A DNA stretch of 58,222 nucleotides from the NCBI RefSeq assembly GCF_017377505.1, contig NZ_JAFREN010000031.1:1-58222 (forward strand), written 5' to 3'. Positions 1-58,222 of this stretch are shown piece by piece. The notes beneath the pieces are model-generated. The model did not search any database. It was not told the DNA's origin and saw only the letters and a list, made by a program, of their open reading frames with translations. The translations under genes and the position numbers were made by a program. Numbering within the stretch: position 1 is the stretch's first letter; each line of letters begins with the position of its first letter. Source of the stretch: Enterococcus sp. DIV0212c (GTDB lineage Bacteria > Bacillota > Bacilli > Lactobacillales > Enterococcaceae).

Positions 1-21
1 TGATTTACAGCTCTATTTTCT

Positions 22-1482
<1,461 letters not shown>

Positions 1483-1513
1483 CTAAATTTAAAAACGTAA
1501 TAAATCAATTTCT

Positions 1514-3391
1514 TTAACGAACAATTGCCAAGAAATCTTCTCCATGTAAAACGTCTGTTTGTTCCATATCTAATACGTCTAAATAATCGCCACTATTTGT
1601 TACAACAACAGGTGTCACCACAGGATGTCCTGCTGCTTTGATTTTTTCAATATCAAATTTAACTAATAGATCGCCTTGTTTCACTTTATCGCCTTGCTTC
1701 ACTTCTATTTCAAATCCGTCACCATCCATCTCAACAGTGTCCATACCAATATGCATTAAAACTTCTGCACCATCTTCTGTTGTGATTCCAACTGCATGAC
1801 CTGTTGGAAATAGGGTTGTGATTTCTCCATTAGCAGGTGCATAAAGTTCACCTAACGTTGGTTCAATTGCAATTCCTTTACCTAAAGCGCCTGATGAAAA
1901 TACTTGATCTTCAATTTTATCTAAAGGAACGATTGTACCTGTGATTGGGCTTGTTAAAACAATTTTATCATTTTTTGCATCTAAATTAGAATTTGTATCT
2001 TTTACAGGTGTTTCACTACCTGCTTCTGGTTTATCGTCAAATTTTAAAATAAATGTTAATACAAACGCAATGACAAAAGCAATCACGGTTCCGATTACTG
2101 CAGCAATCAAGCCAGATGTATCTTTTGTATCTTGAGGGATAAATCCTGGTAAACTCAATAAACTAATCAAACCAAATACATAGTTTTGAACATGACTGAA
2201 ACCGATAAATGCGCCACCGACTGCTCCACCGATACATGCTGCAATAAATGGTTTTTTAAGTGGTAAAGTAACACCATAAACAGTTGGTTCTGTAATACCG
2301 AATACTGATGTCATTGTAGATGAAAGAGCTAAACCTTTTAATTTCACATTTTTTGTCATAAAGAATACGGCTAATGCAGCGCCACCTTGAGCTAATACAG
2401 CTGGTAATAACATTGGCGCCATTGTATCAACACCACCACCTGCTTGAGAAAGATTAAGCATCATGATCGGCACAAAGCCCCAGTGCATTCCAAACATAAC
2501 GAATACTTGCCATAAACCACCCATCACTGCGCCTGCAATAATTGGACTAAAACCATAAATTCCATTGTAACCTTTACCTAGTAAATCACCTAAAACTGTA
2601 CCGATAGGACCAATTGCAATAAACGTAACTGGTGCCATTACTAAGAAAACTGCTAAAGGAACACAGATAATTTGTAAGAAAGAAGGAATTACTTTCTTAA
2701 AGAAACGCTCAACATAACTTTGAACATAGACTGCTAAAATAATCGGGATAACAGATGAAGTATAAGCACTTGCACCAATAATCACCGGAATACCTGCGAA
2801 AGTCAACGGTTGTCCAGCTAAAGCCGTAATGCTAGGATGAACAAGCGCCATTGCTAAACAGACTGCTAAAAACTGATTTGTTTTGAATTTTTTCGCAGCA
2901 GTAAAAGCTAGTAAGATCGGTAAGAATGTGAAAATTCCGTCAGCTATTGCAAAAAGAACCACATAAACACCTGATTTATCAGTTAGCCAATTCAATGTCA
3001 AAGCTAACGTTAAGAATCCTTTTAAAACCCCAGCACCAGCCATTGCACCTAAGAAAGGTGTAAAGATAGAAGAAATAATATCAATTAATTGATTAAAAAT
3101 ATTGCCTTTAGGTCCTTCATCTTTTTCAGTATCATCATCACCCAAACCACTGTGAGCCATCAATTCTTTATACACATCACTGACATGACTGCCGATTACA
3201 ACTTGATATTGACCGCCACTTCGAACTACTTGAATCACGTCTGGATCTTGATTCAGTTTTTCAGTATCTGCTTTTTCCTCATCTTTTAATTTGAATCGTA
3301 GACGTGTTGCACAGTGAACTACGCTATTCACATTTTCTTCTCCGCCAACTAGCGTTAAAACGCGTTCAGCTATTTCTTGATTTTTACTCAT
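1514..3391 (-). CDS. bglP: Beta-glucoside PTS permease, EIIBCA
   Basis: Membrane permease that imports and phosphorylates beta-glucosides. Domain order is IIB-IIC-IIA. The IIB phospho-cysteine lies in VHCATRLRF (about C27), a multi-helix IIC fills roughly residues 105-460, and a C-terminal crr-type IIA carries the histidine in LMHIGMDTV (about H547). The frame extends 19 codons further upstream, but MSKNQEIAERV is the conserved N-terminus and has an AGGAAATGGGG site, so the ATG at 3391 is chosen (625 aa). A RAT/terminator pair lies just upstream, between licT and bglP, giving this gene and bglA a second substrate-dependent switch. Confidence 0.95.
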   Translation of the reverse strand: MSKNQEIAERVLTLVGGEENVNSVVHCATRLRFKLKDEEKADTEKLNQDPDVIQVVRSGGQYQVVIGSHVSDVYKELMAHSGLGDDDTEKDEGPKGNIFNQLIDIISSIFTPFLGAMAGAGVLKGFLTLALTLNWLTDKSGVYVVLFAIADGIFTFLPILLAFTAAKKFKTNQFLAVCLAMALVHPSITALAGQPLTFAGIPVIIGASAYTSSVIPIILAVYVQSYVERFFKKVIPSFLQIICVPLAVFLVMAPVTFIAIGPIGTVLGDLLGKGYNGIYGFSPIIAGAVMGGLWQVFVMFGMHWGFVPIMMLNLSQAGGGVDTMAPMLLPAVLAQGGAALAVFFMTKNVKLKGLALSSTMTSVFGITEPTVYGVTLPLKKPFIAACIGGAVGGAFIGFSHVQNYVFGLISLLSLPGFIPQDTKDTSGLIAAVIGTVIAFVIAFVLTFILKFDDKPEAGSETPVKDTNSNLDAKNDKIVLTSPITGTIVPLDKIEDQVFSSGALGKGIAIEPTLGELYAPANGEITTLFPTGHAVGITTEDGAEVLMHIGMDTVEMDGDGFEIEVKQGDKVKQGDLLVKFDIEKIKAAGHPVVTPVVVTNSGDYLDVLDMEQTDVLHGEDFLAIVR

Positions 3392-3423
3392 TTTATATGC
3401 CCCATTTCCTTTATTTTTTATAT

Positions 3424-3510
3424 AAAAAAACCTAAACTGAAAAAACAATGATCAACTATACTTAAAAAAATTAAATATAGATAAATCGCTTGTTTTTTCA
3501 ATCTAGGTTT
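3424..3510 (-). terminator. LicT-controlled terminator before bglP
   Basis: On the minus strand an arm at 3510-3492 pairs, allowing G-U, with an arm at 3446-3424 that runs into a T tract. The 5' arm includes the last bases of the RAT element, so the RAT hairpin and the terminator are mutually exclusive. Confidence 0.85.
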
Positions 3511-3544
3511 TGCCTGCTAAACAGTAACAATCCGCTTCGATTGA
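3498..3544 (-). promoter_or_regulatory. RAT antiterminator element upstream of bglP
   Basis: Minus strand 3533-3505 reads GGATTGTTACTG, a short linker, then GCAGGCAAAACCT, the ribonucleic antiterminator consensus bound by BglG/LicT proteins. The outer arms TCAATC and GATTGA extend the hairpin. Binding by LicT would block the overlapping terminator at 3424-3510. Confidence 0.92.
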
Positions 3545-3576
3545 AAGTTAAATTTTGTAATCAATAAAGTTAAATA

Positions 3577-4419
3577 CTACATTTTTTTCTCTCCAGCTAC
3601 TCGCTGAATATGAATGGTCAAATAAATTTGTTCCGCTTTATCGATTGGTTTTTGATATTTTTTGACTAGATAGTCATTAATCCTCTGTACCGATTGAAAG
3701 GCCTTAGGATATTTACTTTGAATTAACTCGTAAAGAAAGTCATCTTCCTCATCGTGAGCTTCATTTTGCAAATAACGCTGAGCAAAATATTGTAAGTGCG
3801 TCACGATTCTTTGATAATTCAATGAATCTTCATCGAATGGCTTCCCGAAATAACGACTGACGATCGTTAGGATATCTCGCACCATTTCAGTAGCTGACAT
3901 TGTCACTTCCATGTTGCCATTTGCCTGTTCACTATTTACGATATGAAAGGCAATAAAACCAGCTTCACTTTCTGAGAACTCAATGTTCAGTTTCTCCTTG
4001 ATCAGCGCAACGCCTTTTCTAGCTATCGCAAATTCTTTAGGGTAAAACTTTTTTGTTTCAAACATCAATGGGTTGGGCATTTCAAGACCTTCATTGGCTC
4101 TCATGATCGCATAATGAATATGATCCGTCAATGTTAAATAGATATTCGATGAAAGCTCGATACCTAAATCTTCTTCCGCAATATCCACGATTTTTTTAAC
4201 TAGCTCTACTTCTTCTACAGGAATATCTGCAAATAATTGCTGAAATTGTCCTGAAGTGATGGAATCTTTAAGAACAAACTCTTTTTCAATAAAAGTTGGA
4301 TCGATCTCATCACCAATTTTTTTCTGGAATGCCAGTCCTCGGCCCATACAGACGATTTCTTCACCTGATTCATTTTTTGTCATGACGACATTATTATTTA
4401 AAATTTTTTCAATATTCAT
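3577..4419 (-). CDS. licT: BglG/LicT-family transcriptional antiterminator
   Basis: RNA-binding antiterminator for beta-glucoside genes. An N-terminal CAT RNA-binding domain (about residues 1-55) is followed by two PRD domains with conserved histidines (near the DHIHYA and FHIVNS segments in PRD1 and LTIHIQR in PRD2), phosphorylated by PTS proteins to signal substrate and glycolytic state. The open frame extends 16 codons upstream, but MNIEKILNNN with a GTGAGG site is the family N-terminus (280 aa). It is the first gene of the operon and is itself preceded by a RAT and terminator, so it should autoregulate. The two RATs in the window are its obvious targets. Confidence 0.95.
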   Translation of the reverse strand: MNIEKILNNNVVMTKNESGEEIVCMGRGLAFQKKIGDEIDPTFIEKEFVLKDSITSGQFQQLFADIPVEEVELVKKIVDIAEEDLGIELSSNIYLTLTDHIHYAIMRANEGLEMPNPLMFETKKFYPKEFAIARKGVALIKEKLNIEFSESEAGFIAFHIVNSEQANGNMEVTMSATEMVRDILTIVSRYFGKPFDEDSLNYQRIVTHLQYFAQRYLQNEAHDEEDDFLYELIQSKYPKAFQSVQRINDYLVKKYQKPIDKAEQIYLTIHIQRVAGEKKM

Positions 4420-4445
4420 GATGAACCTCACTTTTACAAATACAA

Positions 4446-4499
4446 ATGAAAAAAACCTAGAATCCACCCAAATAAGTTGCTATGGAAGATTCAGGTTTT
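4446..4499 (-). terminator. LicT-controlled terminator before licT
   Basis: On the minus strand AAAACCTGAATC and a short bulge pair with the TGGATTCTAGGTTTT arm, followed by a T run near 4447. The 5' arm is shared with the RAT at 4493-4521. Confidence 0.82.
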
Positions 4500-4521
4500 G
4501 CCTGCCGAACAGTAACAATCC
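4493..4521 (-). promoter_or_regulatory. RAT antiterminator element upstream of licT
   Basis: Minus strand reads GGATTGTTACTGTTCGGCAG then GCAAAACCT; this matches the LicT/BglG RAT consensus and differs from the bglP copy only in the loop. It lies in the leader between the promoter at 4535-4563 and the licT start. Confidence 0.93.
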
Positions 4522-4534
4522 TTATTACATGGAC

Positions 4535-4563
4535 AGCATAACATTAATTTAATTGATTTGCAA
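4535..4563 (-). promoter_or_regulatory. Promoter of licT-bglP-bglA
   Basis: Minus strand TTGCAA, 17 bp, TATGCT, placed so that transcription would start just upstream of the first RAT. Confidence 0.7.
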
Positions 4564-4627
4564 CCCTTTTCAAATACAAATAAAAAATGATTATTTAGAC
4601 AACTATTAAGAAATGTCAAAGTCGCAT

Positions 4628-4641
4628 TGCAAACGTTCAGA
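4628..4641. promoter_or_regulatory. Possible cre (CcpA site)
   Basis: TGCAAACGTTCAGA matches the catabolite-responsive element consensus at about 12 of 14 positions. It sits about 65 bp upstream of the licT promoter and about 60 bp before the rhodanese gene. Position and two mismatches leave this tentative. Confidence 0.35.
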
Positions 4642-4701
4642 AAAAGAGTTACAATCTATCCCATAGTTTTAAAAAATACATATTTTCAAAGGATGAGTTA
4701 C

Positions 4702-4995
4702 ATGTTTGAATCAATTTCAACACCAGATTTTGAAACACTTTATACTGAAACTGAACTTAATGTCATTGATATTCGTGAAACTGAAAGTTTTTTACAAGGA
4801 CACTTAGCACATTCTATGTCACTGCCTGCTACTGTTTTACCTAATATGTTAAAACAGCTGAATAAAGAAAAAACCTACCATATTATTAGTTACAGCGGAC
4901 GCCGTTCTGAAGTTATTGCCTCTTTTATGGCTTCTAAAGGTTTTCATGCTGTTCATGTAATCGGCGGGATGCAACAACTAGCTAAAGCTTCATAA
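4702..4995 (+). CDS. Rhodanese-fold protein without catalytic cysteine
   Basis: Single rhodanese-like domain of 97 residues: INVID-type strand (NVIDIRETESFLQGHL), then the active-site loop region and GF-HAVHVIGGM. In sulfurtransferases the loop reads CxxGxRS; here it is SYSGRRS, so the thiol-carrying cysteine is serine, and the whole protein has no cysteine. The ATG at 4702 follows AAAGGA at a normal distance; an in-frame ATG at 4693 overlaps that site and is less likely. It stands alone between the bgl promoter and azoR and ends with its own terminator. A sulfurtransferase role is unlikely; an arsenate/phosphatase-like or regulatory binding role is possible but unproven. Confidence 0.85.
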   Translation: MFESISTPDFETLYTETELNVIDIRETESFLQGHLAHSMSLPATVLPNMLKQLNKEKTYHIISYSGRRSEVIASFMASKGFHAVHVIGGMQQLAKAS

Positions 4996-5031
4996 TATTG
5001 TATAAGATAAAAGCGTTTATACTTTTTTTAG

Positions 5032-5074
5032 GTGACTGGGATATACTCACAGAGTAATCTTCGGTCACTTTTTC
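5032..5074 (+). terminator. Terminator after rhodanese-like gene
   Basis: GTGACTG at 5032-5038 pairs with CGGTCAC at 5062-5068, followed by a T run. Confidence 0.75.
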
Positions 5075-5125
5075 TTATGTGTTCATATAAAAAATGATTA
5101 CTTTTTATATAATTTAAGTAAAAAC

Positions 5126-5154
5126 TTGCTTTTCTTACTTTTTATTAGTAAAAT
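5126..5154 (+). promoter_or_regulatory. Promoter of azoR
   Basis: TTGCTT, 17 bp, TAAAAT, about 50 bp before the azoR start codon. Confidence 0.6.
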
Positions 5155-5173
5155 AGTTTTTGTTTATAAATAA

Positions 5174-5824
<651 letters not shown>

Positions 5825-5892
5825 ACGAAGTGTACCCGAGACAAAAATAGTTAGCTACGATAGCTAAGCTTAATCGCAGCTCATTTGAACTG

Positions 5893-5941
5893 AAAGAAGC
5901 TGGGAAATAACTTTCGACGTTATTTCCCAGCTTCTTTTATT
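5893..5941. terminator. Strong bidirectional terminator
   Basis: An 18-bp perfect stem (5894-5911 with 5919-5936) flanked by A and T runs separates convergent azoR and the AI-2E-family gene; the minus-strand stop codon lies at its edge. Confidence 0.9.
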
Positions 5942-7106
5942 ATTCTAGTTTATTTAATTCCTCATCTTCGTGATACAAACTTGAGACATCTTTATACCAT
6001 TCAAAAAGGTGTGTTGTGAGCACTTTAACTGCTGCGTAAACCGGTATGCCCAAAATGACTCCCACTACACCAAATAACTTTCCAGACGTCAGTAATACCA
6101 CTAATATCGTCACTGGATGGATATCTAGCTGACTTCCTAATACAAGTGGTGAAATCACTCGTCCTTCAATCGTTTGTTCAATAACAAAAACGACTAAAAC
6201 TTTGGCTAATAAAACAGGACCACCTACGATTCCTAAAAAGACCGCTGGCACCATCGCCAAAAATGAGCCCAAATAAGGAATTAAATTAAGAAAGCCTGCT
6301 GTAATTCCTAAAGTAATCGCATAATCCAATCCAATAAATGAAAAACCTAGAATAAACATCACTGCTACTGCAAAAGCAACTGTCAATTGACCTCTAATAT
6401 ATGAAGAAACTTGCGAATTAACTTCCCCTAAGACTTTTAAGGTTGGCTTGCGCATTTTATTAGGTAAAAATTTCATCAAATATGGCGCTAACTGTTTCCC
6501 ATCTTTTAAAAGATAAAATAAAATAAATGGCATTGTAATAATTGCTACTACAACAGTTGCAACGGCACCGACGAAATTCCCCAAGCCTTGAACAGTAAAT
6601 GTCGAAATATTACGAATGATGTCCCCTAAAGAGCTGATCAATTTGTCTCCCATATCTTCTAATTGGCTTCTAAATTGAGCAAAGAAAGGATCGCTTAAAA
6701 ATTCTTGCATCTTTGTATCGATCGTATCAATATACTGAGGAAAATGATTTCCAAAACTGACTGTTTGTTCCTGAATTTTAGGAACAATGACAACCAATCC
6801 CCAAATGATCAACGCTATTACAATAATAAATAATCCGATGATACTCCATATACGAGGAATTTGTTTCTTTTCTAGATAATCGACCACTGGATTCATCAAA
6901 TAATATAAAATCCCCGCCATGATCAGCGGCAGACCAACAACCCCAATAAATTGCCAAAGCGGTTTAAATAAATAAGATACTTTTGTAAAAACCAGCAAGA
7001 TCAACAAAATCAATAATACAACCAATAATGCTGTTACAACCTGATTATTTAAAAACCAACGCCAAAACCACGAAAAGCGCTTGTCTTTATCTTTTCCTTG
7101 TTCCAT
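5940..7106 (-). CDS. AI-2E family transporter-like membrane protein
   Basis: Polytopic membrane protein of 388 residues in the PerM/YdbI/TqsA family (UPF0118). It has paired N-terminal helices (about 23-75), a soluble segment with NHFPQYIDTIDTKMQEF, and a C-terminal helix block with the family's PYLGSFLAMVPA and EGRVISPLVLGSQLDIHPV motifs. Members include an AI-2 exporter and Na+/H+ antiporters, so the substrate cannot be named. The start ATG lies 4 bp after the stop of the upstream glucitol-IIA-like gene, whose last codons carry the SD (TTGGAGTG), implying translational coupling. Confidence 0.85.
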   Translation of the reverse strand: MEQGKDKDKRFSWFWRWFLNNQVVTALLVVLLILLILLVFTKVSYLFKPLWQFIGVVGLPLIMAGILYYLMNPVVDYLEKKQIPRIWSIIGLFIIVIALIIWGLVVIVPKIQEQTVSFGNHFPQYIDTIDTKMQEFLSDPFFAQFRSQLEDMGDKLISSLGDIIRNISTFTVQGLGNFVGAVATVVVAIITMPFILFYLLKDGKQLAPYLMKFLPNKMRKPTLKVLGEVNSQVSSYIRGQLTVAFAVAVMFILGFSFIGLDYAITLGITAGFLNLIPYLGSFLAMVPAVFLGIVGGPVLLAKVLVVFVIEQTIEGRVISPLVLGSQLDIHPVTILVVLLTSGKLFGVVGVILGIPVYAAVKVLTTHLFEWYKDVSSLYHEDEELNKLE

Positions 7107-7110
7107 TCAA

Positions 7111-7473
7111 TCACACTCCAAGCGATACATATTCTATTATTGTTCCAACTTTGATTGTTGGAAATACACTAGGAGTAAGATATAGACCATTAACAATTGC
7201 ATCTTCTTCAGGTACATCGTCAAAAACCAACGTCACATGAGCAATACTATTTAAGTTATTGTTCGCAAATGGTCCAACGTAAGATAATGTATATTCTTGT
7301 TCATCAATTTTTAAATGATCGCCTTTTTTTATTTCTAAAGATTGCGTCCCTTGAAATTTTTGAATGACGGAATATTCTTTCAAACCTTCTGTCGCGCTTT
7401 CCCCAAAAAGTATGATCATCGGTTCTTTTTCGTCAAGCGCTCGAACGCCAATTTCTGTTACTACAGCTTCCAT
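7111..7473 (-). CDS. Orphan glucitol/sorbitol PTS IIA-like protein lacking phospho-His
   Basis: The 120 residues align with GutA/SrlB-type EIIA: VVTEIGVRA, MIILFGESATEGL, AHVTLVFDD and a C-terminal VGTIIEYVS strand. In the E. coli protein the phosphorylated histidine is H43 in CFIHCHG; the matching stretch here is YSVIQKFQG, with Gln at that position. No IIB, IIC or sorbitol dehydrogenase lies nearby. The upstream-most open-frame start is 10 codons earlier without an SD; the ATG at 7473 follows GAAGGAG. Coupled to the AI-2E-family gene. It is probably not a working phosphotransfer protein; a regulatory or binding role is inference. Confidence 0.8.
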   Translation of the reverse strand: MEAVVTEIGVRALDEKEPMIILFGESATEGLKEYSVIQKFQGTQSLEIKKGDHLKIDEQEYTLSYVGPFANNNLNSIAHVTLVFDDVPEEDAIVNGLYLTPSVFPTIKVGTIIEYVSLGV

Positions 7474-7562
7474 ATCATTATCGCTCCTTCTCCAATTAAT
7501 CAATCTTCATTATAACATATAACTTTTTTTCTTATTCAATAATTTAAACTTATTCACGCATA

Positions 7563-7617
7563 AAAAAATGTGGCTAGGAAAAAACTCTATGAGTCATCTC
7601 CCAACCACATCTTTTGA
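7563..7617 (-). terminator. Terminator after the 3D-domain gene
   Basis: Minus-strand ATGTGGTTGGG pairs, with one G-U and one mismatch, with CCTAGCCACAT and is followed by seven T. Confidence 0.8.
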
Positions 7618-7641
7618 TTATTTTTTACAAGTGCTAAAGGA

Positions 7642-8295
7642 CTATGCTAAAACCGTTACTTCTACTTGTCTTCTTCCCCAATCAATACATTGAGAGACAT
7701 CAGAAAAATGTAGATCAATAATATTTCCTTTGATTGCACCACCTGTGTCACTAGCTACAGCTTCACCGTAACCTTCTACATATAGCTTAGTACCTAATGG
7801 AATCACTGACGGATCGACTGCAATTGCCATAGGATCTACTCGAAGATCTTGACCCATAGCAGTTAAGTTTCCGCCACCGATAAATCCTTCATTACATGAG
7901 TATGCAGTAGCTTCCATCATCATTTTTTGTCCACTTGGTTTTGCATTTGCTGCTTTTTCTTTTTCTAATTCCGCTTGTTTTTTCTCGGCTGCTTCTTTTT
8001 CCTTTGCAGCTTTTTCAGCTTGTGCTTTTTTAGCTGCTTCAGCTTTGGCTGCTTTTTCTTTTTCTATTTTTTCTTTATTTAAAATATCGCTTTTTACAAG
8101 TTGAATTGCTTCCCCTTGTGCTAATGAGTGGATCAATGAGCGAGAGAAGTTTTGGGCTGTATGTTCTGACACAACAGTATAGCTAGTTAAGCTTTCTAGT
8201 TCGCTACTTTTATTTTCTGCTGCATATACAGGAATCACTGATCCAGTAACAAAACAGCTTATTATAAACAAAATTGGTAACCATCGTTTCTTCAT
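7642..8295 (-). CDS. Secreted 3D-domain cell-wall protein (YocH/Rpf2-like)
   Basis: Exported wall-active protein of 217 residues. A signal peptide (about 1-26, ending PVYAA) precedes an Ala/Lys/Glu-rich segment (about 70-120) that looks like an extended coiled linker. The C-terminal 3D domain (about 127-217) has the aspartates of VDPMAIAVDP, SDTGGAIKGN and IIDLHF, the pattern of MltA-like lytic transglycosylases. Normal YocH-type proteins carry LysM wall-binding modules; none is seen here. ATG with GGGAGGAAA site, own terminator downstream. Likely peptidoglycan remodelling, possibly WalKR-controlled as in Bacillus yocH, though no clean WalR site is seen. Confidence 0.88.
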   Translation of the reverse strand: MKKRWLPILFIISCFVTGSVIPVYAAENKSSELESLTSYTVVSEHTAQNFSRSLIHSLAQGEAIQLVKSDILNKEKIEKEKAAKAEAAKKAQAEKAAKEKEAAEKKQAELEKEKAANAKPSGQKMMMEATAYSCNEGFIGGGNLTAMGQDLRVDPMAIAVDPSVIPLGTKLYVEGYGEAVASDTGGAIKGNIIDLHFSDVSQCIDWGRRQVEVTVLA

Positions 8296-8655
8296 TAAAT
8301 AGTTTCCTCCCTAAAATTCGTACGAGAGTTATCATATCATGGGTCAAAACGTTAATGGTTACTATTTAATTAAGGCTACGTTACAGTATGCAAGAAAGCG
8401 TTCTATCGATTGTCATATTATAAATATTTTCATCTTTTTTTAGTAAAAAAAACAAAAGTAGTTTAAAAAAATCCCGTTGTATTAAGGATTATCTTTTTTT
8501 AATTAGAAAATATGTGAAAAACAATTATTTATGTATTTCATTATTTTTATTCATTCTACCTGGTTTAAGGTATCGCAAAAGCATTGAAATCCCTCTATAT
8601 TACAACGAGTTTACAAAAAATGCTTTGCTCTTTTGTTGGTATCAATTTATTTTAC
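8296..8655. other. Intergenic region upstream of the 3D-domain gene
   Basis: About 360 bp of AT-rich DNA. It must contain the minus-strand promoter of the 3D-domain gene, but no pair of boxes stands out; TTGCAT and TTAAAT near 8390-8360 are 18 bp apart and are the best guess. A plus-strand frame of 61 codons at 8514-8699 lacks an SD and runs through a terminator, so it is not counted as a gene. Confidence 0.5.
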
Positions 8656-8700
8656 AAAAAAACTATGACACCCTGAAAACTCAGGATGTCATAGTTTAAT
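8656..8700 (-). terminator. Terminator after epuA
   Basis: AACTATGACA pairs with TGTCATAGTT, with an inner CTGA/TCAG stem; A and T runs flank it on both strands. Confidence 0.85.
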
Positions 8701-8706
8701 TAACTC

Positions 8707-8883
8707 CTATTTAAAAAAGTCTAGAATATGAGCCCAAATCTCTTCTTTGAACACATCTTTTGGATTTCCTCCGCCGATCACTCCGTAACCGATCATCGTT
8801 CCGGCAACAAATAAAATAATCACTAAGGCAATCACTACTAAAACTTTCAACAAAGTCACTATAATATAGCGTGTCGAACTCAT
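8707..8883 (-). CDS. epuA: EpuA-like small membrane protein (annotated as RNA polymerase subunit beta, PF11772)
   Basis: A 58-residue protein starting MSSTRYIIVTLLKVLV with one membrane helix (about 8-32) and a GYGVIGGGNPKDVF segment followed by an amphipathic tail, the EpuA family pattern. Streptococcal epuA also lies directly after murA, as here (14 bp gap). The start ATG follows GGGGAAAG. It ends before a strong terminator, closing the ywzB-murA-epuA group. Its role is not established; the frequent database name linking it to RNA polymerase is misleading for a single-helix protein. Confidence 0.8.
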   Translation of the reverse strand: MSSTRYIIVTLLKVLVVIALVIILFVAGTMIGYGVIGGGNPKDVFKEEIWAHILDFFK

Positions 8884-8897
8884 ATCACTTTCCCCTT

Positions 8898-10196
8898 TTA
8901 CTTAACAGTTGACATCTTCTTTTCTACAACTTTCTCGTCATTTACACGTTCCACTTTTGCTCCTAATTTTTGAAGTTTTTCATGGAATTTGTAATAGCCT
9001 CGATCTAAATATTCTAAATGAGATACTCGAGTGATACCATTGGCACGTAGTCCTACTAAAATCAACGCAGCAGCAGCACGTAAGTCAGTTGCTTCTACAG
9101 AAGCACCTTGTAATGATTGACTACCATTGATAATAGCAATATTGCCGTCTATTTTCACATCAGCATTCATACGTTGCATTTCTTCAAGATGTTGGAAACG
9201 ATTTTCAAAAACTGTCTCAGTTACTATGCTAGAGCCTTCTGCTACCATTTGCATGGCAGTCATTTGAGCTTGCATATCCGTTGGAAATCCAGGATGCGGC
9301 AATGTCTTGATATCTGTTGGTTTGATCACTTTAGGACCAACAACACGTAAACCGCCTCTTTCTTCACGAATAACAGCACCCATCTCAGTCAATTTAGAAA
9401 TCAATGGACGATTATGTTCTGGGATAGCTTCTTCGATCAAAACGTCTCCTTCAGTCATTGCTGCTGCAACCATGAATGTTCCAGCTTCGATACGGTCTTG
9501 AACGATTGAATGCTCAACTGCGTGAAGTTTATCCACACCTTCGATACGCATCATTTCAGTCCCAGCACCGACGATTTTTGCACCCATCTTATTAAGGATA
9601 TTTGCTAAATCAACGATTTCAGGTTCTCTAGCAACGTTTTCGATCACTGTCATACCTTTGGCTTTAACAGCTGCCATCATAATATTTTGAGTAGCACCCA
9701 CACTTGGGAAATCCAAATAGATCGTATTACCGATCAATTCATCCGCAATTGCTTCGATATATCCATTTTTTTGAATGATCTTCGCACCTAATGCTTGGAA
9801 GCCTTTCAAATGTAAATCAATTGGTCGCTTACCGATTGCACACCCACCAGGCATTGCAACCTTTGCATGCCCATTACGAGCTAATAAAGGACCCATAACA
9901 ACGATTGATGCTCTCATTTGACTAACATACTCATAATTTGCTTCAATGCCTAAAGGTTGAGTTGCATCTATTGTTACTTGGTTCTCATCTTCATTAAATT
10001 CAATATCTACGTTTAAATGTTTGATTACTTGGTTCATTGTAAAGACATCAGAAAGGATTGGTACATTATTTAATGTTGTTGTTCCTTCTTCTGCTAAAAG
10101 GGTTGCTGCTAAAATTGGCAATACTGCATTTTTAGCCCCTTCGATTTTCACAGTTCCTTTTAATTGGTTACCACCATGAACAATGATCTGTTCCAT
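8898..10196 (-). CDS. murA: UDP-N-acetylglucosamine 1-carboxyvinyltransferase
   Basis: First committed enzyme of peptidoglycan synthesis: transfers enolpyruvate from PEP to UDP-GlcNAc. The 432 residues contain the catalytic cysteine in [18 protein letters not shown] (about C117), the fosfomycin target, so no natural Cys-to-Asp resistance change is present. The N-terminal [19 protein letters not shown] is typical. It lies between ywzB and epuA in the order usual for Firmicutes downstream of the atp operon. Firmicutes often carry a second murA elsewhere; this copy is the murA/murAA position paralogue. Confidence 0.96.
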
Positions 10197-10303
10197 TTTG
10201 TTCCCCCCAAAAAAGTTAGAATTGGATGCTTTAATCCAAAATCTTTTCTATTATACCACTATTTACCAACAAATAATATCTTTTCTTTTTATTTATCCAT
10301 CCT

Positions 10304-10540
10304 CTAAGGGAAAAATACAATAAATAAGTTACGGCACAAGGCAAGAAACTCTAAGAAAAATGAGCTTGCAGTATAACCAATAACAATTGAAAAAAGGACG
10401 ATCAGTAATCGCACTTGAGAGGTTTGATGTGCTTTAAAAAACTGTTCTATTCGAATAGATTGCATTGCCCAAAAACTCACGTAAATGAACATTAAATGAC
10501 TAATGATCCGAACCATTGCATCAAGACCAAAAAACTGCAT
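10304..10540 (-). CDS. ywzB: DUF1146 (YwzB) membrane protein
   Basis: Small membrane protein of 78 residues with two predicted helices (about 10-28 and 44-66) and the RIIEQFFK-like RIEQFFKAHQ segment of the YwzB/DUF1146 family. In Bacillus the gene also lies between atpC and murA. ATG with AAGGAGAAA site. Function is not known; conserved position next to the ATP synthase and murA is the only clue. Confidence 0.85.
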   Translation of the reverse strand: MQFFGLDAMVRIISHLMFIYVSFWAMQSIRIEQFFKAHQTSQVRLLIVLFSIVIGYTASSFFLEFLALCRNLFIVFFP

Positions 10541-10685
10541 AATTTTTCTCCTTAATTTAAAAACTAAACAAGTTTTTGTAGTTAGATAAGTATTATAAAG
10601 AACAGTTTATCACAAATTATCTGAAACAAAAAATAAAGTTTCTTAATTATATAAAAAAGAACATATGTACGCGCTATTTATTTAT

Positions 10686-10731
10686 GAAAAGAGCGGACTG
10701 GGACATCTTGAACCTGTTGCCCCAGCCGCTC
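10686..10731 (-). terminator. Terminator of the atp operon
   Basis: Minus-strand GAGCGGCTGGG pairs with CCCAGTCCGCTC (one bulged base), followed by TTTTC, 7 bp after the atpC stop. Confidence 0.85.
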
Positions 10732-10737
10732 ATAATT

Positions 10738-11157
10738 TTACGTATGTTTGGATACATTAATCCGATTGATTGCGCGGTGAAGTGCAACTGTTGCACGGCG
10801 TAGTTCATCCGTATTTGCATTTTCTTTGGCTTTTTCAATCATTCGTTCAGCTCGTTGTTTTGCTCGTTCTGCACGGCTTACATCAATGTCTCGTTCACGT
10901 TCTGCACTATCGGCAATGATTGAAACAATATTATCACGAACTTCCATAATACCGCCATTTACAGCAATCCAATCTACGTGTGTATCAGAATCCGTTCTCT
11001 TAACTCGAACTTCATCAATTGCTAAAGGAACAATGATTGGTGCATGTTGAGGTAAGATACCGATTTCGCCATCTGTTGTTTTTGCAACAACGATCGTTGC
11101 ACGATGATCATAAACCAATCCATCAGGAGTCACCACATTAACAGTTAAACAATCCAT
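10738..11157 (-). CDS. atpC: F1 ATP synthase epsilon subunit
   Basis: Central-stalk subunit and intrinsic regulator of F1. The N-terminal beta-sandwich ([31 protein letters not shown]) is followed by a two-helix C-terminal domain (about 88-139, [20 protein letters not shown]), so the inhibitory helices are retained. 139 residues is normal. It begins 17 bp after atpD ends, with an AAGGAGGAG site, and is the last gene before the operon terminator. Confidence 0.96.
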
Positions 11158-11174
11158 ATCTGTGTCTCCTCCTT

Positions 11175-12798
<1,624 letters not shown>

Positions 12799-13719
12799 TT
12801 ATTCCAATGCCGCAGCACCTGCTACGATTTCTGTAATTTCTTGAGTAATGGCACCTTGACGAGCACGATTATAGGAAATCGTTAAATCACTGATAATATT
12901 TTGCGCATTATCAGTAGCAGTCTTCATCGCTGTCATTCCAGCTGCATGCTCTGCTGTTTTAGCATCAATAATAGCACCATAAATCAAACTTTCAGCATAT
13001 TGAGGCAATAAATTATCTAAGATTGCTTCTTCAGAAGGTTCTAAGATGTATTCTTGTTCATAAGTTGTTGCTTCATCTGGATCTAAATCCGAGATTGGCA
13101 ACATCTTTTCTACTCGAAATTGACTGGTCAATGAATTGATGTGGTGATTATAACAAACATACAACTCATCAAACACTTCATTTTCATACATCGTAGTCGC
13201 TGCAGAAACAATTTTTCTGACTTCATCAAAACTAGGCTGATCTGTTAATCCTCGAAGTTCGTAAGCCACATTTATACCACGTGCTTTAAAAAAGTCAGCG
13301 CCTGTTCCGCCAATAGCGACTAAGACAAATTCATCTTGCGATTCATGATCATCAGTCATCATTTTCATGGTCTGTTTCAAAATGGAACTATTATACCCGC
13401 CTACTAATCCTTTATCGGAAGTGATAACGATATAACCTGTTTTTTTCACTGGACGTGATGTCAGCATCATATGATAATTACCAGTTTCTGATGCTTCCTC
13501 ACTATCAAATGAATCCAATTCTTCCAGATCACTTAATTGCGCTGCAACAAGATGCGTAACAATCGAACGAATTTTTGATGCATATTCTTGAAAGCTTCTA
13601 GAAGCCGCTTCTGATTTTGTCAGCTTAGCACCGGAAACCATCTGCATAGCGTTGGTAATTTGACTGGTTTTTTTGGTTGAAGCAATGCGTTGTTTGATTT
13701 CATTTAATGAAGCACCCAA
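12799..13719 (-). CDS. atpG: F1 ATP synthase gamma subunit
   Basis: Rotor shaft of F1, 306 residues. N-terminal [26 protein letters not shown] and the C-terminal [19 protein letters not shown] helices form the coiled coil. Translation starts at TTG (13719), preceded by AGAGGTGA at 7 bp; no ATG fits the conserved N-terminus. It is slightly longer than most Firmicute gammas because of an acidic insertion around [19 protein letters not shown]. 15 bp after atpA. Confidence 0.95.
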
Positions 13720-13734
13720 TTCTTGTCACCTCTC

Positions 13735-15291
<1,557 letters not shown>

Positions 15292-15319
15292 TCAATTCAC
15301 CTCTTTATTGTGCTGAACG

Positions 15320-15862
15320 TTATTTTAATAACAATTCTTGGATTCGTTCTAGTTGTTTATGGATACTGCCGTCGATCACTTTATAGTTGGCTTCTATGAT
15401 CACACCGCCAACGATATCAGGATCAATTAAATTAATCAAATTTGCGTGTTCATATCCTAAAAGTTTTGCTGCTTTTTCTTCCATCAACTGATGTTGTTCT
15501 TTTGTTAAAGGAACAGCAGTTAACGCAGTACCTAAAAGCAAACTTTTATGTTCATCGTAGCGTCTTTCGTATTCATCGATCATTAACAATAAATCGTTCA
15601 TACGTGTGTAGTTATAAACAACATATAAAAAGTTCTTTGTCGTTCCTTCAAATCCGCTGACTAATTGTTTCATGATTTCGTCTTTTTCGTAAGGTTCTAG
15701 ACGTACATCACTTAATATGGCACCTAGTTCTGGAACTTCATTGTAAATCTCTCTAAGTTTTAATAAGTCTTGATAAATGCTGTCAGCTTCTTGCTTTTCG
15801 ATCGCCAACTCAAACAAAGCCTTGCCGTAGCGTTTACCTACTGTATACTTATCTAACTTCAT
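15320..15862 (-). CDS. atpH: ATP synthase delta subunit (stator)
   Basis: Peripheral-stalk subunit linking b to the top of F1, 180 residues. N-terminal [19 protein letters not shown] helix bundle and C-terminal [23 protein letters not shown] signature are typical of the OSCP/delta family. Its start overlaps the end of atpF by 14 bp, so translation of the two stator subunits is coupled. Confidence 0.95.
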
Positions 15863-16376
15863 TTGTTTTACCTAATCCTTCGATATAAGAATTGATCAAT
15901 GAATCATGTGCATCAGGTGTCAATTCTTTGTTTAGAATTTTTTCTGCAATTTGTAAGGACAAATTCGCCACTTCGTCTTTAACAGATGCCAATGCTTCTT
16001 CGTGTTCTTGAGAAATATCTTGACGTGCTTTTTCTCGTAAACGAATGACTTCGTTATTGGTTTCTGCTAAGATTTTTTGGCGATTTTGGTCTCCACTCTC
16101 TTTCGCATGTTTAATAATATCTGCGGCTTCAGATTTTGAAGAAAGCAACTTTTGTTGACGTTCTTCTTGCATCTTTGCTGCTGCTATTCGAGATTGTTCT
16201 GCAGAATCTAAATCGTTGGCAATTTTATCTTCACGTTTTTTTAACACATCAGTGATTGCTTCCCAAGCGAATTTCTTGATTAGAAGCATCAAAATTAGAA
16301 AAGCGCCGCTGACAACAATCATTGTGCCTATTGTTGTACTTGGTCCAGCTTCTCCGATTACTAAATAATCTAGCAT
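15849..16376 (-). CDS. atpF: F0 ATP synthase b subunit
   Basis: Membrane-anchored stator. One N-terminal membrane helix (about 17-36, [21 protein letters not shown]) is followed by a long charged coiled coil (about 40-160, [20 protein letters not shown]). 175 residues, normal. The upstream spacer to atpE is 453 bp and holds the 78-bp tandem repeat, which separates this gene from its usual close contact with atpE. Confidence 0.94.
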
Positions 16377-16527
16377 GAAGTTTCAACTTCCTTTCTCTGC
16401 AATTCTCGGTGATTGTTATTTCATTAAGGCTTTTGTATTGTTTTTGTTCTGCCTTATTTTTGGTAAAGTTTGTTTTTTTACAGGGTAACTTCTATCTTTT
16501 TGTTTCTAGTTGTGCAACAGCTGCAAA

Positions 16528-16771
16528 CGCAGTGTTTCTGCACGAAGGGTACTTCTCTCTCTTCGTTCGCCAAGTATTGTTCTACATCTGCTCTGCTAAA
16601 GCAGTCGCAGTGTTTCTGCACGAGTGTAACTTCTCTCTCTTCGCTCGCCAAGTATTGTTCTACATCTGCTTTGCTAAAGCAGTCGCAGTGTTTCTGTACA
16701 AGAGTAACTTCTCTCTCTTCGTTCGCCAAGTATTGTTCAACATCTGCTCTGCTAAAGCAATCGCAGTGTTT
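16528..16771. repeat. 78-bp tandem repeat between atpE and atpF
   Basis: Three complete units begin at 16528, 16606 and 16684, with a fourth cut short after about 10 bp. Spacing is exactly 78 bp each time and units differ at only a few bases. Each unit has CTGCTTTAGCAG-type dyads and a CT-rich tract. Because 78 is divisible by 3 and the unit lacks stops in several frames, long frames are open on both strands; the minus-strand one would encode 26-residue repeats (KHCDCFSRADVEQYLANEER...). No SD precedes any of them, so this is listed as a non-coding minisatellite in the operon mRNA. Confidence 0.9.
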
Positions 16772-16829
16772 CACAATAAAGAAAGCAGTGACGGAGTCCG
16801 AAAACTCGGCGTCCTGCCTTCTAAAGATT

Positions 16830-17090
<261 letters not shown>

Positions 17091-17807
17091 TTACTCTTCA
17101 ACTTCTATTTTATGTGCCATATAAACCATAGATAGGGTCACGAAAATAAAAGCTTGAATAGCGCCAATAAATAATGAGAATGCTAACCAAATCATTTCTA
17201 ACGGTATAGCTAATGGGATCGCCCATAAACCTACACTGGAGACGATACTAGCAATCAATCCCAACAAAACTTCACCGGCAAAGATATTACCATATAAACG
17301 TAATGCCAAAGTAAGTAAGTTGGTGAATTCTTCCATAAGTTTGATAGGCATTAAAAATGCTACTGGACTTAGGAAGCTATTTTTGAAATATCCTTTTAAA
17401 CCAAAGCGACTAACACTGAAAAAGTGTGTCAGTACAATCATGATCAATGCCAAAGTTAACGTAACTAACGGATCTGCTGTTGGGCTTTTCCAGTAGCTAT
17501 AATCACCGATAACGACTTTTGTCACCAAACCAATGATATTAGCAACCAAGACAAACATGAACATGGTAAATGATAACAGGTGAAAATTGGTTACTTCTTT
17601 ACTTGGCATATTGTCTGTAATGATGCCCCGAACAAAATCAATGAGATACTCAATGACATTTTGTTTGCCTTTAGGTTTCATCTGAATATTCCTTGTGCAG
17701 AAATATACTATCCCAAAGACAATGACACATGTTAACAGCACCATTAAGCAAATGGTTCCGTCAAACCAAATCGGCCCAATATTGAAGAGCAGTGTCTTCT
17801 CTTCCAA
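17091..17807 (-). CDS. atpB: F0 ATP synthase a subunit
   Basis: Proton-channel subunit, 238 residues with five to six membrane helices. The essential arginine lies in LTLALRLYGNIFAGE, a family hallmark. The start is TTG at 17807 with GAGGTG eight bases upstream; no in-frame ATG fits. First gene of atpBEFHAGDC; no atpI is seen before it. Confidence 0.95.
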   Translation of the reverse strand: MEEKTLLFNIGPIWFDGTICLMVLLTCVIVFGIVYFCTRNIQMKPKGKQNVIEYLIDFVRGIITDNMPSKEVTNFHLLSFTMFMFVLVANIIGLVTKVVIGDYSYWKSPTADPLVTLTLALIMIVLTHFFSVSRFGLKGYFKNSFLSPVAFLMPIKLMEEFTNLLTLALRLYGNIFAGEVLLGLIASIVSSVGLWAIPLAIPLEMIWLAFSLFIGAIQAFIFVTLSMVYMAHKIEVEE

Positions 17808-17874
17808 ATTATTTCACCTCTTTTCCAACAAACTTGCGCGAAGCTTAAAAGGCTTCTATTTCTTAACCACACGT

Positions 17875-17903
17875 ATCATACCACCAACGATGAATAATTT
17901 CAA
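17875..17903 (-). promoter_or_regulatory. Promoter of the atp operon
   Basis: Minus strand TTGAAA, 17 bp, TATGAT, about 70 bp before atpB. Confidence 0.72.
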
Positions 17904-17927
17904 AAGAATTTCATGAAAATTGGACAC

Positions 17928-17957
17928 TTCTTTTAATATGACAAAATATTAAAAGAA
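17928..17957. repeat. 12-bp perfect inverted repeat upstream of the atp promoter
   Basis: TTCTTTTAATAT, 6-base loop, ATATTAAAAGAA. It starts 25 bp upstream of the atp -35 box and lies in the 336-bp gap (17808-18143) between smpB and atpB. The stem has almost no G or C, so it is a poor terminator and could be a protein-binding site. The rest of the gap shows nothing else. Confidence 0.6.
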
Positions 17958-18143
17958 TAAGTCATATTGGTATTTGGCAGTACAATAGTTGGTTACTGAA
18001 AAAACGATGAAAACTCATCAGTTTCCTTACACTCTAACAAATTTTTCAAATAAGATAAAGCAAAGTAGCGAAATATGCGAAAAAGAATAAATTAACGGGA
18101 AAAACGAGTTAATTTCTTTCAAAAAATAACAAATTTTGTTACC

Positions 18144-18608
18144 TTACCGTAAATTGTTTTTTAAAGTGCGATTAATTTCGCGATTGATTTCTTTGCGTTT
18201 TAAGTCTTCACGTTTATCATATTGTTTTTTCCCTTTTGCAAGTCCAATCAAAACCTTCGCATAACCATTTCGAATGTAAACTTTTAATGGAATAATCGTG
18301 ATTCCGGTATTTTTGGTTTCAGCGATCAATTTAGCTATTTGCTTCTTATGCAACAATAATTTCCTTGTTCGCAACGGATCATGGTTAAAAATATTCCCTT
18401 GCTCATAAGGGCTGATATGCACATTAAGCAGGTAGGCTTCTCCATTACGGATTCTGGCGAACCCATCTTTTAAATTGATTCGTCCATTCCGGATCGATTT
18501 GATCTCAGTTCCTTGTAAAACAATTCCAGCTTCCATTGTATCAACAACAGTATAGTCATGCCTAGCTTTACGATTTTGGGCAATCAGCTTGCCTTCTCCT
18601 TTTGGCAT
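18144..18608 (-). CDS. smpB: SsrA-binding protein SmpB
   Basis: tmRNA partner for rescue of stalled ribosomes. 154 residues with the beta-barrel [33 protein letters not shown] and the basic tail [15 protein letters not shown] that mimics a codon-anticodon stem. An ATG six bases upstream (18614) sits only one base from GGAGG; the ATG at 18608 has a proper 7-base spacing and matches MPKGEGK N-termini. It follows rnr, the usual partner in trans-translation mRNA decay. Confidence 0.95.
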
Positions 18609-18625
18609 ACCCATTCCTCCGTTTT

Positions 18626-20974
18626 CTAATTTTTCTTCTGTTTCTTACCTTTTTTCTTTTTAGCGACTTCTTTATAAAACGGCTTTTTGCCTTTTTTCTT
18701 ATTTTTCTTTTGTGTAAATGGCTTCTTATCATCTTCTTTACGATCAGAACCACGTCTTCGACGATTGTCTTGACGTTTCTTTTGTTTTGGCGCTTCAAGT
18801 CTCTCTACTTCTTCTGCTTCTAAAAACTCAAAATCGACTTCTCTAGTTTCAGGGTCAGCTTTTTCTACTTTGACCTTGACTTTTTGACCGATTTTTAAGG
18901 TCATCCCAGTACGCTCGCCAACAAGCGCCATATGATTTTCAATAAAATGGAAATAATCTTGTTTTAAATTATTCACATGGATCAAGCCCTCGATCGTATT
19001 AGGCAGTTCTACAAAGAAACCAAAACGGGTCACTGAACTAATGATACCATCATATTCTTCACCAATTTTATCTGCCATAAATTCAGCTTTCTTCATAGAA
19101 TCAACTTCGCGTTCTGTTTCAACCGCTCGGCGTTCCATTCGTGAACTATGATCTGCAATATCTGGTAAATTTTGTTCCCATTTTTCTTTTAGTTTTTCTG
19201 AAACCTTTCCTTCATAGCTACGAATCAATCGATGAACGATCAAATCTGGGTAGCGTCGGATCGGAGATGTAAAATGAGTATAATATTCTGCCGCTAAACC
19301 ATAATGTCCATAATTATCTTCTGAATAACGAGCCTGCTGCATACTACGTAATAACATAGTATTGATCACAGCTTCTTCAGGTTTATCAGATACTTGTTCT
19401 AGAACATTTTGAAGATCTTTTGGCGTAATATCTGTCTTTGTCCCTTTGACTAAAATTCCTAAAACAGCAGCAAAATCAAAGAAACGTTGCATTTTTTCTT
19501 CTTTAGGCTGTTCATGGATTCGATAAATAAAAGGTAGTTTTAAATCATGATAATGCTTAGCGACTGTTTCATTAGCTGCCAACATAAATGATTCTATCAA
19601 ACGTTCGCCTACGCCACGTGTACGCAGTAAGATGTCTTGTGGGTGACCATCCGTATCAACTAAAACTTTAGCTTCACGATCTTCAAACGAAATCGCCCCA
19701 CGATTTTCCCGCATTTGCTCAAGAATATGATGCAGCTCGCCCATTTCTTTAAACATTGTCAGTAAGTTTTTATAACGCTTCATCGTTTCAGGCTTTTGTT
19801 CTTCTAAAATTTCATTGACTGCAGTGTATGTCATACGTTCTGTTGTTTGGATCACGCTTTGGAAAATATCATGTTTCACTACATGCCCTTCAGGAGAAAT
19901 CTCCATCTCACAACTCATTGTCAATCTTGGCACGTTAGGATTCAGTGAACAAATACCGTTAGACAACCGCTGCGGGATCATTGGTACCACACGGTCAGTT
20001 AAATAAACACTGGTGCCTCGTTCATACGCTTCTTGGTCTAATTCACTACCTTCCGTCACGTAATAAGAAACGTCTGCAATATGAACGCCCAAGAAGTAAT
20101 TGCCGTTTTCTAATTTGCGTACTGCCACTGCATCATCTAAATCTTTGGCATCTTCTCCATCGATCGTTACGATCATTTGATCACGTAAGTCTCTACGGCC
20201 TTCAATATCTTTATCTGATATGGCCTCAGGCACTTTATCAGCTTCTGCAATCACCTCATCAGGAAAACTTGTCGGAATACCGTGAGCCACGACGATCGAT
20301 AAAATATCCATCCCTGGATCATTTTTGTGACCAACAACTTTTTTCACTAATCCTTCTAAACTCTTTGGATATTCTTTTTCAGGATAGTGGGTGACTTCTA
20401 CGATCACGATACTGCCATCAACGGGTTTGATTCCTTGTGCGGCAATATTGAAGGTCAAGCCTGTCATTTTTTTATCTTTTGGAACAGCATAGCCATAAAG
20501 ATCAGTCTCGCTGACTTCTTTTTCATCATAGGCTATAAATTCACCTACTACTTGTGTGATTGCCCGTGTTTTGATTTCTACGACTTTACCTTCAGCACCA
20601 CGATCTGAAAATGGATCAGCTGGCTGAACAATATCAATCGCTACGATATCTCCGTCCATCGCATAATTAACGGCTTCTTTTGGAATATAAACATCGGCTT
20701 CTTCTGGATCGATGGTCACAAAACCAAAACCTCGTTCATTGGCACGAAATGTACCTTCGATGGAGCCATTTTTTTGCGGCAAACGAATTTTACCTTTTTT
20801 ATTAAATTCTACTAATTTTTCGCGTTCCATTGCTGCAATTGTTTGGACAAGCAGTTTAAAATCTGCACTCTTTTCCAATTGCAGGCCTTGCGCGATTTCT
20901 TCCATGGAAAAACTTTTTTTCGTCTGATTTTCCATGAAGAATAGGATTTTCTCCTTGATTGTTTGTTTTGTCAT
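18626..20974 (-). CDS. rnr: Ribonuclease R
   Basis: 3'-5' exoribonuclease, 782 residues. N-terminal helix-turn-helix and cold-shock domains ([16 protein letters not shown]) precede the RNB catalytic domain with aspartates in [16 protein letters not shown] (about 275-290), and an S1 domain ([17 protein letters not shown]). The C-terminus is a long Lys/Arg-rich tail, typical of RNase R that works on structured RNA and ribosomes. Its start overlaps the esterase stop by 4 bp, and smpB follows 17 bp later. Confidence 0.96.
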
Positions 20975-21735
20975 TCTTTCTCCTCATTCCAAGACAATGT
21001 ATTTAAAAAAGCTACTACGTCTTGTTCTAATTGTTTATGATCTGGTCCAACGGTCAATACGTGACCACTGTTTGGGTACCAGTTTAATGTAAATCGTGTT
21101 TGCTTCAATGCTTTAGCCGTCTGATAAACACCGTCTGCATCAATCATTTCATCTTTTCCAGCTTGTGCGAGAAAAACAGGAACCTTGATTTGCCCAAGTT
21201 TGCTTGCTGTTTGTTCAGAAAATGACTCAATATCTCTTAATTGAACATGTGATGCTTCTTTGATTTTTACCATTCGTTCAGCGCGTTCCTCATCTGGAAC
21301 TCCAGCTGTTTTTAAGACTTTATCAGAATAAAGTACGAAATTTTCCGGCACATTATTTTTTACTGGGAAAATCGGAGAACAGAAAAATCCACCGCCGATG
21401 ATTCCTTCTAATTGCTTTGTTAATGACTCCATCGTAAAAATACCACCCATGGAAAGGCCGAAAACTGCAATGTCATGATACCCTTTCTCTTTTAAAAATT
21501 GAATGGCATCCACTGTGTCTTGCCACCAATCCTTGGTAGATTTCTCCAAAATATCCTCTGGAGAAGCTGTGGCATGCCCAGAAAAATTAGGAGAGTATAC
21601 CGTATAATTTTCTTTCTCTAAATAACGAGTCAGCATACGTACATCGTTGCTGCTTCCTGAATAAGCGTGCAAAAGCAATACCGCACGGGAACCATTTTGG
21701 GTAAATAATGGTTTAGGTAGACTTATTTTTTTCAC
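20971..21735 (-). CDS. est: Alpha/beta-hydrolase carboxylesterase (EstA/YvaK-like)
   Basis: Serine hydrolase of 254 residues. The nucleophile elbow is GLSMGG (about S96), the oxyanion region [12 protein letters not shown], and the His lies in NSGHVLTVG near the end; the Asp is probably in AGKDEMID. The gene is conserved between secG and rnr in Firmicutes, as here. Substrates are short acyl or monoacylglycerol-type esters in the family; the biological role is not known. Confidence 0.9.
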
Positions 21736-21841
21736 GTTTCAATTCACCTCATCCTCATTTTAGCACATTATCTATTGAAAACCTTGTGAAAAGACAGATG
21801 TTCACAGAACTTTTCATTGATCATTCCTTATTCATTTACAG

Positions 21842-21872
21842 CAAAAAAGTCCCTCAGTAAATGAGGGACTTC
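21842..21872 (-). terminator. Terminator/attenuator after secG
   Basis: AAGTCCCTCA pairs perfectly with TGAGGGACTT across a 5-base loop and runs into six T on the minus strand. Since est-rnr-smpB follow with no clear promoter of their own, it may act as a partial terminator. Confidence 0.85.
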
Positions 21873-21879
21873 AAAGGTC

Positions 21880-22116
21880 TTACTTTGATGATAATAATAC
21901 TAAAATAAATAATAGTAACATCCAAAGAGCGCCAATAATCGCTGTTGCGCGTTGCATAACAGCTTCAAATCCACGTGCTTTTTGTTTACCGAAAAGTTTA
22001 TCTGCACCACCAGTGAAAGCACTTGCTGCACTGTTTTGTTTACTTGGCTGCATCATAACGGCAATAACCATCACTACTGAAAGGATGATCACAAGTGTTA
22101 AAATAAAATTATACAT
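21880..22116 (-). CDS. secG: Preprotein translocase subunit SecG
   Basis: Accessory subunit of the SecYEG channel, 78 residues with two membrane helices (about 2-21 and 55-76) and a loop with SAASAFTGGADKLFGKQKARG, the family signature. ATG with GGGAGAAT site. Heads secG-est-rnr-smpB. Confidence 0.94.
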   Translation of the reverse strand: MYNFILTLVIILSVVMVIAVMMQPSKQNSAASAFTGGADKLFGKQKARGFEAVMQRATAIIGALWMLLLFILVLLSSK

Positions 22117-22150
22117 AGTCTAATTCTCCCTTTATTCACAAAATACATCT

Positions 22151-22197
22151 ATTATACTTTAGCATATTTTTCATTCAAATACCAGTTGTATTTGAAT
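22151..22197 (-). promoter_or_regulatory. secG promoter with overlapping 10-bp dyad
   Basis: Minus strand TTGAAT, 16 bp, TATAAT. The -35 box forms one end of a perfect inverted repeat, ATTCAAATAC-N5-GTATTTGAAT (22173-22197), a plausible repressor site. Confidence 0.65.
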
Positions 22198-22248
22198 AAC
22201 TAGAAAAAATGTGATCTGAATAGAGGTTTTAGTAAAGACCGATTCTCA

Positions 22249-22524
22249 TTACTTTCTTAATACATCAGCATATTCAGGTTTTGTGTCAAACTCTTTTTTA
22301 GCGAATGGGCATAGAGGAATGATTTTTTTCCCTTCGCGACGGGCTTTTTCTACCCCATTGTAGACTAGTTTTTCTGCTAATTTTTGTCCTCGATATGCAG
22401 GATCGACAAATGTATGGTCAATGATCATCATTTCAGTCCCAGCATCTGACCAAGTCATTTCACCGATTTCTTTATTTTCGTCATTTAACAATACAAAGCG
22501 ATTACTTTCTTCTTTAATTTCCAT
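22249..22524 (-). CDS. YjdJ-type GNAT N-acetyltransferase
   Basis: Compact 91-residue GCN5-like domain of the PF14542 group. The acetyl-CoA loop is VDPAYRGQKLAEKLV, followed by KIIPLCPFAKKEFD, a family motif. It ends with KPEYADVLRK. Starts ATG two bases after the ferredoxin-like gene stops, so the two are co-translated, as in E. coli yjdI-yjdJ. Substrate unknown. Confidence 0.88.
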   Translation of the reverse strand: MEIKEESNRFVLLNDENKEIGEMTWSDAGTEMMIIDHTFVDPAYRGQKLAEKLVYNGVEKARREGKKIIPLCPFAKKEFDTKPEYADVLRK

Positions 22525-22526
22525 GT

Positions 22527-22799
22527 TTATTTTCCATCCTTTCGAATATACTTTAAAGCGCCGCTAGGGCATGTTTCGATAACGCGGATATCATCTTCTA
22601 CAGTACCGTTATCTGCAATGATCCACCGACGACGTCCGACTTCAAAAACTTCGGAATTCCCACGAACACAATTACCAATATGGGCACAAATCTCTTTACT
22701 ATAATAAATATCCAAGTCCTCACCTGAATATTTTCGATATCCTTGTAATAATAACGTTTCTTCAGTTACCTTTTTCCCATCGATTTTGCTTCCATCCAT
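22527..22799 (-). CDS. YjdI-type (4Fe-4S) mono-cluster protein
   Basis: 90-residue divergent ferredoxin domain (PF06902, Fer4_19). Three cysteines are visible, CAHIGNC and ETCPSGAL, in the usual layout for this group, which leaves the fourth cluster ligand unclear. It is read from ATG with AGGAGGAAAAA, and sits between a small membrane ORF and the GNAT gene. The Fur-like box upstream fits an iron-linked function. Confidence 0.87.
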   Translation of the reverse strand: MDGSKIDGKKVTEETLLLQGYRKYSGEDLDIYYSKEICAHIGNCVRGNSEVFEVGRRRWIIADNGTVEDDIRVIETCPSGALKYIRKDGK

Positions 22800-22900
22800 C
22801 TTTTTTTCCTCCTAAACACTTTTTGATGAAAAATAAATTCAACTAACAAAGCCAAAGTTCCTGTAACGACAGAAATGATTAATTTCGTCAGATATTTCAT
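22766..22900 (-). CDS. Small single-helix membrane protein (possible)
   Basis: 44 codons starting MKYLTKLIISVVTGTLALLV, one hydrophobic helix (about 5-26) then a basic tail FHQKVFRRKKRW. It overlaps the start of the ferredoxin-like gene by 34 bp in another frame and contains that gene's SD. Its own SD (AGAAGTGG) is weak. It would be the first cistron behind the Fur-like box. It could be a leader peptide, a real small protein or a chance frame; not recognised. Confidence 0.4.
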   Translation of the reverse strand: MKYLTKLIISVVTGTLALLVEFIFHQKVFRRKKRWMEAKSMGKR

Positions 22901-22984
22901 TTACACCACTTCTTTTGAAAAGTCCCCTTCTCTAAAATAAGAATACCCTCAGTTAGAGAATTAACCAAGATAAAAGGCTTAAAT

Positions 22985-23003
22985 GAAAATGATTGTCATT
23001 CTT
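22985..23003. promoter_or_regulatory. Fur-like box
   Basis: GAAAATGATTGTCATTCTT resembles the Fur consensus; reading the other strand, AATGACAATCATTTTC matches AATGATAATCATTATC at 14 of 16. A promoter-like TTGGTT-N17-TATTCT lies between it and the small ORF on the minus strand. PerR, Zur or another Fur-family protein could also use it. Confidence 0.6.
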
Positions 23004-23012
23004 TATTAGATA

Positions 23013-23072
23013 AAAAAATGGCTAAGACAACAGCATTTAGCTTCTAAAAAAGCTGCTTTTGTCTTGCCATTT
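23013..23072 (-). terminator. Terminator after the P-type ATPase
   Basis: AAATGGCAAGACAA on the minus strand pairs with TTGTCTTAGCCATTT, followed by seven T. Confidence 0.85.
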
Positions 23073-23092
23073 ACTTGTTCTTTTTTATCACG

Positions 23093-25573
23093 TTAAACTA
23101 CACGCTTTTGCTTCTTGATCTTTCTATTTTCTTTTCGTTTTTCAACTTCGTATATCACTCGTGTCATAAACAACGATATATAATTAAAAATTGAACGGCT
23201 ACCAAGAATCAACGGCAAGTAGAATAGAACATTTCTTGTAAATAAAGAGGTCAGCATAAAGAAATCGCCAAAGAATAAGAAACAAACTAGAAAGGCTATT
23301 AGTAAAAGTCCAATCATGATCTGTTTTTTCAAATCTAGTGGTCGGGCAGCTCTTAATAATACTTGAAAGCCAACACAACCTGTAAGTAGTACGCACATCG
23401 TCGAAACATCTTGATGAGATAAATCAAACCAAATCCCAGCAAGCTGTAATACTAAAATATTGAAAACAACGGTCAAGGCTCCTGGAACTGAAATGCGTAA
23501 AATATTGGTTAAAAAATGTCCTTTTATACGCTGATAATTCGGCTCTAACGCTAAAATGAAAGATGGAATTCCAACAGTCAACGTATTGATCGGTGTCAAT
23601 TGTAGTGGCGCAAAGGGATATGGTAAGAATAAAAAGATAAACGTTACTGCAAGAATAGCCGAATAAATTGTTTTGACCATATACATCGAAGCAACTCGTT
23701 CAATATTATTGATGACTCTTCGTCCTTCATTCAATACTTGGATCATTGAACTAAAATCTGAATTCAATAATACAACATCTGACACTGCACGAGCAGCATC
23801 ACTTCCACTTGCCATCGCAACACTGACATCCGCTTCTCTTAACGAAAGAATATCATTGACACCGTCACCTGTCATACAAGTTGTATGTCCATTTTGTTTC
23901 AGCGCTTGAATCAGTTCTCTTTTTTGATAAGGGGTTACCCGCCCAAATACTGTTGTATTTTCAACTAATTCATTAAAGTTGGTCGAATCAGAAACGGTAC
24001 TCATATCAACAAAATTTTCTGCACCAGCGATTCCAGCTTGTTTAGCTATTTGCGACACAGTAATAGGATTATCACCTGAAATAACTTTTAAGGTTACATC
24101 TTGTTTAGCAAAATAAGAGAATGTATCGACCGCATTTTCGCGAATCGTATCAGCGATAATAAAAATACCAACTGTTTCTTTCTTTTGCGGAAGAGTAGCG
24201 CTCGTTAATTCATCTGAAAAATGAACTAAGATCAACACACGATCGCCTTGTTCATTATATGGCGCTAGGATTTCTCTTAAGTCATCTGGAACTTCAGAAT
24301 AAATAAATTCTGGTGCGCCCATAACGAATGAACCTTTTTCTTCAAAGGTCACACCGCTCCATTTTCGATCAGATGAAAATGGAATCACTTCTTTAACTTT
24401 CCAAGTCGCTTGCTGTAATGGAAATCTAGAACGGAGTACTTTAGCTGTTGCATTTTGATCAGATAAACCGGCCATCATTTCACTCATAGCCCGCTCAATT
24501 TCACTAGCTGGAAAACCAGCTTGAGGAATCAGTTCTTTAAATGTCAACGTACCATCTGTAATAGTTCCCGTTTTATCCAAACAAATGGTATCCACACGAG
24601 CTAACGTTTCAATACACGATAGGCGTTGGATCAAGGTTTGTCTTCTAGCTAAATTAGCTGCACCCACAGCAAACGCTACACTGGTCAATAGCATCAACCC
24701 TTCTGGGATCATACTGATCAACGCACCAGAAACTCCTAAAACCGTCTTAGGAAATGACTGGGTAGATTGATATTGCGACCAAAACAGTAACAGCCCAATT
24801 GGAACAATGGCAAAGGTTAATCCTTTAATCAAAAGATTCAGAGAGTTCATTAATTCAGAAGTTGATTTTTTCTCTGTTTTTGCTTCTTTGGATAGTTTTG
24901 ACACAAAATTATCTTCACCGACTGCGGTGATTTTTACAAAACCTAATCCTGAAGTGATAAAACTACCACTCATGATTTTGTCGCCGTTTTGCTTTGTGAT
25001 TTTATCCGATTCACCCGTTAAAAGAGATTCATCGACTTCCATTCCTTCTGCTTGAATCACAATACCATCAGATGGCACTTGATTACCTAAGGTCAGGACA
25101 AGCACATCTCCTAAAACAATTTCATCTTGAAAAATCTTTGTCAGTTGACCTTCTCTTAAAACCGTTACTTCTGTTTTATTGACGATCGATAATTTATCTA
25201 TAGTTTTCTTTGCATGGATCTCTTGAATCACACCAATTGCTGTATTGATAATGATGATCCAGAAAAACAGTGCATTCTTTGGATAGCCCACGGCGAATAC
25301 TGCAATAGCTAAAAATAAATTAATAAAATTAAAAAGTGTCAATGAATTATCTAGAATAATCTGTTTCGTTGTTCTAGATAAATCTTCTACTTCCATATTG
25401 TACTTACCTTCAAAGTAAAGCTGTTGTACTTCTTGATCTGATAAGCCTTTAATATTAGGCGGAATCCGAATGTCGGTGTTATTTATTGGTTGTTTTTGTT
25501 CTTCTGATGAAAGAAACGGTTCATTGTCAATGTCTCTTTTTTTTCTGAATAATTTTTTCATATTCTCCTTCAC
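23093..25573 (-). CDS. CtpE-like cation P-type ATPase
   Basis: Membrane cation pump of 826 residues. Actuator motif LLTGES, phosphorylation site CLDKTGT (about D338), and the hinge TGDGVND are all intact. The helix-4 motif is IPEGLMLLTSVAFAVGAAN, which groups it with the mycobacterial CtpE type linked to calcium, rather than with heavy-metal (CPx) or potassium (Kdp) pumps. There is no N-terminal metal domain. Stands alone between two terminators. Calcium is the best guess; magnesium or manganese cannot be excluded. Confidence 0.88.
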   Translation of the reverse strand: MKENMKKLFRKKRDIDNEPFLSSEEQKQPINNTDIRIPPNIKGLSDQEVQQLYFEGKYNMEVEDLSRTTKQIILDNSLTLFNFINLFLAIAVFAVGYPKNALFFWIIIINTAIGVIQEIHAKKTIDKLSIVNKTEVTVLREGQLTKIFQDEIVLGDVLVLTLGNQVPSDGIVIQAEGMEVDESLLTGESDKITKQNGDKIMSGSFITSGLGFVKITAVGEDNFVSKLSKEAKTEKKSTSELMNSLNLLIKGLTFAIVPIGLLLFWSQYQSTQSFPKTVLGVSGALISMIPEGLMLLTSVAFAVGAANLARRQTLIQRLSCIETLARVDTICLDKTGTITDGTLTFKELIPQAGFPASEIERAMSEMMAGLSDQNATAKVLRSRFPLQQATWKVKEVIPFSSDRKWSGVTFEEKGSFVMGAPEFIYSEVPDDLREILAPYNEQGDRVLILVHFSDELTSATLPQKKETVGIFIIADTIRENAVDTFSYFAKQDVTLKVISGDNPITVSQIAKQAGIAGAENFVDMSTVSDSTNFNELVENTTVFGRVTPYQKRELIQALKQNGHTTCMTGDGVNDILSLREADVSVAMASGSDAARAVSDVVLLNSDFSSMIQVLNEGRRVINNIERVASMYMVKTIYSAILAVTFIFLFLPYPFAPLQLTPINTLTVGIPSFILALEPNYQRIKGHFLTNILRISVPGALTVVFNILVLQLAGIWFDLSHQDVSTMCVLLTGCVGFQVLLRAARPLDLKKQIMIGLLLIAFLVCFLFFGDFFMLTSLFTRNVLFYLPLILGSRSIFNYISLFMTRVIYEVEKRKENRKIKKQKRVV

Positions 25574-25698
25574 CTTCTTCTAGCTATAATTAATTCAATT
25601 GTAGAGTATTTTACTGAGTATTTCTGATAACCTATTTAAGTTTACACTTTTTTTAATCATTTGAACAAAATGAAGGTGTTTTGATTTAACTTAGGTGT

Positions 25699-25733
25699 AA
25701 AAAAAGAAAGGCTAAGAATTAGTCTTTCTTTTT
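25699..25733. terminator. Terminator between CRISPR array and P-type ATPase
   Basis: AAAAAGAAAGGCTAA pairs, with a G-U or A-C wobble, with TTAGTCTTTCTTTTT. On the minus strand it would end a CRISPR transcript about 30 bp after the last degenerate repeat. Confidence 0.75.
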
Positions 25734-25765
25734 ATTTTACTTTGTATATCAGTTTGTTTGATTTA

Positions 25766-26191
25766 TAACAGGGTGAGACACACAACAACCGTCATATCCT
25801 GATTATCCTATTGGGATTTCAATCTACTCACTCCATAATAGAGTGAGACGCTGTACCCGTGGGGCTTGTAGCTAAATAGTTGTATTTCAATCCACTCACT
25901 CCATAACAGAGTGAGACTTGAGAAGAAATCTGTTGCACCGATTGATTACAAAATTTCAATCCACTCACTCCGTAACAGAGTGAGACCTGTTTTCATGATA
26001 AACAAACCGCCACTTTGTGTTATTTCAATCCACTCACTCCATAACAGAGTGAGACAGCGGTAAAATTTTTAGACTGTATCTGTAAACGTTATTTCAATCC
26101 ACTCACTCCATAACAGAGTGAGACGCAGGTACAACAAAACATGGGACACGATTTTTCATTTCAATCCACTCACTCCATAACAGAGTGAGAC
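25766..26191 (-). CRISPR. CRISPR array, type I-C-like repeat, no adjacent cas genes
   Basis: Six 34-bp repeats start at 25816, 25884, 25953, 26022, 26091 and 26158; a seventh, half-decayed copy ends at 25779. Spacers are 36, 34, 35, 35, 35 and 33 bp. On the minus strand the repeat opens GTCTCACTC, has a 7-bp stem CTCACTC/GAGTGAG and closes GTGGATTGAAAT, the type I-C layout with the ATTGAAAT handle. The decayed copies lie at the left, so the leader is at the right (26192 onward) and transcription runs leftward. No cas gene occurs in the window. Confidence 0.95.
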
Positions 26192-26269
26192 CGTGAAAAA
26201 TTAGGATTATTCGTCATAAATTACTCACAATCATTAATTTTCCACAAAAAACAACTTGAACATTAAAAT
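26192..26269 (-). promoter_or_regulatory. Probable CRISPR leader
   Basis: AT-rich stretch directly upstream (minus strand) of the intact end of the array, between it and the hairpins following nadE. No clear -35/-10 pair is seen. Confidence 0.45.
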
Positions 26270-26362
26270 AAAATGAGGAAAAGGGCCAAATACAGAGTAT
26301 TTTCCTCTTAATTTTGGTGCGGATGTCCCAGTGATTTTATGGGCACTTGTGGTTCGCACCAA
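26270..26362 (-). terminator. Hairpins following nadE
   Basis: GAGGAAAA (26275-26282) pairs with TTTTCCTC (26300-26307) and is followed on the minus strand by ATTTTATTTT. A second stem, TTGGTGCG with CGCACCAA (26314-26321, 26355-26362), lies nearer the gene. Confidence 0.6.
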
Positions 26363-26387
26363 CAGAATTTATTTAGGAACCTAACTT

Positions 26388-27215
26388 TTATTTCCAAAAA
26401 TCATCAAAAATTGAAATTGGCATATGGCGTTTATGTTGTGTTTTTTTGTACCAGCCTTCGATTGTTTCTCTTGCTTTATCTGATACGGTCTTTCCTTCAA
26501 CATAGTCGTCAATATCATCGTATGATACACCAAGTGCCACTTCGTCAGCTACTAACGGTTTATCATCTTCTAAATCAGCCGTTGGAATTTTGGTATATAG
26601 TTCTTCTGGTGCTCCTAATTCTTTTAGTAAAGCTTTTCCCTGGCGTTTATTTAAACGGAACAATGGTAAAATATCTGCTCCACCATCACCATATTTTGTG
26701 TAGAAACCAGTAATATTTTCAGCAGCATGATCCGTTCCGATAACTGCTCCTGCTTTTTCTCCTGCAATGGCGTATTGAACGATCATTCGCTGGCGTGCTT
26801 TCATATTGCCTTTATTGAAGTCACTAATAGCTACACTTGTTTCACTTAGAGATAAAACACAGGCATCTATTGCAGGTTTGATATCTACACGTAAAGAGAC
26901 ATCTGGTTGAATAAAATCTAAAGCTTTTTTCGCATCCGCTTCATCTGCTTGCTCCCCATAAGGTAGGCGGACAGCAATAAATTGATAACGCTCATCTTTA
27001 GTCTCTTTACGCATTTCTTCCATTGTCATTTGAGCAAGTCGCCCAGCTAATGTGGAATCCTGACCTCCGCTGATACCTAATACCAGCGTTTTTAAAAAAG
27101 GATACTTGTTTAGATAGCTTTTCATGAAATCAATGCTTTTTCGAATCTCTTCTTGTGGATCTATTTGCGGTTTTACACCTAATTCTTCAATAATTGCCTT
27201 TTGCAACGACTCCAT
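26388..27215 (-). CDS. nadE: Ammonia-dependent NAD+ synthetase
   Basis: Last step of NAD synthesis: nicotinic acid adenine dinucleotide + NH3 + ATP to NAD+. 275 residues with the PP-loop [17 protein letters not shown] (about 46-62) and [23 protein letters not shown]. There is no glutaminase domain, so ammonia is the donor. Starts at ATG with AGGAGGAAT. Follows pncB after an 81-bp spacer that carries a dispersed hairpin repeat. Confidence 0.96.
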
Positions 27216-27229
27216 AGAAAATTCCTCCT

Positions 27230-27290
27230 AATCTAAAAGCGAAGCGGGCTCGTTCGATCATTCTCCAAAAGAATAGCCCGCACAGCTAGA
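27230..27290 (-). repeat. Dispersed hairpin repeat, pncB-nadE copy
   Basis: GCGGGCT pairs with AGCCCGC. The minus strand reads GAACGAGCCCGCTTCGCTTT, close to GAACGAGCCTGCTCAGCTTT in the busA leader. Confidence 0.5.
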
Positions 27291-27296
27291 TACTAT

Positions 27297-28769
27297 TTAT
27301 TTGCCTTCACTTAATGCTTTTACATCGACCCGAACTTTTTCAAGTAAACGCATTTTATGATTCCAGCACTCCGTCGATAAATCAACTGGGTATTTTTGCG
27401 GATTCAGATCGCGTTTGTATTCTTCCCATAATGAATCAAGATTTTCTTTTGCATAACTTTTGATTTCATTTAAAGTTGGCATTTCATAAACACGTTTCCC
27501 ATCAACAAAAATTTCTTGTAAAACAGCTCTTGCCTCAAAGTCCCGAACCGTTTTATTAATAAATGTATGCACCGGATGGAACATATAAATTTCGTCCTGT
27601 TTGCGTGGATCTTCGTCCCACAAAGTTACATAATCACCTTCAGATTTTTTATCTGATTTGCGTGTGATTCGCCACACTTGTTTTTTCCCAGGAGTTGTAA
27701 CTTTTTCTGCATTACTTGAAAGCTTGATAGTATCTTCCATCTTGCCATTTTTATCTTCAATAGAAACTAATTTAAATACAGCACCTAAAGCTGGTTGATC
27801 GTATGCGGTAATCAGCTTCGTTCCAACACCCCAGACATCGATCTTTGCTTTTTGCATTTTTAAACTTAAAATAGTATTTTCATCTAGGTCATTTGATGCA
27901 TAGATTTTAGCTTCTGTGTATCCTGCTTCATCTAATTGTTCACGCACTCGTTTTGAAATATAAGCCATGTCCCCACTATCCAGACGAACTCCAAGGAAAT
28001 TGATTTTATCACCCATTTCCTTCGCTACTCGAATGGCACTTGGAACTCCTGATTTTAAAGTATCATAAGTATCAACTAAAAAGACACAATCTTTATGTGT
28101 TTTGGCATAGGCTAAAAAGGCATCGTAATCATTGCCATAAGACTGGACTAAGGAATGTGCATGCGTGCCGCTAACAGGAATACCAAAAATTTTCCCAGCA
28201 CGAACGTTACTTGTCGCATCTGCTCCGCCAATATATGCCGCACGTGTTCCCCAAACAGCTGCATCCAATTCTTGCGCACGTCGCGTCCCGAATTCCATTA
28301 AAGGATCTTCACCGATGACCGACTTGATGCGGGCAGCTTTTGTTGCGATCAACGTTTGGAAATTGACCATATTCAATAGAGCGGTTTCGATCAATTGACA
28401 TTGTGCCAAAGGACCTTCTACTTGAATCAACGGCTCATTATTAAAAACTAAATCCCCTTCTAATGCTGAACGAACGGTACATTTAAATTCAAATTCTTGC
28501 AAGTATGTCAAAAAATCCTCTGGATAATCTTCAACTTCTCTAAGATAAGCAATATCCGTTTCAGAAAATGTCAAATTCTCTAAATAATCAACTAATCGTT
28601 CTAATCCGGCAAAAATAGCATAGCCGTGATTAAATGGCATTTCTCTAAAATAACATTCAAAAACAGAATGCAAGTCAGCTCTACCTAATTCCCAATACGT
28701 CTGCATCATGTTGATCTGATATAAATCCGTATGTAATGTTAAGCTATCATCATCATAAACATTCTTCAT
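27297..28769 (-). CDS. pncB: Nicotinate phosphoribosyltransferase
   Basis: First step of NAD salvage from nicotinate, using PRPP. 490 residues, the longer Firmicute type. Conserved blocks are LHTDLYQINMMQTYW, EFGTRRAQ, GTHAHSLVQSYGNDYDAF (with the phosphorylated histidine) and FLGVRLDSGDMAYIS. Together with nadE it forms a short salvage operon; nadD is not in the window. Promoter likely the extended -10 at 28812. Confidence 0.96.
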   Translation of the reverse strand: MKNVYDDDSLTLHTDLYQINMMQTYWELGRADLHSVFECYFREMPFNHGYAIFAGLERLVDYLENLTFSETDIAYLREVEDYPEDFLTYLQEFEFKCTVRSALEGDLVFNNEPLIQVEGPLAQCQLIETALLNMVNFQTLIATKAARIKSVIGEDPLMEFGTRRAQELDAAVWGTRAAYIGGADATSNVRAGKIFGIPVSGTHAHSLVQSYGNDYDAFLAYAKTHKDCVFLVDTYDTLKSGVPSAIRVAKEMGDKINFLGVRLDSGDMAYISKRVREQLDEAGYTEAKIYASNDLDENTILSLKMQKAKIDVWGVGTKLITAYDQPALGAVFKLVSIEDKNGKMEDTIKLSSNAEKVTTPGKKQVWRITRKSDKKSEGDYVTLWDEDPRKQDEIYMFHPVHTFINKTVRDFEARAVLQEIFVDGKRVYEMPTLNEIKSYAKENLDSLWEEYKRDLNPQKYPVDLSTECWNHKMRLLEKVRVDVKALSEGK

Positions 28770-28811
28770 TTTATTAATCCATCCTTTACTTTTTCTAAAA
28801 CTTTATATTCC

Positions 28812-28820
28812 ATTATAACA
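28812..28820 (-). promoter_or_regulatory. Extended -10 promoter of pncB-nadE
   Basis: Minus-strand TGTTATAAT about 40 bp before the pncB ATG; the -35 region is weak. Confidence 0.5.
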
Positions 28821-28850
28821 AAAAACTATTCTTTCAACTAAAAACAAGGT

Positions 28851-29261
28851 TTATTTTTTTTTGAAAATAAAAAATTTACTAAAAAAGTAATTCAGTACAA
28901 CGACTGCCACTTGGGTCACCATTTTTGCCCAAAAATCTGAGATGTGCAGCCATTCGATCATTAAAACCATCAAGGCCATATCAACCACAAAAGACAAAAT
29001 TCGGTACCAGTAAAACAGTAGCATCTCTCTAATAAAAGAACCCCAATCTTCATGATTGCTGGAAAAAACAAAATATTTATTTGTGAAAAAGGCAAAAAGC
29101 ACTGATAAGAACCAGCCAATTGCGTTACTTATCTTATAATCGATCCCTAACATATCTTTGCAGATAAAGAAAACCACTATATTAACAATGGTCGTCGCTA
29201 CTCCAAAAAATAAATAAGACAGGACTTCTTTATATTTTTCAAATAATTCTTTCAAATACAT
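28851..29261 (-). CDS. GtrA-family membrane protein
   Basis: Four-helix membrane protein of 136 residues. Markers are YLFFGVATTIVNIVVFF, the AIGWFLSVLFAFFTNKYFVF block and the C-terminal VVLNYFFSKFFIFKKK. GtrA proteins are thought to move lipid-linked sugars for wall or teichoic-acid glycosylation. No glycosyltransferase is adjacent, so the partner is unknown. Confidence 0.9.
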   Translation of the reverse strand: MYLKELFEKYKEVLSYLFFGVATTIVNIVVFFICKDMLGIDYKISNAIGWFLSVLFAFFTNKYFVFSSNHEDWGSFIREMLLFYWYRILSFVVDMALMVLMIEWLHISDFWAKMVTQVAVVVLNYFFSKFFIFKKK

Positions 29262-29360
29262 TCTTCCTTTCGTTGCTCTTTACTATTTTATCAAAGTTAA
29301 GAAAGAAAGCCTACTGATTTTCTATTATTTAGCTTGTAACGTCTGCTATATAAGTAAAAA

Positions 29361-29409
29361 AGAAGATTGAAGGAAGCAAATTATACTTTAGTATCCTTCA
29401 ATCTTTTTT
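29361..29409 (-). terminator. Terminator after the DUF1827-like gene
   Basis: AAGATTGAAGGA pairs perfectly with TCCTTCAATCTT; T run on both sides. Confidence 0.88.
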
Positions 29410-29414
29410 AGTTA

Positions 29415-29771
29415 TTAGTCAGGCTTTACACTTTTTTGAATCACAATAATATCTTTTCTTGGTGCGCTAAATGAGTAGCCTTCTTTTATCATTTGGTTCT
29501 TAATTCCGATGTGAATATCAACATCTTCTCTGTGTGTATTCAATAGCTTTTTGATTACATAATCGACTTCTTGTTTTTTGATTTTCTTTTTTGTATTGAT
29601 CATGATTATATCAATTTTATCAAAAGCATCCGCATATACGATTTGAGTTCGATCTAATGCGTATAGTTTAAAAAATTTAATTGCTTTTGAACCAAAAACA
29701 AACTTAGTGATATTTGGGTAAAAATATTCTAAGTCCAAATTTTTATTGATCGGTGTTTCAATTAATTTCAT
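29415..29771 (-). CDS. DUF1827-like hypothetical protein
   Basis: 118-residue soluble protein without membrane helices. It starts MKLIETPINKNLDLEYFY and has RTQIVYADAFDKIDIIMINTKKKI in the middle, resembling the small DUF1827 proteins of lactobacilli and enterococci; that match is from memory and moderate. High Lys and Ile content. Single gene with its own terminator. Function unknown. Confidence 0.7.
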   Translation of the reverse strand: MKLIETPINKNLDLEYFYPNITKFVFGSKAIKFFKLYALDRTQIVYADAFDKIDIIMINTKKKIKKQEVDYVIKKLLNTHREDVDIHIGIKNQMIKEGYSFSAPRKDIIVIQKSVKPD

Positions 29772-29902
29772 ATTCTTAGCTCCTATCTATTCAGATATAC
29801 GTCTATTTAATTTCACATAAAAATTTTACCTCTTCTTTACCTATTTGTAAATTAAAGTTTTTTAGTGAAAAAAGAAAAATTATGTTATTCTATAAAAAAT
29901 AC

Positions 29903-29933
29903 TTGACCTTCTCGTTAGGTAAAGGTTTATTCT
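29903..29933 (+). promoter_or_regulatory. MerR-type promoter
   Basis: TTGACC, 19-bp spacer, TATTCT. The stretched spacer holds a dyad (ACCTT...AAGGT) in the style of MerR-activated promoters, which points to autoregulation by the gene immediately downstream. Confidence 0.75.
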
Positions 29934-29954
29934 ATGATTACAGGAGGGAAACAG

Positions 29955-30713
29955 ATGGAATATACAATTAAAAAAGTCGCCGAATTATCCGGTATCAGTA
30001 CTCGTACTTTACGGTATTATGATGAAATCGATTTATTGAAACCTGCGCGCATCAATTCTTCCGGTTACCGGATTTACGGCACAAAAGAAATCGATTGGCT
30101 GCAGCAAATTCTTTTTTATCGCTCTTTGGATATGAAATTAGAAGAGATCCAGAAGCTTTTAGCAACACCTGACTTTGATCCTCAACATGCATTACAGGCT
30201 CATTATCAACAGCTGCTAGAAAAACGCCAGCAAATCGATCATCTGATTCTAACTGTAGAAAAAACACTACGTTACCAAAAAGGAGAGATAACGATGACTG
30301 ACAAAGAAAAGTTTATCGGCTTTAAGCAAGCAAAATTAAAAGAAAATGAAGAACTTTACGGAAAAGAAATCCGTGAAAATTATGGAGAAGAAACTGTGGC
30401 AGAATCAAATAAACAATGGTTAAACTTAAGTGAAGCTGACTTTAGTGCAATGGAAGCAGCTGAAAAGACAATGTTTGACTCCTTAAAAATCGTGATGAAA
30501 AACCAAGATCTACAATCACAAACAGCGAAAACTGTGTTTGAAAAACATAAAGAATGGCTGACTTATACATCACCAGTTTACTCAGCAGAAATGCATCGTG
30601 GTCTAGGACAAATGTATGTGGGCGATGAACGCTTTGCCGCGTATTATGATGATCGTGTAGGTATCGGTGCGGCTGATATGCTGAATCAAGTCATTCAGCA
30701 TTTTGCAAAATAA
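29955..30713 (+). CDS. TipA/Mta-like MerR-family regulator
   Basis: 252 residues: MerR DNA-binding domain (about 1-75, YTIKKVAELSGISTRTLRYYD), a connecting helix (about 76-110) and a TipAS-type ligand domain (about 120-252, with KHKEWLTYTSP and FAAYYDDRVGIGAADMLNQ). TipAS domains bind thiopeptide-like or hydrophobic drugs. The ATG at 29955 with CAGGAGGG is chosen; an earlier ATG at 29934 touches the -10 box. No efflux gene is adjacent, so the autogenous promoter is the only visible target. Confidence 0.92.
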   Translation: MEYTIKKVAELSGISTRTLRYYDEIDLLKPARINSSGYRIYGTKEIDWLQQILFYRSLDMKLEEIQKLLATPDFDPQHALQAHYQQLLEKRQQIDHLILTVEKTLRYQKGEITMTDKEKFIGFKQAKLKENEELYGKEIRENYGEETVAESNKQWLNLSEADFSAMEAAEKTMFDSLKIVMKNQDLQSQTAKTVFEKHKEWLTYTSPVYSAEMHRGLGQMYVGDERFAAYYDDRVGIGAADMLNQVIQHFAK

Positions 30714-30741
30714 TTAATTATCAATCTTATTCTTGGATAGA

Positions 30742-30793
30742 AAAAGGAACAAGCTCGTGTTTTTTAAATGAAACACAGGCTTGTTCCTTTTGA
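30742..30793. terminator. Bidirectional terminator
   Basis: GGAACAAGC...GTGTTT pairs with AAACAC...GCTTGTTCC with A and T runs outside; it separates convergent merR and the membrane-protein gene. Confidence 0.85.
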
Positions 30794-30797
30794 TGAC

Positions 30798-32003
30798 TTA
30801 AAGAAGGTTTTCTTTTCGTTCCAATTTCAATGATTTCACAATAGAAAGCCCTGCTTGATCAGCAGTTTCTGACAACTTTTCATTCTTGCTACTAATAATG
30901 CAAGATAGCATGCCATAATTTTCTTCTGTTTCAAAATAATAAATGGTTGTACCCTCATGGTCAGAAGCAGCCCTTTGATTGTTTTTCGATTGCTCTATAT
31001 ATTCATGAGTAAAAAAATCAGGATGCAATGTTTCTTCTTTCATTTTTACAGAATCATCACTTCTCGTTTGCGTAGCTTTTTCTAAATACTCAGAAAAGCT
31101 AGTATATAAACTCTTTTCCACCATGCTTATATCAATTGTGAATGCTTCACTTATGAAGGTCTGATAAGAGCGACCTTTTTCATCATCCACTTGGATTAAG
31201 TACCCCATCTGCTGGTGAAAATCTTTTGGCAAATCCGCCTTCAGCATTTCGTCACCTCTTGAAATAGTAAAATTTTGGACTGTTGTCTTTTGCTCGTCCA
31301 TTTCATTCTCAAGTTCTTGCCTGATTTCATTTCCAATAGCTTTAGAGCGTTGTTCATCTAAAAAAGATTTTCCTGAAATATACAAAACTGTGCCAAGTAA
31401 TGCAAAAATAATCAAGGTAATAATCAATGTCTTAATTCTTCTTTTTCTTCGTTTGGCAATGAAATTCGTGCTTTTCAATAGGTCTTTTTTATAGTTTTCT
31501 GAATGAGTAATTCGGGTAATATCATAATAATAAAAATGAAGCGGCTGTTTAAATCTCACTCTATCCGTTTCAAAATTAAAGCCTACAAGTAGTGTAAACT
31601 GTCGCATCGCTGAGGGAAAGTTTCTAATATTTCTTTTGTTTAGCTTTACCATCTCACCTTGCGCGTCTAAAAAATAGTATGCTTGATTATCTTCTTGCGG
31701 ATTTCCTTCTTCCATTGTAGGAAATGCCTCAGGCAATTTAGCTAAAATTGTCTGAAAATACGCTTCAAATGTTGCTTCTTGTAAAAAGCGTAATAAATAA
31801 AGCAAACCAGCAATCTCTACAACAAACACCAATACTAACAACATTCGTATTAAAGAAGTAGATACACCGATTCCTGTAACAGTCAAAAGCATAAGAGCAA
31901 TTAATCCCATAATATACATTTGATAACTTTTTACATATAATTGCCTGATCCCTGATTTATAATAAACTAAATCATGTTGAATATTCTTATTTACCTCTTC
32001 CAC
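30798..32003 (-). CDS. Unrecognised membrane protein
   Basis: 401 residues, no family recognised. Two N-terminal helices (about 30-72), a soluble part with MVKLNKRNIRNFPSAMRQF, a basic RRKRRIKT segment followed by a third helix (about 192-212) and a C-terminal soluble domain of about 185 residues rich in charged residues, with FHQQMGYLIQVDDEKG and YYFETEENYGMLSCI. The frame opens at a TTG, but GGGAGG seven bases ahead of a GTG at 32003 makes that the likely start. Monocistronic. A stress-sensing or lipoprotein-like extracellular domain is possible; no function is claimed. Confidence 0.75.
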   Translation of the reverse strand: MEEVNKNIQHDLVYYKSGIRQLYVKSYQMYIMGLIALMLLTVTGIGVSTSLIRMLLVLVFVVEIAGLLYLLRFLQEATFEAYFQTILAKLPEAFPTMEEGNPQEDNQAYYFLDAQGEMVKLNKRNIRNFPSAMRQFTLLVGFNFETDRVRFKQPLHFYYYDITRITHSENYKKDLLKSTNFIAKRRKRRIKTLIITLIIFALLGTVLYISGKSFLDEQRSKAIGNEIRQELENEMDEQKTTVQNFTISRGDEMLKADLPKDFHQQMGYLIQVDDEKGRSYQTFISEAFTIDISMVEKSLYTSFSEYLEKATQTRSDDSVKMKEETLHPDFFTHEYIEQSKNNQRAASDHEGTTIYYFETEENYGMLSCIISSKNEKLSETADQAGLSIVKSLKLERKENLL

Positions 32004-32149
32004 TAATAAACCTCCCAACAATTTCTCTTGCTTTTTTTCATAAAACTCTTAGATTTACCCCTTTTTATTCTTATTATTTTACAGGACTATTGTATAAATA
32101 ACAATATCTGTAACTAGATATATTCAAATCCTTTACAAGGTTCTGTTTA

Positions 32150-33007
32150 TCAATTTTTCCGAATCAACTGATCAAAGATAAATGCTCCAACTCCGCCATC
32201 TTTACATTCACTGACGATATAATCACACTTTTCCTTTACACTTTCTTTGGCATTACCAACAGCTACAGCAACATCCACCACTTCAAGCATTGCGATATCA
32301 TTTTCGCCATCACCGATTCCAAAGCTTTGTGCATCAGGAAATTTCTTCATAAACTCCTGAATAGCTTCCCCTTTACTGCTCATTGGATTCACCATTTCCA
32401 TACATTGGATAAACGATGAAAAAACGTACATTGATTCACTCGTCAATAATTCACGCAGTACTTCATGTTCTTGATCATTTGCTTCCATCAGCTCTATTTT
32501 TACAATTTTTATCTCTGGATGTGCTCTCAAATAATTGATTGGGTCTTCAACTTGTTGGCATTCTTCTTTGAAATACTGTTCTTTAAAGTCCATAATTTTT
32601 TTGCCCGTTTCGCCAAGCGGCTTCATTTTTTCCCGTAATGCTAAGAGTTGTTTTTCATAATTTTCAACTGGCTTCAGAATAACGCCATTACTGGTATGAA
32701 TATGATAAAAAATAGCCCGTTCTTCTAAAATATCAATTGCTTTTTGACACTCTTCAATGGACAAATCATGTTGATAAATCGGTTCTTCTCCAATCAATTT
32801 ATAGCCTGCACCATTACTAAAAATAACATCACAATCACTTTTCAGTGTATCCATTAATTCAGTCAATTGTCCGTAGCCTCTTCCGCTGATAAAAACAAAG
32901 TGGTCACCTTGTTCTTGTAGTGCATAAATAGCCCCATAGTTAATTTCTGGTACGTCCACACCTATATCTTGAAATGTTCCATCTATATCACAAAATACTA
33001 TATTCAT
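32150..33007 (-). CDS. Cof-type HAD-IIB phosphatase
   Basis: 285-residue HAD-superfamily phosphatase. The nucleophile motif is VFCDIDGTFQD (about D6, D8), motif II is FISGRG, and motif IV is GIGDGENDIAMLEVVDVAVAVGNA. The cap between motifs II and III is the Cof type, acting on sugar phosphates, flavin or pyridoxal phosphates. The frame reaches upstream, but the ATG at 33007 with GGAGAAAAG gives the family start. Substrate not predictable. Confidence 0.93.
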   Translation of the reverse strand: MNIVFCDIDGTFQDIGVDVPEINYGAIYALQEQGDHFVFISGRGYGQLTELMDTLKSDCDVIFSNGAGYKLIGEEPIYQHDLSIEECQKAIDILEERAIFYHIHTSNGVILKPVENYEKQLLALREKMKPLGETGKKIMDFKEQYFKEECQQVEDPINYLRAHPEIKIVKIELMEANDQEHEVLRELLTSESMYVFSSFIQCMEMVNPMSSKGEAIQEFMKKFPDAQSFGIGDGENDIAMLEVVDVAVAVGNAKESVKEKCDYIVSECKDGGVGAFIFDQLIRKN

Positions 33008-33107
33008 TCGCTTTTCTCCTTTTATTTTTGCTTTAAATAAGTATATCACAGGAAGGTCGTACAAAAAGAGCGCTTTTAGATTTTTTAATTAAATGAGGTT
33101 CCTTATG

Positions 33108-33116
33108 TGTTAAAAT
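33108..33116 (+). promoter_or_regulatory. Extended -10 promoter of traX-like gene
   Basis: TGTTAAAAT; its position argues against the ATG at 33115 as start codon. Confidence 0.45.
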
Positions 33117-33153
33117 GATTTATCAAAACAATCAACATAAACGGGGGCTTTTA

Positions 33154-33906
33154 TTGGATACAAAACAATTTTTTTCAGGCAGTCAATTAAAATGGATTGC
33201 GATCATTACCATGACTCTGGATCATACAGCAAAAATTATTTCCTTTCAGTTACCTACAACGATGTCGGTTCCTTTTGGGAATGAACAACATACTTTGTTG
33301 GAATCCATTCAATCAGTATTTCCATTCTTTATTTTAATTGGTAGGTTGGCCTTTCCAATCTTTTGCTTTTTGCTTGTAGAAGGCTTGATTCATACATCTA
33401 ATACCAAAAAATATCTTGGTCGTCTATTTCTGTTTGCATTAGTTTCCGAGGTTCCTTACGATTTAGCGTTTTCACATCAATTCATTGATTTAGAAAGCCA
33501 AAATGTTTTCTTTACACTGGTGATTGGTTTATTGGTCATTATTGGATTGAAAAATTTAACTAGTTACTCAATAAAAAATGGTCTTCTCTTTCTTGGAATC
33601 GTTGGAGTTGGGATCTTTTTTGCTGAGTGGATGAATACGGATTATGGTGGTTGGATTGGTGTTCTTTTAATCGTTATTTTGTATCTATTTAGAGATTTCC
33701 CTCTATTGAAATGCTTTTTAGGAGCATTGATTCTTTTACAAAATAGCCTTTTCGGTCTTTTGGCTTTCATACCGATTTATTTTTATAATGGTCAACGCGG
33801 GAAACAGTGGAAGTATTTTTTCTATTGGTTTTATCCTGTACATTTGTTGATTTTGTTTGGTATTCAGCAGTTTTTGATTGCGCCTATTTTAAATAATCTT
33901 TATTAA
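33154..33906 (+). CDS. TraX-family membrane protein
   Basis: 250-residue polytopic membrane protein (PF05857). Motifs are SGSQLKWIAIITMTLDHTAKI, RLAFPIFCFLLVEGLIHT and RLFLFALVSEVPYDLAF. The family is named after the F-plasmid pilin N-acetylase, but most chromosomal members are of unknown function. An ATG at 33115 is in frame, yet it overlaps an extended -10 (TGTTAAAAT) and lacks an SD; the TTG at 33154 follows GGGGG at six bases and is preferred. Ends before a strong terminator. Confidence 0.82.
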   Translation: MDTKQFFSGSQLKWIAIITMTLDHTAKIISFQLPTTMSVPFGNEQHTLLESIQSVFPFFILIGRLAFPIFCFLLVEGLIHTSNTKKYLGRLFLFALVSEVPYDLAFSHQFIDLESQNVFFTLVIGLLVIIGLKNLTSYSIKNGLLFLGIVGVGIFFAEWMNTDYGGWIGVLLIVILYLFRDFPLLKCFLGALILLQNSLFGLLAFIPIYFYNGQRGKQWKYFFYWFYPVHLLILFGIQQFLIAPILNNLY

Positions 33907-33907
33907 T

Positions 33908-33953
33908 AATAAGACGCAGGAGAAAGTGTATGAACGTTCTCCTGCGTCTTATT
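33908..33953. terminator. Bidirectional terminator
   Basis: A 17-bp perfect stem (33908-33924 with 33937-33953) between the convergent traX-like and protease genes. Confidence 0.92.
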
Positions 33954-33973
33954 TTGATTGCCTCATTCCATCT

Positions 33974-36900
33974 TTACTGGCAATCCTCTTTTATCTTTCC
34001 TCTAAAGTAATACCCACTTACCATAATAATGATAAAGATTCCTATCATGATTGGTGCATTATTTTTATTGGCTCCTGTTTTAGGAAGTGTATTTTGTTGT
34101 TTTTTTGCTTGATAGCTTTTTGAATCAGACTTTAATGAATTGTTTGCTGGACGTTGCGTTATTGGTTGCTCAGCATCTGGTTGACTAGCCTCCGAGCTAT
34201 CTTTTTGTTGAGACTGTTCTTTGTCAGATTGTTCTGTGCTAGTAGAATTTTCAGTTGCTGGTTTATCAGGTTTTACCTCTTCAATTGGTGTCTTGGGCTT
34301 ATCCTGTTCGGCAAACTTTATCACTGTTTTGACAATCTCACTTTCGTTGCCAGCATCATCATAACTTTGAGCCCAAACTTCAGTTGCTGTTTTTTGTTCA
34401 AATGGAGCACTATAAACTTGATAGGTTTTTCCCTTATCTAAGCTATAACGAAGATGAGTATAGCTCTCTTGTTCTTTTGTCAGCTCTTTTTCGTACGTAA
34501 TAGCTACTTGAACAGGCGGAGTAAAACTTAGCGTTCGATTTTTTGAGGTAACATTAATAATCGGTTTTGCAGCAACCTCATTTTGAATGTTGGTGACTTC
34601 ATAAGTTGTTACGTCTGACTTATTGCCATAACGATCTACAGCATTGAAATATACTTTTTGATTAGCTACAACAGATATTTCATCCGCATAAAGTTCATAT
34701 TGCTCACCATCAAAACTGTAAAAAATCGTTGCTTGATCCTCAGCCGAAGCTTTTAACGTAACAGCTTGATTTGTTAAAGCTGTGGTATTCGCTGTGACAG
34801 TTGGTGCTTTTGGTGTTTCATTTTTATAAAAGACTGTAATGTTTTTGCTTGTTGTATTTCCTGTACTGTCGGTTAGTCCAACTTGTAAATGATTCTCTCC
34901 ATCAGTTACTGGAACTTCATAGTCGAATGCAGCAGCAGGTTTTCCTTCAAAGAATTTTTCATCAAAAATGTCATAGTTAATATCAGTATGAATATTTTCA
35001 TTATTGACAAATAGTTTATAACCAGAAAAATTATCTGAAATTAATCCTTTTAAATGGAATGGATTTTCATTGGTATAAACAGAATAACTGCCATTGTCAT
35101 CAACGTTGAGATGTTCCATTTGTAGTGTTGGTAAAACAGTATCGACAATTACATAATATCCTTCATTGACGAGTGGTTTCCCGTTATTTTCTTGATTTGA
35201 TTGGATGTAAAAAGCCAAGCTATGTTTCCCTTGTTTTAGTTTAATAGGGAAACTAAAGGTCAACGTCGTCGGATCATAAGAGACTTCTTGTTTATTGATG
35301 GTGAATTGATCGACTTTTTCACGTAAGCGCCCTTTGATTGTATAGGTTCCAGTAGTTGAATCATAATCTGGATTCCCCACACCAACTGAAGTGATCCCGC
35401 TCACATTAATATTTTCTAGTGCAAGAATATCAGTTTGTTGATAGCCAGTCGTTGTAAGGATTCTTTTTTGCACTGTTTGGTTGCCATGTTCGTCAGTCGC
35501 ACGAATTGAAATCAAATTTTGACCATGAACTAATTGCAGCGCTGTTTGAAATTGTCCGTCACTTTGAATTAAAGAAGTTAAATCGACTTTTTCACTGCTG
35601 CTTGCTTGTTCTAGTTCTAATTTTTTTGTCGATGCACCTGTGGTTCCAGTTAGCGTATAAGTCATTTGATCTGTTGTACTATTTTCTTGACTTGGATTGA
35701 GAATAGACAACTCAGGCTTTTTACTATAAACCTTGACTGGAACTTCTTTAATAATAGATTTCCCCTCAGAATCATTAGAAAAAATGATTGTTTTAGTTTC
35801 GTTTGTTAAAGGAACTGCCACTGTAAATAACTGCTCATTGGTTGTCGCTTTCATACCGTTGACAAATAATTCTTGTGGGTAGGAACCGTTAATCGTCAGT
35901 GTTTGATCCTCGGTAGAAAAATGAGTCGTGTTGCTTGTAATCACTTGATCATCGGTTAAATTAAAAAGAACTAAACCAGCTTTTGTACCATATTGAATAT
36001 ACTGATTTTGGTACCCATAATTTCCTGCGTGATCAGTGATTAAAACTTCTACTTGATTCTGACCAGCACTTGGTTTTTGCGAATCCCTCAAAGGTATTGA
36101 AACAGCCTCTGCTTTTTGATTGCTCAAGTCATAGGTTTCAATTTTTCCATTAACAGAAACGATGACTGATCTTAAGTCTACACCACTTAATTGATCTGTC
36201 AGCTTCATATTTAAGGTAGCAGTTAAAGAATTGTCGTCAAAAGTAATCTGTTCAATTGTCGGCGCAACGGTATCAACTTTGATAGGTAAATACATTTCTT
36301 GTGGTTTCGCATCAGCAATATCTGCTTTAGCAACCACTTTCAATTGATACTGACCATCTGAAACGATTTCATTTTTCCCTGTTTTCAGGTTATAGATCGT
36401 GCCATCCCAATTAGCTGTTGTCACCGTATGGCTTGAAAAACGACCTGCTCTAGAATTAAAGGTATCCTTACGAATTTGTTTTTCTTCTGCTAAACGACGA
36501 ATCACTTTTTTATTTTCATCAACAATTTCATAAGTGACATTTTTCGCATTTCGTAAAAAATTCAAGGTCGGTTTCGCTTCATCTTTACGGTTATCCTGAT
36601 TAGGTGAAATAGCGACTAACTCAGGATCAATCGTGTTATCTTTCAAACCTAAGAATGTATTATTGTTATCCGTAAAGAATCCAGCTCCTTGAATCGATGC
36701 AGCATCATAAATCGGCGCATCAATGACTGGTGCTAGACTATAATCTCCATAAAAACCAACAAATGGCATCGTTAAATCAGGTTCCTTGTCACTAGTAAAT
36801 CCGATATATCCTTCGACAAATTGCTGTTTTGAAAATGAATCTGGTAATTCTAATTGAAGCTGAACTGTTTTGGTTTCACTAGGCTGTATTGTTACTTTGT

Positions 36901-39235
36901 CTTGATTTGCTGTGATTTTGGCATCTTTGATTTTTGTTTCATAAACCTCAGCTGTAGTTGTTTGAGCCTCTGTATACACACCGCCAAAATCAGTAAATTG
37001 GTATGTCAGAGCTTCTTTACCATTATTTTGTAATTTAACCGAAATCGTCGTACTCTTGCCAATTTGTTTTAAAGCTAAGGCACCATCACCATCGGTTGAA
37101 TCGGTCAGACTTGTCGTATTTTCGATTGCTTTGTCCACTTTGATTTGCCCTGCACCTTGTCTACGTGGAGAAATGATTACATCATCATGATTTTTATCTA
37201 ACATTGGCAATGCCGTATTCATCACCGATAATTTAGCAAAACGAGTTAAATCAGTTCCTGTAAGAGACGTTTTTTCCTTCTTCAACGCTTGGTAAACAAG
37301 AGCTTGAGATCCTGCAACAAAAGGAGCAGACATTGACGTGCCACTTTTAGTTTGGTAGCTATTATCATTAACGGTTGAATAAATATTGCCGCCAGGAGCT
37401 GAAATTTCTGGTTTAAATTCTAGGTCTGGTGTTAGCCCCCATGAAGAAAAATCTGACATTTTCCCTTGTTTCGGATTGGCAAATTGATAGCTGTTTATGT
37501 CAAAACTAAATTGCTGGTTCTTCGTTTCTTTCGCTAATTTTACCAATGCATCGCCATCTTCTTTTGTTAAGCTTAATGTTAAATAGTTAGAATCATCAAG
37601 TTGCATATTGATGGGCGGACTATTTGGTGTATTGTTATAAATCAACGCTGCACTTGCGCCATGTTCCTTAGCAATTCGTTGTTTATCTGAAAAAGTGATT
37701 GTACCACGTTGAATCAATACGACTTTTCCTTTAACCTCTTTATTTTGATAGTCACTATCTGCTCCAATGCCAACATCAATCACATCTGTCGGCTGGTTTA
37801 ACAAATGAGTATTCGCGGTTGTTGCATTTGAAAAAACAATAGCACCAGATGGAGAGGTAGATGTTTCCATTTTATGAATATGCTTAGTGCCATCAGTATC
37901 AACTAACTGAACTAGTAAGCCTTCGCTTGTAATATACGTATTTTCAGCTGAAGCAACCGTCAAAGCTTCTGTAGTAATTCCTGGTGAACCTAGTGTTCCT
38001 GTATCTAGAGTTCCTAATTTATTCTGTGGATCAACACTCGTATTGTCCGTTGTACTAAGGCTACTATTTCCAGCAGAAATCACAGATAGCACACCCGCTT
38101 CAGCCGCTTGTTTAATCACTAATTGTTCTGGTGAATCAGGATCTACCGTGCCTGAAACCGAACCTAAACTCATGTTTAAGACATCCGCTCCAAGTTTTAC
38201 CGAATCTTCAATCGCGGCAATCACGTCATCATCTAGAGCAGTTGCAACACGCGTATTATTTGGAAAAACCTTCATCGCCAGCAACTGTGCTTCTGGTGCA
38301 ACACCTAACACAGCTTTTGCAGGATCATCGCCAATACCATTAGCTGCAACAATTCCGGCCACATGCATCCCGTGCATGCTCGTTCCTGGATTAGTATCAA
38401 CAATATCTTCATTGTTGTCGGCATAGTTGTGACCATAGGGAATTTTTCTTGTAAAGGCTTGACCATAGCCAATATTTTTAGCTCCCTGCTCACCTACTTG
38501 AAGTGAAATTTTTTCTTTTGTGTTATCTGATAAACGTAGGTCTTTGTGCGTCGGATCAACGCCTGAATCAATGATGGAAACTACCATTCCTTCTCCTTTT
38601 AATTGATGATTTTGCCAAACCTGCTGCACATTAGCTAATTGATTTGCATCAATAGAAGTTGGATAGTAGACTTTTGCTGCAGAAACAGACTCAACGCCAC
38701 TGAAGGATTTGATTGTTTCAACATCTTTGTACTTAGCCTCAATTGAAAAACCGTTGATTAAGTACCCAAATGCACGATTACTTTTATTCCCAGTTAGTGT
38801 TTCAATTTTCTTTTTGATTGTAGCCTGACTCTCGACAACAGAATCAGTCGCCTGTTCAATTGACTGAATAGATGCTCTAGTGCCTGTTGGAGCAGCTAAT
38901 TTTTCAACAGCGGCGTCTTTTTTTAATTGGACAATTAAACGAATTTCCTGATTATCATCAAAAGCGTTTTCATTAAACTGAGTTATGTCAAACCCACGAC
39001 TAGCCAATTGAGCTTTTACATTTTCTTCAAAGGCTTTTTTGCTCCGTTCATTTATCGATGATTCGTTCTTTTGATGCGCTTCTAACAACTTTTGATAATT
39101 TGTATCTTGTGGCAAGGCTGCTTTTTCTCCCCACGCAATTGTTGAAAAAGTGCTCAAGCCAGTAGAAAGCAATAAAACTGAAAGTAAAAATATGCTGTTT
39201 CTTTTACGTTTTCTTGTATACCCAAACTTCTCCAT
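33974..39235 (-). CDS. Wall-anchored subtilisin-like (S8) protease
   Basis: Secreted protease of 1753 residues, lactocepin/C5a-peptidase type. Signal peptide about 1-36; inhibitor-like propeptide about 85-190; catalytic Asp in IIDSGVDPTH (D223), His in MHGMHVAGIVA (H288) and Ser in SGTSMSAP (S634). A PA domain is inserted before the Ser. Then follow an Fn3-like domain (from about 715) and many Ig-like modules, a Pro/Glu/Ser-rich wall spacer and the sorting signal LPKTG, helix, and basic tail. The catalytic triad is intact. It may release peptides or act on host proteins; the substrate is unknown. Confidence 0.94.
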   Translation of the reverse strand: MEKFGYTRKRKRNSIFLLSVLLLSTGLSTFSTIAWGEKAALPQDTNYQKLLEAHQKNESSINERSKKAFEENVKAQLASRGFDITQFNENAFDDNQEIRLIVQLKKDAAVEKLAAPTGTRASIQSIEQATDSVVESQATIKKKIETLTGNKSNRAFGYLINGFSIEAKYKDVETIKSFSGVESVSAAKVYYPTSIDANQLANVQQVWQNHQLKGEGMVVSIIDSGVDPTHKDLRLSDNTKEKISLQVGEQGAKNIGYGQAFTRKIPYGHNYADNNEDIVDTNPGTSMHGMHVAGIVAANGIGDDPAKAVLGVAPEAQLLAMKVFPNNTRVATALDDDVIAAIEDSVKLGADVLNMSLGSVSGTVDPDSPEQLVIKQAAEAGVLSVISAGNSSLSTTDNTSVDPQNKLGTLDTGTLGSPGITTEALTVASAENTYITSEGLLVQLVDTDGTKHIHKMETSTSPSGAIVFSNATTANTHLLNQPTDVIDVGIGADSDYQNKEVKGKVVLIQRGTITFSDKQRIAKEHGASAALIYNNTPNSPPINMQLDDSNYLTLSLTKEDGDALVKLAKETKNQQFSFDINSYQFANPKQGKMSDFSSWGLTPDLEFKPEISAPGGNIYSTVNDNSYQTKSGTSMSAPFVAGSQALVYQALKKEKTSLTGTDLTRFAKLSVMNTALPMLDKNHDDVIISPRRQGAGQIKVDKAIENTTSLTDSTDGDGALALKQIGKSTTISVKLQNNGKEALTYQFTDFGGVYTEAQTTTAEVYETKIKDAKITANQDKVTIQPSETKTVQLQLELPDSFSKQQFVEGYIGFTSDKEPDLTMPFVGFYGDYSLAPVIDAPIYDAASIQGAGFFTDNNNTFLGLKDNTIDPELVAISPNQDNRKDEAKPTLNFLRNAKNVTYEIVDENKKVIRRLAEEKQIRKDTFNSRAGRFSSHTVTTANWDGTIYNLKTGKNEIVSDGQYQLKVVAKADIADAKPQEMYLPIKVDTVAPTIEQITFDDNSLTATLNMKLTDQLSGVDLRSVIVSVNGKIETYDLSNQKAEAVSIPLRDSQKPSAGQNQVEVLITDHAGNYGYQNQYIQYGTKAGLVLFNLTDDQVITSNTTHFSTEDQTLTINGSYPQELFVNGMKATTNEQLFTVAVPLTNETKTIIFSNDSEGKSIIKEVPVKVYSKKPELSILNPSQENSTTDQMTYTLTGTTGASTKKLELEQASSSEKVDLTSLIQSDGQFQTALQLVHGQNLISIRATDEHGNQTVQKRILTTTGYQQTDILALENINVSGITSVGVGNPDYDSTTGTYTIKGRLREKVDQFTINKQEVSYDPTTLTFSFPIKLKQGKHSLAFYIQSNQENNGKPLVNEGYYVIVDTVLPTLQMEHLNVDDNGSYSVYTNENPFHLKGLISDNFSGYKLFVNNENIHTDINYDIFDEKFFEGKPAAAFDYEVPVTDGENHLQVGLTDSTGNTTSKNITVFYKNETPKAPTVTANTTALTNQAVTLKASAEDQATIFYSFDGEQYELYADEISVVANQKVYFNAVDRYGNKSDVTTYEVTNIQNEVAAKPIINVTSKNRTLSFTPPVQVAITYEKELTKEQESYTHLRYSLDKGKTYQVYSAPFEQKTATEVWAQSYDDAGNESEIVKTVIKFAEQDKPKTPIEEVKPDKPATENSTSTEQSDKEQSQQKDSSEASQPDAEQPITQRPANNSLKSDSKSYQAKKQQNTLPKTGANKNNAPIMIGIFIIIMVSGYYFRGKIKEDCQ

Positions 39236-39289
39236 ATTAAAATCCCCCTTATTTAATTTTACAAAAAGTTAAATAAAATAGTTATCATT

Positions 39290-39318
39290 ATTCTAATCTA
39301 ATTTTAATTACATTTCAA
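39290..39318 (-). promoter_or_regulatory. Promoter of the S8 protease gene
   Basis: Minus strand TTGAAA, 17 bp, TAGAAT, about 55 bp before the ATG, which has an AAGGGGGA site. Confidence 0.65.
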
Positions 39319-39366
39319 TCTTTTTTTCAATTTGCCATTTATCGGTCAGAATCCCTACAGTAAAAG

Positions 39367-39396
39367 TTGCTTCATGGTAAAGAATTGAAGTACAAT
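39367..39396 (+). promoter_or_regulatory. Promoter of the GntR-family regulator
   Basis: TTGCTT, 18 bp, TACAAT, about 60 bp before the start codon. Confidence 0.5.
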
Positions 39397-39457
39397 ATTA
39401 GAAAAGAAGCAATGGACTAGATATTTGAAAAGGTTTAGTTAAAAGGAGATCACAACG

Positions 39458-40141
39458 ATGTTGGAAAACAGTCAACAAAATGGTCAGTCATTAGCACAAC
39501 AAGTAGCAAGTAAGATAGAAACCTTAATTAAAGAGCAACGATACAAGGTTGGAGATAAATTACCAAATGAATTTGAACTGGCAACTGAATTAAACGTTGG
39601 AAGAGGAACAATTCGAGAAGCAATCAAGTTATTAGCCGCTCGCAATGTAGTAACAATTCAACGGGGAAAAGGTACGTTTGTATCAGAACATCCTGGTCTA
39701 ACAGAAGACCCACTTGGGCTCGGCTTTATTACGGATAAAAAAAGATTAAGCCATGATTTAATGGATGTCCGTGTGATGATCGAACCTGAAATAGCTAAGT
39801 TAGCGGCGGAACACGCAACTCAAGCCGAGGTCAAAGAAATGGAAGAAATCTGTCTAGAAATTGAAGCCTTAATTCACGATAATAAAAATCATGAAGAAAA
39901 AGATATCCAATTACACTCAGCTATTGCAAAAGCAAGTAAAAATGTAGTCGTCCCTAGTTTGATTCCAATTATTCAAACTGCAATTTCTTTGTTTATCAAT
40001 TTAACGAATCGAAGTTTAAAAGAAGAAACCATTGAAACCCATCGTCAAATTGTAAATGCCATTAAAATCAAAGATGGTGAAGCGGCTAAAAAGGCAATGC
40101 AGCGACATTTAGTCTACAATAAAGAAGAATTAAATATTTAA
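39458..40141 (+). CDS. gntR: FadR-type GntR regulator of gluconate genes
   Basis: 227 residues: winged-helix domain (about 10-75, KLPNEFELATELNVGRGTIREAIKLL) and FCD ligand domain (about 90-215, DVRVMIEPEIAKLAAEHA and THRQIVNAIKIKDGEAA) with metal-ligand-like His residues. ATG with AAAGGAGAT site. It precedes the gnt genes in the same direction but is separated by its own terminator and by a promoter carrying a palindrome that is its likely site. Gluconate or a phosphorylated product is the probable inducer. This is the FadR class, not the LacI-type GntR of E. coli. Confidence 0.9.
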   Translation: MLENSQQNGQSLAQQVASKIETLIKEQRYKVGDKLPNEFELATELNVGRGTIREAIKLLAARNVVTIQRGKGTFVSEHPGLTEDPLGLGFITDKKRLSHDLMDVRVMIEPEIAKLAAEHATQAEVKEMEEICLEIEALIHDNKNHEEKDIQLHSAIAKASKNVVVPSLIPIIQTAISLFINLTNRSLKEETIETHRQIVNAIKIKDGEAAKKAMQRHLVYNKEELNI

Positions 40142-40176
40142 AAAAAGTGTCCATAATACGTGGATACTTTTTTTAT
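40142..40176 (+). terminator. Terminator after gntR
   Basis: AAAAAGTGTCCA pairs (one G-U) with TGGATACTTTTT across a 7-base loop, followed by T. Confidence 0.75.
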
Positions 40177-40178
40177 TG

Positions 40179-40229
40179 TTGACACCTCAATTAGAAAGCG
40201 TTATCATTTATACAGACATACGACGTATG
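40179..40229 (+). promoter_or_regulatory. gnt promoter with cre and palindromic operator
   Basis: TTGACA (40179-40184), 17 bp, TATCAT (40202-40207). AGAAAGCGTTATCA at 40193-40206 matches the cre consensus at 13 of 14 and covers the -10, so CcpA should repress. Just downstream, CATACG-A-CGTATG (40217-40229) is a perfect palindrome suited to the GntR-family protein encoded upstream. Confidence 0.8.
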
Positions 40230-40261
40230 ACGTCTTGAAGAATAAACAAGGAGTGAGCTTT

Positions 40262-41155
40262 ATGAAAATTGGTATTATTGGATTAGGTAAAATGGGATTC
40301 AATTTAGCAGAAAATTGTGTAAGCGCAGGGCATCAAGTAGTTGGTTTTGATTTACAATTACCTGAATTAGATGAACATCAAACAGGAATTACCCTTGTTG
40401 ATCAGCTGACCCAAATGATCGAACAACTCCCCCAACCACGAGTTATTTGGTCGATGGTTCCAAGTGGTGCTCCGACAGAAGCTATTTTTCAAGAAATGAT
40501 GGCCCTACTTGACCCAGAAGATATTTTTATTGATGGTGGCAATTCAAATTATAAAGAATCAGTGATCCGTGGAAAGTTAATGGCGGAAAAGCAGCTTTAT
40601 TTCTTTGATGTTGGAACCTCGGGTGGAATGAAAGGTGCTAGAGAAGGCGGCTGCTTTATGATTGGCGGCAATGAGACTATATTTAAAAAAATCGAACCTC
40701 TTTTCGCAGGAATTGCTGTTAAAGATGGATATTTATATACAGGATCTGTTGGGAGCGGACATTATTTAAAAATGGTTCATAATGGCATCGAGTATGGAAT
40801 GATGCAAGCAATTGGCGAAGGCTTTGATCTTTTAGAACATGCCCCTTACTCATTTGACTATGAAAAAGTAGCTAAAGTTTGGAATAATGGATCGGTCATT
40901 CGTTCATGGTTGATGGAATTGACTCAGTCAGCTTTTGAAAAAGATCAGCATTTGGAAGAAATTCAAGGAATTATGTACTCCTCAGGTGAAGGAAAATGGA
41001 CCGTGGAAGAATCCTTAGAACAACAAGTAGCCACGCCGATCATCACGATGTCTTTAATGATGCGCTATCGTTCCCTATACCCGGATACCTTTAGCGGAAA
41101 AGTTGTAGCGGCATTACGAAATGAATTTGGTGGACATGACGTTAAAAAAAATTAG
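40262..41155 (+). CDS. gnd: 6-phosphogluconate dehydrogenase, decarboxylating (short, YqeC/GntZ type)
   Basis: Oxidises 6-phosphogluconate to ribulose-5-phosphate and CO2. 297 residues, the short bacterial type. Rossmann motif GIIGLGKMGFNLAEN, substrate loop FIDGGNSNYKES, GTSGGMKGAREGG and the catalytic lysine in GHYLKMVHNGIEY. The short class usually prefers NAD+. The frame opens 34 codons earlier inside the promoter; the ATG at 40262 with AAGGAGTG is right. It overlaps the region just before gntK. Confidence 0.92.
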   Translation: MKIGIIGLGKMGFNLAENCVSAGHQVVGFDLQLPELDEHQTGITLVDQLTQMIEQLPQPRVIWSMVPSGAPTEAIFQEMMALLDPEDIFIDGGNSNYKESVIRGKLMAEKQLYFFDVGTSGGMKGAREGGCFMIGGNETIFKKIEPLFAGIAVKDGYLYTGSVGSGHYLKMVHNGIEYGMMQAIGEGFDLLEHAPYSFDYEKVAKVWNNGSVIRSWLMELTQSAFEKDQHLEEIQGIMYSSGEGKWTVEESLEQQVATPIITMSLMMRYRSLYPDTFSGKVVAALRNEFGGHDVKKN

Positions 41156-41168
41156 AGGTGGAGAAACT

Positions 41169-42707
41169 ATGAAAGATTTTGTCATTGGTGTAGATATTGG
41201 AACCACAAGTACCAAAGCTGTTTTGTATGATACAAAAGGGAATGTAAAAGGATATGCGAATAAAGAATATCCCCTGTATCAAGAAACACCGGATATGGCG
41301 GAACAAGATCCTGATGAAATTTTTGAAACTGTGATAGATGTCTTAACCGCTGTTGTCAGAAAAAGCGGTACAGAAGTTGCTAGAATTGGCGGCGTTTCTT
41401 TTTCAAGTGCGATGCACAGCTTAATTTTATTAGATGAAGAAAAACAATTATTGACTCGTTGCATCACATGGGCGGATAATCGAGCATATCATCAAGCTGA
41501 AGAATTAAAAAATTCAGCAGCTGGATTGACGATTTATCATCGAACAGGAACTCCTATTCATCCAATGTCACCTTTAAGTAAAATTTTGTGGTTAAAGGAA
41601 GAATATCCTGAACTAATTCAAAAAACAGCTCATTTTATTGGCATCAAGGAATATGTGTTTTACAAATTATTTGGTCAATTTAAAGTAGATCTATCGATTG
41701 CCTCTGCAACAGGTTTATTCAATATTCATGATTTAAACTGGGACAACGAAGTGTTGGCATTATTAGATATCTCAGCAAGTCAGCTATCTGAGTTAGTTGA
41801 AACAGATTATCAAGTAACAGGGTTGAAAGAATCTTATGCTGAAGTGATGGGCTTACCTATTGAGACCCCTTTTATTGTAGGTGCAAGTGATGGTTGTTTG
41901 TCTAATTTGGGTGTAAATGCGATTGATGGAAAAACACTAGCGTTAACGATTGGCACAAGTGGCGCCGTTCGCATGGTAACCGATAAGCCCGTGACCGATG
42001 TTAAAGGACGAACATTCTGTTATGCCCTTACAAAAGATAAATGGGTGATCGGTGGACCTGTTAATAATGGCGGCATCGTTTTCCGTTGGGTAAGAGATCA
42101 ATTATTTGCTCCTGAAAAGATTACAGCCGAGCAAATGCAAGTAGACAGTTATGAAATCTTAACGCAAATTGCTGAAAAAATCCCAGCAGGTTCTGATGGT
42201 TTGCTGTTTCATCCTTTTTTAGGAGGCGAACGTGCGCCACTTTGGGATGCAAATGCTAAGGGTTCGTTTATTGGATTAACAACCAGACATACAAGAGCAC
42301 ATATGGTACGAGCATCTCTTGAAGGAATCGTTTTTAATTTGTATTCCGTTATGTTGATTTTGGAAGAGTTGGTGGAACGTCCGGAAAGAATCCATGCAAC
42401 TGGAGGATTTGCTCGTTCTGCTTTATGGCGCCAATTGTTAGCTGATATTTTTGAGCAAGAGGTTTCGATTCCTGAAAGCTATGAAAGTTCTTGTTTGGGA
42501 GCTGCCGTTATTGGAATGGAAAGCTTAGGCTTGATTGAATCTATTGAAGAAGTGTCAACGATGATCGGTGTAACCAATCAACATATCCCAAATGAAGCTC
42601 ATTTTCCAGTTTACCATGAATTGTTACCTATTTTTATTCGGACAACAAGATTACTACAAACTGAATTTCACGCAATTGCTGATTTTCAACGGAAATATAC
42701 TCGTTAG
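41169..42707 (+). CDS. gntK: Gluconokinase, FGGY family
   Basis: Phosphorylates gluconate to 6-phosphogluconate. 512 residues of the actin-like FGGY fold: VIGVDIGTTSTKAVLYD (phosphate 1), MAEQDPDE, TIGTSGAVRMV (phosphate 2) and HATGGFARSALWRQLLADIF (adenosine). ATG at 41169 with AGAGGTGG, 13 bp after gnd stops; the longer frame into gnd is not used. The family also covers xylulo- and other kinases, but the neighbours make gluconate the best choice. Confidence 0.92.
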   Translation: MKDFVIGVDIGTTSTKAVLYDTKGNVKGYANKEYPLYQETPDMAEQDPDEIFETVIDVLTAVVRKSGTEVARIGGVSFSSAMHSLILLDEEKQLLTRCITWADNRAYHQAEELKNSAAGLTIYHRTGTPIHPMSPLSKILWLKEEYPELIQKTAHFIGIKEYVFYKLFGQFKVDLSIASATGLFNIHDLNWDNEVLALLDISASQLSELVETDYQVTGLKESYAEVMGLPIETPFIVGASDGCLSNLGVNAIDGKTLALTIGTSGAVRMVTDKPVTDVKGRTFCYALTKDKWVIGGPVNNGGIVFRWVRDQLFAPEKITAEQMQVDSYEILTQIAEKIPAGSDGLLFHPFLGGERAPLWDANAKGSFIGLTTRHTRAHMVRASLEGIVFNLYSVMLILEELVERPERIHATGGFARSALWRQLLADIFEQEVSIPESYESSCLGAAVIGMESLGLIESIEEVSTMIGVTNQHIPNEAHFPVYHELLPIFIRTTRLLQTEFHAIADFQRKYTR

Positions 42708-42718
42708 CATCAATCATT

Positions 42719-42762
42719 AGATAGCTTCGCGGGCTAGCACTTCGGAAAAAAGATAAAATAGG
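42719..42762 (+). repeat. Dispersed hairpin repeat, gntK-gntP copy
   Basis: AGATAGCTTCGCGGGCTAGC forms a short stem and is followed by a TTCGGAAAAAAGATAAAAT stretch that recurs, slightly changed, at 55173-55211 before busAA. Confidence 0.65.
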
Positions 42763-42777
42763 AATGAGGGAAAATAA

Positions 42778-44142
42778 ATGGAATTATTAATAGTAGGTTT
42801 TGGCATTCTAATTCTTTTGTTTTTGATTATGAAGGTAAAATTAAACACATTTGTTTCTTTAGTCATTGTTTCAATTCTTGTAGCCATTGGATTAGGCATG
42901 CCTTTGACACAAATTATTACAACTGTTGAAAATGGAATTGGTAGCCAATTAGGTCATTTAGCACTTGTATTTGGTTTTGGGGCTATTCTAGGGAAATTAG
43001 TCGCAGATGCCGGCGGAGCGTACCGTATTTCTACAACCTTGATTAACACGTTTGGTCGTAAGAAAATTCAAATTGCTGTATTGATTGCTTCCTTTATTAT
43101 CGGAATTGCCCTCTTCTTTGAAGTTGGACTCGTGTTATTAATACCAATTATTTTTACTATTGCCAGTGAATTAGGGATTTCAATTCTTTATTTAGGCATT
43201 CCTATGGCGGCCGCACTATCTGTTACTCATGGTTTTTTACCCCCTCATCCAGCACCAACTGCCATTTCAGGCATTTATAACGCTAATATTGGAATGGTTT
43301 TGCTGTACGGACTTTTGATTGCGGTTCCAACTAGTATTATTGCTGGACCGCTCTACACAAAAGTAGCACAAAAACTTGTACCAGATGCATTTAATCGTAC
43401 GGGAAACATTACCGCTTTAGGAAAACAGAAAACGTTTACTTTAGATGAAACACCAGGTTTTGGAATCAGCACATTAACGTCTTTATTCCCTGTTATTTTG
43501 ATGGCGCTTGCTACCTGTTATGAGTTATTAAGTGGTGGAAAAATTACAGAAAAGTCTTCCATGATCGATCAAGTTATTGCTTTTATTGGAACGCCTGGTG
43601 TGGCAATGCTGCTCTCTTTATTATTTGCAATCTATACAATGGGCATTCGCCGGAAACAAACAATGCCGGATATTATGAAGTCAGCAGAAGATGCAATCAA
43701 ACAAATTGCAATGATGTTATTGATTATTGGCGGAGGCGGAGCATTTAAGCAAGTTTTAATCGATGGGGGTGTGGGTGATTATGTGGCACAACTCTTTGCC
43801 GATTCAACCTTGTCCCCTTTGATTTTAGGCTGGGTAATTGCAGCCGTCTTAAGAATCTGCCTTGGATCAGCAACAGTAGCTGCCTTAACAGCAGCCGGAC
43901 TAGCTGCGCCTTTAATGGCTGCTACTGGAACAAATCCTGCATTGATGGTAATCGCTACAGGATCAGGTAGTTTGATTGCCTCACATGTTAATGACGCTGG
44001 CTTTTGGATGTTTAAAGAATATTTCAATTTATCGATTAAAGAAACCTTTGCCACCTGGACTGTTTTAGAATCTATTATTTCAGTCGTAGGATTGATCGGT
44101 GCGTTAGTTTTAAATTTAATTGTACAGCTGCCACCGGCTTAG
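42778..44142 (+). CDS. gntP: Gluconate:H+ symporter, GntP family
   Basis: Imports gluconate. 454 residues with about 12 helices. GntP marks are AIGLGMPLTQIITTVENGIGS, GFGAILGKLVADAGGAYRI, HGFLPPHPAPTAI and SGSLIASHVNDAGFWMFKEYF near the C-terminus. ATG with GAGGGAAAA. Last gene of gnd-gntK-gntP, followed by a strong hairpin. Confidence 0.95.
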   Translation: MELLIVGFGILILLFLIMKVKLNTFVSLVIVSILVAIGLGMPLTQIITTVENGIGSQLGHLALVFGFGAILGKLVADAGGAYRISTTLINTFGRKKIQIAVLIASFIIGIALFFEVGLVLLIPIIFTIASELGISILYLGIPMAAALSVTHGFLPPHPAPTAISGIYNANIGMVLLYGLLIAVPTSIIAGPLYTKVAQKLVPDAFNRTGNITALGKQKTFTLDETPGFGISTLTSLFPVILMALATCYELLSGGKITEKSSMIDQVIAFIGTPGVAMLLSLLFAIYTMGIRRKQTMPDIMKSAEDAIKQIAMMLLIIGGGGAFKQVLIDGGVGDYVAQLFADSTLSPLILGWVIAAVLRICLGSATVAALTAAGLAAPLMAATGTNPALMVIATGSGSLIASHVNDAGFWMFKEYFNLSIKETFATWTVLESIISVVGLIGALVLNLIVQLPPA

Positions 44143-44176
44143 GAGCACATTCTCCACCTAGTAGATAAGAAAACAA

Positions 44177-44234
44177 AAAAGAACGCTGAAAGCGCCTTGA
44201 AATAGCAAGGTTCTTTCAGCGTTCTTCGTTCGTT
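44177..44234 (+). terminator. Terminator after gntP
   Basis: AAGAACGCTGAAAG pairs with CTTTCAGCGTTCTT around an inner CCTTG/CAAGG stem, then a T-rich stretch. The inner part resembles the groEL terminator. Confidence 0.85.
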
Positions 44235-44250
44235 TTTACATCATGCCGCC
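44195..44250. repeat. Partial copy of the groEL 3' end and terminator
   Basis: 44195-44216 matches 48177-48198 (groEL terminator) at 20 of 22 bases, and TACATCATGCCGCC at 44237-44250 is identical to 48208-48221, which encodes the GroEL end Gly-Gly-Met-Met plus the last two bases of the stop (TAA in this copy, TAG in groEL). The copies are in direct orientation 4 kb apart. Confidence 0.7.
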
Positions 44251-44411
44251 GATCACAAACTAAAATAACCGACAAGTTCAAACTGATATAAAAGCTTTCC
44301 CAAGATTTTTTCTTCCTAAAAAAATGGACTAGTATACACTAATAGAGTTTTTTTGCCCCTTTATTGCCTCTTTTTAAAGGTTTGAACTCTTGATTTTATT
44401 GAGCGATCAAG
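44251..44411. other. AT-rich edge of the 44-48 kb segment
   Basis: No gene. TGCCCCTTTATTGCC at 44354-44368 and TTTGAACTCTTGATTTTA at 44381-44398 recur, shortened and slightly changed, at 48126-48158, the other edge of the segment. Confidence 0.5.
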
Positions 44412-44549
44412 TCAATAGTCAATATAAATAATATCCTGCTGTGGTAGCCGTTTAAATGCCTGTTTAGACTCACGTGAAGTGTCACCAATAAGGACTTTTT
44501 GACCAAAAAATGATGGTTTTGCGACAAAATTTACAATTGAATTAGACAT
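44412..44549 (-). CDS. 45-residue ORF, unrecognised
   Basis: Starts MSNSIVNFVAKPSFFGQK and ends DIIYIDY; soluble, basic middle (SRESKQAFKRLPQQ). ATG with AGGAGAAAAAATT spacing, good for translation. It lies directly downstream of the tRNA-like sequence in the same direction, inside the groEL-end segment. No match recognised; it could be a remnant of a mobile-element gene. Confidence 0.5.
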   Translation of the reverse strand: MSNSIVNFVAKPSFFGQKVLIGDTSRESKQAFKRLPQQDIIYIDY

Positions 44550-44609
44550 AATTTTTTCTCCTATTTTCTGTCTTTTTATTTTTTTAATGTTTAACGTCAT
44601 TTCTGACCA

Positions 44610-44680
44610 TGTTGCTGGCAGGAGTCGAACCTACATCAGAAGTCTTAATTACTTCTGTACTACCACTACACAGTAGCAAC
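44610..44680 (-). tRNA. tRNA-like sequence, probably a degenerate tRNA
   Basis: Seventy-one bases fold as a cloverleaf: acceptor GTTGCT/AGCAAC with a seventh A-C mismatch, D-arm GTGT/GTAC with loop AGTGGTA, anticodon stem GAAGT/ACTTC, T-arm GTAGG-TTCGACT-CCTGC. The seven-base anticodon loop is AATTAAG, giving UUA at 34-36, which would read the UAA stop; position 33 is A instead of the near-universal U. No CCA is encoded. A pseudo-tRNA or tRNA-mimicking element is the likeliest reading. Confidence 0.5.
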
Positions 44681-44681
44681 A

Positions 44682-44705
44682 AAAAAAAGAGGAAACTCTT
44701 TTTTT
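44682..44705. terminator. Short hairpin upstream of the tRNA-like sequence
   Basis: AAAAAGAG, GAAA loop, CTCTTTTT, symmetrical on both strands. Confidence 0.55.
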
Positions 44706-44737
44706 AATAGGTAATACTTATAAATTAAATAGTCTTA

Positions 44738-44779
44738 TAAAAAACTCCCACATCATATCATAATGTGGGAGTTTTTATA
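44738..44779 (-). terminator. Terminator of the SpaA-type surface protein gene
   Basis: AAAAACTCCCACAT pairs perfectly with ATGTGGGAGTTTTT. Confidence 0.9.
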
Positions 44780-44828
44780 AAAATTATTAAAGTTTAACAA
44801 AAATTATCACTATGACATAAAATTGCCA

Positions 44829-47453
44829 TTAACTATATTTTTTCTTATTAAACATATAATTAATTGACACTAATAGAAGAATAAATCCAAACAAGCTTAA
44901 AATAATCGTTCCCTTTTCGCCCATTGATGGTAATATTCCTTGAATATCTTTTGAACCTTTATCATGTGAAGATTTACTGGTGTCTTTTTTCTCAGAAATT
45001 TTGTCATTAGTCTTTGTCACTTGAATCACAGAACCTTTACTAATTTTAAACTTCAACGGTGTGCTGTCCAATTGATAACCAGAAGGTGCTTTTGTTTCTA
45101 CAAACTGATAGTTATCTGAATCAAGTCCTTTTACACTGATTTGTCCTAAACTATCTGTTTTTAAATCTTTTTGTAAAGTCTTCCCTGACGCATCTTGTAA
45201 TTCAAAAATAGCTCCTTCTAATGTTTCATTTGTTTTTGAATCTACTTTTGTAAGTATTACGTCGTTATTTTCTTGTTTATTTTTCGCCGTCACTTGAACG
45301 GATTCTATTTGATCATTCTGAATATTAAATATTATAGGATTGCTATCAAGTATATAACCTTCTGGTGCCTTTGTTTCTATAAATTGATACTCTCCAGAAT
45401 TCAAGCCTTGAACAACTATTTTACCTGAACTATCACTTACTAAGTTTGTTTCTAGATCATTTCCTGAAGCATCCTGTAACTTAAACTCCGCACCTTGTAA
45501 AGTTTCATTTGTTTTACTGTCTATTTTTGTAAGAATAACATCTCCAGGAACAGATAATTTATTTATTTTTGAAAGATTAATTGGTATTTCTTGTCCACCA
45601 ATCACTTCAAAATCTATTGGAGTGCTATCCAATTCATAGCCATTTGGTGCTTTAACTTCTATAAATTGATATTTACCAGGGTTAAGTATACCAGAATTAA
45701 TGAAGCCATTTTCATCTGAAACTAGCCCATTTTCCACAATATTTCCATTACTATCTATAATTTTAAATTCTGCACCTGCTAATGCATTAGATGACTCATC
45801 TATTTTATAGAGATATGCACTACCATCTAATGTTGTAACTGCTGTGTTACTATAAATTTCTGTTCCTGCATAATTTATAGAAGCTCTATTGACTATTTCG
45901 TCTCCAGGTTTTACATTTACATCAGAATATTTTACTCTAAACTTAATTGTTTGAACTAAGTTAGTAGGGATATCTTTTAATACTGTATAAGATACAGTAT
46001 TTGTTGTTCTATCTATATTAGCAACTGAAATATATTCATTATCCTTATTAATCGTTTCAATAAATTGAGTTGTTTCTGGCAATGGATCTGTTATTATTGA
46101 ACCTTTTTTAATAACATCACTAAGCCCCTTTAATTCCAAAGTATACTCCAGAGGGCCATCAGTGGTAGAAAGGGTAGGTTGAGATACAGTTTTCTTCAAG
46201 GAGAGTGCTTGGTACATATCATTATTTAGAGCTAATGCTGCATCTCTTGAGGCTAATTCTGTCTCTCCCGAATATAATTCTACATGATTATACCTCACGC
46301 CAAACTCATCTGGTGTAATTGGACCATTAATTTTTTCAGCATACATGATAACATAGGCATCATCTGGTGTAAGATCACCTAAAGAAATACTAAATCCTGT
46401 AGAAGTAATTGTTATCTTATTTTTAAATTGCTGGGTTACGTATTCCCAACCATTGGGAGCGCCTGAGGCATCTCTTGAAGTTACTTTCGCAATTCTAAAG
46501 TGGTTATAAATAGTCGCGTCACCTGTCGCAGGTATATATTTATTTGGATCTGATAATTCTGTTCCTTCTGGTGTTGTATCAATTATCTTTGCATCTTTTA
46601 TAGTTCTTTGATTATAATTTACTGAAATAGCAAATATATTTCTATTAGGTGCCTTTTCATCCATAATTGCTGCTTTGACACCTTGTACTTCTTTAGAGGG
46701 TTGTGTACTCCATTTTGAAATCTGTGTTAAATTAGAATGGAATGATATGACTTTTGATGTAGAACTATCTGTACTTATTACAGTACCATTTTGAGATAAA
46801 TTTGTAGTAAAATCTACAGAATCTGGGACAGTTGGATCTGTATCGTAATATAGCGGAGCTTGGAAAAATATTTTAAAAGTAGCTCCAAATGCGCTTGTTT
46901 GATCAATTTGGGTATGGTCATATTTTACATTTAAAATATAGTTTCCATTGCTATCTGTTGTAACTGCTGGATCATCTAAATAGAATGGATCTCCAATAAC
47001 TAAACGATTTACCAAATCAGCTTGGTTTTTAACGGCTTCTTTAGGTATCGTAACTTGGATATCCCCATCTGTATTCAGCATGCCTGCACTACTTGCTAGA
47101 GTAACATCAAGTTCTACTAGCTGACTAGAAGAAATAGAATCTGGACTTGTTATTGTTAATCCAGGATCATCGCCTGCTGCTCTTACACTTGGTGCCCTTG
47201 GTTGCGCTTCGTTAAAATTTGTTATGGTACTTTTATCATTTACTATTGTTTGTGGTAGAGAGCTATCAGAGTCCTTACTAGTTATACTCTCAACAGTTTG
47301 TTCTTCCTCATTTTCATTCTCGCTTAATGTTGAAGTTGTCTGTGTGCTGCTTTGATTTATTACTTCTTGTGTTTGAGCAATACCTGATACCGGGACAATG
47401 AAATAAGTAAAAACTAGTATAAATAAGCTAAATAACTGTATCTTCTTTTTCAT
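44829..47453 (-). CDS. SpaA/CnaB-repeat surface protein with LPSMG sorting signal
   Basis: 874-residue wall protein, adhesin or pilin-like. Signal peptide about 1-27, a Ser/Thr/Glu-rich stretch, an adhesion-type region (about 100-540) with isopeptide-like beta domains, then three SpaA/CnaB repeats of about 75-90 residues (from about 545), each ending in a KAPxGYxLDS motif with the isopeptide Glu before it. The C-terminus has helix and basic tail behind LPSMGEKG, where LPxTG is expected. No sortase or pilin partner lies nearby. It sits in the AT-rich groEL-end segment, which suggests acquisition. Confidence 0.9.
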   Translation of the reverse strand: MKKKIQLFSLFILVFTYFIVPVSGIAQTQEVINQSSTQTTSTLSENENEEEQTVESITSKDSDSSLPQTIVNDKSTITNFNEAQPRAPSVRAAGDDPGLTITSPDSISSSQLVELDVTLASSAGMLNTDGDIQVTIPKEAVKNQADLVNRLVIGDPFYLDDPAVTTDSNGNYILNVKYDHTQIDQTSAFGATFKIFFQAPLYYDTDPTVPDSVDFTTNLSQNGTVISTDSSTSKVISFHSNLTQISKWSTQPSKEVQGVKAAIMDEKAPNRNIFAISVNYNQRTIKDAKIIDTTPEGTELSDPNKYIPATGDATIYNHFRIAKVTSRDASGAPNGWEYVTQQFKNKITITSTGFSISLGDLTPDDAYVIMYAEKINGPITPDEFGVRYNHVELYSGETELASRDAALALNNDMYQALSLKKTVSQPTLSTTDGPLEYTLELKGLSDVIKKGSIITDPLPETTQFIETINKDNEYISVANIDRTTNTVSYTVLKDIPTNLVQTIKFRVKYSDVNVKPGDEIVNRASINYAGTEIYSNTAVTTLDGSAYLYKIDESSNALAGAEFKIIDSNGNIVENGLVSDENGFINSGILNPGKYQFIEVKAPNGYELDSTPIDFEVIGGQEIPINLSKINKLSVPGDVILTKIDSKTNETLQGAEFKLQDASGNDLETNLVSDSSGKIVVQGLNSGEYQFIETKAPEGYILDSNPIIFNIQNDQIESVQVTAKNKQENNDVILTKVDSKTNETLEGAIFELQDASGKTLQKDLKTDSLGQISVKGLDSDNYQFVETKAPSGYQLDSTPLKFKISKGSVIQVTKTNDKISEKKDTSKSSHDKGSKDIQGILPSMGEKGTIILSLFGFILLLVSINYMFNKKKYS

Positions 47454-47477
47454 AATATACCTCTCCTGATTATTTAT

Positions 47478-47509
47478 AGAGTCAATAAAAGATTAATTAC
47501 ATTGACTCT
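47478..47509 (-). repeat. Leader hairpin before the SpaA-type gene
   Basis: AGAGTCAAT pairs perfectly with ATTGACTCT (14-base loop), ending about 10 bp before the AGGAGAGG ribosome site. Confidence 0.55.
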
Positions 47510-47540
47510 TGTTTTCGTATGTAATGACAATTCAAATTAT

Positions 47541-47578
47541 TATACTATAGTTTCATAGTATAATGAAACTATAGTATA
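47541..47578. promoter_or_regulatory. 16-bp perfect inverted repeat over a -10 box
   Basis: TATACTATAGTTTCAT, 6-base loop, ATGAAACTATAGTATA. On the minus strand a TATAAT (47544-47539) lies at its edge, so the dyad would cover the promoter of the surface-protein gene. Confidence 0.6.
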
Positions 47579-47825
47579 AACAATTAATTATTGTTGTACG
47601 GTATTCGGATACTTCTGGATCATTTTTAACAATTTTTTCTTGTTTCTTTATATCTGATTCATATTCTCCATCAGTGGTATGGTTAATACACATAGAGTGC
47701 AAAGGGATTATATCCGGTGCAATTAAAGTAAGATTGTATTGTATCAATCCTGCACTTGTATACCTCGAATATTTTTTTTTAATCCTGAATTTATTCTTTA
47801 TAGCCAGTACTTCCACCATACACAT
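47553..47825 (-). CDS. Doubtful 90-codon ORF
   Basis: Would encode MCMVEVLAIKNKFRIKKKYS and more, 90 residues, no recognised family, no SD. Its 3' end runs into the 16-bp inverted repeat. The internal stretch (LIQYNLTLIAPDIIPLHSM) looks protein-like, so it could be a decayed gene fragment. Confidence 0.25.
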   Translation of the reverse strand: MCMVEVLAIKNKFRIKKKYSRYTSAGLIQYNLTLIAPDIIPLHSMCINHTTDGEYESDIKKQEKIVKNDPEVSEYRTTIINCLYYSFIIL

Positions 47826-48167
47826 ATTGTTTTTGAATGGAAACAGTTATAATTTTGACTATTATACAAACATGAAAATAGAGGTACACCGGTATTATTA
47901 CACAGCTATAACACAAAGTGAATTAAGCATAAAAAAACTATCCTTATATATCTTTAGGTATAATCATATTTAACTATTAGCCGAGAAAAACGTACCACTA
48001 AAAGCAATTATGAAAAGAATCAGTCATTCAGACCCAAATACCACTCTTTCAATATCTAATCATGTTGCTAAAAAAACTGATCATGATTAGATAGAAAAAT
48101 TAAACTCCTTATCTTAATAAAAAAATGCCCCTTTCGTGCCCTTTGAACTCTATATTTTAACGTATAA
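47826..48167. other. AT-rich edge between surface-protein region and groEL
   Basis: No gene seen. A dyad CTAATCATG...CATGATTAG (about 48056-48091) and the TGCCCCTTTCGTGCC/TTTGAACTCTATATTTTA words at 48126-48158, related to the other edge, are the only structure. Confidence 0.5.
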
Positions 48168-48204
48168 AAAAAAGAACCTTGAATTATCAAGGTTCTTTTT
48201 TGTT
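48168..48204 (-). terminator. groESL terminator
   Basis: AAGAACCTTGA pairs perfectly with TCAAGGTTCTT around a 4-base loop, followed by A/T runs. Confidence 0.9.
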
Positions 48205-48206
48205 TT

Positions 48207-49847
<1,641 letters not shown>

Positions 49848-49898
49848 TCAAAAGTTTATTTTTTTCTATTTAAATGGTTTGTTTATGTCTAAAACGAT

Positions 49899-50183
49899 TT
49901 ATTCGACAATCGCAATAATGTCTTTGCCAGAAACGATCAGATAATCATTTCCTTCATATTTTACTTCTGTTCCAGAATATTTTTCAAACATTACTGTGTC
50001 GCCTTCTTTAACATCGGCAGGAACTTTTGTACCGTTTTCTAATACACGGCCTTCACCGACTGCGATAACTTTTCCTGTTTGAGGCTTTTCTTGAGCGGCA
50101 GATGCTAAGACGATGCCTCCTACTGTTTTTTCTTCTTCTTTCGCGACTTCAATAACGACGCGATCGCTTAATGGTTTTAACAC
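49899..50183 (-). CDS. groS: 10-kDa co-chaperonin GroES
   Basis: Lid of the GroEL chamber, 94 residues: [26 protein letters not shown] with the mobile loop, and [22 protein letters not shown] at the end. The frame opens upstream, but a GTG at 50183 with GGAGGG seven bases ahead matches the universal MLKPL start. HrcA regulation is expected from the CIRCE element. Confidence 0.97.
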
Positions 50184-50218
50184 AATAAATCCCTCCATAT
50201 AAAAATTGATTTTCATTT

Positions 50219-50245
50219 TTAGCACTCTTAGTTACCGAGTGCTAA
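50219..50245. promoter_or_regulatory. CIRCE operator (HrcA site)
   Basis: TTAGCACTC-N9-GAGTGCTAA, an exact match to the CIRCE consensus, just after the groES promoter. Confidence 0.97.
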
Positions 50246-50257
50246 CTCACACTATTT

Positions 50258-50286
50258 ATAATACTCATTTCACTTTGAATTTGCAA
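50258..50286 (-). promoter_or_regulatory. Promoter of groES-groEL
   Basis: Minus strand TTGCAA, 17 bp, TATTAT, placed right before CIRCE. Confidence 0.75.
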
Positions 50287-50453
50287 GTCTTTTGACTAAT
50301 TTTATAAAATAATTCTTCCTTTACATTTGAATATTTAAAAGCTTTTTCCCCATTTTATGGACTGAAAACAAGAAGTTTCTTTACTAAGTTGTCATATTCC
50401 TTGGCTCTCACTCATTTCATGGTAAAATAAGCATAGAAAGAGAGGCGATTAAA

Positions 50454-50636
50454 ATGAAACAACGAATCACAGGCGCTTTGACAATAACTGGACTTTATTT
50501 GATTATTGCAAATGTAGGTAACTTCTTTTTTGGAGTGAGCAGACGTTTTGACTGGACTACTACTTTATGGGAAGCGGCATTTTTCTTCGTATTTATCTTT
50601 CTATTATTAGGTTACCGCAATAATCACAAAAAGTGA
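50454..50636 (+). CDS. Small two-helix membrane protein
   Basis: 60 residues, helices about 7-27 and 38-53, basic C-terminal end RNNHKK. ATG with AGAGAGGCG site and a promoter-like TTGGCT-N16-TAAAAT upstream. Not recognised. It precedes the CPBP protease in the same direction with a 61-bp gap. Confidence 0.6.
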   Translation: MKQRITGALTITGLYLIIANVGNFFFGVSRRFDWTTTLWEAAFFFVFIFLLLGYRNNHKK

Positions 50637-50697
50637 TACCAAAAAAATAGGGTATACTTTTTTATTCTGCAATTACTGAAGGGAGTATTCTGCTTTT

Positions 50698-51378
50698 ATG
50701 TCTACCAATATGTCTATAAAAAAATTAAGCCTCACTACGATTCTTTTATACGGGCTTGTATTTTTCTCACCATTTATTTTCAGACCATTTTCACCTGATA
50801 TCGTGATTGGTGGTACAACATTTGTCTATATTCTTGGTGCCTACTTGATGGTCTGGCTTTTTTTAAAAAATAAAAACTCAGCTGTCACGATTGTTGAAAA
50901 AGAGGCAAAACTAACATCACCTGTTTTTGGTTGGCTGCTTGGTATTAGTGGTATTTTTATAGCCATGATTCTTCAAGCCATTGTTTTTAGTATCGAAACA
51001 GCTATTACAGGAGACAAGCCTAGTTCACAAAATACACAAAATATTATTGCTGTTATTCTGGCGAATCCATTATTTATCTTGGCAACCACGATTGGCGGAC
51101 CTATTATGGAAGAATTTGTTTTTCGTCGTTCGTTGATTGGTTTAATAGAAACTTATACAGGTTTTTGGTTTGCCGCTATCATTAGTTCTTCTTTATTTTC
51201 TGTTATCCATCAAGATGGTCATTTCTTTGTTTATTTTTTCATGGGCTTCTTCTTTGCTCTACTATATAAAATGACTGGAAAAATTTGGACCTCTATCATC
51301 GCCCATTGCGGAATGAACACAGTTGTTGTCATCGCTCAATTAATCATGCATTATGGAAATATTCAATTACCTAAATAA
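50698..51378 (+). CDS. CPBP-family intramembrane metalloprotease
   Basis: 226 residues, about six to seven helices. Abi/CPBP motifs: MEEFVFRR (EExxxR, E138-R143), FSVIHQDGHFFVYFFMG (second His motif) and SIIAHCGMN (third). These place it with Rce1-like proteases, some of which process or give immunity to bacteriocins. No bacteriocin gene is seen nearby, so a housekeeping membrane-protein processing role is equally possible. Confidence 0.9.
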   Translation: MSTNMSIKKLSLTTILLYGLVFFSPFIFRPFSPDIVIGGTTFVYILGAYLMVWLFLKNKNSAVTIVEKEAKLTSPVFGWLLGISGIFIAMILQAIVFSIETAITGDKPSSQNTQNIIAVILANPLFILATTIGGPIMEEFVFRRSLIGLIETYTGFWFAAIISSSLFSVIHQDGHFFVYFFMGFFFALLYKMTGKIWTSIIAHCGMNTVVVIAQLIMHYGNIQLPK

Positions 51379-51382
51379 AATA

Positions 51383-51437
51383 AAAAACGCCTATGATTAC
51401 ATTCTCTAGCTAGAAATATAATCATAGGCGTTTTTTA
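51383..51437. terminator. Bidirectional terminator
   Basis: AAAAAACGCCTATGATTA pairs with TAATCATAGGCGTTTTTT, separating the CPBP gene from rex. Confidence 0.92.
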
Positions 51438-52103
51438 TTATTCTTTTTCGTCTTCTATTTCAGTGTCGATCAATTCATTATCGTGATGTAAAAAGTAAAT
51501 CAATGTTTGTAATTCGTTCGTCAAATCTACATTTTGAATCAAAACGTCTGTTGGTGCGACTAAACGAGCAGCTGTAAAGTTCAAGATGCCTTTGACACCA
51601 GCATCAGCCAATTGGCTTACTACTTCTTGTGCTTTTCTAGCTGGCAAAGTCAAAATCGCCACTTCGATTTGCTGTATACGAATTTGTTCCATCATATCAC
51701 TCATTGGATAAACTGGAATTCCGTCGACAATTCTACCAACAATGTCGTCGTTCACATCAAATGCACAACTTACCCGAATGCTGTTACTTTGATGGAATTT
51801 ATATTTCAGTAAGGCACTTCCTAAGTTCCCTACACCGATCAAAGCTACATTAGTAAGTTCATCATCATTCAATGTTTTCGCAAAGAAATTCATCAAATTC
51901 TCTACATCGTAGCCATAACCACGTTTGCCTAATTCGCCAAAATAAGAAAAATCTCGTCGAATCGTCGCGCTATCTACTTGCACTGCATCACTGAGCTCTG
52001 TAGATGAAACTTTATTTTTTCCTGCATCATGCAGAATTCTCAAATAACGATAATATAGGGGAAGGCGTCTTGCCGTTGCTTTTGGAATAATTTGGTCTTT
52101 CAC
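51438..52103 (-). CDS. rex: Redox-sensing repressor Rex
   Basis: Senses the NADH/NAD+ ratio and represses fermentation and respiration genes. 221 residues: winged helix ([34 protein letters not shown]) and Rossmann domain ([15 protein letters not shown]). Starts at GTG (52103) with GGAGGTACGATT. Divergent to the ABC-F gene as in the ydiF-rex neighbourhood of Bacillus. No Rex operator is visible next to it. Confidence 0.96.
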
Positions 52104-52148
52104 AATCGTACCTCCAATACTCTAAATATAGACAAATATCCATCTCTC

Positions 52149-52178
52149 ATGATATCAGTTATTCTAGATAAAAAGCAA
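52149..52178 (-). promoter_or_regulatory. Promoter of rex
   Basis: Minus strand TTGCTT, 18 bp, TATCAT. Confidence 0.55.
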
Positions 52179-52281
52179 TCTTACAGCTCAGGAAAAGAAA
52201 TATTTTTCAAAATTTTTAAAATAATTCTGAAAATTTCTGGATCCCACTCTAGTATAGGTGCTATTTTTAGTTAATTTATGC

Positions 52282-52287
52282 TACACT
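52282..52287 (+). promoter_or_regulatory. -10 box of the ABC-F gene
   Basis: TACACT preceded by TGC, an extended -10; no good -35. ATG at 52319 follows AATGAGGATG. Confidence 0.45.
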
Positions 52288-52318
52288 AAAGTCATTGAAA
52301 TAGAAATGAGGATGCCCC

Positions 52319-54262
52319 ATGATTTTACTCCAAGCAAACCAAATCGCCCGTTATTTCGGTGCAGACACTTTGTTTGAAAACATACAAATGGAGATCAGTA
52401 CAAATAGCCGAATCGCTTTAGTCGGCCGTAATGGTGCTGGTAAATCTACCCTATTAAAAATAATCGCCGGAATTGACGCACCTGATGCCGGTACGATCGC
52501 TAAAAATAAAACAGCCAGCTTGGGATACTTAGCTCAAGATACTGGACTTGATTCTGATAAAACTGTTTGGGATGAGATGCTTGAAGCGTTTGTTGAAGTG
52601 ATCACAATGGAAAAACGAATGCGTGAATTAGAGCTGATCATCAGTGAACTGTTGCCTGATGCTGTAAATTATGAATCTGTGATGAAAGAATACGATCGCT
52701 TGCAGCATGACTTTTCAGAAAAAAATGGTTATGGCTATGAGAATGAAATTCGATCTGTTTTACATGGTTTTGGTTTTAAAGAAGAATTTTACTCAAAACA
52801 TATCAGTACCTTATCCGGTGGTCAAAAAACTCGTTTGGCTTTAGCTCGCATGTTGCTACAAAAACCAGATATTTTAATTCTTGATGAACCAACAAACCAC
52901 TTAGATATTGATACTCTTTCTTGGCTAGAGAATTATTTACCTAGTTATTCTGGTGCTCTTTTGATTGTCTCCCATGACCGTTACTTCTTGGATAAAGTTG
53001 TTACTGAAGTCTACGAAATCAGCCGTCATAAAATGCGTTATTATAAGGGAAATTACTCTAAATATTTAGAGTTAAAAGCAGAACAGTTAACCAGTGAGTG
53101 GAAAGCTTATGAAAAACAACAAACTGAAATCAATAAACTAGAAGATTTTGTTGCTCGCAACTTAGTTAGAGCATCAACAACCAAACGCGCGCAAAGTCGC
53201 CGAAAAACCTTAGAAAAAATGGATCGCCTCGATCGACCTCAAGGAGATGAAAAATCAGCGAATTTCCTATTTGCAATTGAAAAGACATCTGGAAATGTTG
53301 TTTTACAAGTAGAAGATGCAGCAATTGGGTATGACTCTCGTGTTTTATCTGAGCCTGTCTCTTTAGATGTTCGCCGTCAAGAAGCAATTGCTTTAGTCGG
53401 TCCTAATGGAATTGGAAAATCAACTTTACTAAAATCGATCATTGGAACGATTCCCTTCATTAAAGGTGCAGCAACACTTGGAACCAATGTTCAGATTGGT
53501 TATTATGATCAAGAGCAAGCCAACCTTCACGGAACTAAAACGGTTTTAGCGGAGCTTTGGGATGAACACCCTACTACACCTGAAAAGGATATTCGTAACA
53601 TTTTAGGCAGCTTTTTATTTAGCGGAAACGATGTAGAAAAAACAATCCCTCTTTTGAGTGGTGGAGAAAAAGCTCGTGTTGCTCTTGCAAAATTATCGAT
53701 GGATAAAGAAAACTTCTTGATCCTCGATGAACCGACTAACCATTTAGATATTGATAATAAAGAAGTGTTAGAAAATGCTTTGATCGATTATGAAGGAACT
53801 CTTTTATTTGTTTCACATGACCGTTATTTTATTAACCGAATTGCTACAAAAGTAATTGAGCTTTCTGAATCTGGAAGTAAACTGTACCTAGGTGATTATG
53901 ATTACTATTTAGAGAAGAAAAAAGAAGAAGAAGAATTAGCAGCTTTGCTCGCTGAACAATCCTCGACAACGCAAATCGAAACGGCAAAACCAAAAAATGA
54001 TTTCTACCAAAATAAAGAACAGCAAAAAATCTTACGCAATTTAACTCGAAAAATTACACAAATCGAAGAAAACTTAGCAACATTAGACACAACAATCGAT
54101 CAGCTGGAACAATCGATGAGCGATCCAGCGCTAGTAGATGACCACATGAAATTAATGTCTCTAAATGAAGAATTAGAAACCCAGCGCAGTCACCAAGAAG
54201 AATTGCTGACGGAATGGGAAAATCTTAGTTTAGAGCTTGAAGAATTAGAAGAAAAGAATTAA
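52319..54262 (+). CDS. ydiF: ABC-F ATPase (YdiF-like)
   Basis: Soluble translation-factor type ABC protein of 647 residues. Two ATPase domains: GRNGAGKSTLLK with LSGGQKTRLALARML, and GPNGIGKSTLLK with LSGGEKARVALAKLS. An inter-domain linker (about 235-310) rich in charge and a long C-terminal coiled coil (about 540-647) follow. There are no membrane helices. ABC-F proteins act on the ribosome; some give antibiotic resistance, but the YdiF group beside rex is usually housekeeping. No upstream leader peptide of the resistance type is seen. Confidence 0.92.
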   Translation: MILLQANQIARYFGADTLFENIQMEISTNSRIALVGRNGAGKSTLLKIIAGIDAPDAGTIAKNKTASLGYLAQDTGLDSDKTVWDEMLEAFVEVITMEKRMRELELIISELLPDAVNYESVMKEYDRLQHDFSEKNGYGYENEIRSVLHGFGFKEEFYSKHISTLSGGQKTRLALARMLLQKPDILILDEPTNHLDIDTLSWLENYLPSYSGALLIVSHDRYFLDKVVTEVYEISRHKMRYYKGNYSKYLELKAEQLTSEWKAYEKQQTEINKLEDFVARNLVRASTTKRAQSRRKTLEKMDRLDRPQGDEKSANFLFAIEKTSGNVVLQVEDAAIGYDSRVLSEPVSLDVRRQEAIALVGPNGIGKSTLLKSIIGTIPFIKGAATLGTNVQIGYYDQEQANLHGTKTVLAELWDEHPTTPEKDIRNILGSFLFSGNDVEKTIPLLSGGEKARVALAKLSMDKENFLILDEPTNHLDIDNKEVLENALIDYEGTLLFVSHDRYFINRIATKVIELSESGSKLYLGDYDYYLEKKKEEEELAALLAEQSSTTQIETAKPKNDFYQNKEQQKILRNLTRKITQIEENLATLDTTIDQLEQSMSDPALVDDHMKLMSLNEELETQRSHQEELLTEWENLSLELEELEEKN

Positions 54263-54278
54263 CGAAAGGCGGACGATC

Positions 54279-54914
54279 ATGACCTCAAAACGTATGAATG
54301 TGACGAAACCAAAGTATCAGCAAATAGCTGTTGATGTCGCAGCTAAAATCGCTGATCAAACATTTACGGTCGGTGATAAAATCCATGCCCGGTCTACTCT
54401 TGCTAATAAATATAGCGTTTCTCCTGAAACAGCTCGCAAAGCAATCAGCGTGTTAGTTGATTTAGAAATCGTCCAAGCAAAGCACGGCAGCGGATTTTAT
54501 GTTCATTCCATGGAAAAAGCCAAGCTTTTTGTTGATCAATACCAAGATGTTCAATCGATTCATGATTTAAAAGACGATCTGATCAGTAGTGTAAAAAAAC
54601 AAAAAGAAGAATTAAGTCACTTCTCAGAAATATTAGATAAACTAGTTGATCAAACGAAACGTTTTGACTCTTTCAATCCGCTTAATCCTGTAACATTCAC
54701 ATTAACAAACGACGCTTCTCATCTAGAGATGACGATCAGCGAATTGAATTTATGGCAAAGTACATCTGCTACTTTGATTGCAATCAAACATGGCGATGAA
54801 TTATTGGTATCACCTGGTCCATATGCCAAACTTACTGCTGGCGATACGATTTATTTTGTCGGTCATGAATCAACATTGCAGCGAGTTCAGAATTTTTTCT
54901 ATCCGAATTCATAA
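54279..54914 (+). CDS. busR: BusR: c-di-AMP-responsive GntR/RCK_C repressor
   Basis: 211 residues: GntR winged helix (about 12-78, RSTLANKYSVSPETARKAISVL), coiled coil (about 85-130) and a TrkA-C (RCK_C) domain (about 135-207, LEMTISELNL and LLVSPGPYAKLTAGDTIYFVG). In Lactococcus and Streptococcus, BusR binds c-di-AMP and represses the glycine-betaine transporter busA. Here busA follows downstream with a matching bipartite operator. Starts 16 bp after the ABC-F stop, so it may share that transcript; ends with its own terminator. Confidence 0.93.
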   Translation: MTSKRMNVTKPKYQQIAVDVAAKIADQTFTVGDKIHARSTLANKYSVSPETARKAISVLVDLEIVQAKHGSGFYVHSMEKAKLFVDQYQDVQSIHDLKDDLISSVKKQKEELSHFSEILDKLVDQTKRFDSFNPLNPVTFTLTNDASHLEMTISELNLWQSTSATLIAIKHGDELLVSPGPYAKLTAGDTIYFVGHESTLQRVQNFFYPNS

Positions 54915-54915
54915 T

Positions 54916-54963
54916 AAAAGAAGAACGATCAAACAGATTAATGTTTGACTGTTCTTCTTTTTT
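54916..54963 (+). terminator. Terminator after busR
   Basis: AAAAGAAGAAC...CAAAC pairs with GTTTG...GTTCTTCTTTT, then T. Confidence 0.88.
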
Positions 54964-54986
54964 GATTCTCCCAACATGCCACGAAT

Positions 54987-55015
54987 TTGACAAAGTGACT
55001 ACACGATGTTAACCT
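54987..55015 (+). promoter_or_regulatory. Promoter of busAA-busAB
   Basis: TTGACA, 17 bp, TAACCT with TG one base ahead (extended -10). The spacing fits; the -10 itself is weak. It lies inside the BusR operator. Confidence 0.6.
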
Positions 55016-55029
55016 AGAATGGTCACTTT
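54992..55029. promoter_or_regulatory. Bipartite BusR operator
   Basis: AAAGTGAC at 54992-54999 and its exact complement GTCACTTT at 55022-55029 are separated by exactly 22 bp, the architecture described for BusR sites. The arms straddle the -35 edge and start-site side of the busA promoter. Confidence 0.88.
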
Positions 55030-55307
55030 TTTACAGAAAAGAAAATGATTTTCTTTACATGTGAATAAGTTTTAGCGCTGTAGCTGATAAAAATAGCGTT
55101 TGTAGCTATTTAGTTTTGAAGGCTAGCCTTTCGAGAAAAAAACTGAACGAGCCTGCTCAGCTTTTATTGTTATCTAGCTTCACGAGCTAGTCTCTCCGGA
55201 AAAAGATAAAATCCGATTGTGGCAAAAAACGCCACATTCTGATTGTCCTATTTTCCTGTCGAGACTAACGAGCTCGTTCAGCTTTTAAAATAAGGAGGAA
55301 TTTTGTT
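55030..55307 (+). other. Long structured leader of busAA
   Basis: About 278 nt without a gene. CTGAACGAGC near 55143 can pair with GCTCGTTCAG near 55271, enclosing smaller stems (CTAGCT/AGCTAG near 55174-55190; TGTGGC/GCCACA near 55219-55236). Part of the sequence belongs to the dispersed repeat also seen at 27230 and 42719. An AAGGAGGA ribosome site follows. It does not match the known c-di-AMP riboswitch in any way I can see. Confidence 0.55.
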
Positions 55308-56498
55308 TTGCCCAAAGTACAAGTCTCGCACTTAACAAAAATATTCGGTAAAAAATCAAAACAAGCACTGGATATGATCAAAGAAAATAAAGATAAAACC
55401 GAAATTTTGAAAAAAACTGGCGCAACTGTCGGTGTTTACGATGTGAATTTCGAAGTTGAAGAAGGTGAAATCTTTGTAATCATGGGTCTTTCTGGTAGTG
55501 GAAAATCAACGTTGATTCGTTTATTGAATCGCTTGATTGAACCAACTTCTGGAAATATTTTTATCGATAATCAAGATATCTCAAAATTAGACAAAGAAGG
55601 TCTTAGAGAAGTTCGTCGTAACAAGATGAGCATGGTTTTCCAAAATTTTGGTCTCTTCCCTCATCGCACGATCTTAGAAAACACAGAATATGGATTAGAA
55701 GTTCGTGGCGTTCCTAAAGAAGAACGTACTGCAAAAGCAGAACAAGCTTTAGAAAATTCAAGCTTACTAGCATTTAAAGATCAGTTTCCTAATCAGTTAT
55801 CTGGTGGGATGCAACAACGTGTTGGGTTAGCCAGAGCCTTAGCCAATGATCCTGAGATTTTATTGATGGATGAAGCCTTTTCTGCTCTAGATCCATTGAT
55901 TCGTCGGGAAATGCAAGATGAGTTAGTCGATTTACAAGAGAACGTGAAAAAGACGATCATCTTTATCACGCATGATTTAAATGAAGCTTTACGTATTGGT
56001 GATCGCATCGCCTTGATGAAAGATGGTCAAATTATGCAAATCGGTACGGGTGAAGAAATTTTAACAAATCCAGCCAATGATTATGTTCGTACTTTCGTTG
56101 AAGATGTGGATCGTTCAAAAGTGTTAACTGCTCAAAATATCATGGTTCCTGCACTAACAACAAATATCGAAATCGATGGCCCAACGGTTGCATTAACTCG
56201 TATGCGCCAAGAAGAAGTCAGTATGCTTTTAGCGGTTGATAAAAAACGTCAATTAAAAGGTGTCGTTCGAGCAGAACGTGCTTTAGAAGCGCGTAAAGCA
56301 GGAAAACCATTAACTGACTATGTGGATACAGATATCACTTCAATCGACAAAGATATGCTCGTCAATGATATTTTCCCGATCATCTATGATTCACCTACGC
56401 CAGTTGCCGTAACAGACAACAATAAATTGCTTGGTGTTGTTATTCGAGGCAGCGTTCTTGAAGCATTAGCAGAAACAGAGGTGAATATCAATGAATAA
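55308..56498 (+). CDS. busAA: Glycine-betaine ABC transporter ATPase with CBS domains
   Basis: ATP-binding subunit of the OpuA/BusA osmoprotectant importer, 396 residues. Walker [14 protein letters not shown] (about 60-72), signature [15 protein letters not shown], Walker [16 protein letters not shown], and tandem CBS domains (about 275-396), the part that senses ionic strength and c-di-AMP in OpuA. Starts at TTG (55308) with AAGGAGGA. Overlaps busAB by 8 bp. Controlled by BusR upstream. Confidence 0.95.
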
Positions 56499-58206
56499 TT
56501 ATCAATTACCAGTAGCAAGTTGGGTCGAAACGATCACAGAATGGATGACGAATACTTTTTCAGGAGTTTTCAGTTTCTTCCAATCAACAGGTCAAAGTCT
56601 AATGGACGGAATCACTTCCCTATTAGTTGCGATTCCACCATTCCTATTTATCATTCTATTAACAGCCATTGCATTCTTTATTTCAAATAAGAAAATCGGT
56701 TTAAGTTTATTTACATTGATTGGTTTACTTTTCATTTATAACCAAAATTTATGGACTGATTTAATGAGTACCGTGACTTTAGTTTTACTATCGAGTGTAG
56801 TTTCTATTGTTATCGGTGTACCACTTGGAATTTTAATGGCAAAAAGTAATAAAGCGCAAAGTATTATTACCCCTATTTTAGATTTCATGCAAACTATGCC
56901 AGGATTTGTTTATTTGATTCCTGCAGTCGCATTTTTCGGAATCGGTATGGTTCCCGGGGTCTTTGCCTCAGTAATTTTCGCATTACCACCTACCGTTCGT
57001 TTTACTAATCTTGGGATTCGCCAAGTACCAAAAGAATTGGTTGAAGCTTCTGATTCATTCGGTAGCACAGGCTGGCAAAAATTATTCAAACTTGAATTAC
57101 CATTAGCTAAAAATACAATTATGGCCGGTGTCAATCAAACAACAATGCTTGCACTTTCTATGGTCGTTATCGCATCAATGATCGGAGCCCCTGGTCTTGG
57201 TCGCGGCGTTCTTTCTGCCTTACAACGTGCCCAAGTCGGAAATGGTTTTGTTAATGGTGTTGCCCTAGTTATTCTAGCAATCATCATCGACCGTTTTACT
57301 CAAAATTTAAATAAGAAAAAAACAGCTCCAGCAAAATCAAAATTTTCTAAAAAACAAAAAATTGGCGGAACTGTGATTGCCGTTGTAGCAATCATCGCTT
57401 TGATTGGTGGTTCTACGCTTTTCACTTCTGCTAAAAATGAAGAAAAAAATATTTCACTTTCTTATGTAGAATGGGATACAGAAGTCGCTTCTACTCATGT
57501 AGTTGGTGAAGTATTGAAAGATATCGGCTATAACGTATCTTTAACACCTTTAGATAATGCTATTATGTGGGAATCAATCTCAAAAGGTGAAACAGATGCA
57601 ATGGTTGCAGCCTGGCTTCCTGGTACTCACGGTGAGCAATACAAACAATACAAAGATAAAGTGGAAGACTTAGGTGAAAATCTAAAAGGTGCTAAACTTG
57701 GCATCGTTGTTCCTCAATATATGGATGTTAACTCGATTGAAGATTTAAAAAATCAAGCGGGTAAAAAAATTACTGGGATCGAACCTGGTGCCGGTGTTGT
57801 AGCTGCCGCTGAAAAAACGCAAAAAGCGTATAACAACTTATCTGATTGGTCTGTTGAAACCTCTTCTTCTGGTGCGATGACTGTCGCTCTTGGACAAGCT
57901 ATCAAAAATAAAGAAGAGATTGTTATTACTGGTTGGTCTCCTCACTGGATGTTTGCTAAATATGATCTTAAATATTTAGAAGATCCAAAAGGTACTATGG
58001 GAACTGAAGAAGCAATTCATACAATGGCTAGAAAAGGATTGGAAAAAGAAAATCCTGAAGCTTATAATGTATTGAAAAACTTCCATTGGACAAAAGAAGA
58101 CATGGAATCAGTTATGTTAGAAATCAACAATGGAACAGAACCAACACAAGCCGCTAGAGACTGGATCGATAGTCATTCAAAAGAAGTAGCTGAGTGGAAA
58201 AAATAA
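56491..58206 (+). CDS. busAB: Glycine-betaine ABC transporter permease fused to binding protein
   Basis: 571 residues. The N-terminal permease part (about 1-285) has membrane helices and the EAA-like loop [25 protein letters not shown]; the C-terminal part (about 315-571) is an OpuAC-type binding domain with aromatic cage regions [16 protein letters not shown] and [13 protein letters not shown] membrane segment near 290-312 joins them. Fused permease-binding subunits are the OpuA/BusA hallmark. Ends 16 bp before the window end, so its terminator is not visible. Confidence 0.95.
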
Positions 58207-58222
58207 TGAAAAGTGCTGACCG

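Follow-up and report, generated by a model that had tools for sequence, protein, structure and literature searches.

A cas-distal type I-C CRISPR array in Enterococcus and a helically phased dyad in type I-C leaders

In type I-E and I-F CRISPR systems, phased leader motifs act with IHF to dock Cas1–Cas2; a 2021 study by Santiago-Frangos is said to describe such motifs. Structures of type I-F complexes show IHF folding the leader and leader-binding sites on Cas2 (PMC12259127). Both type I-C in Enterococcus and cas-distal arrays are already known: four I-C repeat types, DR8–DR11, have been described in the genus (PMC10165109), and a review of multiple arrays finds that, for arrays sharing a repeat, proximity to cas makes no difference to the likelihood of an update (PMC12814883). 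We analysed a 58,222-nt stretch of Enterococcus sp. DIV0212c (the window); it makes up the entire contig C25 in a genome of 3.54 Mb and 41 contigs. The I-C system of this genome has the same operon order and repeat family as those in the portion of PMC10165109 considered, and DR9, DR10 and DR11, read on the other strand, are identical to repeats in relatives or in the window genome. The window repeat is absent from Table 2 of that paper, and the same portion makes no mention of one operon serving several arrays or of a leader dyad, both of which are features here. As in the arrays covered by the consulted portion of PMC12814883, several arrays that differ in repeat lie far from one cas locus; here, by contrast, the repeat stems differ between arrays while a leader element is common to them. 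Like the I-E and I-F motifs, this element lies upstream in the leader in set phase to the first repeat, but it is a 45-bp dyad, stands at 112–158 bp and occurs in type I-C leaders of Bacillota.

The array (25765..26191, minus strand) comprises six 34-nt type I-C repeats and a terminal half-repeat, with the repeat reading GTCTCACTCTGTTATGGAGTGAGTGGATTGAAAT on the minus strand. The first three full repeats lie at 26158-26191, 26091-26124 and 26022-26055. Repeat 4 (25953-25986) has one substitution and is followed by repeat 5 (25884-25917); repeat 6, the last full one (25816-25849), has two, and the half-repeat (25765-25779) is a degenerate 15 nt. Spacers between full repeats are 33, 35, 35, 35 and 34 nt long, from the leader-proximal and newest, S1 (26125..26157), to S5 (25850..25883); the sixth, ahead of the half-repeat, is 36 nt. 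The repeat is stem-bearing and within the ~32–34 nt of type I-C arrays, its 3′ end closely resembles GTGGATTGAAAY and the spacers fall at ~33–36 nt; the same 3′ end also adjoins Cas8c operons in relatives. The upstream neighbour, conserved in relatives, is nadE (NAD+ synthase; 26388..27215), and a P-type ATPase gene (23093..25573) lies on the trailer side, both on the minus strand. A sequence-only reading had described six 34-bp repeats with a decayed seventh, spacers of 33–36 bp, a type I-C repeat form and these two flanking genes, all of which our mapping bears out; the interval it assigned to the array matches the repeats but omits the leader.

This leader (26192..26387, minus strand) fills the stretch between nadE and repeat 1 and terminates in TTTTTCACG (26192-26200). 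It contains the 45-bp dyad GGTGCGAA...CATCCGCACC (26316..26360), 124 bp ahead of the first repeat, and a second conserved block, T/A-rich (CCCTTTTCCTCATTTTATTTTAATGT; 26260..26285), recognized by sequence comparison; both are on the minus strand. It resembles cas-linked I-C leaders, with the dyad and a TTTCACR end in common with the array on contig C8. No cas family was detected among the window proteins scanned, 9 against NCBIfam and 10 against PADLOC (a subset of the window ORFs), in agreement with the earlier claim that cas genes are lacking nearby. At its N terminus, a 259-aa protein encoded at 29934-30713 on the plus strand matches the PADLOC entry Mad1 (6.8e-13 over ~50 residues), perhaps through a shared domain only.

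A complete cas3-cas5c-cas8c-cas7c-cas4-cas1-cas2 operon, each gene above its NCBIfam cut-off, is located on contig C8, and the sole Cas1 match and sole Cas8c match of a genome-wide search are both there. It is the operon for which the sequence-only reading had proposed to look, and it fits the suggestion that the array works in trans with a distant type I-C locus. By contig geometry the operon lies at least about 95 kb from the window array; a cas operon close outside the window, which the same reading had held to speak against it, is absent. An orphan relic would sit in a genome without a cas operon of its type, and this genome has one. After cas2 on C8 comes a five-repeat array, its last repeat altered, with the repeat GTCTAGCTCTGTTTAGAGCTAGTGGATTGAAAT. 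A search for the exact repeat end AGTGGATTGAAAT gave 40 matches at five places (C1, 18; C6, 6; C8, 4; C25, 5; C28, 7). The window array thus has four sister arrays, and the earlier term ‘isolated’ finds no support. The repeats of the sister arrays differ in stem, that of C8 being unlike that of the window, and a 25-base core of the window repeat, allowing up to three mismatches, matched the window array only (6 matches genome-wide; backward-pattern control, 0). In three relatives with both loci on one contig, these likewise lie far apart: 0.17 versus 3.13 Mb in G009, 1.58 versus 2.36 Mb in G014 and 0.50 versus 1.12 Mb in G007.

The site beside nadE recurs across the genus. We found nadE in 22 of 22 genus genomes and read 1.5 kb beyond it in each. 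At least one repeat is present there in 15 of the 22, and a leader dyad with a half-repeat in G017 and G021, so that 17 of 22 have an array or remnant with leader; neither dyad nor repeat occurs at the site in G002, G005, G012, G015 and G016. Repeat variants and spacers at the site differ from species to species, and none of five window spacers recurs in a set of 220 distinct spacers extracted from the compared loci (ungapped comparison over 28 nt). Cas8c is present in 11 of the 17 leader-bearing genomes, and all six genomes with the window repeat have it. Arrays are longer with Cas8c (6, 9, 14, 9, 6, 4, 16, 8, 13, 18 and 1 repeats) than in the six genomes without it (3, 1, 3, 0, 8 and 0), with a Mann–Whitney p of 0.005 that ignores kinship and a 1.5-kb limit that may clip long arrays. 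G019 runs against the trend: it lacks any match to Cas8c or Cas1, yet its nadE-site array has 8 intact repeats. Intact repeats, which the sequence-only reading had taken as a sign of recent function, therefore do not by themselves prove use.

Several relatives show further peculiarities. Type I-C repeats occur in three genomes that have no Cas8c or Cas1 match, namely G003 (30) and G013 (11), both by pattern search, and G019 (the 8 at its nadE site). In G018, the nadE-site array (L124) has an AGCTC-type repeat and a 114-bp leader, and the cas-linked array (L051, same as L088) a 125-bp leader; this mix of repeats and leaders suggests exchange between arrays. The nadE-site array of G011 (L029, ~8750-9260, minus strand) contains one spacer three times in succession. 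On contig C12 of G010 (L053, L058), cas1 appears as two separate matches, and a TGA interrupts one of them, despite long arrays (16 repeats at the nadE site).

Comparison of leaders defined the dyad as a 45-bp element, GGTGCGRA...AAGYGCACATGA...TYCGCACC, with the halves GGTGCGAA and TTCGCACC. In the window genome, the half-site pattern was matched five times only, once per array, and is absent ahead of the cas operon. For a sample of 398 genomes spread evenly over the class, we examined 62 of the 63 listed over-cut-off I-C Cas1 matches (G341 was left out). An array was present in the fetched stretch at 47 of these 62 loci, 33 of them with the dyad. The other 14 array-bearing loci lack it by the pattern used; three of these have repeats of another kind, and others are G+C-rich. 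Eight loci with a below-cut-off Cas1 yielded 6 arrays and 0 dyads. The pattern also finds cas-distal I-C repeats. Among the matches listed, we picked for their core 22 further dyad loci, not those beside the examined Cas1 genes, although for some the same operon is only a few kb away. I-C repeats occur at 21 of these 22 loci; among 12 control loci that share the ends and lack the core, 0 have them; four of the 22 (L267, L271, L272 and L276) have one exact repeat end only, so ‘arrays’ at these loci includes single repeats. At least 22 genomes among the matches listed have the dyad, 15 with an over-cut-off Cas1 (Fisher test, p 1e-8, a rough value). In a phylum-wide sample of 398 genomes, a stricter dyad pattern was found in 17, of which 13 are outside the class; it was also found in 15 IMG/VR stretches.

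The dyad is constant where repeat stems are CACTC, AGCTC or CTCTC. Canonical I-C repeats carry CGCAC/GTGCG too, and we considered a common recognition of dyad and repeat stem; this was rejected because the dyad is unchanged across the three stems. The dyad also stands ahead of non-I-C repeats at L308, L317, L318, L323, L325 and L328, mostly IMG/VR contigs, so the leader element may be common to other array types. We found no earlier description of the dyad in the literature searched; a prior description is quite possible, and a catalogue of CRISPR leader motifs reportedly published by Buyukyoruk in 2025 may already contain an I-C dyad motif.

The dyad is helically phased to the first repeat. 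From 106 distinct dyads, six without a measurable repeat (L042, L047, L109, L121, L127 and L270) were left out; L121 is the decayed site of G020, where the dyad lies 82 bp from a single decayed repeat. In the remaining first set (n = 100), the interval separating the end of the dyad and repeat 1 was 112–116 bp (52 cases), 123–126 bp (32), 136 bp (3), 146–147 bp (5) or 156–158 bp (8). A second set of 17 later cases gave 113–114, 123–127 or 137–138 bp. The 117 cases combined thus fall into five classes ~10.5 bp apart (112–116, 123–127, 136–138, 146–147 and 156–158 bp), and none of the 117 lies at 117–121, 128–134, 139–145 or 148–155 bp. With one value per family and class in the first set (n = 22), the best period was 10.7 bp (R 0.84). 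At 10.5 bp, R was 0.836, a value reached by none of 20,000 uniform draws, and the second set had nearly the same phase (R 0.71, n = 14, p 7e-4); the null is a simple uniform one and the cases are not wholly independent, but the gaps are plainly empty.

The second set represents 17 of 34 dyads. Of the remainder, six belong to genomes that the first set had covered (L294, L295, L296, L297, L311 and L312), one has a masked downstream stretch, and ten have neither an I-C repeat end nor an array (L308, L314, L316, L317, L318, L320, two in L323, L325 and L328); L326 and L327 duplicate L323 and L314. For six of these ten dyads, de novo repeats of other kinds lie at 122 bp (L308), 123 bp (L317), 116 bp (L318), 178 bp (one in L323), 170 bp (L325, out of phase) and 159 bp (L328).

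The window array, at 124 bp, belongs to the one-turn class, as do the measured CACTC-type nadE-site arrays, with two exceptions: that of G007, at 114 bp, and the decayed site of G020. A distance of 114 bp is also found for the AGCTC-type nadE-site array of G018 and for the C8 array of the window genome. The dyad lies 33 bp from the T/A-rich block in both C25 and C1, which places the extra turn of the window leader between this block and the repeat.

When DNA is bent or looped into a complex, a site on it is expected to present a constant helical face relative to repeat 1. Were the dyad a holding site, its distance to repeat 1 would shift only in steps of about one helical turn. We see an even chance that it is the hold for the integration complex or for a host DNA-bending protein on the leader. 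Bacillota are not known to have IHF; this, with the phased site and the parallel to IHF in types I-E and I-F, leads us to propose a docking or bending site for Cas4–Cas1–Cas2.

The main rival, which we regard as possible but rather unlikely, is that the dyad is a transcription-factor operator for a leader promoter fixed relative to repeat 1, so that the phasing would reflect activator–promoter geometry. Activators often require a set helical face, the dyad half-sites are inverted, and the element precedes arrays that may need transcription. An operator accords less well with a phase held over four extra turns and in distant families, or with the window genome, where the dyad pattern occurs at arrays only and is absent before the cas operon.

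Returning to a holding site for the integration machinery, Bacillus halodurans proteins integrate in vitro into a mini-CRISPR with a 10-bp leader, according to the part of PMC6519985 considered here. Catalysis, this suggests, can proceed without the dyad, whose role would then lie in targeting. Tentatively, and a little short of an even chance, we propose for Bacillota I-C leaders that the dyad anchors an IHF-independent integration complex on one helix face, with zero to four additional turns before repeat 1, and marks cas-distal arrays as valid acceptors for a single Cas4–Cas1–Cas2. By staying constant while repeat stems diverge, it would define array identity for the adaptation machinery in trans. 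The phased dyad offers a sequence handle on how Cas4–Cas1–Cas2 locates the first repeat in bacteria not known to have IHF.

Two spacers matched phage sequences. For S1, an IMG/VR phage contig agrees in 30 of its 33 positions, with no mismatch among the first 23, and TTC, the type I-C PAM, stands directly 5′ of the protospacer. The matched gene encodes a beta-lactamase-superfamily fold protein and adjoins a RecT gene; 41 phage records resemble the target stretch, the best being an Enterococcus phage (16% covered) and 30 being Streptococcus phages. The match of S5 in Streptococcus phage Javan128 (30/34, E 0.04) falls within the gene for the terminase large subunit, and all four mismatches are at one codon position. 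An IMG/VR contig also matches S5 with four mismatches, in a search whose pattern permitted mismatches at one codon position only. The TTC-type PAM that the sequence-only reading anticipated was thus seen for S1; the nearest S5 matches are flanked by ATA and TCA, and seed patterns of S2, S3, S4 and S6, like that of the first C8 spacer, had no IMG/VR match.

The complete operon, the sister arrays, the synteny with species-specific spacers and the TTC-flanked S1 match together point to a cas-distal array in trans use. Most probably, this is a type I-C array at a fixed chromosomal site that is used in trans by the genome's single I-C operon. The array would be transcribed from its leader and the transcript cleaved by Cas5c at the hairpin, whereupon I-C Cascade and Cas3 would destroy matching phage DNA; Cas4–Cas1–Cas2 would insert spacers at repeat 1. 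This assumes that one Cas5c and one Cas1–Cas2 accept both C8 and window repeats despite their differing stems. Taken by itself, the array is nothing unusual within a type I-C system whose arrays are dispersed.

The other fate that the sequence-only reading had allowed, a relic left by an old I-C locus and neither expanded nor used now, is improbable. The two substitutions in the last full repeat and the decayed terminal repeat would suit a relic, as would the remnants at the nadE site of relatives without Cas8c, such as the one repeat of G006 and the half-repeats of G017 and G021; trailer-end decay is, however, usual in live arrays. Against a relic stand the kept leader with its intact end, the complete I-C operon in the genome, spacers that differ between related species, with none of the five window spacers among the 220 compared, and the match of the newest spacer to a phage with TTC.

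Least probable of all the alternatives, and set aside for lack of covariation, is a role for the dyad at the RNA level, as a hairpin, terminator or processing signal within the leader transcript. In favour of this are its place shortly past nadE or cas2 and arms that could pair, but in 100 dyads most symmetric positions pair no oftener than column composition predicts (with a mild exception at position 7/39, 0.77 observed versus 0.65 predicted), most of the leaders whose flanks were read have no T-run after the dyad on either strand, there is no Rfam match within the window, and a hairpin gives no reason for 10.5-bp steps.

Other searches with arrays of the window genome and its relatives were less productive. 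The C28, C6 and C8 arrays gave nothing usable against phages (E up to 0.1), and two phage matches of the C1 array both fall in the leader or past it. The G010 array had a single 74% match. Plasmid searches returned Paenibacillus records only, presumably via repeats, and the G004 array matched only satellite phages, which carry a repeat-like stretch. A single type I-C-like repeat is present in the Streptococcus satellite phage Javan145 (L114, 1501-1534), and Javan156 and Javan89 match likewise. It lies near an integrase gene, in a stretch without annotated features, in satellites of S. dysgalactiae and S. canis, and might be a mini-array or a decoy.
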